Source of the DNA: Daphnia carinata
Lineage: Eukaryota; Arthropoda; Branchiopoda; Diplostraca; Daphniidae
NCBI RefSeq assembly: GCF_022539665.2
Contig: NC_081333.1
Span: 11,592,971 to 11,656,970, forward strand
Reading direction: 5' to 3'
Length of the DNA: 64,000 nucleotides
The position numbers and the translations under genes were made by a program. Under the pieces are notes generated by a model that was not told the DNA's origin, ran no database searches, and saw only the letters and a list, made by a program, of their open reading frames with translations. Positions 1 to 64,000 of this stretch are shown in pieces. The stretch's first letter is position 1; each line of letters begins with the position of its first letter.

Positions 1-201
1 TGACTTCCCGTATTAAATTGAAGAGATGTTTTGCGTGTTGGGATATTCAGTCAAAGCCCAGTGCAGCTTTGCCATCTATTTCCTAATTTAATGTCTTTTT
101 CTTGCCTTCGTTGCAATCTCGGTTCCGTGTTGTTGCAACAGAACATGAAGGTTACATTTTCCATCGGATTACTGATAATGTTCCTTCTTTTCCATCCCTA
201 G

Positions 202-302
202 ATGGCAGTAGGGAACAAAACAGCCAAGTAGCAGACAACATTCTTGACAGCCTGATTCTCCTAGTCCAATCCCAAACTGCCGGTCGTGCTTCAGCCTGTT
301 AG
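202..302 (+). CDS. possible terminal exon of an upstream gene
   Basis: After a strong pyrimidine-rich 3' splice site ending at 201, an open frame runs to a TAG at 300-302. It encodes about 33 residues that end in GRASAC. A possible upstream donor lies after GAACATGAAG near 150, which would give a 51-nt intron, but no acceptor is visible further left. I do not recognise the product. It could be the last exon of a gene lying left of the window, or chance. Confidence 0.22.
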
Positions 303-433
303 GTAATACACAGATAGAACTAACATATTAATCACGCACTATGAGCATTTGTTTGAAGCTAAAATCTTTTACATTTTATCGCGCAGTCATTGCCACTCGT
401 CTCGTAAGAACAAACATTGAATCAAGAGTCAAA

Positions 434-1262
434 ATGTCACAGGTACTTTCATTGAGCCTTTTGTGACGTTCGTTATATGACTTTTCTTAAAAACTAGATT
501 GCTAATGAAGGCAAACATGAAAAAGTCCTTTTGGCATTTGACTTTGATCACACAATCATCAACGACAACAGTGACACCTATGTCACCAAGCTGGCTCCAA
601 ATGGAAAGATACCATCGGAAATAAAAGCCCTCTACAGTGATCAAGGTTGGACCCTTTTCATGTCCGAGATTTTTCGTTACCTACATTCAAACAAAACGAC
701 ACCGAAACAAATTTTGGAGTGCATGACTGAAATTTCATTTTCCCCTGGGATGGTTGACCTCTTGACAACACTTGACCAAACAAAGGCTGAAGCAATTGTT
801 ATATCAGATGCAAACTATATTTTCATTGATCATATTTTGACTTTCCATGGGCTTAAAGATAGGATCAATAAGATTTTTACAAATCCTGCCAAGTTTAACG
901 ATGAAGGACGTTTAGAGCTTGAAATGTACCACGTCCAAGATTCCTGTTCCTTAAGTACCGTCAATCTCTGTAAAGGTCAAATTTTAGAATCCTATATCGA
1001 AGAACGAGCAAAAGAAAATGTTATTTTCACCCATGTCGCATTTGTCGGTGACGGCCAAAATGATTTCTGTCCTAGCCTGCGACTCTCTCCTAAAGATTTT
1101 GTTTTCCCCCGAGAAGGATATTCCCTGGTCAAGTATATCGAGAGAATGAAAGCCGAACAAGGCCTTCATATCAAAGCAAACATTCACACGTGGAGCTCGG
1201 GGTTGGATATCCTAAAAGTTCTCTCTGAAAAAGTCCCATTGCTTGTCCAGCCAAACTCGTGA
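434..1262 (+). CDS. PHOSPHO2: PHOSPHO2-like HAD phosphatase
   Basis: There are two exons, 434-442 (Met-Ser-Gln) and 498-1262, separated by a 55-nt GT-AG intron, giving 257 residues. The protein belongs to the PHOSPHO1/PHOSPHO2 branch of the haloacid dehalogenase superfamily, soluble Mg2+-dependent phosphatases acting on phosphoethanolamine/phosphocholine or pyridoxal phosphate. Motif I FDFDHT is at residues 17-22 (nucleophile Asp18, acid/base Asp20). The SDAN motif is near 106-109 and motif III VGDGQNDFC near 186-194. The Cys-rich stretch around CKGQ also fits the family. Length is close to vertebrate PHOSPHO2 (about 241 aa). The start is chosen because the tiny first exon brings an ATG in frame just before the conserved core. 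An AATAAA lies 45 nt after the stop. Substrate choice within the family cannot be read from sequence. Confidence 0.9.
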
Positions 1263-1306
1263 AAAGGAATGTCTGATTAAACTTTTACCATTGTTTTTAA
1301 CTAAAC

Positions 1307-1312
1307 AATAAA
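1307..1312 (+). promoter_or_regulatory. polyadenylation signal of the PHOSPHO2-like gene
   Basis: AATAAA lies 45 nt downstream of the TGA at 1260-1262, in AT-rich sequence, the usual position for a 3' end signal. Confidence 0.6.
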
Positions 1313-4300
1313 GATAAATTCGCCGTGCTAATCGTTTAAAAATGTCGTGCTTGTCGGGAATGTTTGAAAATCCGCTCGTGGTAGCTCACGTTTCCCTTGT
1401 TTGAACTGCATGCCCGTCCTTGTGCGACATCTGTGTAGAATTCATGGGGGGAAAAATCGTTTCGTTGCGACATTCGCTTCGGTGCCAAATCAATTAAAAC
1501 ACATTCATCCAAAAAATACGGGCAACTTTATTGACCTGTTTGATGGTAAGTAAGCTTTATAGTTAAACATACAGCAGTAAAGATGTCTGAAGCAGTCTAA
1601 TTGCCTTGCCCCTTTTACCTTTCGCGGTTGTAAGAAAGAAGACTTTCTAGTTGGTTTTCCCCTTCCATCTTCGCCGTCGGTTCTTTCAAAATCTGCAACG
1701 TTGTGCAACATCAGCCCCTTAAGCGTTACGTCACGTGTCACTTTGCCGAACTGGAAAAACCTAAACTTCCGTGTCCCGTAGAGGAAATATCAGAAAGCTA
1801 TATGGCCGTATGAGATGGTACCCCAGCAATGGACGATGAGTCAGATTCATTGGCATTTTTGCACTCGTTTGCCTGAATGCCCAACTTATTTCAAAATGCT
1901 ATTGCAACGAACAGTTTTTCTTTCTCGATCCGATGTTTTGTTGCAATTTCAAAAAGGCAGTTGGGTACGACGTGCGACGAAATGATGCAATAAATTCGTC
2001 TAGAGCCGCGCATATTGATTTCAAATTTTCCAGCCCTTGCCAAATGCTGAAAAGAGAACCCGACAATATTATTGACATTGTTCCCACCAAACCGGTGTGA
2101 GAGCGGTAGGAGCAACAAATAACTAGCGTTTCGAGAATCGTCAAAATTTTTAATAGTAAAAAAAGAAAAACGTAGGCTAACTCATTAGCTAAACGAATGG
2201 CAAAAAATGAAAATCCTGGCTTACGTACGTGAGAATTAAAATCTGAATTATTTTAGGACTTTTCATTTGAATTCGATGTGAAAATGCCAATTGACATGGG
2301 ATGCGCGTCACCTGAATTTATTCCAACTGCGATCAGATATTGACGGAACTAGTAAAAACCGATCACCGTACCATTATGAACATTATTCCACCACATGTTA
2401 AGCAACTAGAAATTTAGAAACCAAACATGCAAAAAAAAGAGATTAATTGATTAACAAGTGGCGCCGCTTCGACGACATAAATACTGATTTTCATAGAGAA
2501 ATGTAGGTTATTTCACTGGAAAGTAAGGAGGTTACTTTCGCGTTTATGAATTCTTCATCGAAAGCTTTTCGAGTTTTATTTCTCATCATGGTCAACTAGT
2601 TCAAGTAGGCGGACTACGACGTATGCCACTTTTTTTTTATTGACACTTAACCTGCGGCCCAAATCGTACCGGGCTTACGTGCCTTTTCTCTTCTATTTTC
2701 CTTGTCATAGCGGTTATTCAGAGGGACACATGTTAAACGGTTTTTTCCGATACCACGCCTTTTTGTTTCTCTTGTACGATCGTGACCCATTCTCGATTCT
2801 TAATGACATTGAAATGTCTTACTGCCCTAGACGGCCATTTTCTTTTTGCTAGACTATCGCCAATCGTTTATTTTTGGATTTCTCTTAGTTAGCTGCGACT
2901 GACCTCAATTTTCACTTAATGGAATTTATGCCCGATTGAATAATGGCTACTGCTTACCTGCCTAATCTCCCGCACCATTTTCATAATTAAAATTTTTGAA
3001 AGTTTTTTCTTTTTTGTGGTTGCTGGACGTGTTTTAAATGTAAATTCGCTGCCTTTCCAGTGGAAAAAAAACGGACAGCCTTGTCACGTAGTACGCGCCT
3101 GTCAATGTGCGGTTGATGGCTTTTTGTTCAAATTATTAAATGCGCATTTTTCTAGAGTGTAATGTTAAATCAGAGTTTTGACGTCAGCTGTGTACAGTTG
3201 TTTTTCTCCCGCACGGTCTTATCGTTGGTTTCCCAGCGTCCATACCTAAATAGCGATGGCCATTGCCCGCCTGTACCATCATGTACCATCCACCCTTAAG
3301 GGGATTTTTCTTCCTTTCCCTCTTTTTTTCTTTTAGATTTTTGTTTTCCTTTCTTTTAATTTTTTCGGGTTTTCGTGAACTTACTGAGAAGACAAGAACC
3401 CAAAAAGGCCCAGCGGCTTTCTATCAGTGCATGCCACTATGTCCAAGTACGGAGTCCTTTCTCCAGTGAAAGATTTGATTCAACTCCACGTATTGAAAAC
3501 GCATATCGTGTGGAAACAAAATAATGCTTACACCAGTTTTATGAACGGCGTCATGGGCCGAATGAGAGCAAGAAGAAGTAGGTGACCTGCTACGTGGGCT
3601 GCGTGGGCAGGCGAAAGGTGTCTGACAGGAGGGCGACCGTGAAACGTTCAAAACGGGTAAAACTGAAATCAAATGCGGTCGCAGCGTGTGCTACTAGCAG
3701 ATCGTATAAGTAGAAGAATTCTCGGTAAATCTCTTGGCCGGTTAGGTGCGTTTCACGAAATCAGGCATGAAAAAACAGGACGAGGAAAACACAGTCGGTT
3801 GACATTTGAGTGGATTCCTGCTGCATTTCTAGTAGCAAATTAACGCATACTCGAATTCGAACGCCCTTCGATGCGGGTAATAATCAATGACCAGCCTGCC
3901 ATTCTGGAAGATAACCTTTCGAAAAACACTGAAATGAAAATTCTATTCCTAGATGTGACCTTGCATTCGAGATAAAAAAAGACGTAGTGGATGTGTTGTA
4001 AAGAAAACTGATTAACAATCAGCGTCCCTTTTGATTATTGATTTATTTTTTTTAGCTCTTTAAAGAATACACATCACGTCGGTTGTTTTCTTGTTGTTCA
4101 GGTAACATTCTAGTAGTCACCGTCAATCACGTAGGGATTCTTCCGATACGAACCGTCTTATCTAATATCGGGATGGCACCTTGCATACTACCATTCTTGG
4201 TATTTTATCGCTTTAACTGTACACTTTTCTTAGAGAGTTGAGAAAAAGAGCTCCCTGGGCGGTGGAATAGGTATGTGCCTGTCTGCTAGACTTCGTCATA

Positions 4301-4967
4301 CTCTAGCTGGTTTCAGCCAGTATCTACATTCAACCGATCTCTCTTCGTTTATTAAAAGCTTTTCCTTATGTCCTTAGTATCACTAGTATGTCCAATGATG
4401 TCTTTCCGCAAATGTCCTTATTTCATTTGTACCCTGCATTTTTTTTTCTGTCGGCCATTGAGCTTGTCTGAATCAGCCGTATCTTATTTAATCTGTGTGT
4501 CATGTTTTGACAATTTATTATGGAGTGTTACCATAATATCTAAATCCCTTAAGCCATTGCTTTTATATTGCGGTTTTATTCTTTTGGATAAGTGTCGAAA
4601 CGAAAACAGCTAGATGTATTGAGACTAGGATATGGTCAAATAGTAAACAAGGCGACAAAATTTCCTATTCACATCATCACTACGACCAACATGCGTGTGT
4701 GTGTTAGATAAAAAAATGTTTGTGCAAGTGTTTGTTATGATTTGGAAGCCGCGCCTCCTCTCTCCTTCCCAAACCCGTTCCTCCCAATACAACGCCTAGC
4801 CTCGCACATATAGGAGGAGGTTATGTTTGGAGAAGCTGTCTGCCAGAGGTGGTCAAATGCGACTGTCTCCGACCTGCTTACCTTCAGTTTCGTCCGGAAC
4901 GTCCACCTTGCCACGAGAAAAAAGAAGCCCTCTTACAAGAACGTAAGAGCCACGTTAAGTTTTCGTC
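1313..4967. other. 3.7-kb stretch without a recognisable gene
   Basis: This AT-rich stretch lies between the PHOSPHO2-like gene and the SLC4 gene. Only short ORFs below 85 codons occur on both strands, and none has recognisable motifs or a splice partner. It probably holds the promoter and non-coding 5' exons of the SLC4 gene. A CACATATAGG element near 4805, after a C-rich stretch (4755-4790), is a candidate core promoter but is unproven. Confidence 0.4.
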
Positions 4968-7900
4968 ATGGCGTCTAATAATCAAGAGCCACCCAGCATT
5001 CTTGTTAATGAAGGTAATCACTATTCAGTAACTTGAAATTTTCGATTGATTGTTTTTATTTATTTATTTCCATTTTAGGTGATACAGGGGTGAGAGTTTT
5101 AAGCCCGTCTCCTGGTGTTAAGAGGCGATCTCTCCGCAACAGGAGGTCGGATGCGATGCATGGTAAGACATATTCAATGTAATTGCTTTCTGTTTTCTAG
5201 TTCAAACTTTCTAAATTTTAGATTTGCCGCCGAGTATGCGAGTTCGTTTTATCTTGGGTGAGGATGCGGATAAACCAGGTCAAAATGAGCCACGTCCCAT
5301 CTTTTCCGAAATGGAGGAGTTTAAAAGCGATGATGGTACTGATGGCGAATGGAAAGAAGTTGCTCGGTAAATGGGTTCGCATGATTGCATATTCAACAGG
5401 ATGACCTAAATGTATATTTACGATATGTAGATGGATCAAGTTTGAAGAGGACGTGGAAGACGGCGGTAACCGATGGACTAAACCTTTCGTCGGCACCTTG
5501 TCACTTCACGCGCTCTTCGAATTTCGTAGCGCTTTGCTAAATGGAACTTTAATGCTGGATGCGGAGGCTACTACTGTCGAGGAAGTGGTTAAGGTCATTG
5601 TCGACAAAGTCTGCTCTACTCATCAACTGACGGCCGATCAGAAGAACCAAGTATGTTACATGCGCCATCAATGCCAAAAGAAATGTTGACATCGATTTAT
5701 GTTTGTAGATGATGGAAGTCATGGCCTGTCCTCATCGACATCTTTACGAAGTCCAAAAATCCGCCCCACTACTGATGAGCGAGAAAAGCCGCAACAGTTC
5801 GGCGAAAAGTAGGTTTACCACTAACTCATCTTTCCTGAGGAAATGTAGATTAGGCCAGTACATCCGTTTTTCGTTTGTACATGAATTGCTATTGTTATTT
5901 ACGTTCGTCTACATTTTTTTCTTTGAAAAGCGGAACGAACAGTTAAGTATTTACTCACACGGCTATTCGCATTTGTTTTCTAGATTTAACCGAATCACGC
6001 TCGAAAGTCGGCCTAGCTTTACCCAGCGTTCCGTCCATGACAAACACCGCGAATGCCGCAAAAGTATGCATTTACCTTTTTAACTAAACATATTTTAGTA
6101 TGACGAGTGGGGTCTCTTCCACCGCGTTGGAAGTTGAACACATTTTTTATGATTCCATCACTTTATTATTTGAAGGGAAATTCACCGTTCATGAAGAAGA
6201 TTCCACCTGGAGCCGAGGTGAACAACGTTCTAGTGGGAGAAGTTGACTTTCTGGACAAGCCGGTTTCGGCTTTCGTTCGGTTGTCCAAGGCCGTTGTTTT
6301 AGGTGATTTCGCCGAAGTCCGACTACCTTCGCGTTTCTTTTTTCTGCTTCTCGGACCCAAGGTATCAGTTCTAGATTACTAGGTGTCACGTATTTGAATA
6401 ATTGGTCAAGTCCCGTCTTGAAATCAACAGCAAAAGAGAAATCCAGTTTTTTTAGTTTTTAATGACCTGAATCACGGAATGCGATATACTCTTTTGCTTG
6501 TTGATCACGACGCGCCGATAAGACAAGTGATGGATAAGGCTAAACATAACAAAAAATTCGTTATTTTTATTTATTGTAGACTCTAATCCAGTCGTGATAT
6601 TAATCTCTAAGTCGCGTAGCGCTAAAAAAAATTTGTGTGTACGTCAAACAAAAACGAAAGAAAAAGGTTAGCCAAGTGAAACCTAACTATCTAGCCAAGG
6701 TTCAAGGCTCGCCACCTTGATGAAATATACCCACCGCCCTGTTCGGATATTGTACCATCCGGTTACTGCCTAGCTTGGAAATCGTATCTCAAGGATCATT
6801 GGGTTTTACACAAAATGATTTATTGAAAAAAGATTACTCCGCTCTCTGATAGGTTCGGTCCATTGACGTAGTTTATAACACGAATTTCACAATCTTGGGA
6901 AATAAGTTAAGTCAACAAAGTGAGAATATGACACGTTCTTTTCTTTTCAGGGACAATTGGAGGATTATCGCGAGGTAGGCCGAGTTGTGGCCACCTTGAT
7001 GTCCGATGAAGTTTTCAATGCCGTTGCATACCGCGCAAAGAATCGCGACCATCTCTTGGCTGGCATTGATGAATTTATGGATGCTGTCACCATTCTGCCG
7101 CCCGGTGAATGGGATCCGTCTATTCGTATCGAACCCCCGACCAATGTACCTTCTCAAGAGCCGCGAAAGAATCCCGATAAGCCACCAGAAGAGAAGGAAG
7201 ACCCTGCTTTGGAGGAGCTCAAAATTTTGGAAAGCCAAGGCCTCGTCCGTACCGGACGTTTCTTTGGTGGCTTGATCGACGACGTGAAGCGCAAACTTCC
7301 ATTGTAGGCAATCTTATGTAAACGTTACGCGGTTTAAATAATAATGATGTGTTCGTGACATTAGTTACAAGTCGGATTTTACCGATGCGTTCGCCGTCCA
7401 GAGTATTGCATCAATCACCTTCTTGTACTTTGCTTCCTTGTCACCGATTATCACCTTTGGTGGACTGCTGGGAGATGCCACTGAGAACCGACTGGCGGCG
7501 CTTGAATCTCTCTGCGCTGGATGCATTTGTGGAATGTAAATGAACATTTTTTTTTTACTTTCACTATTTATAATTCTATCCATCTTTCTGGTGGGAGGAA
7601 AAAAATGTATTTATTTACCCTCGCGTTTAAATTCCAGAATCTATTCCCTGTTTGCCGGACAGCCCCTCGCCCTGTTGAATGCCACTGGCCCTGTCCTGGT
7701 TTTCGAAGGTATTCTCTACAGTTTCTGCAGGTAACATTCCATTTTTCCCCTGACAATGGAGGAATTTTCTTTTCTAACCTTAACCATATCTTGCGATTAT
7801 CTCTTGAAGTAAAAACGGCTACGATTACCTTTCACTCCGCTTATGGGTGGGTGTCTGGATGGGTGTCTTTATGATCACCCTTTGTGCCTTTGAAATCTCC

Positions 7901-10246
7901 GCTTGGGTGGCCTACATCACACGTTTTACTGAGGAGAACTTTGCACTCCTTATCGCATCCATCTACGTGTACAAGGTAATCGGTTCGTGCTTGGCGTTCA
8001 ACGTTCATTTTTAACGGGATATTTTAAACTACGTAGGCGTTCGAGAAAATCATAAACATTGGAATAGACTATCCACTTTTCCCTCCTGCACCCAAGCTGA
8101 ATGCCACGGATTGCTATTGTTATCCGAGCAATGAGACTTTGTCATTGGCCCAAGATGCCTTAGGTGAAATGGGTCCTTACAATTGGACGGGATTGCTAAC
8201 TAACAGTTGCGCAGAGGTATTTTCAAGAGCTTTCCTTGAAGTATGATCACATTTATTGAATATAATACTAACTAATCTTCTGTTGAAGATATGGAATGGC
8301 ACTCTGATGGGCGAAGATTGTTTCCCAAAACCATGGTATCCCAACGTTTTCTTGATGTCCGTCCTCTTGTCCGTTTTCACCTACAGCGTCTGCGTCACCT
8401 TAAAGGGAATGAAACACACACTCTACTTTCCTTACAAAGTACGTCAGCACGTCCCCAAAGTGACATTTTTTCCTATCTTACTTTTTAAAAAACCCATTTT
8501 TTATTTATGAAAAAATAGGTACGCTCATTGATTAGTGATTTCGCCGTTTTTATCTCCATCTGCTCGATGACTGGCTTGGACTTCTACGCTGGCGTTCAAA
8601 CTCCCAAACTCTTTGTAATAAAATATCATTTTATTGAGTTCTTTGAAATAGCCTTCGATGACCATCATGATTAATCAGGTCCCCAGTGATTTCAAACCCA
8701 CTTGGCCGGGACGTGGCTGGATTGTCAACCCTATCCATCCGGACAATCCTTGGTGGATTATTCCGGGTGCCATGCTTCCAGCTGCCCTTGCCACCATTCT
8801 ACTCTTCCTCGACCAGCAAATTACGGCTGTCATCGTCAACCGCAAGGAAAACAAATTGAAGGTGATATTTCGTGAAAGTTTTTTTTTTGTCACGTAGCGC
8901 ATGGTTCCATGACACTGCGATTTCACAATTCAAATGGCTTCTATTAGTAAGGGGATTTCAAAGTTACTTTTTGTGACTACAGAAAGGATGCGGCTATCAT
9001 TTGGACTTGTTCGTTTTGGCCATTCTAACGGCTCTGATGGGCCTGATGGGTCTCCCATGGCACGTCGCCGGTACCGTTATTTGCATTAACCACGTCAACT
9101 CATTGAAACAAGAATCAGAAACAGCTGCCCCCGGCGAAAAGCCCGTCTTCCTTGGTGTTCGGTAAGCAAATATTTACCTATTTATTTATTTTTTGCACAA
9201 CGCAATCAATTTATTTTTAAACGATGAATGTTTTCAGAGAGCAACGTGTCACGCATTTGGTTATCTTTTTACTGGTTGGTTTGTCCGTATTCATGACACC
9301 AATCCTTAAATTCATTCCAATGCCCGTCCTGTACGGCGTCTTTCTCTACATGGGAACGGCTCCATTATCAGAGATGCACTTTTTCGATCGCCTGCGCATC
9401 ATTTTTATGCCTGCCAAGTACCAACCAGACTTCAACTACCTGAGGAAAGTGCCATTGAAGCGAGTTCACATGTACACGGCCATCCAGTTGGTTTGCTTCG
9501 CCGTTCTGTGGGTTGTCAAGACCAATGAAACGATTTCCATTTCTTTCCCACTGATGGCAAGTTGTATTTATCTGCGAACGTATTCTGTACAGCGTCATAA
9601 CTCAACGGTTTCTATTCGTTTTTAGTTGGTGATTATGATCTTTATCCGAAAAGCCTTGGACTATGTCTTTACCAGAGAAGAGTTGCACGTTTTGGACTCG
9701 GTTATCCCACCATTCCGCAGGAGTAAGAAACCACCGCAAGTGGAAGTAAGTACTGAGTTATAGTAAACGTTAAACATTAAATATATTTACAAATATCTTG
9801 CTTTTCTCTAAAGTCTGGATCCAAATCGGTTGTTAATGGCAAAGGACAAAGTTATTCGGCATTGCCTAAAAACAGCTCGAAAGTCAATATTAGTGACGAA
9901 GTGGCAAGATCAGGCGCATGGCTTCACGTCAACCACAGCAAATCTACATTCCAAGAGTACGTATTTCTTACTCTTACATTCAGGTTTAAAATGAAATAGA
10001 CTTTAAAAGTATTTTACCTTGAATTGTATAGTGGCACTGAGATGACCAGCTATAGGAGAAAAGATTATGGTGATGCGAAAGTGAGTGACGACGAAAATGA
10101 ACCTCTCACTTTCTTATCAGGAACCAAAAGAATTCAAATACAGGTAATAGTTTTGTTGTCCGTTTTCTCTTTCATTTTAACCTTGTGCCATACTTACCTG
10201 ATTTCTTTTTTACTTTGAACAGCCTGGCACAAAACACAATCAGTGA
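4968..10246 (+). CDS. Ndae1: SLC4-family Na+-coupled bicarbonate transporter
   Basis: There are 21 exons: 4968-5013, 5079-5162, 5222-5366, 5431-5650, 5709-5808, 5984-6063, 6176-6361, 6951-7303, 7365-7535, 7638-7730, 7810-7975, 8037-8216, 8289-8438, 8519-8614, 8679-8861, 8983-9161, 9238-9556, 9626-9745, 9814-9956, 10032-10143, 10223-10246. They sum to 3,150 nt (1,049 residues) with all phases consistent. The cytoplasmic N-domain carries [36 protein letters not shown] and [15 protein letters not shown], typical of the Na+-coupled clade (NBC, NDCBE, Drosophila NDAE1). The membrane domain starts near residue 407 with [15 protein letters not shown]. Exon 12 (residues 549-608) encodes the large extracellular loop, with several cysteines and three N-glycosylation sequons. 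Exon 17 carries [16 protein letters not shown]. Intron 7 is the longest (589 nt) and intron 17 uses a GC donor. The protein moves HCO3-/CO3 with Na+ across the plasma membrane. Electrogenicity and Cl- coupling cannot be read from sequence. Confidence 0.93.
9557..9625 (+). other. GC-AG intron in the SLC4 gene
   Basis: Exon 17 must end after CCACTGATG for the family frame to continue into [15 protein letters not shown] in exon 18. The intron then starts GCAAGT, a GC donor that otherwise fits the consensus exactly. The only nearby GT (AAGTTG) would shift the frame. Confidence 0.85.
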
Positions 10247-10939
10247 ACTACTTTTCATAGACGTCAGTTGCAATTAGAAGGCGTATAAAAGAACATCAAG
10301 GCCTGCCCGTGACATATTGGATTTCTTCGTCCAAATTCCTTAAACAACTAAATTATGGAGATTGAAATTTTACAGAGGCTTATTACCATCGAGAATGGGG
10401 ATATAGTACAAACACGCGAGCCTTAGGTGTATCAAATCTTAGCGATGCCTCCTTCCTTTTTCTTCAAATATTACAGAGATCAAATGATAGCGTTTATGAT
10501 ATAGTCATGGCCAAGATAGAAGGATTCATTGTCGTTGATTTGCAGAGAGCATTTGAAGTGGCTTGACCATGTTTTTTAGGGCCATGTATTTTCATTCTTC
10601 AGTTCAGGTGCTGTAATTGCAATTTAAATTGAAAAACATTCATTCATCTAATTTTTGTAATATACACGACCTTACTCTACTTTACTTTATCTTCTGTGTC
10701 CTTTGTTTGCCGTTGGATTAAATCGCAGCTGGAAATTAAAAGAAAAGGCTTTATTTCGAGATCCAGCCGCTCGTAAGTTGCAGTGTGGCAACGTGTAGCA
10801 AGTCGTTTTTCTCGTCGGAGCAGCGATTTGGGTTCTATTATTATTACGGGTGAGAAAGTTCCATTGGAAGGTGCAGCCTTCTATTTCTGCGTGTTCACCG
10901 TTGCTGTTCCATATTTTGTTGGGCGTCAACCATCGTGCA
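10247..10939. other. intergenic: SLC4 3'UTR and FAMeT promoter/5'UTR
   Basis: This non-coding AT-rich space between two genes on the same strand holds no canonical AATAAA or recognisable ORF. A small minus-strand ORF at 10687-10956 has no family resemblance and covers the FAMeT start codon. Confidence 0.5.
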
Positions 10940-12252
10940 ATGACTGGTAATAACACTGTTTCATTTATTTTATATATTGTAAAAACCCCAGTAAAGTTAT
11001 TGATTTTTGTAAATCGATCAATATGAAATTTCTCCTTTTTTTCAAGAAATATTCACCGATGATGACAAGCAATACTTGATCAGGCCAATCAAAGGAAAGG
11101 GTCAAGGGCGTGACACGCTTACGTTTGACGTTAAATGTAAAAATGATGCTCACATTGCATTGCTCAGCAGCGAGGAAATTACTTCACCCATGGTCGAAAT
11201 TTTTATTGGCGGATGGACCAACCAAAAATCGGCTATTCGTCTGAATCAAAGCCGACCCGACAAGGCCGAAGAACCTACGCCTGATATTGTTTGCTGCGAA
11301 GAGTATCGACGTTTCTGGATTCGCTTCAGAAATAACCTTTTTCAAGTTGGAAGAGAGGGAGACGAAGAGCCTTTCCTCAGTTGGGAAAATACTGAAGAGC
11401 CATTCAAAGTGACTCATTTCGCTTTCTCCACCGGATGGGGATCAGCTGGTTCTTGGATCTTTGACGACGGTACGTCAACTTTGTGAAAATTATGTTTCTC
11501 TTCTTTACGATTCATTTTCCATTTCAGAGGAGCAATCTTCGTCTTCCTCTTCGTCGTCTTCGGAAGAAGAGGATGCCGAAAAAATCCGACAGAGTATGCA
11601 AAACATAACCTACTTAATTCTTTAATTCCATGCTGATTTTTAATATCCTACTCATTCCAGGAGGTAAGAAGCCATTCTACCGTCGACCAGCAGTTTGGTT
11701 AGACATGAAAGATGGAAAAGTGCCAATGAGGGCTGTTATTGGCGGTGTAGACTCGTCAGGAGAAAAGATCTATGTCGGTCGACTCAAGAAAGATGGGACT
11801 CTTTTACCTGGTAAAATAGTCCCCTCGCATAGTTGTTGTTATGCGGCTCACGACGGTCAAGAGTGTGGATCATCAAAGTTTCAGGTATCTTTCATACGTT
11901 CGATAGTGAAACAAGTCAACATCAATTATGTCCCACATAGGTTTTAGTTCGCAACAAATGCTGTGAACTCATCTGGGTTGCCGCTGGTGATGGACATATT
12001 CCATTTGGTGCTCTTCAAGGGGGATTCTGTACGGATAAGGAACCCGTTTATATTGGAAGAGTCATGCATGAAGGAGCCACTTCCATTGGATTGGTAATTT
12101 AAACTTACTATTTATAACTGATGTAATACCGTGATGCTGAATCGTCTATTAAGGTACATCCATCACGTGGAATTTGTCTGTGTTCCTATGGCGGTGAGGA
12201 AATCTCCCACAACGAGTACGAAGTCTTGGTCGTCAAGTCTGTCCCACTTTAA
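10940..12252 (+). CDS. FAMeT: farnesoic acid O-methyltransferase-like protein with two DM9 repeats
   Basis: There are six exons: 10940-10946, 11047-11469, 11528-11593, 11661-11884, 11941-12093, 12154-12252, giving 972 nt (323 aa). Residues about 3-145 match the crustacean FAMeT (Methyltransf_FA) domain, with LIRPIKGKG, SPMVEIFIGGWTNQKSAIR, PFLSWENTEEPF and STGWGSAGSWIFD. Exon 3 is a 66-nt linker made of a run of nine serines and then acidic residues. The C-terminal half holds two DM9 repeats, EKIYVGRLKKDGTLLPGKI with PSHSCCYAAHDG, and EPVYIGRVMHEGATSIGLV with PSRGICLCSYGG. The family was named for a proposed role in methyl farnesoate synthesis. However, no classical SAM-binding motif is visible and DM9 modules are lectin-like, so catalysis is doubtful. 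The 7-nt first exon is inferred from an ATG placed before a good donor. It is soluble, with no signal peptide. Confidence 0.85.
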
Positions 12253-12324
12253 ACCTAGCAGCCAAGCATATTTGTGATAACTGGTATTTCATTGGATTTG
12301 AAATGAATTGAGAAAAAAAATGCC

Positions 12325-12330
12325 AATAAA
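12325..12330 (+). promoter_or_regulatory. polyadenylation signal of the FAMeT-like gene
   Basis: AATAAA lies 73 nt after the FAMeT stop and 110 bp before the end of the convergent BBS9 coding region. Confidence 0.6.
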
Positions 12331-12439
12331 TGATTGCAGACATTTAAAAAAAAAGAAAAAGAAATTGTTGACAACGTCGAAACTCCGAAGAAGAAATGGT
12401 GCACAGTAAATCAGTACAACTGTATTGGACTTGTGCTAT

Positions 12440-15400
12440 TCACGACTGAGAGTCTTTTGTTAAGTTATCTAGAGCTTGCAAAAATACTTTTTTTAAGTTG
12501 TTTAAATTGAATTCTTTGCCTGAACTTGAAACAGCTGTTGTTGGCGCTGCTGGAAGGAACCTTTGTCTGACGACGTAGTTCAGTTTACTGTCTACAATTT
12601 GCTGCCACGACTGAAAACAATCAAATTCATTCGTTGGCAAGAATAGAAAACTAACTGTACATATCTAACTCCATATTTACTTGATCAAAATCCAGTTGTT
12701 CAACAGGAAGCAGAGCCTTTTCGAGCAAACTGACACTTCTTTGTTTATCGCTGCTGCTTTTCTCTACTTTGAGTAAAGCCAGCAAACATTTCAAAGAACC
12801 TTGCAGCATGTGTGTGGCAGTCTTGAAGTCCTGTCATCAGGTAAAGCCAATCCAATCTTGTTTTTGTGTGATTTGTAAGAAATGTGTCTAGTTAAGTGAT
12901 ACCTCTTCAAAATGCTCGACTTGTTGGATAGAAAGCGTTACGCGTTCATGGGCTAATCGTACGGCAGCAAAACTGCCTTCTGTGAGTCCAGCTGTTTTGG
13001 TAGTAAGAATTTTGTTGTGGAATACCCGCTGAATGATCTGAAATTGACGGGTTGCTTGTCCAAGTTTAATCTGAAGCATCAATATTGGTCGGTTAACTTC
13101 CCAACTTTATTATTGTTAATATATGTATACCGTTTCCTTTTTCAATTCAACGTAGTTTGAGTGGTGCGTTTCAATCTGACTCCAGGTTTCCTGCACGGGC
13201 AAGGGAGAATCTAAACTCACTTGTAGATTTGTCGATGCCGAATAGTAAAGACGTAAACGACTTTGCAATTCATCGACTAGTAGGGCTAATGCAGCCAAAC
13301 TATCTGATTGCAACCTGTACTTATTTGTAGTTTTCGACACCAAAATAGAAACCACCGGGCCATTGAAGTGTTTTAAAGCAATGAGGTTAGATGCAGATTC
13401 GTCGACTGCAAAATCTTTAATTACAATATAATTTACTTATGAATAATATTGGATTTGTATAGAAGTGTATACCTTGAAATAACTGAGCCAAACTGGCAGC
13501 TGGTTGGTTTGCTGATAACGTTACCTTAACTCGGGCTTCACGGACTGGCACCGAGGACTGCATAACAAGTTGCAGTGGTAAGATGAACTGTTTAGTCACC
13601 GACAAAGCTCCAACCAAAGCAGTGACGACCGTAACTTCTACACGTAGCGAAGCAACCATTCCGAATTTAGAAGGAGCAACATGGAACATCATCGGTAACA
13701 CAGCTTGTCCTTTGCCTTCCATTGTAAGTAAAAAAATAGTGAAACTAAATATTGATGCTGTCAATCTTTTAATTACCGTCGAGCTGAAGGCAAGTTTCAG
13801 AAGGTGTAGCAACAATTAACGGATCGCAAGTAAAAAACACTCGTATGTTAGCATTTTGATTTTTTGGTATGGTAATTATTAGATTTCCTTTGATTGCCTT
13901 AGCTAACCGCTGTGTCTCCAAGTACTCGGAGCACGTTTGGGCATCGAGCTTCAGATCGAGTTCTATATCTTTTTCTTTCGGATTTACTGGAATGTAACAG
14001 TAGGCTGTTAAAGGGTTACATCTTGTTAGAAACGCTTTAATATTAATATACACTCTTTCAATTCCCCTGCATGAAGGGACTTTTTCAGTTGTTGGAGTTC
14101 CTTCATCCCACGTCCATAGTTAATAGATCGCTGCGGTGCTTGAAGAAAGCTGTATTCAACTTGCTGTGTTCCCATGTACACGACGTTCACTTGGCCGAGA
14201 TCAGTAAGAGTAACTATCAACCCTTTTATGAACTAAAAGCACAATTAGAAGAAAAGGTAAAGAAAAAAAGAAGTTAAAAAGATTCAATCCTTTGATTGTA
14301 CCTGAAAAGTTGCTATTTTAATAACTAATGGGGTTGTGGGCAACTTGCAATTCCATTCCACGATGTTGTCTTTATAGACAAATAAAGTACTTGCATCCGT
14401 GCATATTAAAATCACTACATCATCCACGTAGTCCGCTAAAAAGGAAAAAGATTACACCGAGGGAACTTCAGAAGATGGTGTAGACAATACGAACGCGGGG
14501 TCAATAGAGTGAAACACATCGGGTGATAGTCCAATTTCCTGACCCATAAAATCGTTCCGTCGCTATCCTTCAAGCAATAGAGATGCCTTTCACCTAAAAT
14601 CACGATGTAGGAACCGAGATTCTGAACATCTATCGCCGGTTCACTAAGTTCGAATTCCCAATCAAAAAGAAGTTTATTTGACGTGCCTGGTGTCCTAGAT
14701 GATTGCTGTTCTATCGTCGAGTTTGCTAAGGATTGGTAACTAAAAAGTAAACTTTTGTAAGGCTAAATCTAGCCTTTAACACTTTGCAAATTCCAAGATT
14801 AGCCACCTGTAGCTCTGAAGATTCCACGACGAATCGGTAACAATGAAACTTTCTGTTGACGACACGTAACATATAGGCGACGGAAGAAGATGAAGAGTGG
14901 GTAACTTGCAACTTACACCAACCCTTTCGTTCTCAAAAAACATTAAAATTCCTTCCGTCAAGGATTGCACACAGAGCTAACCAAATTTTAATTATGGACA
15001 ATTGAAGTGATTAAAATGCAAAATAGTGATAGTAAAATGTACCACGTTTGATGGCCCCGCAAGTAGTGCGTATGCATGTAAAGGTAGCCGATGCTCGTAC
15101 ATAAAATCCACAGTACAGTGGGAATTCAGTTCGGTGTTTTCGTTAATGACAATGCGAAGGATTCGCAAGTGCATCGGATGTAGCACTGCGACGTGCAACC
15201 CCTCAGTACTGTAATAAATACAAAATGAAAGCGTCAGTCTTTCATGCTGCAAGAAGGAGACGTCTCATTTTACTTGTTAAAGCGTCCTGAAAGGACAGCC
15301 AATACCGGTAAAGCTAGTTGCGTTTCTAGTTGCAAACCTGACAAACATGAAGTCTCTGGCGATGTTGGAGGTTTTGGATCATAAAGTCGTAGATAGCCCT

Positions 15401-15542
15401 GCAAACTGCCTACGATTATGAACTGTCTTGCTGTACCATCAACTGCATTCTCGTAACTGGCAATACACATATGGAAAGCACCGAAAGTTTCGTCGATTCC
15501 GCATTTTGTATTCCACCAATCTCGCGATTTAAACAAGGACAT
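12440..15542 (-). CDS. BBS9: BBS9 / PTHB1, BBSome subunit
   Basis: There are twelve exons on the minus strand, in transcript order: 15542-15274, 15208-15043, 14976-14807, 14739-14486, 14435-14302, 14232-14052, 14004-13777, 13715-13473, 13405-13131, 13070-12903, 12830-12681, 12610-12440. They give 2,409 nt (802 aa), against about 887 in human. The N-terminal beta-propeller starts MSLFKSRDWWNTKCG, followed by IVGSLQGYLRLYDP and LCVQSLTEGILMFFE. Later blocks ILGERHLYCLKDSDGTI, IVTLTDLGQVNVVYMGT and VVSILVSKTTNKYRLQSD match the middle and platform regions. BBS9 is a core subunit of the BBSome, which carries membrane proteins in cilia, so in this animal it probably acts in ciliated sensory neurons. 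The donors of exons 4 and 6 are weak (GTCTAC, GTATAT), set by phase only, and imply introns of about 50 and 47 nt. The exon 8 acceptor is also poor. The gene shares a 251-bp divergent promoter with Nup93. Confidence 0.9.
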
Positions 15543-15793
15543 GTTGATAACGAGTGTTTTTGTTTTACGAATTGTGAAGAAGTTGCTACGGCAACGGCGC
15601 CAGTGTTCGCTAGCACAATCGGCAACGCCGGCCGCATGACATTTTGAAAGAGAACAGTTTGTCTGCTTGGTCTACTCGTATTTGAAGTCCAATACTAAAC
15701 GTCTCTTCTTTTCCCTTCCATCAATCAGTACCCTTCTTTCCCGGTTTTGGACGTCTTTTTAATAGCAAAAATTGCATTTGTTAGAATAAGAAA
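15543..15793. promoter_or_regulatory. bidirectional promoter between BBS9 and Nup93
   Basis: Only 251 bp separate the two divergent start codons (15542 on minus, 15794 on plus), so both 5'UTRs and both core promoters must lie here or the 5'UTRs must overlap. No TATA box is obvious. Confidence 0.7.
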
Positions 15794-18700
15794 ATGGACG
15801 ATGAAGAGCTCTCCTCCTTGGTGCAAGCAGCTGAACAGCTCGCATCTCAACTTGACGATGGAAGTCTGGGTGAACTACCTAGAGTTGAACGCAATTTGCG
15901 GCAAATTATGGAGGCTAGTAATCAACTATGGATAAGAACATCACAAAGTGGAGGCCAAGAAAATCAAGGGTAATGACATCAAATTATGAAATGGTTTAGC
16001 CTTTTGCTAAATTAACACCATTCACAGGGCTGCATTGCTGGGCTCCGTTGGATTAGATCTTCCCCGAGTAGCACACAAGTTGGATGTTTTGAGTACAATT
16101 TCAAATTTTGAACCACTAGAACCAATCCGAGAAACAGATATTAAAGGTTTTTTAAAAAATGAACGTGAAAATGCTATATTAGCTGTAATCGAAGAGACTC
16201 GACGAATGGTACATCATTTTTTACAGAAAAAGAAATTAAAGGACAAACTAATTGCTACTTATAATTTGCTCAGAGTTTCAACCATGCCCAGCAAATGTAT
16301 TGGGATTCAGTTAAAAGTGAATGGGAAAGAGAAAAGCAGCAGATCCTTAGTGCCTTAACTGAGTCTGGTGATGAATTGCTGGATATTTCTCTTCCAATTG
16401 CTGAGGTACTTTTCCATTTGAGTAGCTTAAATTCTAATTAATTTCATTAATGTACCTTAAAATAGATGACTTCAGGAGGGATGCTTCCCATTTCCTCAAG
16501 AAGTGTTTTGGACCATCAAGAGATGGCTTATGTCAAAGCAGTAATGGAATACAACGATCAAACATTGAAGGGGGGTATCAAACCTAGCTTAGCAGAAAAG
16601 TTCGCTCAAACTGCTCAAGCTTTCAATGATCAAGTAACACAGCCACAGCTTTAGTAAATCAAACATAAATTAATCATAATGTCTTTGGATTCTTTAGAAT
16701 ATATCTGACATATGGGACATGGTACGAATGATGGTTGATGTGCCGGTAAAGGTTAGCGGAGATAATATCTTAAAATCGCGCGGAAGTGCTCTTATGCAAC
16801 GAGCTTTCATGAACCAAGGTCGTCGCTATCTTGAAGATCGGTAATAAAAAAATCAGTTTTAATAACAAACCAACCCTGCCTAACTTGACAAATGTAACTT
16901 TATCAGGTACAAATCCTATATCCGGCAAATTGTATATAGTAATCTGGGAGCTGCCAAACTTGGCGGAATTCCCGGTACTTTACCTCTTGTACGGAGCTTT
17001 GTTTCTGCCCGTCAAATTTCGCGCACAACTGGATTAGAAGATGGTTTCGTGGATGGAGAGCCTGTTTGGCCACTAATATTTTATTGTTTGCGCTGTGGAG
17101 ACATAAATGCCGCTTTACAGGCGTCTAAACAAGCAGGGTAGTTTTCATATAATCAGACAGAAAAAATGGCTTTGGCTAATGGCTTTACTTTCTTCAACAT
17201 GACTATAGAGCTGTGGTGTCAGAGTTTACAAGACTTCTAGAAGAATTAATCCATAGTGGTGATCGCAACCTGAGCCCTAGCATGGAAACCAATGCTAAAT
17301 TAATGTACAAGAAAATGATTCGCACATCAACAGATCCCTATAAACGGTAGGAGCAATTTTTTTAAATATATGTAAATATATGTATATTTTTTTATGGAAA
17401 CCGTCTTTTATGTACATTACTTCTATTTCAGCGCGTCGTATTGTGTCGTGGCTGCCTGTGATGTCAATGATGATCACACTGAAGTAGCCCAATCGACGGA
17501 CGATTACTTGTGGATCAAGCTTTGCCAGTTAAAAGAAGATGAGCTTGCTGGGCACGACTCTTCTCATGAGCGTGTGACTTATTCTCAATTTCAGTCACTT
17601 GTTTTGGAGGAATACGGTAATCGGCCCGTCTATTAGCATTCCTGAATATTATCGTAAATTTGTTTTATCTATTAGGTGAACGACATTTCAAGGCATACCA
17701 GGAACCTTTCCTCTACTTTGAAGTTCTTTTCCTTACCGGTCAATTCGAGGCTGCTATTGATTTTTTCGCCCGCATCGAACGACTTCGTTGCCACGCAGTT
17801 CATGTCGCCCTTGCGTTGTTTGAGAGTCAGTTTTTGGCTTTGCCCAGCAATGTTCAATCGCCGCTTCGTAAGTTCCCAATAACGTGAGATTTAAAACTAC
17901 ACTGCTAAACTATTTCAATATTAGTTTCAAAGGAAAATTCAGATAAACCTTCTATGAGGCGATTGAATATTGCACGTCTTGTTATGCTGTATACTCGCAA
18001 ATTTGAAGCAACCGACCCTAAGGAGGCCCTCCACTATTTCTACTTTTTAAGGTAAAATTATTCAAAATAGCTTCAAATTTAGTTTTGCTTACCTATTCGG
18101 TTTTACATGATTGTGCAGAGGAATTAAAGCCTCCAAAGGAGATTCTCTTTTCACCGCTTGCGTCAGTGAACTCGTCCTCGAATCCCGTAACTTTGATTTG
18201 CTACTCGGTCGCCTAGAGCCAGACGGATCACGTACCCAAGGGTTTTTGAACCATTTCAAAGGGACACAGGTAAACTACTTTTCATAACTTTGCATGCCTA
18301 GATATCGTGTAATTTAAATCAGTTTATAGAAACTAAAGATACTCGGCCTTCTTCCAAAACAGGTTGATACGCAAAAGATCATTGAACTCGTAGCCAGAGA
18401 TTCAGAGGCTAAGGGCTTGCATGAAGATGCTGTACATCTTTACGAGCTAGCCAAAGACGGTGCAAAAGTAATTGAACTTCTTTGTCGGCTACTAAGTGGC
18501 ACTATCTCACAGCCAGCTGCTATTGAATCGGAAAGTTGGAGGGTGCAGAATAAGGCCATAGCGTTCGCCCAACGATTGAAAGCATCTGGGTCCCTGTTAC
18601 CTAATATAGCAGCAACTTTCTTTCTTCTTCTTGATCTCGGAATCTTTTTTTCGCTGTATCATGAAGAGAAGTACCACGAAGCATTCGAAGTAAGTAGCCA

Positions 18701-19196
18701 AATCATAGTTTCCTATTTTGCATTTTTTTTTGTGATTTTTTTCGTGCGTTGCAGACAATTGCCAAACTTCGACTTATCCCTCTCTCTCCCGATGAAGTGG
18801 AATCCCGGGTGTCAAATTTCCGAAACTTGAGTGATGACATCCGGCGAAATATTCCAGATGTGTTGTTAGCAACAATGAATATTCTTTACAAAAAATATAA
18901 CCAATCCAAGTATGTAGTGATCCCAATATCTTTGATTTTCGATATATTTAACTTGTTATCTTTTTTAGGGCACCTCGTGGTTTCGTTCAATCTCGAAGGG
19001 ATGATGGAGATACTGACGAGGTAAATGGAACAGGCCACAATTCTCATAACTATACTAATCGTTTTTCCTCTAATAGTTTATGGACCAGATTAGGAAACAG
19101 GCTCGTGCTTTAACTACTTTCATTGGAATGATTCCTTACCGAATGCCGGGAGACACTCATGCGAGGTTGGTTCAATTACAATCCATGATGATATGA
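15794..19196 (+). CDS. Nup93: nuclear pore protein Nup93
   Basis: There are fifteen exons: 15794-15969, 16028-16208, 16274-16405, 16466-16633, 16698-16840, 16907-17137, 17209-17346, 17432-17616, 17676-17867, 17925-18051, 18119-18269, 18363-18689, 18755-18909, 18969-19020, 19077-19196. They give 2,478 nt (825 aa), close to human Nup93 (819), with all phases consistent. Matching blocks include [10 protein letters not shown] and [16 protein letters not shown] at the coiled N-terminus, [27 protein letters not shown]-type [53 protein letters not shown] and the C-terminal [20 protein letters not shown]. Nup93 is the linker of the inner-ring complex (with Nup205/188, Nup155, Nup35 and the Nup62 complex) and scaffolds nuclear pores. 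The C-terminal alpha-solenoid is complete. Confidence 0.96.
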
Positions 19197-19268
19197 TAAG
19201 GAAGGGAGATCATTTTGATAGCTCATTTGTGCGTTTCTTAACTATAAAAGATTTCTTTGGGTTTTAAT

Positions 19269-19274
19269 AATAAA
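19269..19274 (+). promoter_or_regulatory. polyadenylation signal of Nup93
   Basis: AATAAA lies 73 nt after the Nup93 stop. Confidence 0.6.
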
Positions 19275-20903
19275 ATCCAGGGAGTAAATATTTCAGAATC
19301 CAATGGTCTTATTTGGTTTCGTTGAAAGACATAGACATCTAATGTAGCAAAAAACTAGTGTTCATTTTTAGAAGATTCTTGGAAGCCTTTTTACTTTAGC
19401 TACACCGCACGCTAATGTTTGGAATCCTTGGCGCTACAAGCGTACGTTGATAAAGTACCCAACATACGACAACTGTTTTGTTTGTCATGCTCCGTTCTAG
19501 TTAGCGGATCTCTTAGTAAGTAAGACTAGTTTTTTGTTTTTTTTTTACTTTCAAAATAATTAATAATTAAAGGAAGTCGTACAAACCTAGGATACTCAAA
19601 TTCTAATTATTCCACAGTAGTGGAACAATTAGAATAACAATTAATTCGCTGTAAATTATGTTCTACAATATGACCCTGTATCGTGCACATAATTGTAAAC
19701 GAAAGTTGAGTTGATGCTTGTCAGAAAACGTTATGATTTCGATCAAATCGTACAAGAGATTTCTGTGATTTGCAAGCCATGCGACTACATTTTTCGTTTA
19801 CATCGTAACTCGGCTTTTTTATAACACCTAAGCTAAACAAAAAGCAACGAGCGACATTCCTATTGTTTCAACGTGATGGTCATTTTTGTACCAAGGACAT
19901 AACAGATGTCGAAATAGCGCATTAGCTGCAGCGTCTCCAAGTTACTTGCCAGATGGGCCAAATCCCAATAAAACGTAGGAGACGTACATACTTATTTTTC
20001 TAAAGCTTTTTGACGAATATGCAACTAGGACACTGCCCTACAACGTCTAAAACAACGCTTTATATGTTACGTTGACCTGAATTGCAATTCAAAGGAAATG
20101 AAAAGTTAGATTCATCGTGCGCTTTAACTTTTATGTATTTTGTTATCCTTTTGAAGGATCAAATCGTACGAGAAAAGTACAGTACACTACGAGTAAATGT
20201 TTCATAGGTTAAAGACAGGCGAATTGATTAGTGACTCTGTGTTGAGTCTAGGTAGGAATTTTTGTAACAGCGTTAATTATACGCCGAAAAAAACGTCTTT
20301 TTGCTTTCGTGTACCAAAAAACCATCGCTTCGGCATTTGCGCCAGGTCCCTTGTTCCTTGGCATGATTTGGACTTGCAGACGCATAGGGCAAGTGTTTTG
20401 GCATGGCCGCAAATTTCGGACAAAAATACACATTGAGATCGTCGATAAGACTTCCCTGTTACCCGTGACTGGAAGAATGGGTCAGTTGTATGGTCTCCTT
20501 CCAACAACATGCACTTGATACTAGGCTAGGAAATTTCCCGCACGTCTATCAATACCACCTATTGCACTGAACTGCAATAAAGATGCCATAACAAAGTTTT
20601 AAAGTTAAAATTGAAATGAATAATCCAGAAACGGGTAGTCAAACTATCAATTTCTGTTTGATTTGCCAATAGCGATACACGTTCACAAAGTCAAGGTATT
20701 GTTTTGTCGTTGTTGAATGTGAACAGAAGGTACACATGGTTGACTATCAAGGGGAAAGGAAAGAAACAAGCAGTAGAAACACTGGGAGAAACAGTAGAGA
20801 TAAATTATAGAACAAGGAGGGTCCGACGAGTAGAGTATTCAGAATAAGAATAATGATTCGCCGTTGACTATCAGCCTGCGTCTTAATAAATCTTTTTCTT
20901 TCT
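19275..20903. other. intergenic region, no gene recognised
   Basis: This AT-rich stretch contains a near-perfect hairpin (19600-19635) and short ORFs without motifs. The right part should hold the flightin 3'UTR, since flightin is read leftwards and ends at 20904, but no obvious minus-strand AATAAA was found close to it. Confidence 0.4.
19600..19635. repeat. 16-bp inverted repeat (hairpin) with 4-nt loop
   Basis: ATTCTAATTATTCCAC at 19600-19615 pairs with GTGGAACAATTAGAAT at 19620-19635, with one mismatch and the loop AGTA. It lies about 330 bp past the Nup93 poly(A) signal, outside any gene. Confidence 0.7.
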
Positions 20904-21622
20904 TTAATAAGTTAGACTGGCGGTCACTTTACGAGTGTAATTCCTAGCATGAACTGTATAGGTATTGACAGTGCTTCGGATGCTGTGAAGCAGTTGTGCG
21001 TCTTGATCTTTGTCCTTGTTACGGGCGGCAGCTTCACGTTTCTCCGAATAAGTCTTCAGAGCCCGTTCAGCCCACGAAAGCGCCTTCGGAGGTGCTGGCT
21101 TGTAGCCGCCACTTCGCTCATCCAAATAGTCGATCATTCCCTACACAACAACAAATGGTAAGTATGACATCGTTAGGAACTGGTAGTGAATTGGTATATC
21201 AAGGTATTCGGGGTAGGCCTACTAGCTACGGTATTGTAGCACTAGAAGCGGCAGTGAACTCGTTACATTTGAGAATGTTTTGTTCTTACCTTGTAATAAT
21301 TCGAGCCGTAGTCTAAAAAAAAAAACACAATAATTATGTAGCCAAATCATATTCATTTTGCACAAAAAACTAGTGCTATTGGGGTAACAATGATTTACGC
21401 ACCGTAATTGTATTCGTAGAGATGGGATTTTGGTCTCTTCCAGTGTAAAGATACCCGCTTTTTACGTTTTTCAACTTCAACGGGGATATTGGGCTGAATT
21501 TCCGCGGGAGGAACTGCACCAGCTTCTGCAGCGTTAACTTCCTGCGCAACCGTCGAGGCATCGCCTTCCTCTAGAGGAACGAAAGTGTCACCACCTTCCA
21601 GATCAGGCATCTCGTACGACAT
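20904..21622 (-). CDS. fln: flightin, thick-filament protein
   Basis: There are three exons in transcript order: 21622-21403, a 23-nt microexon 21312-21290, and 21140-20904, giving 480 nt (159 aa). The N-terminus is acidic and Pro/Ala-rich (residues 1-55) and is followed by the WYR block of pancrustacean flightins: HWKRPKSHLYEYNYDYG, then NYYKGMIDYLDERSGG and SWAERALKTYS (about residues 60-115). The basic C-terminus LLHSIRSTVNTYTVHARNY also matches the family. Flightin binds the myosin rod and sets thick-filament length and stiffness in Drosophila flight muscle; in a wingless crustacean it must act in other striated muscle. The microexon is needed: its 8 codons restore the block, which aligns residue for residue with the myofilin-like gene upstream. 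The first donor is GTGCGT, chosen over an alternative GTAAAT four bases downstream because of frame. Confidence 0.85.
21290..21312 (-). other. 23-nt microexon in flightin
   Basis: This exon is flanked by a poly-T tract plus TAG acceptor and a GTAAGA donor. With the phase-1 G of exon 1 it encodes DYGSNYYK, the centre of the conserved block. Skipping it would shift the frame. Confidence 0.8.
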
Positions 21623-23872
21623 CCTTTTCTATACCACAAAATGCCAATTGCGATGAGGTTGTCATTAGCCGTTGGATTTTTCTCTCCTTTCTAACAACTA
21701 CCTTGCTTTTCTTTAAACCAGCCCTTCTGATCGAACAAACATTGAAATCTCAAATTCAAAACGAGACTATGGGGGAAAAAATCCTTGTGGAAGGAAGCAG
21801 TAAAGTAAACATTCTGGTCGAGTTTCTTTCGAGATAGAAATGCATAGGGGGAAAAGAAGCAAAAGAGAAATGAAAAATGAGCACGGACCTTTTCAAGGAA
21901 GCTCGTTAGTAATTATGCAATAATCCGGTCGTGTAGCACCCGTAGGAGCCCGGCAAGCACCTTCTTTAGAGTCTAGTGGTAGAACAACGACTGCCTTCTC
22001 GTCCCTTATCAAACACTCACCCTCACCAGCAAGAGAAATAAACCACAGTGCTACGGCTCAAGCAACAAATATGGGCTCATGCTATTTTCCCCGGCTGTGT
22101 TGGCCTCACTCAGGAGTTCTTGGTTTTTTTTATCATACCTCCCTCTAAACCACCCAACTTGTGACTACTGGATGGTGTTCCAACAACAAGGGGAGGTCTT
22201 CCATCTTTCTATATGGTTTCACTTTCTTTCCAAAATGGATTCCTTCTCCAGTATTCTTTGTCAGCGAGCCAATAGTGTTCACCTATAGTCTATCTTTCAA
22301 GTGATTTTTGGCTTCGGTTGGCTTTTTCGATTTATTTAGCATCGTACCCCTCCTAGCGCCAACCTTCTGATTGAAAATATCCCAAGGGCAGTCCTTATGG
22401 CCGATGCTGGCCTTTATGCTCCATTCAGCAATTCCTTTCTTCAATACAAAAACAAATAGGCTGTCGTCGTCTGCTCGGATCTTCAACATACTTTTGCCTT
22501 TGCTTCGGCGTTGAACGAAAGGAGTCCCAAGTCTCAGGCCAAAACAGTTACTGACCGTTACGGATTTGGAGATGGACGGTGACCAGGCCCAGTTGGGAAC
22601 TTGTACTTGAAACTGAAATTATAGTTTCGCCGGATTGGATCCACCTCGTTCTCCGATACCTTAGTACACATCCGATACACGTAACATGCGATGAAAGGCT
22701 AGTGTCATAACATTTGAACTCTAAGCGCAGTTCGATCAACAAATGTCTTGACCCAAGGCCTCGCAGCATTCTTCGAAGAATTCTTCCGTAATTCCAAGAA
22801 AAAAAAACAAGGAAGCTATTCCCTGCACAGCAAAATTTCTTTCTTTATTTCCTGTTAGTTGAATATGACATGAACAGGTGGAAGGTATGAACAGGTGGAA
22901 TCTATTTTGTAGTGAGAATGAAAGAAATCTTATACATTTTAATGTTCATTAACAAATAGGTAATATCATATAGTTTGCTGTACCACAGGAGGGTATTCAT
23001 AATTTGTTGTTTCTCAAATCTTCGGTAGAGAACTCCCATTTGGATGTATGTACTACAACATGGTTACATATCCCAATGTTTTTGGAACCAAAGGTAATGT
23101 AGAACATTTCTTCGACTGCAGTAGCAATCACCATAACATGGTAAGTAACCTTAAAGTTAAAATGGTTTGATTCACTTGGCATCGAGGAATAATTTAATGC
23201 TGAAGCCAATCAACAGCAATGCAGGAAACAATGATTTCTATTCAAGATGAAGATTCCTGATTGGGCTGTATATTTCAAAACACATAAAGCTTTTACAAAT
23301 GGAGGACACATGGGTGTTATGGGTATAGAAAGTTAACTGAACAAGAGAGAAACAGAGCATCATAAAAAACCATTCTTTATTTTAGTTTGGTAGAAGATTG
23401 CTCCCCTTCGACTCTAGCCGATTCAAGCATGGTCTGCCACACCTAACCATCACATTCTTAATAGAGTAGCAGACTACAGACATCCAAGAAAACCGCGTGT
23501 TTCTACGATACTTACATTACACGATATGATCTGTGCGGAGTGCTGCAACAATTTTTCTATTCGCAAGTATATCTGCAACTTTGACTTGTTTGGTGGAGTC
23601 TGTTTATGGTAACTGCCAATTTTAGGTTCTACGTAGCTACATCGGGTGGATATAAACATAGCGTCAGGGTACGGTAAATACTGCGAATTCATTGGTGACG
23701 TAGCAAATGTGATGCGCTTTCCTTTGAAAGGATACGTGCTCTTCATGCCATTTCACGCCCATAAACGTCTTACAAAAGGTCTTTCTATGAAGGGAAAAAA
23801 CCAAGTCTTTCGTCGCTGATATCATCCACTCAGTTGGTTTTTTGTTCTTCCTTCACATTATATTAATCGTTT
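21623..23872. other. region between the flightin and myofilin-like genes
   Basis: About 2.25 kb with no recognised coding exon. The right part probably holds the 3'UTR of the myofilin-like gene (minus-strand AATAAA at 23381-23376, a second at 22849-22844), and the left part the flightin promoter. Short ORFs on both strands lack family motifs. Confidence 0.4.
23376..23381 (-). promoter_or_regulatory. polyadenylation signal of the myofilin-like gene
   Basis: AATAAA on the minus strand lies about 490 nt after the TAG at 23873. Confidence 0.45.
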
Positions 23873-24971
23873 CTAATAGCTGCTTGTTTCTGTAGTCATG
23901 GTGGTTCTTACACTACGTTTCTTGACATTTACTGACGATGAAGAGGAAGACGAAAGTTGCGAATTCATTGAAGAGGTCAATGCCAAATCTTCTAGAGCTG
24001 AACCTCTGGCACGATTTGAAGCGTACTTCTCAAGCCCGCTGTCGATTTTCTCAAGCTCTTCGTCTAAATCTCGCAGCATATTGCGGCGTTTGGTGAGCGA
24101 ATCTTGAATGCTTGAACTGCGCTCAGCCATATCCTAAACAAATATAAAAAAATCGGTAAGTGTATAAGTTGTACATTTATATGCGACAAAAAGCCTCATG
24201 GAATTATCTACTTTTATTCGTGCATTTAAGGTGCCTCGCATGGAATTTTAGCACACTATATTGATGGAGGTGATTAAGGTTTGAAAATTATTACTTTTGA
24301 AAAGAATGAATCTTTGGTGAGATCGTCAACGTCGGTGGCGATTGGTCGACGTTTGCTTTTAATCTCTGCCAAGGCATCATCAAAGAAGCTATCCCTCGTT
24401 TTCATACCCGCACTTTCCAGTATTTGATCAGACACCGAAGGCAAATTCAGACGTGAACGATGGCGTCCTAGAAAATCGTCTAGAGTGTCAGTTTAGCAAA
24501 GCACAAACGTGAGCAACATCTGTTCCCCTTGCCATCATCCAGTATTAGTTACCTTCACCATCATCGCCAGAATAGTCTTTAAACGGATCTCCCGATGGTT
24601 TCCTGGCGGACGAGCCATCATCTCCTCCACGACGAGGGACGGATGGGGAATAGTCGGAAGCCCTACATAGAAATCAAAAAAGATCAATCAAAAGATTTCA
24701 AATTATATGGATATCCTCCAGAAGTTTTAAGGTAACTTCACATTTACCTGTAATTGACTGGCTTGGATCTGCCATAAAGAGGGTCTTCTACTAATCTTTC
24801 CGCAAACGTTTTAGGTCCAGGCATGTCAGATGATACGCCCGCGCTCTTTTTGTCCAAATGTCTGATCATTGGTTGGTAGTATTGTTGACCGACGTCATAG
24901 TTGTAGTCATAGACCTTCGTCGGGGGTCGTTTCCAGTTGGAGCCAACTCTTACGGTAGGTTTTTCCGACAT
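23873..24971 (-). CDS. Mf: myofilin-like thick-filament protein, flightin paralogue
   Basis: There are four exons in transcript order: 24971-24748, 24662-24553, 24467-24295, 24133-23873, giving 768 nt (255 aa). Residues 10-70 hold NWKRPPTKVYDYNYDVG, QQYYQPMIRHLDKKSAG and TFAERLVEDP, which align without gaps over about 35 residues with flightin next door (W, KRP, YxYNYDxG, YY, MI, LD, SxG, AER conserved). The rest is basic and Ser-rich, with a predicted helical stretch LTKRRNMLRDLDEELEKIDS and a Ser/Thr-rich tail. The myofilin name rests on my memory of the insect thick-filament protein and is less certain than the relation to flightin. The product probably binds the surface or core of muscle thick filaments. 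It is transcribed toward flightin in the same direction. Confidence 0.6.
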
Positions 24972-26258
24972 TGTCTAATCTTTTACTAAGTAATCAAACC
25001 AAATTTAGCTGGCTTGCAATAACAACTGGATGTTTCCGGTACAAGTAATGTCAAGCATGTCAACTAGTCAACCGTGCCTTGTAGGGGGTGTCAATCAAAA
25101 ACACCATCAGACATCTAACAAGCTATGTTTAAAAACAGACCTGCACCTCTTTTAGCTTTGTTGGTGGAGACACCAGAGCGTATACACAATCGGTCAGGAA
25201 TGCAAACAGTACCAGCCTTCTTCCCAATCTATTTTTAGCGTTCACTGTCTTGCCGCAAAGTTACAGCAAAGCACACAAGGTTTTCACTGCCAGCGTTCGA
25301 TCCTTATTCATCTATTCACACTGCTAATCCAGCACTTCTTTTATTGGACATTTAGACGAAGCTGACAAGGCTTTTTGCTGGTACTGATCGTACTGTTTAT
25401 TGGTACATGATTTTTCAGTCAGGCGGCCAAATCTTTTTTAATGCATTGCCTAGTCGAGAAGTGCTATGGGATTTTTTGCGCTTTTGTTATAAGAAGCACA
25501 TTGTATCCGTAAGAATTAGACATGCTAGCATTCAGTCCATCCTACTAAATCCAGTAATACAACACTTACATCTAATACTAAAATTAATTAATTCTGAATA
25601 GGTGGAAACCACCAACGACGAAGTACAATACGTGTATATATTTTCTAACCTTTTGGGTTTCCGGCTTCAAAAACAAAGACGGGCGAAGTAAACTGAGATA
25701 GCTGAGCGGTTCGGAGTCTCTGATGGAACGATCTTCCTGTGACCCTCGACTAACTTGGACTAGTGACTCCGGAAACATTTTCTCTGACCATTATCTTCTC
25801 AAAGTCTAATTATAGTCGGACCTGTTCTACCGTCACAACGCTCTCATTCTCTGTCTATAGGCTGTCTCGGTGTAGTAGGTTTTGTTTTCTAGCTGTTGCT
25901 TATTTATTTCACAGTAGGAGTCAATGCAAAGAAGCCCGATTCGTCATTCGGAGTTGCTGAGAAAAGCAGGTCAACTATGTGACCGACTTTAACGTAAGGT
26001 ACCGCCCCCTCTCATCAGTTCGTGTTCTGTCTGCATTCAATTGCACACACATTGAAGTTTCCGCAGTTTATTTTTGACAGTGACCTAGTACAGAGAGCCA
26101 ACTCCAATTGAAACAAGAATAATGCTTATACTATGCGCAAAGTATTTGTTACCACAAGTTTATACGCCTTTTAACTTGCTGTTTGCTTTCAGTAAATGTC
26201 TTCACCTGATAGCACAATCGGGTCAGCATCGTTCACGTTTAGTTGCATTATTATTCGT
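24972..26258. other. intergenic region upstream of the myofilin-like gene
   Basis: AT-rich and non-coding as far as can be seen. Short ORFs on both strands (25407-25601, 25584-25778, 25763-25960) have no motif. It probably contains the muscle promoter of the myofilin-like gene, but no element could be assigned. Confidence 0.35.
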
Positions 26259-26352
26259 ACCGGTAATGCCTCCTAAAGCAACCAATACGGTAGCTCTTGA
26301 GCAATTGAACTTTTCATTTAATTTACATCCATTTTACCACATTCTGAAACTC

Positions 26353-26675
26353 GCGACAATTAAAATACAAAAGAAAATCATGCGTCAGTACAGTAGATTC
26401 TTTCAGCGATTCAGCAGAAATGGTAAATCGATGCGACAATCCTTCCGCTTCGAAATCTTGCAAGTGCTAAGATGTGGCAGGTTAAAGGAAAGCAATTGTT
26501 CTTGTACAAAATGATGCCTTTAGGAATGGAGCTAGTAGAGAACAGATATAAAATTGAACAGGATGATGCGGATAAAAACGAACCCATATTCCTTCTAACT
26601 TTCAAAAATGAAAGTTTGGCAGCACCATCTAGTAAGCAAACATGGCAAATACCAGACGAAATCAAAGAAAATTGA
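26353..26675 (+). CDS. possible small multi-exon gene of unknown function
   Basis: Two open blocks join in frame if the 69-nt GT-AG intron 26422-26490 is removed. The first block ends ...DSFSDSAEM. The second (26491-26675) encodes VKGKQLFLYKMMPLG, then NRYKIEQDDADKNEP and TWQIPDEIKEN before a TGA. Amino-acid composition and codon use look like protein. An ATG at 26268 (MPPKATNT) is a candidate start, but its phase does not join cleanly to the first block, so the 5' part is unresolved. I do not recognise the product. The alternative is a single ORF starting at an ATG at 26475 or nearby. Confidence 0.35.
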
Positions 26676-26871
26676 TTCATCGATATATTGTCATTGTCAA
26701 TCTTTTATAAGAACCGTCGTTTTGTTCGCGTTTGATAGCGTGCTATTTCTGTCCAGTTATTTCGGTTTGCTTGTAAGCCTTGTTTGTATTGTCTAAGCTC
26801 GAACGTCGTGACTTATTGTCGTGTCAAAAAACTCGGTATTCTTTCTGTATTTTCAGTATCAAGTGTCGAAT

Positions 26872-27474
26872 ATGTCTTTTCCCAAAGAAATACCGTCCCC
26901 CGCTCGGTCTCCGAATACTTCTATGGGGTCGATTAGTGAATCGCCATCAAGAAGTTCCTTAATTCCGAATCCTATTATAACAAAAAGGACGAGAACCTTA
27001 TCTATGTAATTCTTATAACTAAGTTTCAAGCTTATTTTTAATATAAAATGTGATAAATCATTTGTAATTAAAGGCTCGAGCTGGCGTTGGAGCACCCAGT
27101 TGAACATGGGGTAATCAAAAGTTTTTGCAGAGTAAAGGGCCATGGTTTCATCAAGAAAGATGATGGTGATGATATATTTGTCCATGTTTCTGAGTATGTT
27201 ATTCCTTCCTAAAGACTACATGTCACACATTATACTCACAAAGTTTGTTTATTTGGTTAGCATTGATGGAGAATATGTCCCAAGAGTAGGGGATGAAGTA
27301 TCTTTTCGGAAGCTACAAATTCCCCCTAGAATGGAAAAATATCAGGCTGTTCATGTTCAAATAACAAACTTCACTCCTGAAGTTCATCAGCGCTGGACAT
27401 CACCACTGACACCAGAGGAAGGTCGTGAGGGTTCTAGGCCTGGTTCCCCAACATCATCAAACAAAACAAAATAG
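26872..27474 (+). CDS. CARHSP1: CARHSP1-like cold-shock-domain protein, copy 1
   Basis: There are three exons: 26872-27005, 27074-27193, 27261-27474, giving 468 nt (155 aa). The N-terminal third is Ser/Pro-rich and ends NPIITKRTRTLSM, like the phosphorylated RTRTFS site before the CARHSP1 cold-shock domain. The domain follows, with GVIKSFCRVKGHGFI (RNP1-like), DIFVHVS (RNP2) and DGEYVPRVGDEVSFRKL. A Ser/Pro-rich tail closes the protein. CARHSP1/PIPPin proteins bind mRNA 3'UTRs and affect stability in the cytoplasm. A pyrimidine-rich acceptor ending at 26855 suggests a non-coding first exon further left. The next gene is a close tandem copy that has one extra intron. Confidence 0.9.
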
Positions 27475-28252
27475 ATTAAGAACATTGCCAATTGATTTCT
27501 CTGGCAATTTTCAGAGTTCCATTACCTTCCAGACTTCCCTAATGTTGGAACTGAATGTCTTAATTAGTTCACACTATCATATTCCTATAACATCACATAA
27601 AGGTGGATCTCTGTTTACAATTGAAAATCTTTGCAAGTAGTTAATTAATATAAACTTAACTATTTGGTTTTTTCCTTACATAGCTAGTGAGGCGTGTCAT
27701 TTCGTTTGGAGCCGTTAATGCAAAAATCGTTGTTGATCATTACAGTCATTCCAGCTTAATCGAATAGGAATTCTATTGTGTATTAACTATCACATGCGCA
27801 AAATTTCTAAGTTAAATCGTGTTAGATAATCTTGATTGTATTTAAATTAGTTGGTTCTACCTTCTCGTTATCAGGAAACTATTTAAGCAATCTGTCGCAC
27901 AAAAAATCGATAAGGGAATTATGTTCGCAGTGTATTTTATGTTTTACGGCCAATAGTGTTTACGCGAAGAGGGGAAAAAGTTCTTTCGTTCGATATGAAT
28001 ACAGGCCCTCTAGCGAAAGGTTTTGCGTTCTCGAATCCGAATTCCCCTAGTACGGGCCGCGGGGAGCTTCTTTGTTTATTAACTATTAGCTTGTCACAAT
28101 TTCCAAGGCTCATCATATTGTTTAGGCCGACAACTTTGGTGTTGTAAGTTGTCAAAAATTTTTAATTTAGCATTCTGCATAGCTTAAGCTAATGTGTTGA
28201 GTTTAATGGCAGCATTTGGAATATATTTCTGAAATGAAATTCAGAAAGAAAA
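27475..28252. other. spacer between the tandem CARHSP1-like genes
   Basis: About 780 bp of AT-rich sequence holding the copy 1 3'UTR and the copy 2 promoter/5'UTR. No coding exon and no canonical AATAAA was recognised. Confidence 0.4.
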
Positions 28253-28918
28253 ATGTCAGAATCGAAGGATCAAAACGTAGAGGATGCTTCGTCGTGTCCC
28301 GGTTTTGGTAACGTTGCTCCCTCAAGCTCGATGGGTGGAGAATCCCTATCGTCCGCTATCCTTCCGAATCCAATCATAACGAAACGAACAAGAACTCAGT
28401 CTATGTGATTTTCTATAAAAATTTTATATAAAATATGAAGCATGAAGATACTTTTCTTGGCAGGTTGGAACTAGCTTTAGACAACCCAGTTGAAAATGGT
28501 GTGATCAAGAGCTTTTGCAGAGTGAAAGGTCATGGTTTCATCAAGAAAAATGATGGGGATGAAATTTTTGTTCATGTGTCAGAGTATGTCGATCGTTTTC
28601 TTCTCACACAGTTCAATTAATTATCAACCATTTTCTTATTAGCATTGATGGAGAATATGTCCCAAGGATTGGAGATGAAGTGTCTTTTCGTAAACTTCTG
28701 GTGCCACCAAAACTGGAGAAATTCCAAGCTGTTCATGTTCAAATAACAAATTTTACACCTGAAGTTCATCAGCGTTGGACATCAGGTATAAGAGTGTGAG
28801 AAAGCACATTTGTTTGTTGTGTATGCACACTTGCTTTTATTTTGTAGCCCTCACAGCAGAAGAGAGTCATGAGGGTTCAAGGCCAACTTCTCCCAGCAGC
28901 ATGAACGTAGATTCATAG
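28253..28918 (+). CDS. CARHSP1: CARHSP1-like cold-shock-domain protein, copy 2
   Basis: There are four exons: 28253-28404, 28464-28583, 28643-28785, 28848-28918, giving 486 nt (161 aa). The cold-shock domain is almost identical to copy 1 (GVIKSFCRVKGHGFIKK, EIFVHVSDIDGEYVPR, VHVQITNFTPEVHQRWTS). The N-terminal region has diverged but still ends NPIITKRTRTQSM. Introns 1 and 2 sit at the same codons as in copy 1. Copy 2 has a third intron (28786-28847) after TS that copy 1 lacks. The tail ends SPSSMNVDS. It is likely an RNA-binding regulator of mRNA stability. Different N- and C-terminal tails suggest different control rather than different RNA recognition. Confidence 0.9.
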
Positions 28919-29103
28919 TACTGACTATAATTACATCAACAGTGTCTAAGATGACATAGCAGCAGTATTCTGCAATTTGCGTTGAAACTCTTCAAAAGCT
29001 TTCTGCGGTATCCTCCCATTACATCACTAACATGCATGAAGTATCAAACTTCTTCCATTTCACTAACAATTCTTTAAAATGTGATTTTTGATCTTAAAAA
29101 TAA

Positions 29104-29109
29104 TTTATT
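29104..29109 (-). promoter_or_regulatory. candidate polyadenylation signal of DNAL4
   Basis: AATAAA on the minus strand lies about 220 nt past the DNAL4 stop, inside the probable 3'UTR of CARHSP1 copy 2. Confidence 0.4.
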
Positions 29110-29273
29110 TGGTTAGGGAAGTACAATATTAAAATCACAGTACTTCAACATGTAAGTGAGAATCAACAAATCTTTGGGTAGTTAACATGTTAGAGGCTTA
29201 AATTGCAATGGTTTGAGTTATTAACATGTGCAATGAGATTTTGGGGCTTTCTTGCACAAATTATTGCTAAGTG

Positions 29274-29279
29274 AATAAA
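29274..29279 (+). promoter_or_regulatory. candidate polyadenylation signal of CARHSP1 copy 2
   Basis: AATAAA on the plus strand lies about 355 nt after the copy 2 stop and 49 bp before the convergent DNAL4 stop. Confidence 0.45.
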
Positions 29280-29327
29280 AAGACTGTTCAACCGACAACT
29301 TAGAAAACAATCATTCTCAAATACAAA

Positions 29328-29790
29328 TCAACTACATTTCCATGCGCAAACACCCAAATTGCTGTTTAAAAACATATATATTATGTTTTTGGTTTCATAT
29401 GAGATTTCTAGAGCAAAGGTTTCACCCACGACACAATGCCAAGATGGGCCACATCTTTTATCAAGAGTTTCTTTGATTTGTTTTGCTGCAGCCTAAGAAA
29501 AAAAAGAACTATAAAACTAGTAAATTTGTAAAAAGACAGGCAGCTACACCTCATGATTAGACGGATATTTTTCACACGAGGCAACAATGATTTCAACACA
29601 CTCATTCTTCGTTTCTTCACACAAATCTGCATGCTGATTGGGACACCAAATAATTAGGATGTTATTATTATCGGAAACAGTAATAACCAAACGTTTATTT
29701 TACCCGAATTAGTGGATAATAATGGATAGCCTTTCTAGAAGCAGCCATGTCTGAGTCGTCCCTTCTGTTCAAATCTGCGGTTGTGTCCAT
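29328..29790 (-). CDS. DNAL4: DNAL4-like dynein light chain
   Basis: There are three exons in transcript order: 29790-29704, 29633-29550, 29492-29328, giving 336 nt (111 aa; human DNAL4 is 105). The sequence follows the LC8-related axonemal light chain 4: IHYYPLIRHADL, CEKYPSNHEAAAKQIKETLD, CGPSWHCVVGETFALEIS and the C-terminal YMFLNSNLGVCAWKCS, which nearly matches the family ending. All introns are phase 0 and short (56-70 nt). The product is a small subunit of dynein motors, axonemal or cytoplasmic. In crustaceans motile cilia are scarce, so sperm or cytoplasmic dynein roles are possible. It faces the exon at 30865 across a gap that holds a foldback element. Confidence 0.9.
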
Positions 29791-30047
29791 TCTATAGGAG
29801 CTAATAAATCAATAAGTGACGTAAAAAAGTAACAAGTTGATGGGAATGGGTCCAAAAATCAATTTAAGTATACGGCCCACGATTTCTTTGTCTCGTGATG
29901 CTCGCTATTATGACAACCAAATTGCTGTCTTATAACCTCAATCGTCTATTTATTGACATAACAAAAGTCACCTGATAAATTGAAGACGATTTCTGTGCGC
30001 TTCACTAGATGGTGCGCGAAAGGCAAATGTAAAACATAAGTCTTTAA

Positions 30048-30823
30048 ATGGCAATCCGTTTTACCCCCTCAAAAAAAAAAAAAAATACCGGCCTTTTTTT
30101 AGTACCAGTCAAATTTCTAGTTAATTCTCTACATACACTCGCTGAATTTTTCCACTGGCGCTAGCGCTGTAGCGTACTGGCGCGCTAGCATTGCGTCAAA
30201 TAATCGGCGCATTTCAAGGACGATTAACTTAATGAAAAAATAGCAATTTTCCCGGAATCACCATTCAATTTTGAGTATATCCTGTGATATTCAACCAATT
30301 CCGATGAGTATTAGCTTTTGCAGAAAATTTTTTTAAGCCCGACTAAATAAACCGGACTAAATAAGCCCGACTTTTCGTTCGAGTGTATCTAGAGAATTAG
30401 CTAGAAATTTGACCGCTAGATGACGGTAGCAGTATAGCAACAAAAAACCTATTTTTTCTGTTCCCGACGAAATTATCTCGACTTAAGAATAAAAGACGGG
30501 CTTATTTAGTCGGGCTTAAAAAATTTTTCTCCAAAAACCGGCAATCATCGGAATTCGCTGCATATCAGGGTACGTACTCAAAATTGACTGCTGATTCCAC
30601 TAAAATTGCTATGTTTTTCACTAAGTTAATTGTATTTGAAATACACCGAGTATTTCATGCAATGCTAGCGTGCCAGTACGCTACAGCGCTAGCGAAATGC
30701 AGCAGAAAAATTCGGCTAGTGTATGTAGAGAATTAACCAGAAATCTGACCGGAAGATGGCAATAGCAGTAAAAACAGAAAAAAAGGCCGATATTTTTTTT
30801 TGGAGGGTAAAACGGATTGCCAT
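30048..30823. mobile_element. 776-bp foldback (palindromic) non-autonomous element
   Basis: The ends are inverted copies: ATGGCAATCCGTTTTACC starts the left arm, and its reverse complement ends the right arm at 30823. The arms (about 30048-30350 and 30495-30823) match nearly throughout, including the blocks CGCTAGCGCTGTAGCGTACT and AAGCCCGACTAAATAA. The left arm has lost about 29 bp near its end. The centre (about 30378-30440) carries a third copy of the subterminal block (AGTGTAT, GAGAATTA, GAAATTTGACCG, AGCAGTA), in the same orientation as the right arm. No ORF for a transposase is present. Structure fits a MITE or foldback element; the superfamily is unknown because no clear target-site duplication could be fixed. 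Confidence 0.8.
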
Positions 30824-30864
30824 AAAGTCTAGCCGGTCTAGCTGTCGTCTGAAACACGTGCTAA

Positions 30865-31236
30865 ATGAGCTTTTTAAATAGTGGTGTTATATCGAGCATA
30901 AAACGAGCTCTTAATTTGCATTTTCTTATCAATCATTTTGGGAGAACAAGTTCTGGTTGTTTCATAAAAACATATCGTTTAACTGCCAGCATGACAGATA
31001 TTCTCAAAACGGAGAAACCTCTCGGAATGAAGGTCGATGCCGATCCCTCTGTTAGTGCTAATCAAACTTTTGAAATTTCCGACGTGGACAAAATTCGGAC
31101 AGTAGAAGGTATTGCCGAAGATTGTACAGATAAAGGTGTTCTACCTGTCCATACTGAACATCTGTTAAAATCAAGTGATAACCGAACAGTAGAAGAATCC
31201 CACGAAGGAAATGCTGTGGAACTACAAGCATCAGAG
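30865..31236 (+). CDS. candidate alternative first exon of the RPUSD2-like gene
   Basis: This 124-codon open exon starts at ATG 30865 and ends at a GT donor after ...LQASE in phase 0, the phase needed by the exon at 41689. The N-terminus MSFLNSGVISSIKRALNLHF is basic and lacks acids over about 48 residues, so it looks like a mitochondrial presequence. An internal Met (residue 43) precedes an acidic region. Human RPUSD2 has a similar layout, as I remember it: a short basic start and then a second Met. The link to RPUSD2 is inferred from phase and direction, and the exon could belong to another, unrecognised gene. The start codon lies 41 bp right of the foldback element and is divergent from DNAL4. 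Confidence 0.5.
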
Positions 31237-34200
31237 GTATTTAACATCTTTTAGCTTCACGTGTGCTTATCAATTTGCTAAAACTAGTAATGTCACACAT
31301 AGCAATGTTTCTGTATTGGCATATTATCAAACATTGAGTTCTGGTCTCTAAAGTGGCACTTGTCACGAATGTCTTCATGAATATTCAAATGCCAAGATCA
31401 CATTCAGTCTGAGATGAACAATCAGATTTTCTATTCAAAGTCAACCTTTTTTCTGACATAAGCACCATCAAGTTTTTCATTTATTTGGTTATGTTGGACT
31501 GGAATAGCTAGTACTCGGAATGGTTTGATATTTGCTCCCTGCCAAAGAGTGGCAATAGAAATGTTGGTTAGAATTAGGTGTCATACTATCCAATTGCCAT
31601 CTGTTTCCACCTGTTTTTGTGCAGTTTGTTGATATTTGCTCTTACCCAGCACCACTTTCCGCCGTCTAACGGAGTAATTGACGCGCCGAACGTTATTGTT
31701 TTACTCGTCAAAAACAACAATCGACTCGTTGGGAATGGCGCAACAAAGACTTACACAACTCCCCCGTGTTCTCGTAAATTTGACCGACAATCAAATTAGT
31801 TCTTCGGCTCTCTTTCTCGAAGTCCTTTTTGTTTTTCGTAACTCCAATTGCTTCTGCTAGTCTTTCAATTGATATTTTGAGTTCCCAATTGACCAAATCA
31901 ACTAAAGTATTCTACATTAAAAGTTCGATTGGAAGACGCCTTGATGTTACCTCAAGACTCTTGATCAAAAACCTTCGATGCGTGAAAGTCCTACGCGTAA
32001 GTCAATTACGTCTAGCCAACCTTTTGGAGAAGTGTTCAAGTACGAAATCCAAAGTTAAAATGATGAAGGCTTTCCTTAGGGATTTATCCTCTTGAACATG
32101 CCTTCATCATTAGAAATGGCCTTACATTTTAGCATCAGATGCTACATGATGGTTGTACATTTGCTCTTCAAACTAATCGATCCAACTGTACAATTTTATA
32201 TCGAAATAATTCTTCAAACTTTTTGATAATCACTAGCTCGTCTTGTTCCACATTTCGAAACGAGCAAAAGCCAAGTTCCATTGGGTTGCAGATGTCGTTT
32301 TCTCGATTTTTCTTGTTCTTTTTGACATCTCATTTTCCAGAACGGGGGCGAATCGGTTTCGCCCCTCTCACACCAACTGTAGTGTGTAATACAGTTGCGT
32401 TGTCACGACAGCGAGTTGGGGAGGTCGTGAATTTTGGGTGAAACGAAAACTGTCTGTGCGTGTTGTTGCATGAGGCTCGAGCCTCTAACATCCTTAGAAA
32501 AAAAAAGAACGGGGTCTAAGTAAATATAGACTGGGTTTCACTTCCTATCTCGGCTTTGTCTTCCATCCAAGATCTTGGCAACGGCTGTAGGGTGGTGGTG
32601 TATTGCTGGTGCCCCCGTTAGCCTTGACGCAATCGTTCGCGACCAACTATATCTGGCTTTTGTTGGTGTAGGGGAACTCGAGGTCCATTAGGGTTGGACT
32701 CTGCAAGTCTTGACGTAACCAGGGCTCTTGCGCAATCAAGCTTGAACGACACCCATCGGCCATAATTCACAACAGAGCTCCCGTTTTCCACCAACCATTT
32801 ATTCCGCGAAACGCCGCCCTCCTTTTTCTTTGTTTTTTTTTTTGTTCTCAGTTTGTCACTTTTTGGATGTTTGTGACGGCCAAGAATGAGATCCACTAAG
32901 CCTGTGCGATGGTTTTTCTCTCACGCTACGATAAGATTTGATGCAGCAAATCTCCGAGGCCATGAAAAGATTTGAATTTATGGTGTGCACCCACGGTTCC
33001 AATATCTGCGCTGGAAGAAAATGGTTGGGTGCGAATGCAAACCCCGAGAATTTCCCATTTATTTTTTTCCGCCTCTTTTTTTTTTTGAACGTTTCTTTTA
33101 CTTGCAACGAATTTTCTTCATCCTGTTTGTTCGTCGTTGCTGGTAATACTTCTTTCATACGCCAGCACCTTTTCACGGTGAGCGTACGCTTATAAATAAG
33201 TGTCAAACGCAGGCTTTTTATTTATACGTGTGTTATTCTTTGAAATTCTTTGAGGCGGATCAATTGCATAAAAGTTGACTTGGTATTCTTCCTTTTTTTT
33301 TCGATACGAAAAATGCGGCTAAATCCGGCAGACACAAGGAAATGAAATAAAAATCGAAACAAGATGTGGAGATGGAAGCAAAGTTGACAACTTTCTGGCT
33401 GTCCGCCCATCTGTCCGCCTCGTCTTTCTCCGTTCCTGTCATTTTTTTTTTTTACCCATGTTTACGTATGTGCAAGATAAGTTCAATCCAAATGTTTGTT
33501 CTCGTTGGAAAAAAAAAAAGGCGGCTCTCACCTGCCATGATCGAAGAAGAAATGCCACACTGCCTATATCCCCCCCCTCTCTACATATTTAAAACTCGTT
33601 CCAGGAAGTCTTTCCTGATATCCCAGCGTAAATTATTTTTATTATTATTTTTTTTTGCAATCAATTCAACAACATTTTTGAATGTTCCGTTTTATTTCGT
33701 GCCTTGGCATTCATCTAACGTCGCCACTTGCCGTTCATTACCGAAGAGGGGAAGAAAAAAAAAAGATAGAACTTGGAGGTGCGCACTTTTTAATGTCGAT
33801 AGGAAACAGACGACGTAGGAAGGGGAACGGGATACGCACGCGCTGGCGAGGAGAGCGAGGATCAGAAGAGAGGGAGGAGACGAGAGTAGTAGTAGTTGTA
33901 GTAGTAGGAACCAGTGTGCGTGTGTAAATCGGTGCCAGTGCGAGTTCTGTTGCGATAGACTCCAGCCGAGCCGCTGGAGTTGCGCTCAGTTGACGCCGTC
34001 TGCCCGAGACAGCATCATCGTCAATTCCATATCTCAATCTCTCATTTGTTTTTGGTGATACTCGTTTTTTTTTCTTTCTCAAATCTACCTCGCAAGTCTA
34101 TTGGTCGTTTTTACGTGTTGCTTTGTGGTAGAAGAAGTCGTTGTTTGTATTTTCACGGAACGGTCATCGTTTGAAGTGTGGACATTGTTGGTCCAGGCCA

Positions 34201-34330
34201 CTTGAAAGAGGGGGAAAAAAGACAAACAGAGAAAGAGACAAACATTCACTTACGCACGTCTCGTTTGCTAGTTGTTATTGTTGTTGGCAGTGGCTAAATC
34301 GCGTTTCAAAGACAAACAATTCGAAAGCCG
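31237..34330. other. region between the two candidate first exons
   Basis: No coding exon is recognised. Up to about 32.9 kb the sequence resembles the left half. From there homopolymer runs become frequent. The stretch 33700-34330 is GC-richer with GTGCG and AGT repeats and probably is the promoter/5'UTR of the 34331 exon. Several ORFs of 60-150 codons are low-complexity. Confidence 0.4.
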
Positions 34331-34783
34331 ATGGAAATGCAGCACCCGTGGCTATTACCGTTCCTTCATCCGTTAACTACAGCGCCGCCCATCCAGCTAA
34401 CTCTCCCTCCGCCACCACATCAACCTCATCATCATCCCCATCATCATCCGCATCAACACCACCACCCCCATCACCATGTCCAGCAACAGCAGCCGCAGCA
34501 GCCTCATCCGCACGTCCATCATGCTCATCATCACGCCGCCGCCCATCAGCTGCCCTCGACGTCGATGGGATTGACCCTGCAGCCCATGTTGACCCCGTCG
34601 GGGGCTCTCCTCTTGCCGGCCTTGCAGCAGAACGCTGCGGCCGCTGTGGCCGCTTTTGCCGCCGCGGCCCATCAACTGGCCGCCCATCAGCAAGGATCCG
34701 CCGTGGCGGCTTACAGCGCCATGGCCGCCACCAATTCGCCCGTTCTTATGGCTCCCTTTCAACCGCAACGTAGTCGACTCAAG
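34331..34783 (+). CDS. His/Gln/Ala-rich first exon of the RPUSD2-like gene
   Basis: This exon has 151 codons, phase 0 at its donor. It begins [20 protein letters not shown], then has long runs of His-Pro and His-His (about residues 30-80), a Gln patch, and an Ala-rich stretch (about 105-140) ending QRSRLK. Such tracts are low-complexity and probably disordered; they are common in arthropod nuclear proteins. Phase and direction fit the exon at 41689 and no other gene lies between. A second frame is also open across the same repeats, which is expected from CAY/CCN/GCN repeats. Confidence 0.65.
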
Positions 34784-37700
34784 GTAGTAAACACTTGACA
34801 GAGGCAGAGAAGGTTGGGCGAGGGGGGTTGAGAATGGAGGCGAAGGCCGAATCCGTGAGATATGTTTGGCCCCAACACTATGATGTGTACGTAGCTTGTT
34901 AGACGTGACTCTTGTTTATTGACTCAATGCTTGACGTGCTGGGCAGGCGGGTGGGTAGGAGACACTGTGTGCGTGTGTGTGTGCTGGAATGCTGTCGTCA
35001 TACGGACGCAAACAAGTGTCGGGAAAAGTCATCCTCTTAATCTTTTCTTCATCATTTTTGCTGTTTGTTTTTGGGCTGACTGATGGACGGGGGGGGAGTG
35101 GGAAAGGATAAAATTATCGAACGTGTTTCTTTTCGTTTGTTAGGGACCTCGTGTTATAGGTGAGGGCGCAAGAGGCTGTCTGCACGTCTTTGCCAGATGA
35201 GCCAATCGATCCATTGGACCAGCTTTTCTATGCGCGAGAGGAACAACTTTTGAGGAGATTGTTGGCGAACTAGAAAAATGTCTTTAAAAAAAAAAGAGAG
35301 AGAGGGGGAGATTGGATGAAGTTACGATGAAGGAAAAAGATTGCTATACGGGAGGAGGGGGTTTTTTTCTTTTTCTTTTTTTATCGATGGATTTGTGTTT
35401 GGTCTATTGGAATTGATGTACTAGCTTTGACAGACACACGCGTGGATCTCTTGTCACTGTAATCTCCGTACAGGATTTTCCATATACAAGTGACAGGAGA
35501 TTCAAGTTTATTCATTTCGCTCTGTTGAAAAAAAAAAAAAAAAAAAAAAAAATCCTCTTTTCGGTTGTTTTCTACTGACAATCCAGCGGTGATTTGCATT
35601 CTAACCGATTAGAATGTATCGTCTCGTTTTGTACTGTTACAAAAAAGAAAAAGGGGGAAAGCTCCAAGTCAGTCCTTTTACCGGATGAAAACGGGGACAG
35701 GAATATTTCCCCCTTTTTTCTTCCGGCGTGAGAGTAGAGGATTTCCGCTATTTCTTTGTGTGAAATCTCACTCTTCACCCGTGGAAATCATATATCGATG
35801 TATTCTCAAAGAAATTCTTTTTTTTTTTTTTTTTTTTTTTTTCTTCCTGCGTCTCGTTTTGTTACCTCGCTAAGACGATGAGAGAAAGAGGCTCTTTGTG
35901 CGCGTCTGTTTGTATGTGTGGCGCGCGCGTGTGTTGCGTTTTCCCTCCTCCATCGTGCAGGATTTTCTTTTCCGGAGTGAGCCAAAAACGAGAAGAGATC
36001 GATCGCTCCCGATCGTCAAAAGAGACAAGGCCGTGAGCGACTACTAGACCATCCGGATCCTTATATAGCCGGAAGCGGCAACTCTATTTCGGTGGAGTTT
36101 CCGAGTAAACAAGAGAAACAGACACGGAAAGAAGTTTGAAACTGAAAAGAGAAAAAAAAAAAAAAAAAAAAGAAAATCAAAACCGAAATTCCCGTAGTTT
36201 TTCTTCGAATTTTTGTTTTTTTTTTAACCGAATTCTTTCGCTGTTTTGTTTCGAAGAGTAGCGTCGAAATTTTTCAAGTAGCAACGTGAAAAGTAATGCC
36301 TATCCTGTTTCGTAGTCAACGATTTTTCCTCGCAACAGGATCAAGTTTCGCCATGTACCCTCTCGCCTCTCGCTCAATTTGATCTTGTGGTTTAACACGC
36401 AAAAATCCATCGAGGGTTAGTCTTACTCTGACCCTCTTTTTCTTCCAGCTGCGAAGCTAAAATAAAAATTAAAAAAAAGAATGAAAGGAAGACGAGAAAA
36501 AAGATACTTCCGAGTATAACTACGTCAGCTTTTCACGTTTCTTTAATACGGCAATTACAGTAGCACTCACACGAAGCGTTTAGAAAAAAAGAGAAAGAGT
36601 CTTATGGAACCAATTTGATACTGACATCGCAACCTTCTGTTATAAACATAAAACATCTTTTGCTACTTTTTTTTTGTTGTTGTTGCCTCCCACTTAAATT
36701 GTTACATGATTTTGCGAGTTGATGGCCTGACTTCCTTTTTTTTTTGCGCGGAGAAATGGAGATTCCATGGCGTCCGATTTGCGCTTCTAACGTCCTTCCC
36801 ATATCATTAAAATAGATGTTCTTGCCAGGCGCGTTAATTTACAAGGTGGGTGGGGTAAAAAAAAAATGAAAAACATCGCGTTCGATGTTGCCGAACTGGA
36901 AAGCATTGAAAAAGATTTGTACGAAAAGAAAATATAATTTTTTTTTTTTTTTTTTTAAAGGGATGAAAAATAAGAAACGTCGTGACGTTGTGCGTATTGC
37001 CGGAATGACAGCCATGTAATCGGATAAGCTTCCAACCCACGTCTGTTTGCTTTGCAGGTCCCTTTTTTTTCTCTTCTTCTTCTTCTTCTTCTTCTTTAAT
37101 CACAAGGAAGAGAGATGAAAAAAAAAAAAGATGCAAATGAAAAACGCGCATCTGGAGTGACGAAGGAAATTTCTAATATACGGACGCGATTCGATGGCCT
37201 TTCTTTAAGAGGCTTCCCTTTTATTTTTAAATGTAAAAAAAACAAAACAAAAAAATAGCAAGTTGTACGAGAAATGAAAAGAACGGAAGTCATTTTTGTT
37301 ACGTAACGATCTCTGCTTCCCTGTGCTTGCACTTTACCTATTCGGCTCGTTAGACGAAGAGAAAAATACTGCTGATTTTGGCACCAGAACGTCTGAACGG
37401 TTCGAACTCGGTAACCCTCATTTGAATTTTTTCTTCTCTTTTCAAATGTTGTTTTTACTTGATAGCCGGTCCTGGCTTCTCGCGCTGTGTTGATGTGTTA
37501 GCGAGAGGCTCATTTGGGGAATAGGGAGAAGACTCTGAAAACATTCAGATTTCGGTTGGAGGACAAGTGATAAAGACGAGCGTTGTTTGATTCTTACGTC
37601 ATTATTCAGACAAGTTGTAAGGTTCACCTAACATGTTTTGTTTTACTTACAAAAATCGAAAAATGCAATTAAAACTATCTAAAGAATACCGAGAGAGAAA

Positions 37701-40700
37701 GAGGGCATCTTTCGCCATCTGTTTTCTCTGTTCCAGCGCTAGGGAACCGCAACGAAATGTGAAGTAAGGAACCGCCGCATGGCGGAACGCATTCCTGCCT
37801 TGTTTTAATTTTTCCATCTCTTGTTTCTTATGCAACGCGAGGACGCAGGTTAGGCAGTCTATTCTATCGTGTTCTGTTCGGCCAGTTAACAAGCGAAAAC
37901 AGAAAAATTCCGTTCTTGTAGCTGTGCAGATGAAAAGATGTGTGGCAGAAACGACGGACAGGAACGTCTCCCAGCCGCACGGAGGCAGGACGCAGCACAT
38001 AGCGTGTGCCGCTGGATTCCGGGGGAGGGTTTTTCACAACTGATGGATTACCGAGATAGCTACTTGTCACTGGGCGTCGTTGTTGCAATAGCAGAAAAGA
38101 CAGCAAGAGAGAAAGAGAGAGAGAAAGACAAGAGAGTAGCTTTTACCTCCTCCCTCCTTATGATTATACTATATATATATATATATATATATTTATTTTG
38201 TTTTTGTGGTCGGTGTAGGGAAGAGAGAGAGAGGGAAAAAAAAAGGAAGGAAAGATAGCAGCAGTAGTGGAGGAGGGTATTGAAGAATGTCTGAAAATAG
38301 AAATAGTTTTTGGGGAGCTTTTTTGGCCGGTGGCTGGTGATGTTTGGTGTGCGTCTCGTACAGTTGTGTGTGTGTGTGGTGTTTACTGGTCTGTGGCCGT
38401 TTGTCTCTAGTTTTTTTTTTTTTTGTGGTTGGCTGGCGGATGATTTTGATATTGGAGAGGAGCCCATTATTGGTACTAGGAAACCTGCCCTAGTGCTCAA
38501 CCCTTCGACGTACTCTGCGTTGTAGGGAAATATTCCAAATGTTATGATGACGTTTCTGACGTCATTCTAATCAATCAATCGCTATGTCAACCTATGCTGT
38601 AAGCTAAGAATGCCAGGGCCAGGGGGATACATTTAAAAAAATATTTTTTAGGTAGGAAAGGAAAGAAAAAAAAAAACAGAAAAACATTCAAATAATTATT
38701 TTATTTCTGCACTGTCCTGTGGTCGTGTAAAACCGTCGTCACCTCATTTTGATGGCATGTCAACGTATGGCCCTTCCCCGCTACCCCTCCGAAATTCGAT
38801 CCAGGGGGGCGAGGAAGGCGCAGCACATTTCTCATTTTCAGAAAAAAATTTCTTTTTGTTTGTTTTCTCTCCGAGGGTAATTGCGAATTGAACTCGTCAT
38901 TTTTCTTTAGAACTTTCAAAGCTTTTGTTGTCGTCGCAAAGGTTGATCCCGACCGTGAATGACTTTGAATCCAAAGATATGCTCGTTATCTTTCCTAATT
39001 GTCGGTCTCATTCTTTCTTTCTGGCTCAGAATTGTTTTTTTTTTTTATCTTTTGTCTCTTCTCTTATGAATTTAATTGGCATTGACGGTCGTTTTTTCAA
39101 ATTTTAATCCGGGGATAGCGAATGTTTAAAGGATGACCCGACTTTTACCGCTTTATGGAGACAAGAGGGATCTTTGTCGACACATCCGTAACAAGTACTG
39201 CCAACTCGACTATTATTTTGGAAGCTTTTCAAATCTCGCATTGGAAATTTTTTTTTTTTTTTTTTAAAGATAATAAAAGAACGGATGTGATGTTCTAAAG
39301 ATTCGAAGTATTTTTTTTTTTTTTTTTTAAGGTTCGGTTGGTCGTTAATTGGCTCCAACCGAAACTCCTTTTTTTTTGTGTGTGTGTTTTTACTTTTGAC
39401 CTCCTCGGTTGGTCGTCTAAATGTTTCAACCATTTTTGACGCCTGTCACTTTCACTGGTTTTGTGCTAGAAAAAGAAAAAAACTTTGTCCGAAACTTTGC
39501 TCATTATCCAGCATCCATTGCCGCCCGGCCGCACACTAAAGTGTGTACGGAATCGAGTCGACTCGTTTAACCGACAAAGACCCCCACCATCCCTTCCTTC
39601 CGTTCCGTGCCAAAAACTTTTATTTTTCATCTTTTTTTTTTTTTTTTTTTTTTTTACCTTTTCGTTCTCGGAATTTCTCAATCCATCACGGCCAACATTT
39701 GACTCCCCCACCTAAAACTATTCCGGCACGCTTTCCTTTTGTGTGCGTGTGTGTGTGTGCTGAAATCGCTTCCTCCTCTGACATTAAATGCAGCAATGAA
39801 AATCAGCGCCGTTTTCCTTCTCTTTATTTGGGGGTTTTTTTTTGTGTGTGCCCTTTTAAATTTTTGACGGCCAACACAATAAGGTGTTGCCACCAAAAGA
39901 GTGTTCTCAAACGCCAACCGAAATATACAACGACTCTTCCATAGCTGAAGGGAATATAGGGGGGGGGGGGGCATCGCTAGGTTTTTTTTTTTTTTTTTTT
40001 TTAATGACGTCGTTATTTGGACTTTGTAGTAATCCTCTTGTTCGTATTCTTGTCTTGGATCTTTGTCCTCCTTCCTTAGACGCAGAGTGGAAAACCCGGG
40101 AGCTGTGTAATATAGGCGTAACGAGCACCCTCCCTCTCTTTTTTTTTTTTCTTGTTTGCTGTAACACTTGTGCTGTATAACCCTTTTTTTTTTCAGACAC
40201 ACACACAATATCAGAATTAATTGATGATATTGTTCTGTTGTTGTTTTTTTTTTTTTCTTACTTGTTTGTTAGCGTGAATTTTTGTTGTTGCGCCGTGACG
40301 CAACTGTCGGTTGTCCCGGATACGTAAGCCAATCTCTTCTTTCTTTCTTTCTTTTTTTATACCACAAGATGATGAAAATGCCAGACGTAATCATGTGAGC
40401 TAGTTATCGCTTTTGTTTATGGTTTTTTTTTTTTTTTGAACTTTTGTTTTGTAGGAAAAAGAGTAAATATTAAGGGATTATTAGGAGGTTATTAAATACT
40501 TGTGATGGAATAAGGATTAAGACCAAACTGTACGGCTAATAACATGAGACAAAGCCGTGTGGTGTATATGTTACTAATAGAAATTCGTGTTTATTTTGCT
40601 GTGTCTCTCGCTACTCAAAACTTTCTCGGTTTATTTGCACATCTCATTGTCGTCCGACAAGAGTTCTATTGACGCAGCCCAAACAGGCAAAAAGGAGGTC

Positions 40701-43700
40701 AGTTTGAAAAACGAAAAAAAAAAAAAAAAAGGGTGGGGGATTCTCTGTTTGAATTTGATGCCCTCAAATAATCGTGTGCATCCTCGGAAAAAGAAGAAAG
40801 TCCCGGATTTATTTATGAACAGTATTTCTTTCTTTTGCTGGAAAAAAAAGTAAAGTGGTCCATTTGAGTAGTTATCCAGACGCAGAAAAGAACACGATCC
40901 TTTACTCTTTTCAAGTATTTAAAAGTCAGCACTCGAGTTCTTTTTTTTTTTTGAGTCATCGTCATACATGCGAGTGTGTACCAAGTGCCCGTGGTGTCAA
41001 CTCTGAATGATTTAATTCACTGCCGTTCGATATTTTGTTGTTTCCCCTTCTTCAAGTTTTTCGCTTGATCTTTTTGTATGTTTATTTAAAGAAAGATTTA
41101 TCCATCCGGTTCAGTCCGAATGTGATTTCCCCTTCATCAACAATTCAAATGTGAAAATGGGTTTCGGAGGCTCTCGCCTTGGCCATCATCAACCTGTTTT
41201 AATATTTTTTACTTAAACATAAACATACAGGACCCTGCCTCTTTACCCGTTTGATTGCGTTTGCCACTCATTATCATCGAGTTGAAAGCAAAAAGGGGTC
41301 TTCCATCATGTACCCTCCTCGCTTCGAAATCTCAATGCTTTCGGGATTCATTAAGAGTTGGGGGGGCAGGGTAAAACTAGAGGAGCGTTACTCGCCAGAG
41401 CGCACTCGCTTAAAGAGTCAAAAGTTCCGTTTCCCCTAAAGACTTGGAGAGACGAACATCGGGGAGATAAAGTCGGCCAACATTTTTTATTTTTCTTTTG
41501 CCAACACACAAATCGACGTGATTCGTCATTTACATATATTTTTTTTTTATTGTACGTGAAACAGTTTCAGTGCCAGACAGACGTACCGTGTTTAACTTTA
41601 GAAAAATGTTGTCGAGTGTAGAATCGTGTAGTACGTTAATGATATTAATTATCGATTTTTTTTCGTTTTTTTTTTTTTTTTAATTCAGGTTTCGGAGCGT
41701 GAGAATCGGCCAGTGGAAGCGAACGGGAGCGCTGCAGCGGTGGCTGCCATGATAAGCGCGGGAGTCGTTTCCGAGGCCAAGAGAAAACATCACGACGATC
41801 AAGTGGAGCCTTTCAAAGATGTTAAACGAGTAAGTGTTTTGTTTATTTTTCATTTTTTTTTTTTTTTTTTTTTTTTTTTCAAATGCAATCAATTGACGAG
41901 AAAAAAGCTTATCTTCTAAGCTCTTGATTGCGTTTCATTTTTGCCCGAGTTTTTAAAATCCTTTGGAATTTGATTTCGTGTGTTTCCGACTTTCAAATTG
42001 GATGACGTTTTTATGGGGCCCTTTGTGGTACGAGACAGTTAGTAGGAGCAAAATGCGAGCTGTCAGGTGTGGTCGCAAACTGACATGGCAAAATTGAAAT
42101 TCGTGAAAGGAAAAAACGTGAATTGATTTCTGTGCTGAATTTTAAGCAACAACTTTGTTTTCGTTTTTTTTTTTTTTTTAATTCCGAGTGGAGAGCCGAG
42201 CGTTCGGAATTTAAATGCAAAAAAAAAAAAAAAAAATTGTTAAGCTATTTATTGTTGTATCTTTTTTTGCGTGTAGGCTAAAATCGAGACGAGGGCGCTG
42301 AAAGCTAAACGCCCCGGATTCACCGACGAGCGCTACAGCGAAACGGAATACTTTTTTGAAAATGGTAAGTCCCCCCCTTTCGGTCTTTTCTGTTTTGACG
42401 ACTTTAGACTTTGCAAGCCAATCTTTTTCGTCCTACATGTATTTTCTTTTTTTTTTTTTTTTTTTGTTGGTTCACTCCGGATGGGAGTGCAGTATGCGTC
42501 AGCTTTTCTCCATACTTGTGTGTCCGATTCGCTCCGATGGAATCAAATTTCCTTGCGCGCATCGCCTTTCTTTTCTCTGTGTGTGTGTGTGTGTGTGTGT
42601 GTGAGATGAAAATCGATGGCTAAATCCGCACCCTAAAATGTGACACGCAGCTCGAGTGTGAACCTTTTTTGGATATCATCGACGGGGGGGTTGATGAATG
42701 TCTCAATGCAACTGGAGCGGAAATTCTTTGCTGGACAATGATCTCATGAAGAAACGGGGCGGATTTTCCGATCCGGTTCAACTGAATGAGATGTTTTTTA
42801 TTATTTGATAAAATTACGGATGGCTTGAGAAGAAAAAAACAAACAAAAAACAAAAGAATGTCGACAAGTGAGTAGCTTTTTTGAATTGGGCATCATCGTG
42901 GATGTCAAACGCATTTTTGCCCCACTCCCTCGTAAACAACAAGACGCAGACTGTGAGAGCTTTGATTGCCTCGTTAACGACTGGACGAACCCGAATGGGC
43001 AGATCTACGTCATCCATTAGCGTCCACATGTTATGCTTTTCTTATGAAACGATGATTTTTTTTCGTCGTTGGACGATGTAGGCGGGGGGATGGTAAAGAT
43101 AGATCACGCAGCTATTGGCCATTTCTGTGGAACTGTAGCGAGTTTTTCTTTTTTTTTTTTTTTTATCGTCGGCTAACTTGTTTATCGCAAACGAGTCAAT
43201 GGATTTGTTTTTGTTTATCTGGGAGTGGGGGGGGAGGGAGGAGGAAAAGTGGGCACAATTTTTCCGGCTATGTGACGTGATTTGTTAACCACGAGAATTG
43301 AATTTGTTTGGTCTTGCTGGCAGGGAATACATGGAAACTCGGCTGTAAGGACACAGTCCTCATATCCGGTTGGGATGCAACGGGGGGAAGTTATAGGAAA
43401 GAAAAAAAAAAGGAGGGGGGGGGGATATCTAGACAAAAGAAATCCCGCTGACTGGAAATGCGATTCGCGTTTGCCCAGTTCATTGACTTGGTGAACCGCT
43501 ACTGGAATGAACAAACAAGATGAACTAGATTACTCTCTTTCCTCTTTTTTTTTTTTTTTATTTGAAAGGGAATTGGAAATTCCTCCTTTTTTTTTTTCTT
43601 GTGGGGGAGGTTGTTCTTCCTCGTTTTGAGATATTATTCGCTGTGGAAAGCCCAGTTGGCTGGACCGCATAGACTGGACATTTCACGCATCGTTGCTTGT

Positions 43701-46147
43701 ACTACCCCCCGCTCCAATTCTGCTTTTGACTTGACGTTACATTATTTATTTATTTATTGATGTATTACTTCCCCTGGAGCTATCTCCTAGGGCCCCCCTC
43801 TTCGTATGGAAGACCACCTCAGATAATGGAACCTGGCTTCGGTCCCAGGTTTTTTTTTTTTTTTTTTTTTCCCCAATCGGATGTTATGTCCTACACTCGC
43901 GCAGAGAGAAATCATCGTTTTTGGAACGAGAAATTCCACATCTTTCTTTTCTCTTTTATTTGAAAAAGAAAATTCTTTCGTCCCCTGCGTTTTGTTGATT
44001 CAGGATCAATAACTGCTCACCTCAGCTGCGCCTCGATTTCTAGCAGACCCTTATGGAAATGTCGGTGAAAATTGGTCAAGTGTCACATTCGTGAGCGACA
44101 CTTGATGCTCGACAGTGGCTAGGGCGTGGCCTTTTTTTTGGGGGGGGGGGGGAGGGTGTCACGCAAGTTCTTTCGGCTTGGCAATCGTCAAATCGTTGTT
44201 GATGAATCTGGATTTTCTTGTGTTCTGTTGATCGGTTATTTTTGAAGAAAGGGTGAGCGCGCGTTAGACAACAACACGGACAGCTAGATGAATGGACGCG
44301 TGATTGTATTCTCTTGGGAAAGTCGTTGGTTCCGTCCAGTTTGAATCATTAGCTGGACGCTGCAAAAGTTGGACTACCATTACGCGCATCAAACCATTAA
44401 CATTTGTTATTTTTTTTTTTTTTGTTTTTGGTTCCGTGTTTGTCCGTGTCAAAATAAAAGAAGATTGACGAATCATCGATTCGTCTCTTTCTCCGGAAGT
44501 CGATGCGCAGAAAGGAAATGTTTTTTTTTACGTACAGGGATCGTTTCCGTGGCACTCGTTGGCCGTGTTGGAACAAGCAAAATGCGTTTTTGTTTTGTTT
44601 TTACGGGATGACGTGTGATTTTTCTTGACGCACGTGATTTCTTTCGCCTTTTCGTTTAAGCCTTTTGGGGCGAACGAGAAGAATAGAAGGGAACCGTTGA
44701 GTGCATTGACAGTGTTTACTGTCAGTCTCACTGTTTACTCCCGCCAGCCATTTGTTATTTTTAGAAATTCTATTTAACATTTTTTTTGTTTATTTTTTAT
44801 TTATTTTTTTTTCATAAAATAAAAATCGTTGGGATAAAAGCAGTAAATGCTTTTTAACATAATGGCCGTTTTTTTTTTTTTGTTGTTCAAACTCCTTTGT
44901 TTTGATTCTCCTAAATGGGAACACTTTCTTTTCATCCCGATTCAAAGTTCTATCCTCCCCAAAAAAATGAATGTTTTTTTTTGTTTTTTTATTATTTGCC
45001 ATTTTGCGTGGGATAGGATTGCAAACAATTTCCTTCCTTGATCTTTTTTTTTTTTTTTTCTTGGAATATCCGTGGGATTTTTCTTGCTGGAAAACAAGAT
45101 GGCGGCCATCCAGCGTCGGATTATATGAACGTTGCTAGGGGGGGGGGGGGGGTAAAAGAAAGAAAAAGATCTATCTCTCGACAGAAAGATAAGAAACAAA
45201 GCTATCACCTCTCAAATGGTTTGTAATCTTTTTCATTTTTTTAATTTCCCATATTTTATTCATTTTTGTTTTGTTTTTTTATACCGACACGACTGTCGAG
45301 GATCAATTCTCTTGCCGCGTTGTCGCAACTGTGCCATTTTTAGTTTCTCGTCCGCTACTTGATTGCTCTCTTCAGCTCTTTTTGTTCGTGCACGTTCCTT
45401 CCTCTTCCCCCCCCCCCCCCCCGTTTGCTTCGTATGACAAACAGCTCGTCGATCGCGTTTCCGCTGCCCTAGTTTTTACCTAACCGCATGCGAAAGGGAA
45501 CCGTTGTAATTAGATGAGTAAAAAGAACAGGACAAACAAAGCTTTTCCTCCCCAAATAGTAAAATGCAATGCAACTTTGCTGGTTTGATTTTTTAGTGGA
45601 TTTAAAGTAGAGACACGCATTCGCCAGATAAATTACTATGGGCTCCGCGTAAGGTGTGGCTCTGACATCGTCCTCCAAAAACCCACTCGACTCGCACGAA
45701 GATTGTAAATCAAAAGGATAAGCCGATGGTCGTCTGACTTTGCCCCTTAACTCATTTTTTTTTTTTTTTTTTTTTTTTATTCCCCTTTCTCCGCCTTCCG
45801 TCGCGTTCCAGTCGACCAATGATCTGGGTGTGCTGTGTGTCTTGAAAAAAGAATGATATCCTTCATCGTCTACGTCTGTTATTTAAAAAAGAAAAACAAA
45901 ATCACAGCTGGGCCTATTTGTGTGGTGCTAATCAATACCCAACGCGATGTGCTGTTCTGGTGTTCCATGGCTGGAAGGAGAGACAACCACATGATCGATT
46001 CGACGCTCGTTTTGCGCCGCATTACACGTCCATTTCGGTAGGGATGGTGTCCAGTTGTCTAAAGGGGGGGGGGGAGGGAGATAACACACCATCTCGTTTG
46101 CTATTTAATGAAGGGCTCCTGACGATTCGTGAATTACCCAGCAGCTG

Positions 46148-46202
<55 letters not shown>

Positions 46203-49200
46203 AAAAAAGGGCCATCCGGGTTGTTATCGTTGATGAGTCGCTGGCGTGTCTCTTTCATGACGCCATATAATGATTGAAGAGAAAATAGGAGGTGAAGATG
46301 AAATTTATTTTCGCACTCACTGTTGAAACCTTTTGTTTTGTTTTGTTTTTTGTTTTTTTTTAACTGCTCTTTGTTAGAGGGGCCAGTTGTTTAGACAAAA
46401 GTGGTGTCGCGCTGCGAGGACAACGTTGTTGGATCAATTTCAATGATGATGTTGATGGATGATTGTGGAATATTCAGACAAAAAGGATGATTAATGCAGT
46501 CGATTTTTTTTATATCCTCGTATGACGTCACTCTTTATATATATATACAATGCTATAAATGAAACCTTATCACGAAAATGGTGTGTGTATGTGTACGAGG
46601 AAGGATCTCTTTCTTTTATTTTTTATTTTTTTTTTTTTTTGTTGGATGTGTGATGTGGTACGCTGATGATTGGAGACCATCATTGGCTTCAATCCATTTG
46701 ATTGGCTTCTGTTTGTTCCTGTTGGTTTATCGCTAGCGATGGGGGGGGGGAGGGAGGGAGGGAGGTAATGGGAAAAGCTAGACTCATCATTCGATTCCCG
46801 ACCGCAGGTTCTTCTCCGGCCACTTAATTACGTTTGTTGACAACCCTCATCTTCTCATTTTTGTCCCCCCCGCCTTCTTTTTCTCTTCCTATCTATTGCC
46901 AAGCGGACAAACAGCGAAGCTTTGCCTCCCCAGTTGGTATTTGTTATCTCATTTCAGGGGGGGTGGCGGCGTAATGTAAACTTTGATCACATCTCGATAT
47001 TAAAAAAAATAATAATAATAATAATAACGCTCTCTGTAAATGTTTTGCGGGCGACGTCTACAGCTGGTCCGTCCGAGAATTCAAACAGTTTGACGTTTCG
47101 TTTGACATGAATGACAGGCTAACAGTTCGTTGGGTACTCACGAGCTATGCGTGAATGTAAATGCATTTACTCAACTGACAACCACTTCCTGTTAGACTGT
47201 TCTCTTAGGTCAAAATAAAAACGTTAAATTTCTATTTTGCTCATGAGGGAGAGCGAAAAAAAAAAAAAGAAGAAAGAAAGTAGAATCATACAACAAGTTC
47301 TCGGTCGTTGTTGTTGGTCGAGTTTTAAAAAAGAGCAACAAACGACAAGCCAGAAATAGCCGCTGTGCAGCTTCTTCGCTCCCAGTTCAAAATTGAAAGG
47401 GGGAGAGGATATTTGAATTTGGCTGGAGCGGCGAAGAAGAGCACTTGGATTGTGTACCACTGGGCAGAAGCGATTAAAACTAATAAATTCTCGAAAGAGA
47501 AAGAAGCCGTTATCGTAGATCTTTGGATATTGGATCTCGAGGAAATTGTTTTTTACGTCCGAAACAAGGTCCGTAAAGAAGCCAGATTTTGATTGCAAGG
47601 AAAGGAAAAACAAATGACGTCGACGTACAGTATGTTTTAGACGCAATGAGGTCAACAACTTTGCGTCAGTTGTTCTTCAATTATCGAAGAGAAGTCCGTT
47701 TTTGTTGTTGTTGTTGTTCTTTAATTTCAAGCGATTTGTTTGAAAATAAAAACGCCCACTGAGCGAGTTTTAATTGGGATGTATTAAATCCTAATATCTT
47801 TTCATTTTTTTTTTTTTTTATTGCCTTGTGTATTACTTTGAAAAATAACGAAATGCATCAGCGACGTGTGGCCCATTTCTAAGCTCTTTGCTAAGAAAAA
47901 TCGCCCGTCTGGGACTGTTTGTGTGTTTGTGATTTTTAGTTCACTTCTTTGACCTGTCAAACGACTCCCCAAAGAGTCTTCTCTGTTTTTTGTTTTTCCT
48001 TCAAAACTTGGAATTTTTGCTTTTCCATTCCCGTAGAAGCGCCCAGAAAATTTGTTTTAATTCCATGGCCGTCCAATCTATTTTTAACAATTGCCAATTT
48101 TTTTCTTTTTTTTTTTTTTGAAATGTAGTTAACCAAATCTTTTGCAAAATGCCGACAGCTACCCCCGCCCTCCCTTACGTGCGTAATCTCATCCTGGGCC
48201 GAAACTGCCATCGTGATAATTCTATCAAGGAAGAATGCCTTTTCTTTGCTAAGCATAACGTGCGTTTGTTGGCCTTTAAAAAGAAAACGTATCATTTAGG
48301 GCCGGACCGGCTCGAGGTCCCAACTTAAAAAAACATTTCCCTCTAAATTTACAGAGACACGCGAACGGCATTATGTCAGCAAAGAAAATGTGTAAGGGTC
48401 ATGATCGCCCAGCGCTTTGACTTTTGAATTGGCAACGTAGCAAAGCATAGAGTGCGGGCGAAAAAAAAAAAAAAAAAAAAAAAAAATATGGTCCTATGGT
48501 AAATCTAAATTTAGTTTGGTGGCATGCGCTCTCTGCCCGCGTTTTCCACTGCGCGTGGGTTGAACGGCCAGTGCTATAACCAGCCCGCGTTACGTAAGCC
48601 CCCGTTACATCCATGTGTGGATCTGGAGGCTCTCGAGAACCGATAAACTATTGACTTCTTCTTCAATCTTTCCCCTCTTTTCATATCGAAAGTTTTGATT
48701 TCTGGGCCTCTCGTGTTAGCTTATATAACCACGTTATAGTGAGCGGGAAAAAAAAAATAATAATGTTTTCACTCGATCGCCAATGACGCAGATAACAATA
48801 GGTGATTTATCTTGATTTGTAGCATTCAATTCTTTTTCTTTTCTTTTTTTTTTTTTTTTTTAAATCTTGCAATTATGATGTCGCTAATCGCAAAATCCTC
48901 TTTCGCGCACCTTATCAGCCTTTTGTTTTGTTTTTTCCTTATCGCCCTTCTGTAATTTCTCTCTTGGTGACGGAAGACTCTGTTATTTATTTGATGGCGC
49001 TTTCCGGTTATGTGGCAAGCGGCCAATAGTGGTCATGTGTCGGCCGTTTGTACGGAACTAAATAGGCGATCGCTTTCTTTTTTTTTTTTTTCTTGGACGG
49101 ACATGAATGGACATCGACAGAGTGGGGTGAGTGTTCACCGATTTTTCCCCCGCGAACCCTCCCTCCCCCCCCCTCCTCCACCAACGAGATTGCCGTCCAG

Positions 49201-50348
49201 CCGAGAAAGGGACAAAAGTTTTGCTCGTTCCTTCGAATCCCGATGAGCTTTTTCCATCCACTGCGACACGCATTCGTGTCTGAAATAAGAGATGACATGG
49301 TCGTCCATTTCCTTCCTCTTTTTTTCTTTCTTTTTGTGTTCGTTGTGTCTCCGGGAAATGAAAAGAATAAGAGACAGAGAAAAAGTCGGCTTGCCCTACA
49401 GGATTGGAGGCGTTGAACTGAACGAATGTTTCAGTGACAGATGCATAGGATCTCCCACCCTAGATTTAAGTCTTTTTTTTGTTTCCCCCCCCCCCCTTTT
49501 TTCCCACGTCGTCAATCCATCCGCATTCGCGTAATGAAAATAGGCTGACATTTGGGTTAGACTTAAAGTACACATAGATCCGCGTTACGTAGTCGATTTT
49601 TTTGTGTACCGCATTCAATCCCTTTTTCATATGTAAATATTTTTCTTCTTCCCGTGGCTGGGGCGCCCAACGCGGCGTGTTTGATTTCACAAGATGAAAT
49701 TGAACAACCCGGATTGCTTGTTATCCACTGAGATTTATCGTTAGATCTCCATGGTTTCGCTCATCTTCTCCATTTTTTTTTTCTTTTTTTCTTTTTTTTT
49801 TCACATTAAACCGCTGAATTCCAAGATTTTCTTCGTGTCTTTTTACTCATTTCGTATTGTTTTCTTTTTCATGGCGGTTGCACCGTAGGCTTATTGCTGA
49901 TCCCCTTTCAAGTTTTCGCCATGGCTGCCGTCTTGTTTTCATTTTTGCGCTCATCACCTTGTTATTCTTAGGGAAAGAAAAAGAAAAAAAAAAATCTGTT
50001 GTGAACAAAACAAAGGTTTTCCCTTTAGGTGAGTGAATGACGCCTCTATTGACGTCATCCACGGCCATCTGGATTCCTACTGTACTGGGTCAAGCTGAAG
50101 ACCTGTCCCCGCTGTTGAGTTATGCATACCACATCGATACACACTCGACGTCCTCTACGTTGTAGATTAAAAAACGATTATTAGTTGTCCATCCATCCGT
50201 CCCTTCTTTCCCAACCCGCGGGGTTACATTCATGCTTTAATAATGGTGTCTTTAAATTGGGTTCTCCATCAGACCAAAGGTAAATAACATCTCGCAATCA
50301 TTAGCCTCGCCATTGACCCACGTATGGGTTACGTAACGAGCTCTTGAT

Positions 50349-50380
<32 letters not shown>

Positions 50381-53300
50381 CTCTTGTTTTCTTCGAGCGA
50401 TGGCGCGGTCGTGGCCCGTCAGTTGTACAAAGATGAGAAGCGATTCAATCGATGATGGTGAATAGCCAATCAATTTGAAACGGCTGCGTCTGTGAGGTAT
50501 AACATTGACGGAACGAATAAGAACTACGACCTTTTTGGTCAGCTAGGCCCAATAGCCATTGATAAGCTTCCAAAAAAATTTTTTTTTTTTGGCCCGTTCT
50601 ACCGGTCTGGGCATGCTGACGTCAGTAAATGGCCAAAACAAGGCCGTCTTTATTTTTTTTTATTTTTTTATTTTTTTTTTTTTTGTGCGTTCTTTTTCTT
50701 TTTAAACCTGCTTGTCATAATTCAACTAGAAGAGATACTAGGGTGAACGTAGAGAGAGGCTCTTGATTTTTGCCAACGCATGTGTTTCGATGCGGGTGCC
50801 AAAGACTGATAGCGCAACGTTACGCGATGTTTCTCCTTAAGTTTTCTTGGCATCATTTGGGCATTTCACGCTGCCGTAAGGCGGACTGTTTTTTTTTTTT
50901 TTGTTTGTTTGTTTTATTATGCTTATTATTATTTTTTCTTTTGAGGTTTTTTATTTTTATTTTTTTTTTTTTTTTTCCCTTCTTCTTCTTCGGTTTGAAG
51001 TGCCTCGACGGTGGGGTTCTTGTCGTTGGTGCTTGTCTGTTCGTACGTCGTTTAATGACCGTGGCCTTATCGTAAACCTTTCAAAGTCGTCGTACTATGT
51101 ATATATAGATTATGTAGTACAGCATAGCGCATTGTGCGTCCGTCTCCAACCGTTTCCGTGAAGAGAAAAATGGCGACATTTTGACTGCACACCAACAGAT
51201 TTAACGTCTGGTCGTAGAAATACTTCATAAGTAATCCTCATTAAATAATTTCATTTTATTTATTTATTTTTTTTTTTTCCTAAATATTTTTAACTGGTCA
51301 TTTAATAATCAGTGGGACTGCCAATTGATGAATATTGTCCCCTATCATTTCCGGGATGATAACGTTTAAACGCATCTTATGACGCAAGCTTCTCTTATTC
51401 TCTGCCCAAATGTTATACATATTTTTATTTTTATTTTTTTCCCAATTTTGGCGCGGCCATTTTCATCTCACTCCTCCCGTTCTTTATTGGATCCGCTTGA
51501 CTATATCCTTTCACTTCGTGAAGAAAAAGAGGTGGGGGGGGGGAAGGGAAACCAAAATCCCGAGACTATATGATCCTGTTCTGTGTGTTGCGTGAATGAC
51601 GTGCACACACACTATATATTTATAGAAATTGAGTCTATAGACATGGCCGTCGGGCAGGTTGGCATCAGTTCCACGTTTTCTTGCTCTCCTCTCTTCCCCC
51701 TTTTTTTTCCCCATCATTTAAATCCTCGACACTCCCCTTCCCGTTTCTATTCTGTGTTAAGCTGAAAACCTTATTCTCGTGTTCGGCGTTCCCCCGTGAG
51801 TCGTCCACTACATTTAAAAAAAAAAAAAAAAAAAAGAGGTGGGGAGGAAGGAAAGCTTGGATATTGCGCATCGAGTAAAAGAAGAAGAGGCTCGGCTTCA
51901 TATTCTTCCTCGTACGTGAAATGAAGCAGGGACTGTCTTTTCTTACGAAGAAAGTTTTTCTTTTTTGAATAGACCCACAGTTCCCGCCTTCTTTTCTTCT
52001 GTGTCGATTTTCCACAGGGGAAAAAAAGTAAATAGAATGATGAAGAAGTTAGGGAGAAAAAAGAAGGAAGGTGATCCAATATCACATCTGCCAAAGTTTC
52101 GATTCTCTTCTTCTTCTTCTTTTTTTTATTATATCGAGCGAGACTATAACGAGGGGATGGAAGAAAGGTCAACTTTTGTTTACGTCAGTAACTTTATTCT
52201 TTGAAAAAAAATAATTGTAGGCCGTAGGTTGAGTGATGTGCTATAAGAGCATAAAGAATTATTGAATTTCAATAGAAACAATCTAATTGGATCATGGCTT
52301 TATCCCTTTTTTTTAACGTTCAAAAGAAACAGATTGAATATGAATTTGCCTATCACAATCTTTCAGTTTCTATTCGTACTTGGAATTCGATATGGAAATT
52401 GCAATAGGGCATGTGTTAAACTCAAATCGATTCTCAGAGTCTGCTGTCCATTGACGCCTTTTAAACGGTACACGATGTCACTCACGTATTTTTTCACGAG
52501 CGAAAAAAGTGACCCCCCCTTCTTTTAGATATTATTCATGTTATCGTTGTGATTCGGTGCGCTGTACGAGAAGGTCTTAATGTGAAACGTTTGGATCGAT
52601 GAAAGAGTCAACAGCCGAACTAAAAGCTTCCCAGTTCTCCTCCATAATTGGTAACCGGAAGGTTTGGTCAAACGGCCGCGTTTTCGAGGACAACACGAAA
52701 CCTTTCGGCAAAAAAAAAAAAAAAAGGGCGGGACTAACGTTAAAAAAAAAAAAAAAAAAAAAAACGATTTCTCTTTTATGAAGCGACGTGCCAACCATTG
52801 ATAATCAAAAGGAGCGAGAGACACTCCCTGTGTATTGTCTTTATTTTCTTTTTCTTTTCTTTTTTTTTTTTCTGTTAAAACACAAAACAAATTGTCTTCT
52901 TTTTTCCGTCTCCGGTCCCGTCTTTGCACGCGACACAATGTGTCCGTCTCTAGAGGGAAACTCAGCATCTCGTTGGCAACTGGGGCACTGATGCAGACAA
53001 TGGTCAGCAGCAGCCATAGAATGGCAGACTAACTGCGCCACTGTTAGAAAATTCGGCCCAGAGTCTGAGCCGTTTCAGCGGGCGGATGCAGTACCATTGC
53101 CTTCCTTTTTTTTTTTTTTTTGTTACTGGGACATCTTTGAACATCAGCATATTCCTTGTTATTATTGGGCTTGCATAAATGGCTTTTGCAGACTTGGCGT
53201 TGAACTGGCAGATGATGCGGGCATCTCCTGTGCGTCCTCCTCCCCCCCTTCTTTTATATAATAGGGGCCCTCGTTATGCACAGAATGACACTTCTCCGCA

Positions 53301-56300
53301 CATCGTCTCCGTGGATAGCGAAATCGATAGGCGGGTTGTGGGGAACTGGTGTGCGTACAAACGCAGCGACGTCATATTTGGGCTGACGTCGTACATCTGG
53401 AAAAGTCGATGACGTGTGTTTTTTTTTTTTCTTTTTTCTTTCCTTGGTTGGGTGGTGAGGTTACGTGGTTAAGAAAACAGGGTATCGGTGAAAAATAACT
53501 GGGCGAATGAGAGATAAATGGCGTATAGAAAATACACACGAACTGCTGCGCTTGTCAGAGAAGAAGAAGAAAAAGGAAATCGAGTGTGCGGAAGCGCAGC
53601 GAAAATAAAAGCGAAGACACGTGAGAGAGAGCGAGAGAGAGAGAGAGAGAGAGAGAGCAGAAGTTATCCGTCCATGTCGAGCTATCCTTCTTCCGCTTGG
53701 CCGCACCTTGTTTTCTCCACTTCTTCATCCACCATTGAAGAATGAATTGATGATCAATGGATACGAGTTTGATAGAAAAATAGCTATCATACACACGTCT
53801 TTGGATTTAGCAAGTTGATACCAAAGTTTGTGATTGACGGAATTATTATTATTTTTTTTTTTCATCATGTTTAAATAGTATGACATTTTTCGCTAGTTAT
53901 TGGATCACTACCCAAAACTTTGAAGGTCTTTTTTTTTTTTTTTTTATTTTAATGTTTTTCGATTTTATGGACGACGCCAAAAAAAAAAAGAGATCCTAAA
54001 CTCGATGCGCTTTGAAAGAATTTGATGGCTGCCTTAACTTTTTTTTTTTTTTTTTTATTGCGGAGAACTTTGAGAGAAGAAAACGGATGGAGAACATTGT
54101 TCCCTTTTTTTTTTTTTTTTTTTCTTTCTTTTGATATATTTTTCTTTGCCTTTTTGGGGTAACGAACTTGTCGATACGTCGTAATTGATCAGTGATGGAA
54201 CGAAAGAAACTCTTCTCCGACTCTGTGTCTTGGCGCCCTATTTCCTTCCGCTATCCCAAAGTGATAATCAAATGACGGAGCGAGTCGTGGTGGTGTGTGG
54301 TGGGCCTCGCCCATTTCCCTCTCTCTCTTTTTACACGCAACTGTTTTATACTTAGTTGCAATAGGAATGGCCCACGGCCTTTGTGTCGTTGTTCTCACTC
54401 TCTCGCACTGCCTTTTCTGTCTTTCTTCCACGTCGACGTTCCGCCTATCAACCGACGTATTTCCACCAGCCGCTTCCGCCCAAAAATTCGACGTCTTTCT
54501 CTTCCTTTTTTTTTTTTTTTTTTTTTCTTTGCCCAATTCTGAAAGGTCAAGTCGTCACTAGACTGAATGAATGTCAACAACTTAATTCGTCTTTATTTTG
54601 AACTTTTGTTCTTTTTCACGCCGTAAAAGTGACGATGGACCTCATCATTTTTTAAACCGCCCTTTTTTAATGATTTAAGAGGTGAGGGGTAAACAAAAAA
54701 AAAAAAAAGCTTTGTAGCTTCGTGTACGTTAGGTTTTCATGCGGGGAAAACATCAATAACATAGTGGGCTGAAAGCTTTTTCCTGACGGCAGTGATTGAA
54801 AGGTGTGTCACCATTTAATGGAAGGTTGGACAGAAAGGCAAAATTCTAAGAAAACACTCGCGTAATTTTGATGCATGAATAGCATGTCACTGACTACTCG
54901 TTCCCCCCCCCCCCTTTCTGTCAGACGCCCGCCTTTTCTTTAAAAAAAAAAAAAAATAGATATATTTTTTTTATTTATTTATTATAGACAAAGTGACGTT
55001 GATTTGATTCGATTTCTCGTTATTTGATTCAATCAACTGTACCCGGATCGCAAGAGCCCGGAAATATATGTATTCCCTTTATCCTTCTACATCCATTAAT
55101 GTAGACATCCTCGTGAAGGGAAAGCTCGCCGTAGCTATTCGATTTCTGCATCAGGTGTAGGCTCTTCTATTTTTTCTTTTTTTTTTTGTTCCCCGCCGGC
55201 CATATGTGCGCTCGCACACCCACCAAAAAAAAACGTCTAATCATTTCATTCCCCCTTCTTTCCCATTATTTTTCGTGATAATAGGTGATTGTGTTACTGC
55301 GCAGACACCTATCGTTTTCTTTAGCGCTTCTCGCCGCCAGCGCCAAGGTGTCGTATCGATATATCATGGCGACCTCTGGCATTTCATTAATGCTGAATGA
55401 TGTCATTATTATTAGCCCCATTCATTTCTTTCGCCCTCGCTTTTCGAAACGGCGCCCTTGTCAAAATGGCCGTCAAAAGCGGCAAGATGGATGCGCTTAT
55501 ATGCTTATAATGATGCCACACTTGGCTGAACTTTTGCTCGTCAGACGTGAGCCATGACACTGGCCGTTCTCAGTTTTGTTTCCTTATTAAAAAAAAAAAA
55601 AAAAAAAAAAAGAATAAAAATAGAAAAGGAAACAATAGTGGAATTTCTTTTTTTTTTTTTTTTTTTTATGCATCATTCATCAAAGCTTTGCCAGAGGTTT
55701 GATTGCACTGCGACAATACGGAGCGCGTCTTACCATTCCCTTTTTTTTAATGTTTCTTTTTGAATTTCTAGTTATTTTTTGGGGTGCGAAATGGATGTAC
55801 CTAAAGAAGAAGAATCGGCACAAAAAAAATAAAAAATAAAAAGAGAGAGAGAGAGAAAGAACTAGAGGAATTGGAGACATCTTTTCTTGCTTCGTCGTTG
55901 GGGACGAAATAAGTGGATGGGTGGGGAAAGGGATGATGAATGATAAAGAGCAAGAAGATCGCTATCGTTCTCGTTGCTTTTCTTTCTCCATGCCATTCAT
56001 CTCCGTTGTTCTCTGCTGGAGCGCGCTATATTGCGATCTAGTAGGAGTATTAGGCTTATATTTCTTTTTCTTTCTCCTTTTTTTTTTTTTTTTTTTTTCT
56101 TGTGCGTCTCAAAAAGCTCCGCAGAAGAAGAAGAAGAAGAATTATTATTATTATTTTTTTTTTTTTTTTTTTTTTTGTTATCCCGCTAAAGCCGTTATGG
56201 TTGAATAGTAACGATTAGCCTCGTCCGTATTTCCTGTGGTAGCCTGCTGCTGTTACATGCTTATATTCATCGTCTAGGAAATATAGAACAGACAGTGGCT

Positions 56301-56951
56301 CCTAAAAATGCCATAGAGTTCTCCTCCTTTTTTTTTTTTATTTTTTTTTTTTTATTTTTCCTTCTTTACCAAGAGATTAGTTATGATTTCCATCTGACGG
56401 CCAGGCAATAAACATGCAGTTAATGACGACGGATATAAAATAAAGGGGTGGAAATAAATAAAACAAAAGCCCGCATTTTCATTGTTTCAGCTGAACAGTC
56501 GCCAAAAAAACAAAAAAAAACAAAAAAAAAAACACAACAACTTTACGGTTCATTTCATTCTTCCTTTTTCGTATTTTTATTGAACGGTGATTTAGATGAG
56601 AGGCAAGAAAGAAAAGAGGCATTTTCTTTTATCTGAATCAATGTTAACATTTGTCGAAACATTGTCTTAGTTTGGCTTTTTTATTCGACCCCCTTTTTCT
56701 TATCAATCCGATGCCAACTATTAACAGAATGCCCGGCGATCAGCTCTACAAAACAAAGAACGGATGTAGTAAAAGATAGGAAAAGGGTTACACGAAGAGG
56801 TCAATATAGAACACGCACACAAAAAACGAAAGTAAATTGGTTCCAGGGGCTTGCCAAAATGTCTATATCCCCCATCCGTATAGTTTTCAACACTGGCCAC
56901 GGACGTTTGTACTGGGCACTCGTTAATGAATGCCTACGAGTTATTTCCAAA

Positions 56952-56988
<37 letters not shown>

Positions 56989-59093
56989 TGAGCTACAAAC
57001 CTCTCAATGTACTCTGGGCTTCGTCATCAAAACTCGATTGAGTCCTTCGTCTTTTATTTTGGATGAAAAACATCTTTGCTCATCCGCAAAAGCGCGTTGA
57101 ATCGATGACTGTGCCAAACTTTTTTTTTTTTTTTTTTTTTTTTTGATTTGAAACACGAGACAGAAGAAGAACATTGACGGAGAGAGGGAGGAGACGTGAC
57201 TGGACAATAGACACTCTTAGATTTGCTCAGTATACAGTGCCCATAAGATGAGAGAGAGGGGAAAAGAAGAAGAGGAAAGTGCTGGTGTGCGTCGATGCCC
57301 TCTCCTTTCAGTCGATAACGAACAAGAGGATGGATATCCAGCAACTCATCAAATGTTGTTTAGCCTTTCACGACGCCCTCCTTTTTCTTTTTTTTTCTTC
57401 TTCTTTCTTTCTTTCTTTCTTCCTCTTTGTGCCGATCTGTGTGTATATGTGTCTGTTTGGCTGGAAATAGTCTGCTCTGTTTGCCCGTACAAAGTAGAAA
57501 ACTCGCTTTGCTTTGTACATTTTGATTTTATTACGTTTTGCCTTTTATCAACGACTATTTTCGTCGAGATAATAACAATTGGAAAAAATCAAGTTTTTTC
57601 TTATACATTCGGTGGGAAAAAGAACAAACTCTTGATACATGTTTTTGGTCGAGGTCACATCCTTCAAAAAAGCGACTGGACACGCAACGCTATCGTTACC
57701 CCTCGTCGGGGTAGTGACAGTTTTACACGACATGACCATCGCAAACATAATAATACCTACCATTGTTCATAGCGTCTACAAACAAAGCAAAAGTGTTATG
57801 TTCGTGACGATAGTTTTCTTTGTTTCATTTCACATCTTGAAATGTGAATGTCTTTCAATTGATTTAATTTTATCCTTTTATTTATTTATTTTTTTTTTTT
57901 TCGTTTCAGGTCTTCGCAAAGTCTACCCGTACTACTTTACGTTCACGACGTTCACCAAAGGTCGCTGGGTTGGAGAGAAGATACTCGACGTCTTTGCCAG
58001 AGAGTTCAGAGCTCATCCCGTCGAGGAATATGTAAGAAAAAAATTTTAAATTTCGCTTCAACAAAAATGTTTTTGCGCGCATATTAAAAAAAAACGTGTC
58101 TTGATATTCCTGCTCTCTTGATTGTTACGGACTAAAGTTTAGACTTGTTACGTATCGAGCGTTCTCCGACTGGCCGGGCTGCTTGTCTTAACGGCAGCGC
58201 AACACGCGCCGTCATTCTTCTAGACGGGTAGCAGCTGCGGTAACACGGAGAACCTCGTGTCAGTTGACACGCAAACAAAGCGCGTGACTCTTTGGGTTTT
58301 TTTTTTTTTCAATCTTGTCGGGAGGTCGTCATTTCACGCTCCAGTTTGCTCCTTTTCTTTTTTTTTTTTTTTCAATTGGATGTTTCCTCCCCCTCCTTTT
58401 TTTTTTTCGTGCTCGGTTACCGTTTCCGAGGTTCTTTTTTTTTTTTTTCCCCCTTTTGTTCCCGACATTTTTTCGCTCGGTCGTTTCTTAGGACGATAGA
58501 GTCGAGTGTGAATCAAATGAAATTATCAAAGGATATTTCACGTTCATTGTGCTCAATTGTTGATCAATTTTTTATGATTCTTGGCGATGCAGGAGCGGTG
58601 CATCAAGTCCGGATCGCTGACGGTCAATTATGAAAAGGTGGATATTGATTACCGACTGAAACACAACGATCTGTTAGCCAACATCGTGCACAGGTAAAAG
58701 AACAATGTTCTTCTTTTTTTTTTTTTTCCGTGTTACATTGAACTTTACAGGTTCATGAATTTTTTTTTGTGTATTTTTCCGATGAGCTCTTTCGTTCCTT
58801 TAAAACGTTCTGAATTCCAAACAATTCAGCATAGCTTGTTAGCGATCGTTGACGTTTAATCTTTCAACCGTCAATGATGTCAAGACATTTCGAAAACGAA
58901 GTCGGCATGATAGGCTTATAGCTGTACACGTATCATAGACGAAAAACGAGAAACATGACGTCGCTCTCTCTCTCTCTCTAACCAAGTTGTTGTTGTGTGT
59001 TGTTGCGTACTGCTTGCGACCTGCTGATTGAATGGCGATGGAAACAAACAAACAAATTGTGTACATTTTATTTTTTCCAAAAACAAAACAAAA

Positions 59094-59135
<42 letters not shown>

Positions 59136-60754
59136 AAACGGCTGCGCAGACACGAGAGGCCCGTGATCGGGGATGCGGTGAGCATCGTCCACCTCGACGA
59201 CGACTTGGTGGTCGTTCACAAGCCTCCCTCCGTCCCTGTAAGTTGTTATTCTTCTTTAATGATGTTCCTTTGTTGTTGTCGTTGTTGTTGAACGTCATTG
59301 ATTGGCAAATTCCCCCAAAAAATAACCTTCTTTTTTTTTCCTCCTTTCCTTTTCTTATCTTCTTCCTTCATTCCTTGAACGAAAACATCCAAAGAAAACC
59401 TTTAAATTATAATTCCCCCCCCCCATTCTAAACAGCCAAAAAAAAAAAAAATTCCCCTTTCTTCTAATCCCCTCCTGCAATCTGGTATGGATATAGCCCG
59501 TACGTGAAATCCGAACCAATCAACATCGAGCTGGGCATCTCTCTTAATAGTATATCGAAATTCCTTTTTATTTTATTTTATTTTTTTTGCCCCGTGGTAT
59601 AACCCCCTAAGTTCCTAGCCTCTTTCGCCCTTTCGTGATTGGGATACGATCCGGAAACTAGAGAAGGTTTTTATTGGGATATGGCAGGGAGGAAGATGTA
59701 GAATCTCTTTGATCCCCCTCCCCGAAGAGGTTCGAGTGTGCTGCCTTAGTTTTGCAAAGGATTTCAAAGACAATCAACAATTGAAGAGAACGCAGCTAAT
59801 ATCGCGTTCGTGATTAGCAGCGGCGGGTAGCGGCATGTTTCCTTTTACGTGGGGTGCATACACGTGGACACGCTGTTTTGAAACGTGCGTGCGCTCAAAA
59901 AAAAAAAAAAAAAAAAAAATGAGAACATTACCAGTAGATGTGAAGTTGTACATATGTTGGAGATGATAGAGAAGAGTATCAAATCCAGTTGGTAGATCGT
60001 GGAATATCGATCCGAAGGGGGGGGGGGGGGGGGTTCGCTTGACACTCAAATGGAAATGGCCAAACATAAAAGAGAGGAGATGGAACGATATCAGCAAGGC
60101 CTCTTTCTTTCGTCGAGAACCAAATGTCTTCGATAATGAGATTACAAGACTTGATAGTAGAGTTATTATGTGAGAAACGAGGCGGAATGATGCCAGAAGA
60201 GGCAGAACATTCTTTTTGATCCGATTCCGGCCACAGGAAGGACGAAGGCTTTACGTATTTGTCTATTTGATTTGTCTTCTCTCTTTTTTTTTTTCCGATG
60301 CTCAAATTTGGAACAAAAAAAAGTTGTTTTCGACTTCATCGTGGATCAATCGAAAGAATTGATTTTTTTTTTTTCTTATTCCTTTTCTTCGCGCTCGTCA
60401 TTAAAAAAGATGGCATAATTGCTGGCAATTGATTCAGAGTTCTCTTTCTTTAGATGTTCTTCTAGTACAATTTGAATTCACTTTAAAAAAAATAGGAACA
60501 AAATTTAATGCTTGTACGGGGGAGGGGGGGGGGGGACGACGAGCTCTGGTCGTCGGGTCCGTCTGGAACATTAAAGAATGAATAAAAATGGAAACGATTG
60601 TTCGCGTCGCTCGCCGTCGTTGCCCGAGACCAGATTGAATCGTATGCGATTACGGTGGCCAACAAAAGAAGGGCCAGGTCGTTGTCACGCATCTCGTTGT
60701 GTAAAAGACGTGGCAGGTGGATGGTGTGTAACGCATCTCAATCGTATCTCGGTG

Positions 60755-60788
<34 letters not shown>

Positions 60789-61431
60789 CTTTCCCCCATT
60801 CCCGAACGTTGTTCGCCGCGCATCTATGAATAGAAAAGGAAGAAGAAAAAAAAAGAAAAAAAAATGGTCGCCTATATTTCCGCGTCTTTTTGCGGGATTG
60901 CCATAGGCATGGTCCGCGTTGCCTGTCTGTTTGAATAAGTGAGGGACATGTTCCGCTTTTCTTCGTCCGCCTTGCGTTCGTCTCTTTTTTTTTTAGAATC
61001 CGCCTTTTTTGGAGGCTACTGCGTCATTGTCGAACGGAGCTGAAAAAACATCCGTGTTGTCTATCTCAGCTTTCTTTCATGCCTATGTCTATATACACCT
61101 TGAATCCCCGGCAAATATCAAGAAAGAATTGAGCATCGATCGATTGACTTCCTTGCGCATACTCGAGGCCACCCAATATAATGGATTTGGATTTCTTTCT
61201 TCTTTTTTTTTTATTTCGTTTTTTTTTTTTTTTTTTTTTTTTTTATATTTGTTCACGTTGGGAAATGTGGCAATCCAATCACAAGGCGGCCATCCGTGGG
61301 TGTAATTTTGAAATAGGAGCAGCGTGAATCTTGATGCGCGCCACCCATTTTGAGCGGCAAAGTCATAAAACAGTTAAGAGCTATAGCGCAAATAAAGCTT
61401 CTGCGACCTTCCGTTTCCCCCCCCCCCCCCC

Positions 61432-61462
<31 letters not shown>

Positions 61463-63851
61463 ATTCCGTAGTGGTTCTTTATGCTCTTAAGTCTTCGCAG
61501 CCGACTGGCCCCCGAAGTGTAATGAAATGAAGCCAATCGTCTTGATGAAGCAACTCGCTCGAAAAAGAAAGGCGAAAGTTGTACGCGCGTTTGCACTTGC
61601 CACATCTTGCGACGAGTTGCCCACATTCCGAGACACGTTTGTTTTTGTTTTTTTTTTTTTTCCCTTGCTTGCCCGTCTTAAGCGACTATTCCGCCTTGAC
61701 GTAAATAATCAAGAGATCAACTAATAAACAAAACGAAAGGCGCCCGTGAACGCACCGACTTTCCGTTTGGCATTTTTCTCATTTTTCTTCGTTTGTTTAT
61801 TTAATCAATTGAATTTATGTTGTTTTCACAATTGGAATGCTGATGAAAGTTTATTTTTTGTTTTTTTTTTGTTTCTTTTTTTGTTTTTTTTTTATTTATC
61901 CATTGGTTTGAACCCTTGCCTTGCATCCTGACGTGCTTGAAAAAATGTATATATATATCGGGACGTGATTTGATGATGACGCCGTTTGCTGCTTCACCGC
62001 TTTCTCACGCCCGAAAAACAAAATTTCAATCGACTCTTGTGCCGTCACCTCCGTTCACCAATGACACAGACATGAGGTGCCGGTAGAGTCGAAGGTTATC
62101 GAAATTGTTCATCAAGATGACGACATAATCGTGATCGATAAGCCGTGCTCTGTACCGGTACGTACCGTTTATCTTAAACAAATTCGGTTTCGAATACCAT
62201 TTTTCTTGTTGTTGTTGATCTTTCCCTAGAAAATGTTTTAGTTCTAAACCTTTCTTTTTTTTTTTTTTTATCCCGATGCAATTTTTTTTAAATCTCTATT
62301 TTCTAAAGTGGATTATTTTATATTTATTCGGTTGTTTTGTGACTTGTGTTCGCCAACTGCGGTTCCTTCCGTTCTCGTCTTGAACATTTTTTATGGCCGG
62401 AGAACGTCATTGGCCTCTTGGATTTGACGATAAGAGCAAAAGACGATGAAACCCCTCCATCCACCCTCAACTCGTACTCTGTTAACGTCTCAATTCCGGT
62501 GCGAGGTTTTCTTTTCTCGACGACATGCGATTCCAGTGGAAACATATCCATTACGGAAAATTGGATCGTCAAGTCCTGTTCCACTTTGACTAGGTGGAAC
62601 GCTCGATTGCCTTGCTCGTTTTTTATTTTTTTTTATTTATTTATTTATTTATTTATTTTTTTTTTTTTTCCTATTCCGTGTATGTACGCAGCCACTTGGG
62701 GGGAGAGGGGGGGGGGGGATGATGTTGTTATTCTTTGCTGGGACTTAGGCGTAGCGCTGGGGAATGAGGAAGAGATTTTTCGGCGGATAGGAGAGAGGGC
62801 CCAATCTTTGGTTCGTGCACGTGCTTCATCGAAAGATGATTGTACCAGGTTGCACACGCCTTGTTTTTGTTTGAGTCTCAATTTTTTCTTTTCCTTTTTG
62901 ATACATTTTCCTTCTCCTGTGTCCTTACACCATGGCCTTACCGTTCATGCTTTTTATTTCCCCTCTACATTTTTTTTTTATTTCCGCTATTTGCCAAGGC
63001 TTTTTTTTTTTTTTTCCTGGTTCGTCTTATTGCCATCCAATACTTAACTGGCTGTACGTATTTTGCAATTTCCCCATCCTTTCCGTGTTTGTTTGATACG
63101 CCACCTTGTCTGTTTTTTTTTGTGTATGTGGTGTGGGTTAACGTCATCCGCGGCTCAATCGTTCCAAATTCCGGGTAGTTGGGGGGGGGGGGGGGGGGGA
63201 GTGCAATAACACACACTTTAATCAGACATGTACAATTTGAATTCCAAACAGCAGATGATGCCCGTCTTTTTTTTTTATTATTTTTTTTTTTTTATACTAT
63301 GCGTGTGCGCATCTATTTGGCCGGGCCGTGCGGCAGCTGCTTTCAATATTGGATTGGGGATGATTTCCAAACCGATCGTAGTAGAAGAGAGGGAAGAGCA
63401 ATCGATTGAGCTAAAAAGTCGACTATTGATGTAGTTTCATTTGATAGCTGAACCCAATAACATCGGAATCGTGGAACGATTAGCTGCGGATCGGCGATAC
63501 GGACGCTTTCTCATTTCCCACTGCCCGAATTTCCTCTTATTGAAGAAAAAAGAAAATGTACTTTTGATGTTCAACTGGCCTTTAACTAGTCCGCATTTCC
63601 GGATGGCGCGTGTGTGTGTTTCTTATTTAGGTTCATCCGTGCGGTCGATACCGTCACAATGCGGTGGCTTTCATCTTAGCCAAGGAACACAACTTGCGTA
63701 ACTTGCGGACGATCCATCGGCTAGATCGGCTCACGTCGGGACTGTTAATGTTCGGCCGGAACCAGGAGAAAGCCCGACAGATGGAAGTGCAGATCCGCAC
63801 GCGCCTCGTCTCCAAGGAGTACGTCTGCAGAGTTGGAGGCGAATTCCCGAG
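34331..63851 (+). CDS. RPUSD2: RPUSD2-like pseudouridine synthase (3' end outside window)
   Basis: The exons are 34331-34783, 41689-41829, 42277-42364, 57910-58031, 58593-58693, then either 59150-59237 or 62070-62157, then 63631-63851, giving 404 residues up to the window edge. Exon 1 encodes a His/Gln/Pro/Ala-rich N-terminus. Exons 2-3 end [17 protein letters not shown], as in RPUSD2 just before the core. Exons 4-5 ([42 protein letters not shown]) form an S4-like RNA-binding part. The alternative exon gives RluA motif I (KPxSVP). Exon 7 gives [12 protein letters not shown] and motif [15 protein letters not shown] with the catalytic Asp. The enzyme isomerises uridine to pseudouridine in RNA. 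The start at 34331 is the first ATG of the exon. The introns of 6.9 and 15.5 kb are far longer than those elsewhere here. Remaining catalytic motifs lie beyond 64000. Confidence 0.88.
37071..37096 (+). repeat. CTT trinucleotide repeat
   Basis: Uninterrupted CTT/TCT repeat of about 26 nt, inside the first long intron. Confidence 0.85.
38170..38192. repeat. TA dinucleotide microsatellite
   Basis: Perfect TA repeat of 23 nt in the first long intron. Confidence 0.9.
42579..42602 (+). repeat. GT dinucleotide microsatellite
   Basis: About 12 perfect GT units, about 215 nt into the 15.5-kb intron. Confidence 0.9.
46151..46198 (+). repeat. GA dinucleotide microsatellite
   Basis: About 24 perfect GA units followed by an A run. 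This is the longest dinucleotide repeat in the window. GA repeats can bind GAGA-type factors in arthropods, but no role is shown here. Confidence 0.9.
47009..47027 (+). repeat. AAT trinucleotide repeat
   Basis: Six AAT units within the 15.5-kb intron. Confidence 0.8.
50350..50380 (+). repeat. T31 homopolymer
   Basis: One of the longest T runs in the window, inside the 15.5-kb intron. Confidence 0.9.
53622..53657 (+). repeat. interrupted GA microsatellite
   Basis: A GA repeat of about 36 nt with one C interruption, inside the 15.5-kb intron. Confidence 0.85.
56956..56986 (+). repeat. A31 homopolymer
   Basis: Long A run about 920 nt before the end of the 15.5-kb intron. It has no upstream gene-like sequence or flanking duplication that would mark a retrocopy tail. 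Confidence 0.9.
58032..59149 (+). other. introns flanking exon 5 of the RPUSD2-like gene
   Basis: Two introns (58032-58592 and 58694-59149) flank the 101-nt exon 58593-58693. Both are homopolymer-rich. The second ends with an A36 run only 19 nt before the acceptor of the first alternative exon. Confidence 0.6.
59095..59130 (+). repeat. A36 homopolymer upstream of alternative exon 6a
   Basis: This is the longest homopolymer noticed. It sits where a pyrimidine tract would be expected before the acceptor at 59148-59149. Confidence 0.9.
59150..59237 (+). CDS. alternative exon 6a of the RPUSD2-like gene
   Basis: An 88-nt exon, acceptor GCGCAG and donor GTAAGT. With the AG of exon 5 it encodes [18 protein letters not shown], then [12 protein letters not shown]. 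This is the stretch around RluA motif I, where family members usually have an acidic or Asn residue before KP; 6a has His there. It is about half identical to exon 6b and of the same length and phase, so the two are interchangeable. The acceptor lacks a good pyrimidine tract because of the A36 run. Confidence 0.88.
60017..60033 (+). repeat. G17 homopolymer
   Basis: A run of 17 G between the alternative exons. G runs in pre-mRNA can bind hnRNP H/F or form quadruplexes when several lie together; here only one run is local. Confidence 0.85.
61417..61462 (+). repeat. C23T23 homopyrimidine tract
   Basis: Twenty-three C followed directly by 23 T, a pure 46-nt pyrimidine strand about 610 nt upstream of exon 6b. 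Run lengths may be affected by assembly error. Confidence 0.85.
62070..62157 (+). CDS. alternative exon 6b of the RPUSD2-like gene
   Basis: An 88-nt exon, acceptor GACACAG and donor GTACGT. With the AG of exon 5 it encodes [18 protein letters not shown], then [12 protein letters not shown]. It has Asp before KP as in human RPUSD2 (VVDKPSSIP), so it looks like the more canonical version. If it followed exon 6a the frame would read ACA TGA, a stop at the second codon; if both were skipped the next exon would be out of frame. Confidence 0.9.
62158..63630 (+). other. 1.5-kb intron before the catalytic exon
   Basis: Homopolymer-rich, with a TTTA repeat near 62634-62658 and a G19 run at 63181-63199. 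The acceptor TCTTATTTAG is ordinary. An open stretch at 62346-62590 has balanced composition but no motif. Confidence 0.6.
63181..63199 (+). repeat. G19 homopolymer
   Basis: Nineteen G in a row, about 430 nt before the catalytic exon. Confidence 0.85.
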
Positions 63852-64000
63852 GTAATTTTTCACGGCTGCACAATTTTCCTTGACACGCTCTTGTCTTTTC
63901 CTTCATCATTCTTTACAACCTTGTTCTCATTCTGATATGAATTGCTTACCAAAGTGCTTCGACAGAGGCCTTCTGATGTAGCAGACACACTCTATATGAA
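63852..64000 (+). other. start of the intron after the catalytic exon; window edge
   Basis: The catalytic exon ends FPR with a GTAATT donor in phase 2. The following 149 nt are intronic, and the rest of the RPUSD2-like gene is outside the window. Confidence 0.7.

What the first reader, a model, noticed from the sequence alone, without database searches (positions are those of the whole stretch)
59150..62157. Mutually exclusive homologous exons in a pseudouridine synthase
Two exons of exactly 88 nt, 2.8 kb apart, encode alternative versions of the same stretch that leads into RluA motif I (ends VHKPPSVP versus IDKPCSVP). Both have intact splice sites, the same phases and about 50% amino-acid identity. 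Because 88 is not a multiple of 3, joining 6a to 6b reads an immediate TGA, and skipping both shifts the frame. Only one-of-two inclusion gives a full enzyme. Alternative motif I would change residues near the catalytic pocket, suggesting two enzymes with different RNA targets or activities from one gene. I do not know of a description of this in RPUSD2 genes.
Basis: partly seen in the sequence, partly recalled or inferred. Interest (0 to 1): 0.88.

Follow-up and report, generated by a model that had tools for sequence, protein, structure and literature searches.

The report
Ancient alternative exons in RPUSD2
A water flea gene for an RNA-modifying enzyme carries two versions of the exon that leads into its active-site region, only one of which can be used at a time, and matching pairs appear in beetles, moths and mosquitoes, so one gene has probably made two forms of this enzyme for a very long time.

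Summary
Confirmed. The window (a Daphnia close to D. magna) holds an RPUSD2 gene with two 88-nt exons, 6a (59150-59237) and 6b (62070-62157): same phase, intact splice sites, 16/29 residues identical. Either alone gives a full reading frame (507 aa from exon 4); both or neither gives an early stop. Protein searches show this is no Daphnia oddity: exon-6 peptides of insects and crustaceans fall into class A (mostly NKPASIP) and class B (mostly DKPCSLP). Seven species (3 beetles, 4 mosquitoes) have A and B proteins identical in 75+135 flanking residues, so isoforms of one gene; six gene models contain A then B. Daphnia 6a groups with Artemia class A, 6b with class B, on short sequences and moderate support. 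Both acceptors end unusually long AG-free stretches (161 and 218 nt; 30-94 at the nine other acceptors), a mark of distant branch points. In the copepod Lepeophtheirus A and B proteins come from different genes. Ten paper searches, with capped listings, showed no description. The kind is well known; gene, apparent age and motif I placement appear new. Junction reads and different RNA targets remain untested.

The parts
30865..31236 (+). Probable alternative first coding exon 1a, basic N-terminus without acidic residues in the first 40 aa; its C-terminal end runs in frame into exon 2 as in D. pulex isoform X6
   Evidence: ORF; 5 Lys/Arg and 0 Asp/Glu in first 40 aa; donor position; likeness to the P0002 N-terminus read by eye, no tblastn match reported
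34331..34783 (+). Alternative first coding exon 1b (His/Pro-rich N-terminus, as in D. magna P0001)
   Evidence: tblastn of P0001 1-163, 92%; donor AAG|GTAGTA
41689..41829 (+). exon 2
   Evidence: tblastn of P0001/P0002, boundaries
42277..42364 (+). exon 3
   Evidence: tblastn, 100% over 30 aa, boundaries
57910..58031 (+). exon 4
   Evidence: tblastn
58593..58693 (+). exon 5 (shared, upstream of the alternative pair)
   Evidence: tblastn
58987..59147 (+). 161-nt AG-free zone ending at the 6a acceptor; possible branch point CTAAC just upstream (first base at -172); contains a run of 36 A
59150..59237 (+). exon 6a (class [30 protein letters not shown])
   Evidence: all 29 residues identical to D. 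magna P0001
61850..62067 (+). 218-nt AG-free zone ending at the 6b acceptor; T-rich tract at its 5' end; possible branch point CTGAT just upstream
62070..62157 (+). exon 6b (class [30 protein letters not shown])
   Evidence: 26 of 29 residues identical to D. pulex P0002
63631..63851 (+). exon 7 (shared; motif [12 protein letters not shown] with the catalytic Asp)

Best explanation
This is a pair of mutually exclusive exons, made by tandem duplication of exon 6 of the RPUSD2 gene, most likely before the insect and crustacean groups sampled here diverged, and kept since. Shown: two intact homologous exons of equal length and phase; frame rules that allow only one; both classes in listed proteins of one gene in other species. 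Inferred: the spliceosome uses one exon per transcript, products with both or neither are cleared as nonsense transcripts, and both 3' splice sites use distant branch points, which leaves room for regulators to choose. Inferred, less certain: the two enzymes share fold and catalytic Asp but differ in the strand pair and residues that flank the motif I Lys-Pro (in Daphnia H-K-P-P versus D-K-P-C; elsewhere mostly N-K-P-A versus D-K-P-C), which tunes activity or choice of RNA (in human cells RPUSD2 targets are tRNA positions 31, 32 and 34).
Against: No RNA reads were available, so one-of-two use in this species is inferred. Daphnia 6a and 6b are both divergent: of the six class positions 6a has the usual A residue at only one (V22) and 6b the usual B residue at two (D23, C26); class margins are small (95 v 87 for 6a; 94 v 98 for the D. 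pulex 6b); the tree rests on 29 residues, and class A is not itself a supported clade (best split 0.0, leaving out one class A peptide). A separate duplication in Cladocera is not strictly excluded. The 6a acceptor has a weak pyrimidine tract (6 of 17), and its AG-free zone is lengthened by a run of 36 A. Most partners are automated gene models. No branch point is mapped, and no test of enzyme difference exists.
Confidence: 0.88

Rival explanations
1. The pair is real and mutually exclusive, but the two proteins do the same job; the pair is kept for control of amount, since mis-splicing to both or neither gives nonsense transcripts (an on/off valve), or because each exon has drifted under weak constraint.
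For: Both classes keep the invariant residues of the 50-sequence alignment, including Lys-Pro of motif I, and the two Daphnia forms model to the same fold. Loss may be tolerated: 29 of 29 named Brachycera proteins and 7 of 7 named Hymenoptera proteins that I classed are class A only.
Against: Residues beside Lys-Pro are largely class-specific in insects and crustaceans (before it: A has N in 45 and D in 9 of 56, B has D in 38 of 38; after it: A has A in 47 of 56, B has C in 36 of 38). In Lepeophtheirus the two versions come from different genes, which splicing control alone does not explain.
Confidence: 0.35
2. Daphnia's pair arose by its own later duplication and only resembles the A/B pairs of other groups.
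For: Small class margins for the Daphnia peptides and few of the class-typical residues; short sequence; moderate tree support.
Against: Same order (A upstream), DKPC in 6b, HER and KPPS shared by 6a with Artemia, HETPV in the related P0004 6b, and placement in the tree.
Confidence: 0.1
3. 6a is a decaying or rarely used exon and 6b is the working one.
For: 6a has His before Lys-Pro, seen in only 2 of 56 class A peptides, both cladoceran-type, where the others have Asn or Asp; a run of 36 A and a poor pyrimidine tract before its acceptor.
Against: All 29 residues of 6a equal D. magna, while P0001 matches exon 9 only 89% and exon 1b 92%; it is in a listed D. magna protein and, at 27 of 29, in P0018; the intron side of its donor is GTAAGT.
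Confidence: 0.05

Closest known systems
Mutually exclusive duplicated exons (muscle myosin heavy chain, Dscam1, OGDH 4a/4b, cacophony)
   Same: Tandem homologous internal exons, only one used; the cacophony pair is reported from insects and crustaceans including Daphnia (PMC9741552, passages); the OGDH pair depends on distant branch points (PMC7969005, passages).
   Different: Here in an RNA-modifying enzyme, next to motif I. The intervening intron is 2.8 kb, so the steric rule that enforces exclusion in OGDH (branch point close to the upstream 5' splice site) is unlikely to apply.
RPUSD2 (RluA family; human RPUSD2, Drosophila RluA-1 and RluA-2, yeast Pus8/Pus9)
   Same: Domain, motifs, HRLD, C-terminal block.
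   Different: The 66 vertebrate or vertebrate-like rows (HEPP start) each carry one exon-6 stretch, about equally far from A and B. Drosophila has two genes (PMC7718762, passages); the 10 Drosophila proteins listed here are class A.
Exons with distant branch points and AG exclusion zones (PMC1431707, passages)
   Same: Extended AG-free stretch ending at the acceptor, linked there to alternative splicing.
   Different: Both members of the pair have one; branch points here are not mapped.

Membership tests
RPUSD2 / RluA pseudouridine synthase | PseudoU_synth_2 domain (PF00849) | tested here: met
   P0001 E 2e-29 (D. magna, with 6a), P0002 E 6.7e-29 (D. pulex, with 6b)
RPUSD2 / RluA pseudouridine synthase | Motif II HRLD with catalytic Asp, in shared exon 7 | tested here: met
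   H365 R366 L367 D368 invariant in 50 sequences chosen from 283; exon 7 of the window has [10 protein letters not shown]; role of Asp as in RluA D64 is recalled
RPUSD2 / RluA pseudouridine synthase | Motif I Lys-Pro present with either exon | tested here: met
   K331 P332 invariant in 50 sequences of both classes
RPUSD2 / RluA pseudouridine synthase | Pseudouridine synthase activity of each isoform | not testable with these tools
   needs enzyme assay
Mutually exclusive exons | Homologous neighbouring internal exons of equal phase with intact splice sites | tested here: met
Mutually exclusive exons | Joint inclusion or joint skipping gives no full protein | tested here: met
Mutually exclusive exons | Transcripts with one exon or the other, rarely both or neither | tested here: inconclusive
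   proteins with 6a and with 6b are listed for Daphnia species, isoform pairs in 7 other species; no read counts
Exons with distant branch points | AG exclusion zone of 100 nt or more | tested here: met
   161 and 218 nt
Exons with distant branch points | Mapped branch point far upstream | not testable with these tools
   only candidate motifs CTAAC (6a) and CTGAT (6b)
Exclusion by competing RNA structures (docking and selector sites) | Conserved complementary intron elements | tested here: inconclusive
   the 25 longest of 1011 inverted repeats pair the A tract before 6a with T tracts, including the one before 6b; low complexity, no shuffle control made, no related genome to test conservation

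The most novel reading that the evidence does not exclude
One RPUSD2 gene has, since before the split of the crustacean and insect lines sampled here, made two pseudouridine synthases with different RNA targets by swapping the exon that builds the strands and flanks of motif I; some lineages do this by splicing (Daphnia, beetles, mosquitoes, and by their gene models moths and shrimps), others perhaps by two genes (copepods). An 'epitranscriptomic switch' would then be set by splicing, possibly with mutual masking of the A tract before 6a and the T tract before 6b in Daphnia.
Probability: 0.35. Interest if true: 0.85.

Novelty: new member of a known kind. Interest (0 to 1): 0.66.

Why it matters
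Stand-alone pseudouridine synthases are usually treated as one gene, one enzyme (general impression, not a tool result). A pair of exons next to motif I, found in crustaceans and insects, suggests that arthropods need two versions of RPUSD2. It gives a ready comparison (in Daphnia two natural versions differing in 13 of 29 residues, all else identical) to learn what sets the targets of RluA-type enzymes.

Tried and rejected
A search for relatives outside insects and crustaceans used a made-up query halfway between Daphnia and vertebrate RPUSD2; the named rows among the 120 listed were arthropods of those groups and vertebrates, no chelicerate, myriapod or mollusc was named, so whether the duplication is older stays open. 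A maximum-likelihood tree with bootstrap timed out; a FastTree was used instead. One search failed on a file name. One search (plasmids) gave only a bacterial RluC and was dropped. Exclusion by crowding of splice sites was judged unlikely because the exons are 2.8 kb apart; a U12/U2 clash because both donors are of the GTAAGT/GTACGT type. Competing RNA structure could not be judged. That 6b is the only working exon was rejected (see rivals). Only the best 120 rows of 3517, 444 and 2822 matches were listed, and clusters at 90% identity can hide isoforms, so absence of class B in Brachycera and Hymenoptera is not proven; likewise each Lepeophtheirus gene may still hold a second exon that no listed protein shows. 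Classes were called by BLOSUM62 score against two consensus peptides; the class A set includes unnamed rows whose organism I do not know, and the vertebrate set was taken by its HEPP start and by names. In the exon-6 tree, one B peptide (from P0123, cut short by its gene model) and 15 of 21 vertebrate peptides were left out; in the flank tree 47 proteins were chosen by hand from 283; the structure alignments used 50 of 283. Paper listings were capped (20 of 53, 10 of 27, 12 of 30).
Full report
WHERE IT LIES. The window is part of contig C3 (13.3 Mb) of a 108-Mb genome. Residues 1-250 of the protein read from exon 4 on (with 6a) are 98% identical to a Daphnia magna RPUSD2 protein and 92% to D. 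pulex and D. pulicaria ones. With P0001 from D. magna the match is 92% in exon 1b and 89% in exon 9, so the species is a Daphnia close to, but not the same as, the source of P0001. That P0001 (A0A0P5H1X9) comes from a transcriptome assembly is recalled, not checked.

THE GENE. I read exons 4 to 11 from the window and from L007 (57910-65800 in window-extended coordinates) and placed exons 1b, 2 and 3 by tblastn. The domain is PseudoU_synth_2 (on the D. magna and D. pulex proteins); motif II (HRLD) lies in exon 7. A genome-wide search with a 176-aa piece gave five matches, all exons of this gene, so no second copy of this kind shows at that sensitivity.

THE PAIR. 6a and 6b are 88 nt each with AG and GT borders, split the same Arg codon and end on a codon boundary. 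They share 48 of 88 nucleotides and 16 of 29 residues; identities by codon position are 18, 22 and 7 of 29, the pattern of old coding sequence. No third copy was found: the next best stretch in about 73 kb scored 27 against 153 and 152. Either exon alone gives a 507-residue frame from exon 4; both give a TGA at the second codon of 6b; neither gives a stop after 15 codons of exon 7.

THE SAME PAIR ELSEWHERE. I fetched 283 proteins in three searches (best 120 rows each of 3517, 444 and 2822). Scored against two consensus peptides, 6 of 283 hold two exon-6 stretches, each time class A before class B (Popillia, Molorchus, Dendroctonus, Spodoptera littoralis, Papilio, Orchesella). I read these as gene models that fused both exons. 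Leaving the vertebrate and vertebrate-like rows apart, there are 56 unique class A peptides (154 rows) and 38 unique class B peptides (69 rows); the 66 vertebrate rows (21 unique) lie about midway. The classes differ mostly at positions 3 (V 52 of 56 / T 37 of 38), 6 (T 45/56, L 36/38), 22 (V 53/56, L 36/38), 23 (N 45/56, D 38/38), 26 (A 47/56, C 36/38) and 28 (I 54/56, L 34/38). Of 20 protein pairs compared, seven are A and B proteins of one species (Rhynchophorus, Tenebrio, Anthonomus, Uranotaenia, Ochlerotatus, Armigeres, Anopheles coluzzii) identical over 75 upstream and 135 downstream residues; for six of the seven the tables give both the same longest contig length. So these are isoforms of one gene, already present, unremarked, in automatic annotation. 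Popillia and Dendroctonus agree too (75/75 and 77/77, their A protein being a fused model). Same-species pairs that do not agree are Lepeophtheirus and Thrips palmi (below). Class B is also listed for decapods, an isopod, copepods, a mayfly, a cricket, hemipterans, a thrips, many moths and butterflies. It was not seen in 29 named Brachycera and 7 named Hymenoptera proteins.

DAPHNIA IN THIS PICTURE. 6b carries DKPC like class B; 6a carries HER and KPPS like Artemia class A. But of the six class positions 6a shows the usual A residue at one and 6b the usual B residue at two, and the class margins are small (95 v 87 for 6a, 94 v 98 for the D. pulex 6b). In a FastTree of 100 peptides all class B peptides, with the three cladoceran ones, form one clade (support 0.81) and 6a groups with Artemia; class A as such is not a supported clade. 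I hold that Daphnia's pair is the same as the others at about 0.85-0.9. 6a is unchanged in all 29 residues from D. magna, and the JGI protein P0018 has it at 27 of 29; 6b has 26 of 29 in D. pulex.

TWO GENES IN COPEPODS. In Lepeophtheirus the A and B proteins differ in the flanks (66/74 and 111/135) and lie on contigs of different length. In a tree of flanks from 47 proteins, 11 B proteins (Lepeophtheirus, Tigriopus, Eurytemora and eight unnamed) form one clade (0.86) apart from Lepeophtheirus A and two unnamed A proteins beside it; one unnamed A protein (P0075) sits beside the B clade, which I cannot explain, unless that gene still holds both exons. In the same tree the A and B forms of Daphnia, shrimps, Tenebrio and Ochlerotatus group by taxon, as isoforms should. 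Thrips palmi A and B also come from different genes (63/75 and 109/135).

SPLICING. Donors of 6a and 6b match CAG|GTAAGT at 7 of 9 positions, the others examined at 4 to 7. The 6a acceptor has only 6 pyrimidines in 17 and follows a run of 36 A. Both acceptors end exceptional AG-free zones: 161 nt (6a) and 218 nt (6b), against 30-94 nt for the nine other acceptors of the gene (exons 2-5 and 7-11). Of 3318 AG-to-AG gaps on the + strand of the window only 4 are 161 nt or longer, and 2 of the 4 end at 6a and 6b; none of 3601 on the - strand is that long. Homopolymer runs help to make such zones, the A run in 6a's above all. PMC1431707 (passages) reports such zones as the hallmark of distant branch points and of alternative exons. 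A CTAAC and a CTGAT motif lie just upstream of the two zones; such motifs are common, so this is only suggestive. Exclusion by closeness of branch point and upstream donor, as in OGDH (PMC7969005, passages), is unlikely over 2.8 kb. The longest inverted repeats pair the A tract before 6a with T tracts, one of them the T tract before 6b; low complexity makes this weak.

FUNCTION. Human RPUSD2 makes pseudouridine at tRNA positions 31-32, in cytosolic and mitochondrial tRNAs, and at 34 in cytosolic tRNA (PMC12716993, passages). Drosophila RluA-1 (sensory neurons) and RluA-2 (ubiquitous): loss of either makes larvae over-sensitive in nociception tests (PMC7718762, passages). None of this tells what 6a and 6b do differently. 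I think tuned activity or target choice most likely, on the ground that class residues beside motif I recur so widely and that Lepeophtheirus has both versions in separate genes; this is inference.

PRIOR KNOWLEDGE. Ten searches of the held papers (eight of them aimed at this question, at branch points and RPUSD2 targets) showed no paper on alternative exons in RPUSD2 among the listed titles and abstracts: 'RPUSD2' with 'mutually exclusive' gave one paper, a breast cancer study (search listing); 'RluA-1' with 'mutually exclusive' and 'Drosophila' none; 'RPUSD2', 'alternative splicing', 'insect' none; 'pseudouridylate synthase' with 'mutually exclusive exons' none. The exon database Kassiopeia covers 12 Drosophila species, Arabidopsis, C. 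elegans and human (PMC3923563, passages); the 10 Drosophila proteins here are class A, which may be why the pair was missed. The library is open-licence only and listings are capped, so a description elsewhere is possible.

Noticed in passing
30865-31236 and 34331-34783: Two alternative first coding exons of the same gene: one with a basic, acid-free N-terminus that could send the enzyme to mitochondria (by eye like D. pulex isoform X6), one rich in His and Pro (as in D. magna P0001). With 6a/6b this could give four enzyme forms.
   Followed up: partly
39580-39791 and 62999-63176: The two other AG-free zones of 161 nt or more on the + strand; the first ends at GCAG (AG at 39792) in the intron before exon 2 and might precede an unrecognised exon.
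   Followed up: no
P0075: An unnamed class A protein (source 'merc') whose flanks group beside the copepod class B gene; it may mark a copepod gene that still has exon A.
   Followed up: no
P0183 and P0140: Thrips palmi has a divergent RPUSD2 paralogue with an A-like exon besides the gene with the B exon (flanks 63/75 and 109/135).
   Followed up: no
L007 about 3800-5640, - strand: Next gene downstream encodes a p24/GOLD protein (EMP24_GP25L, E 2.1e-13) with, read by eye, a long Gln/Met/Pro-rich repeat in front of the domain.
   Followed up: partly
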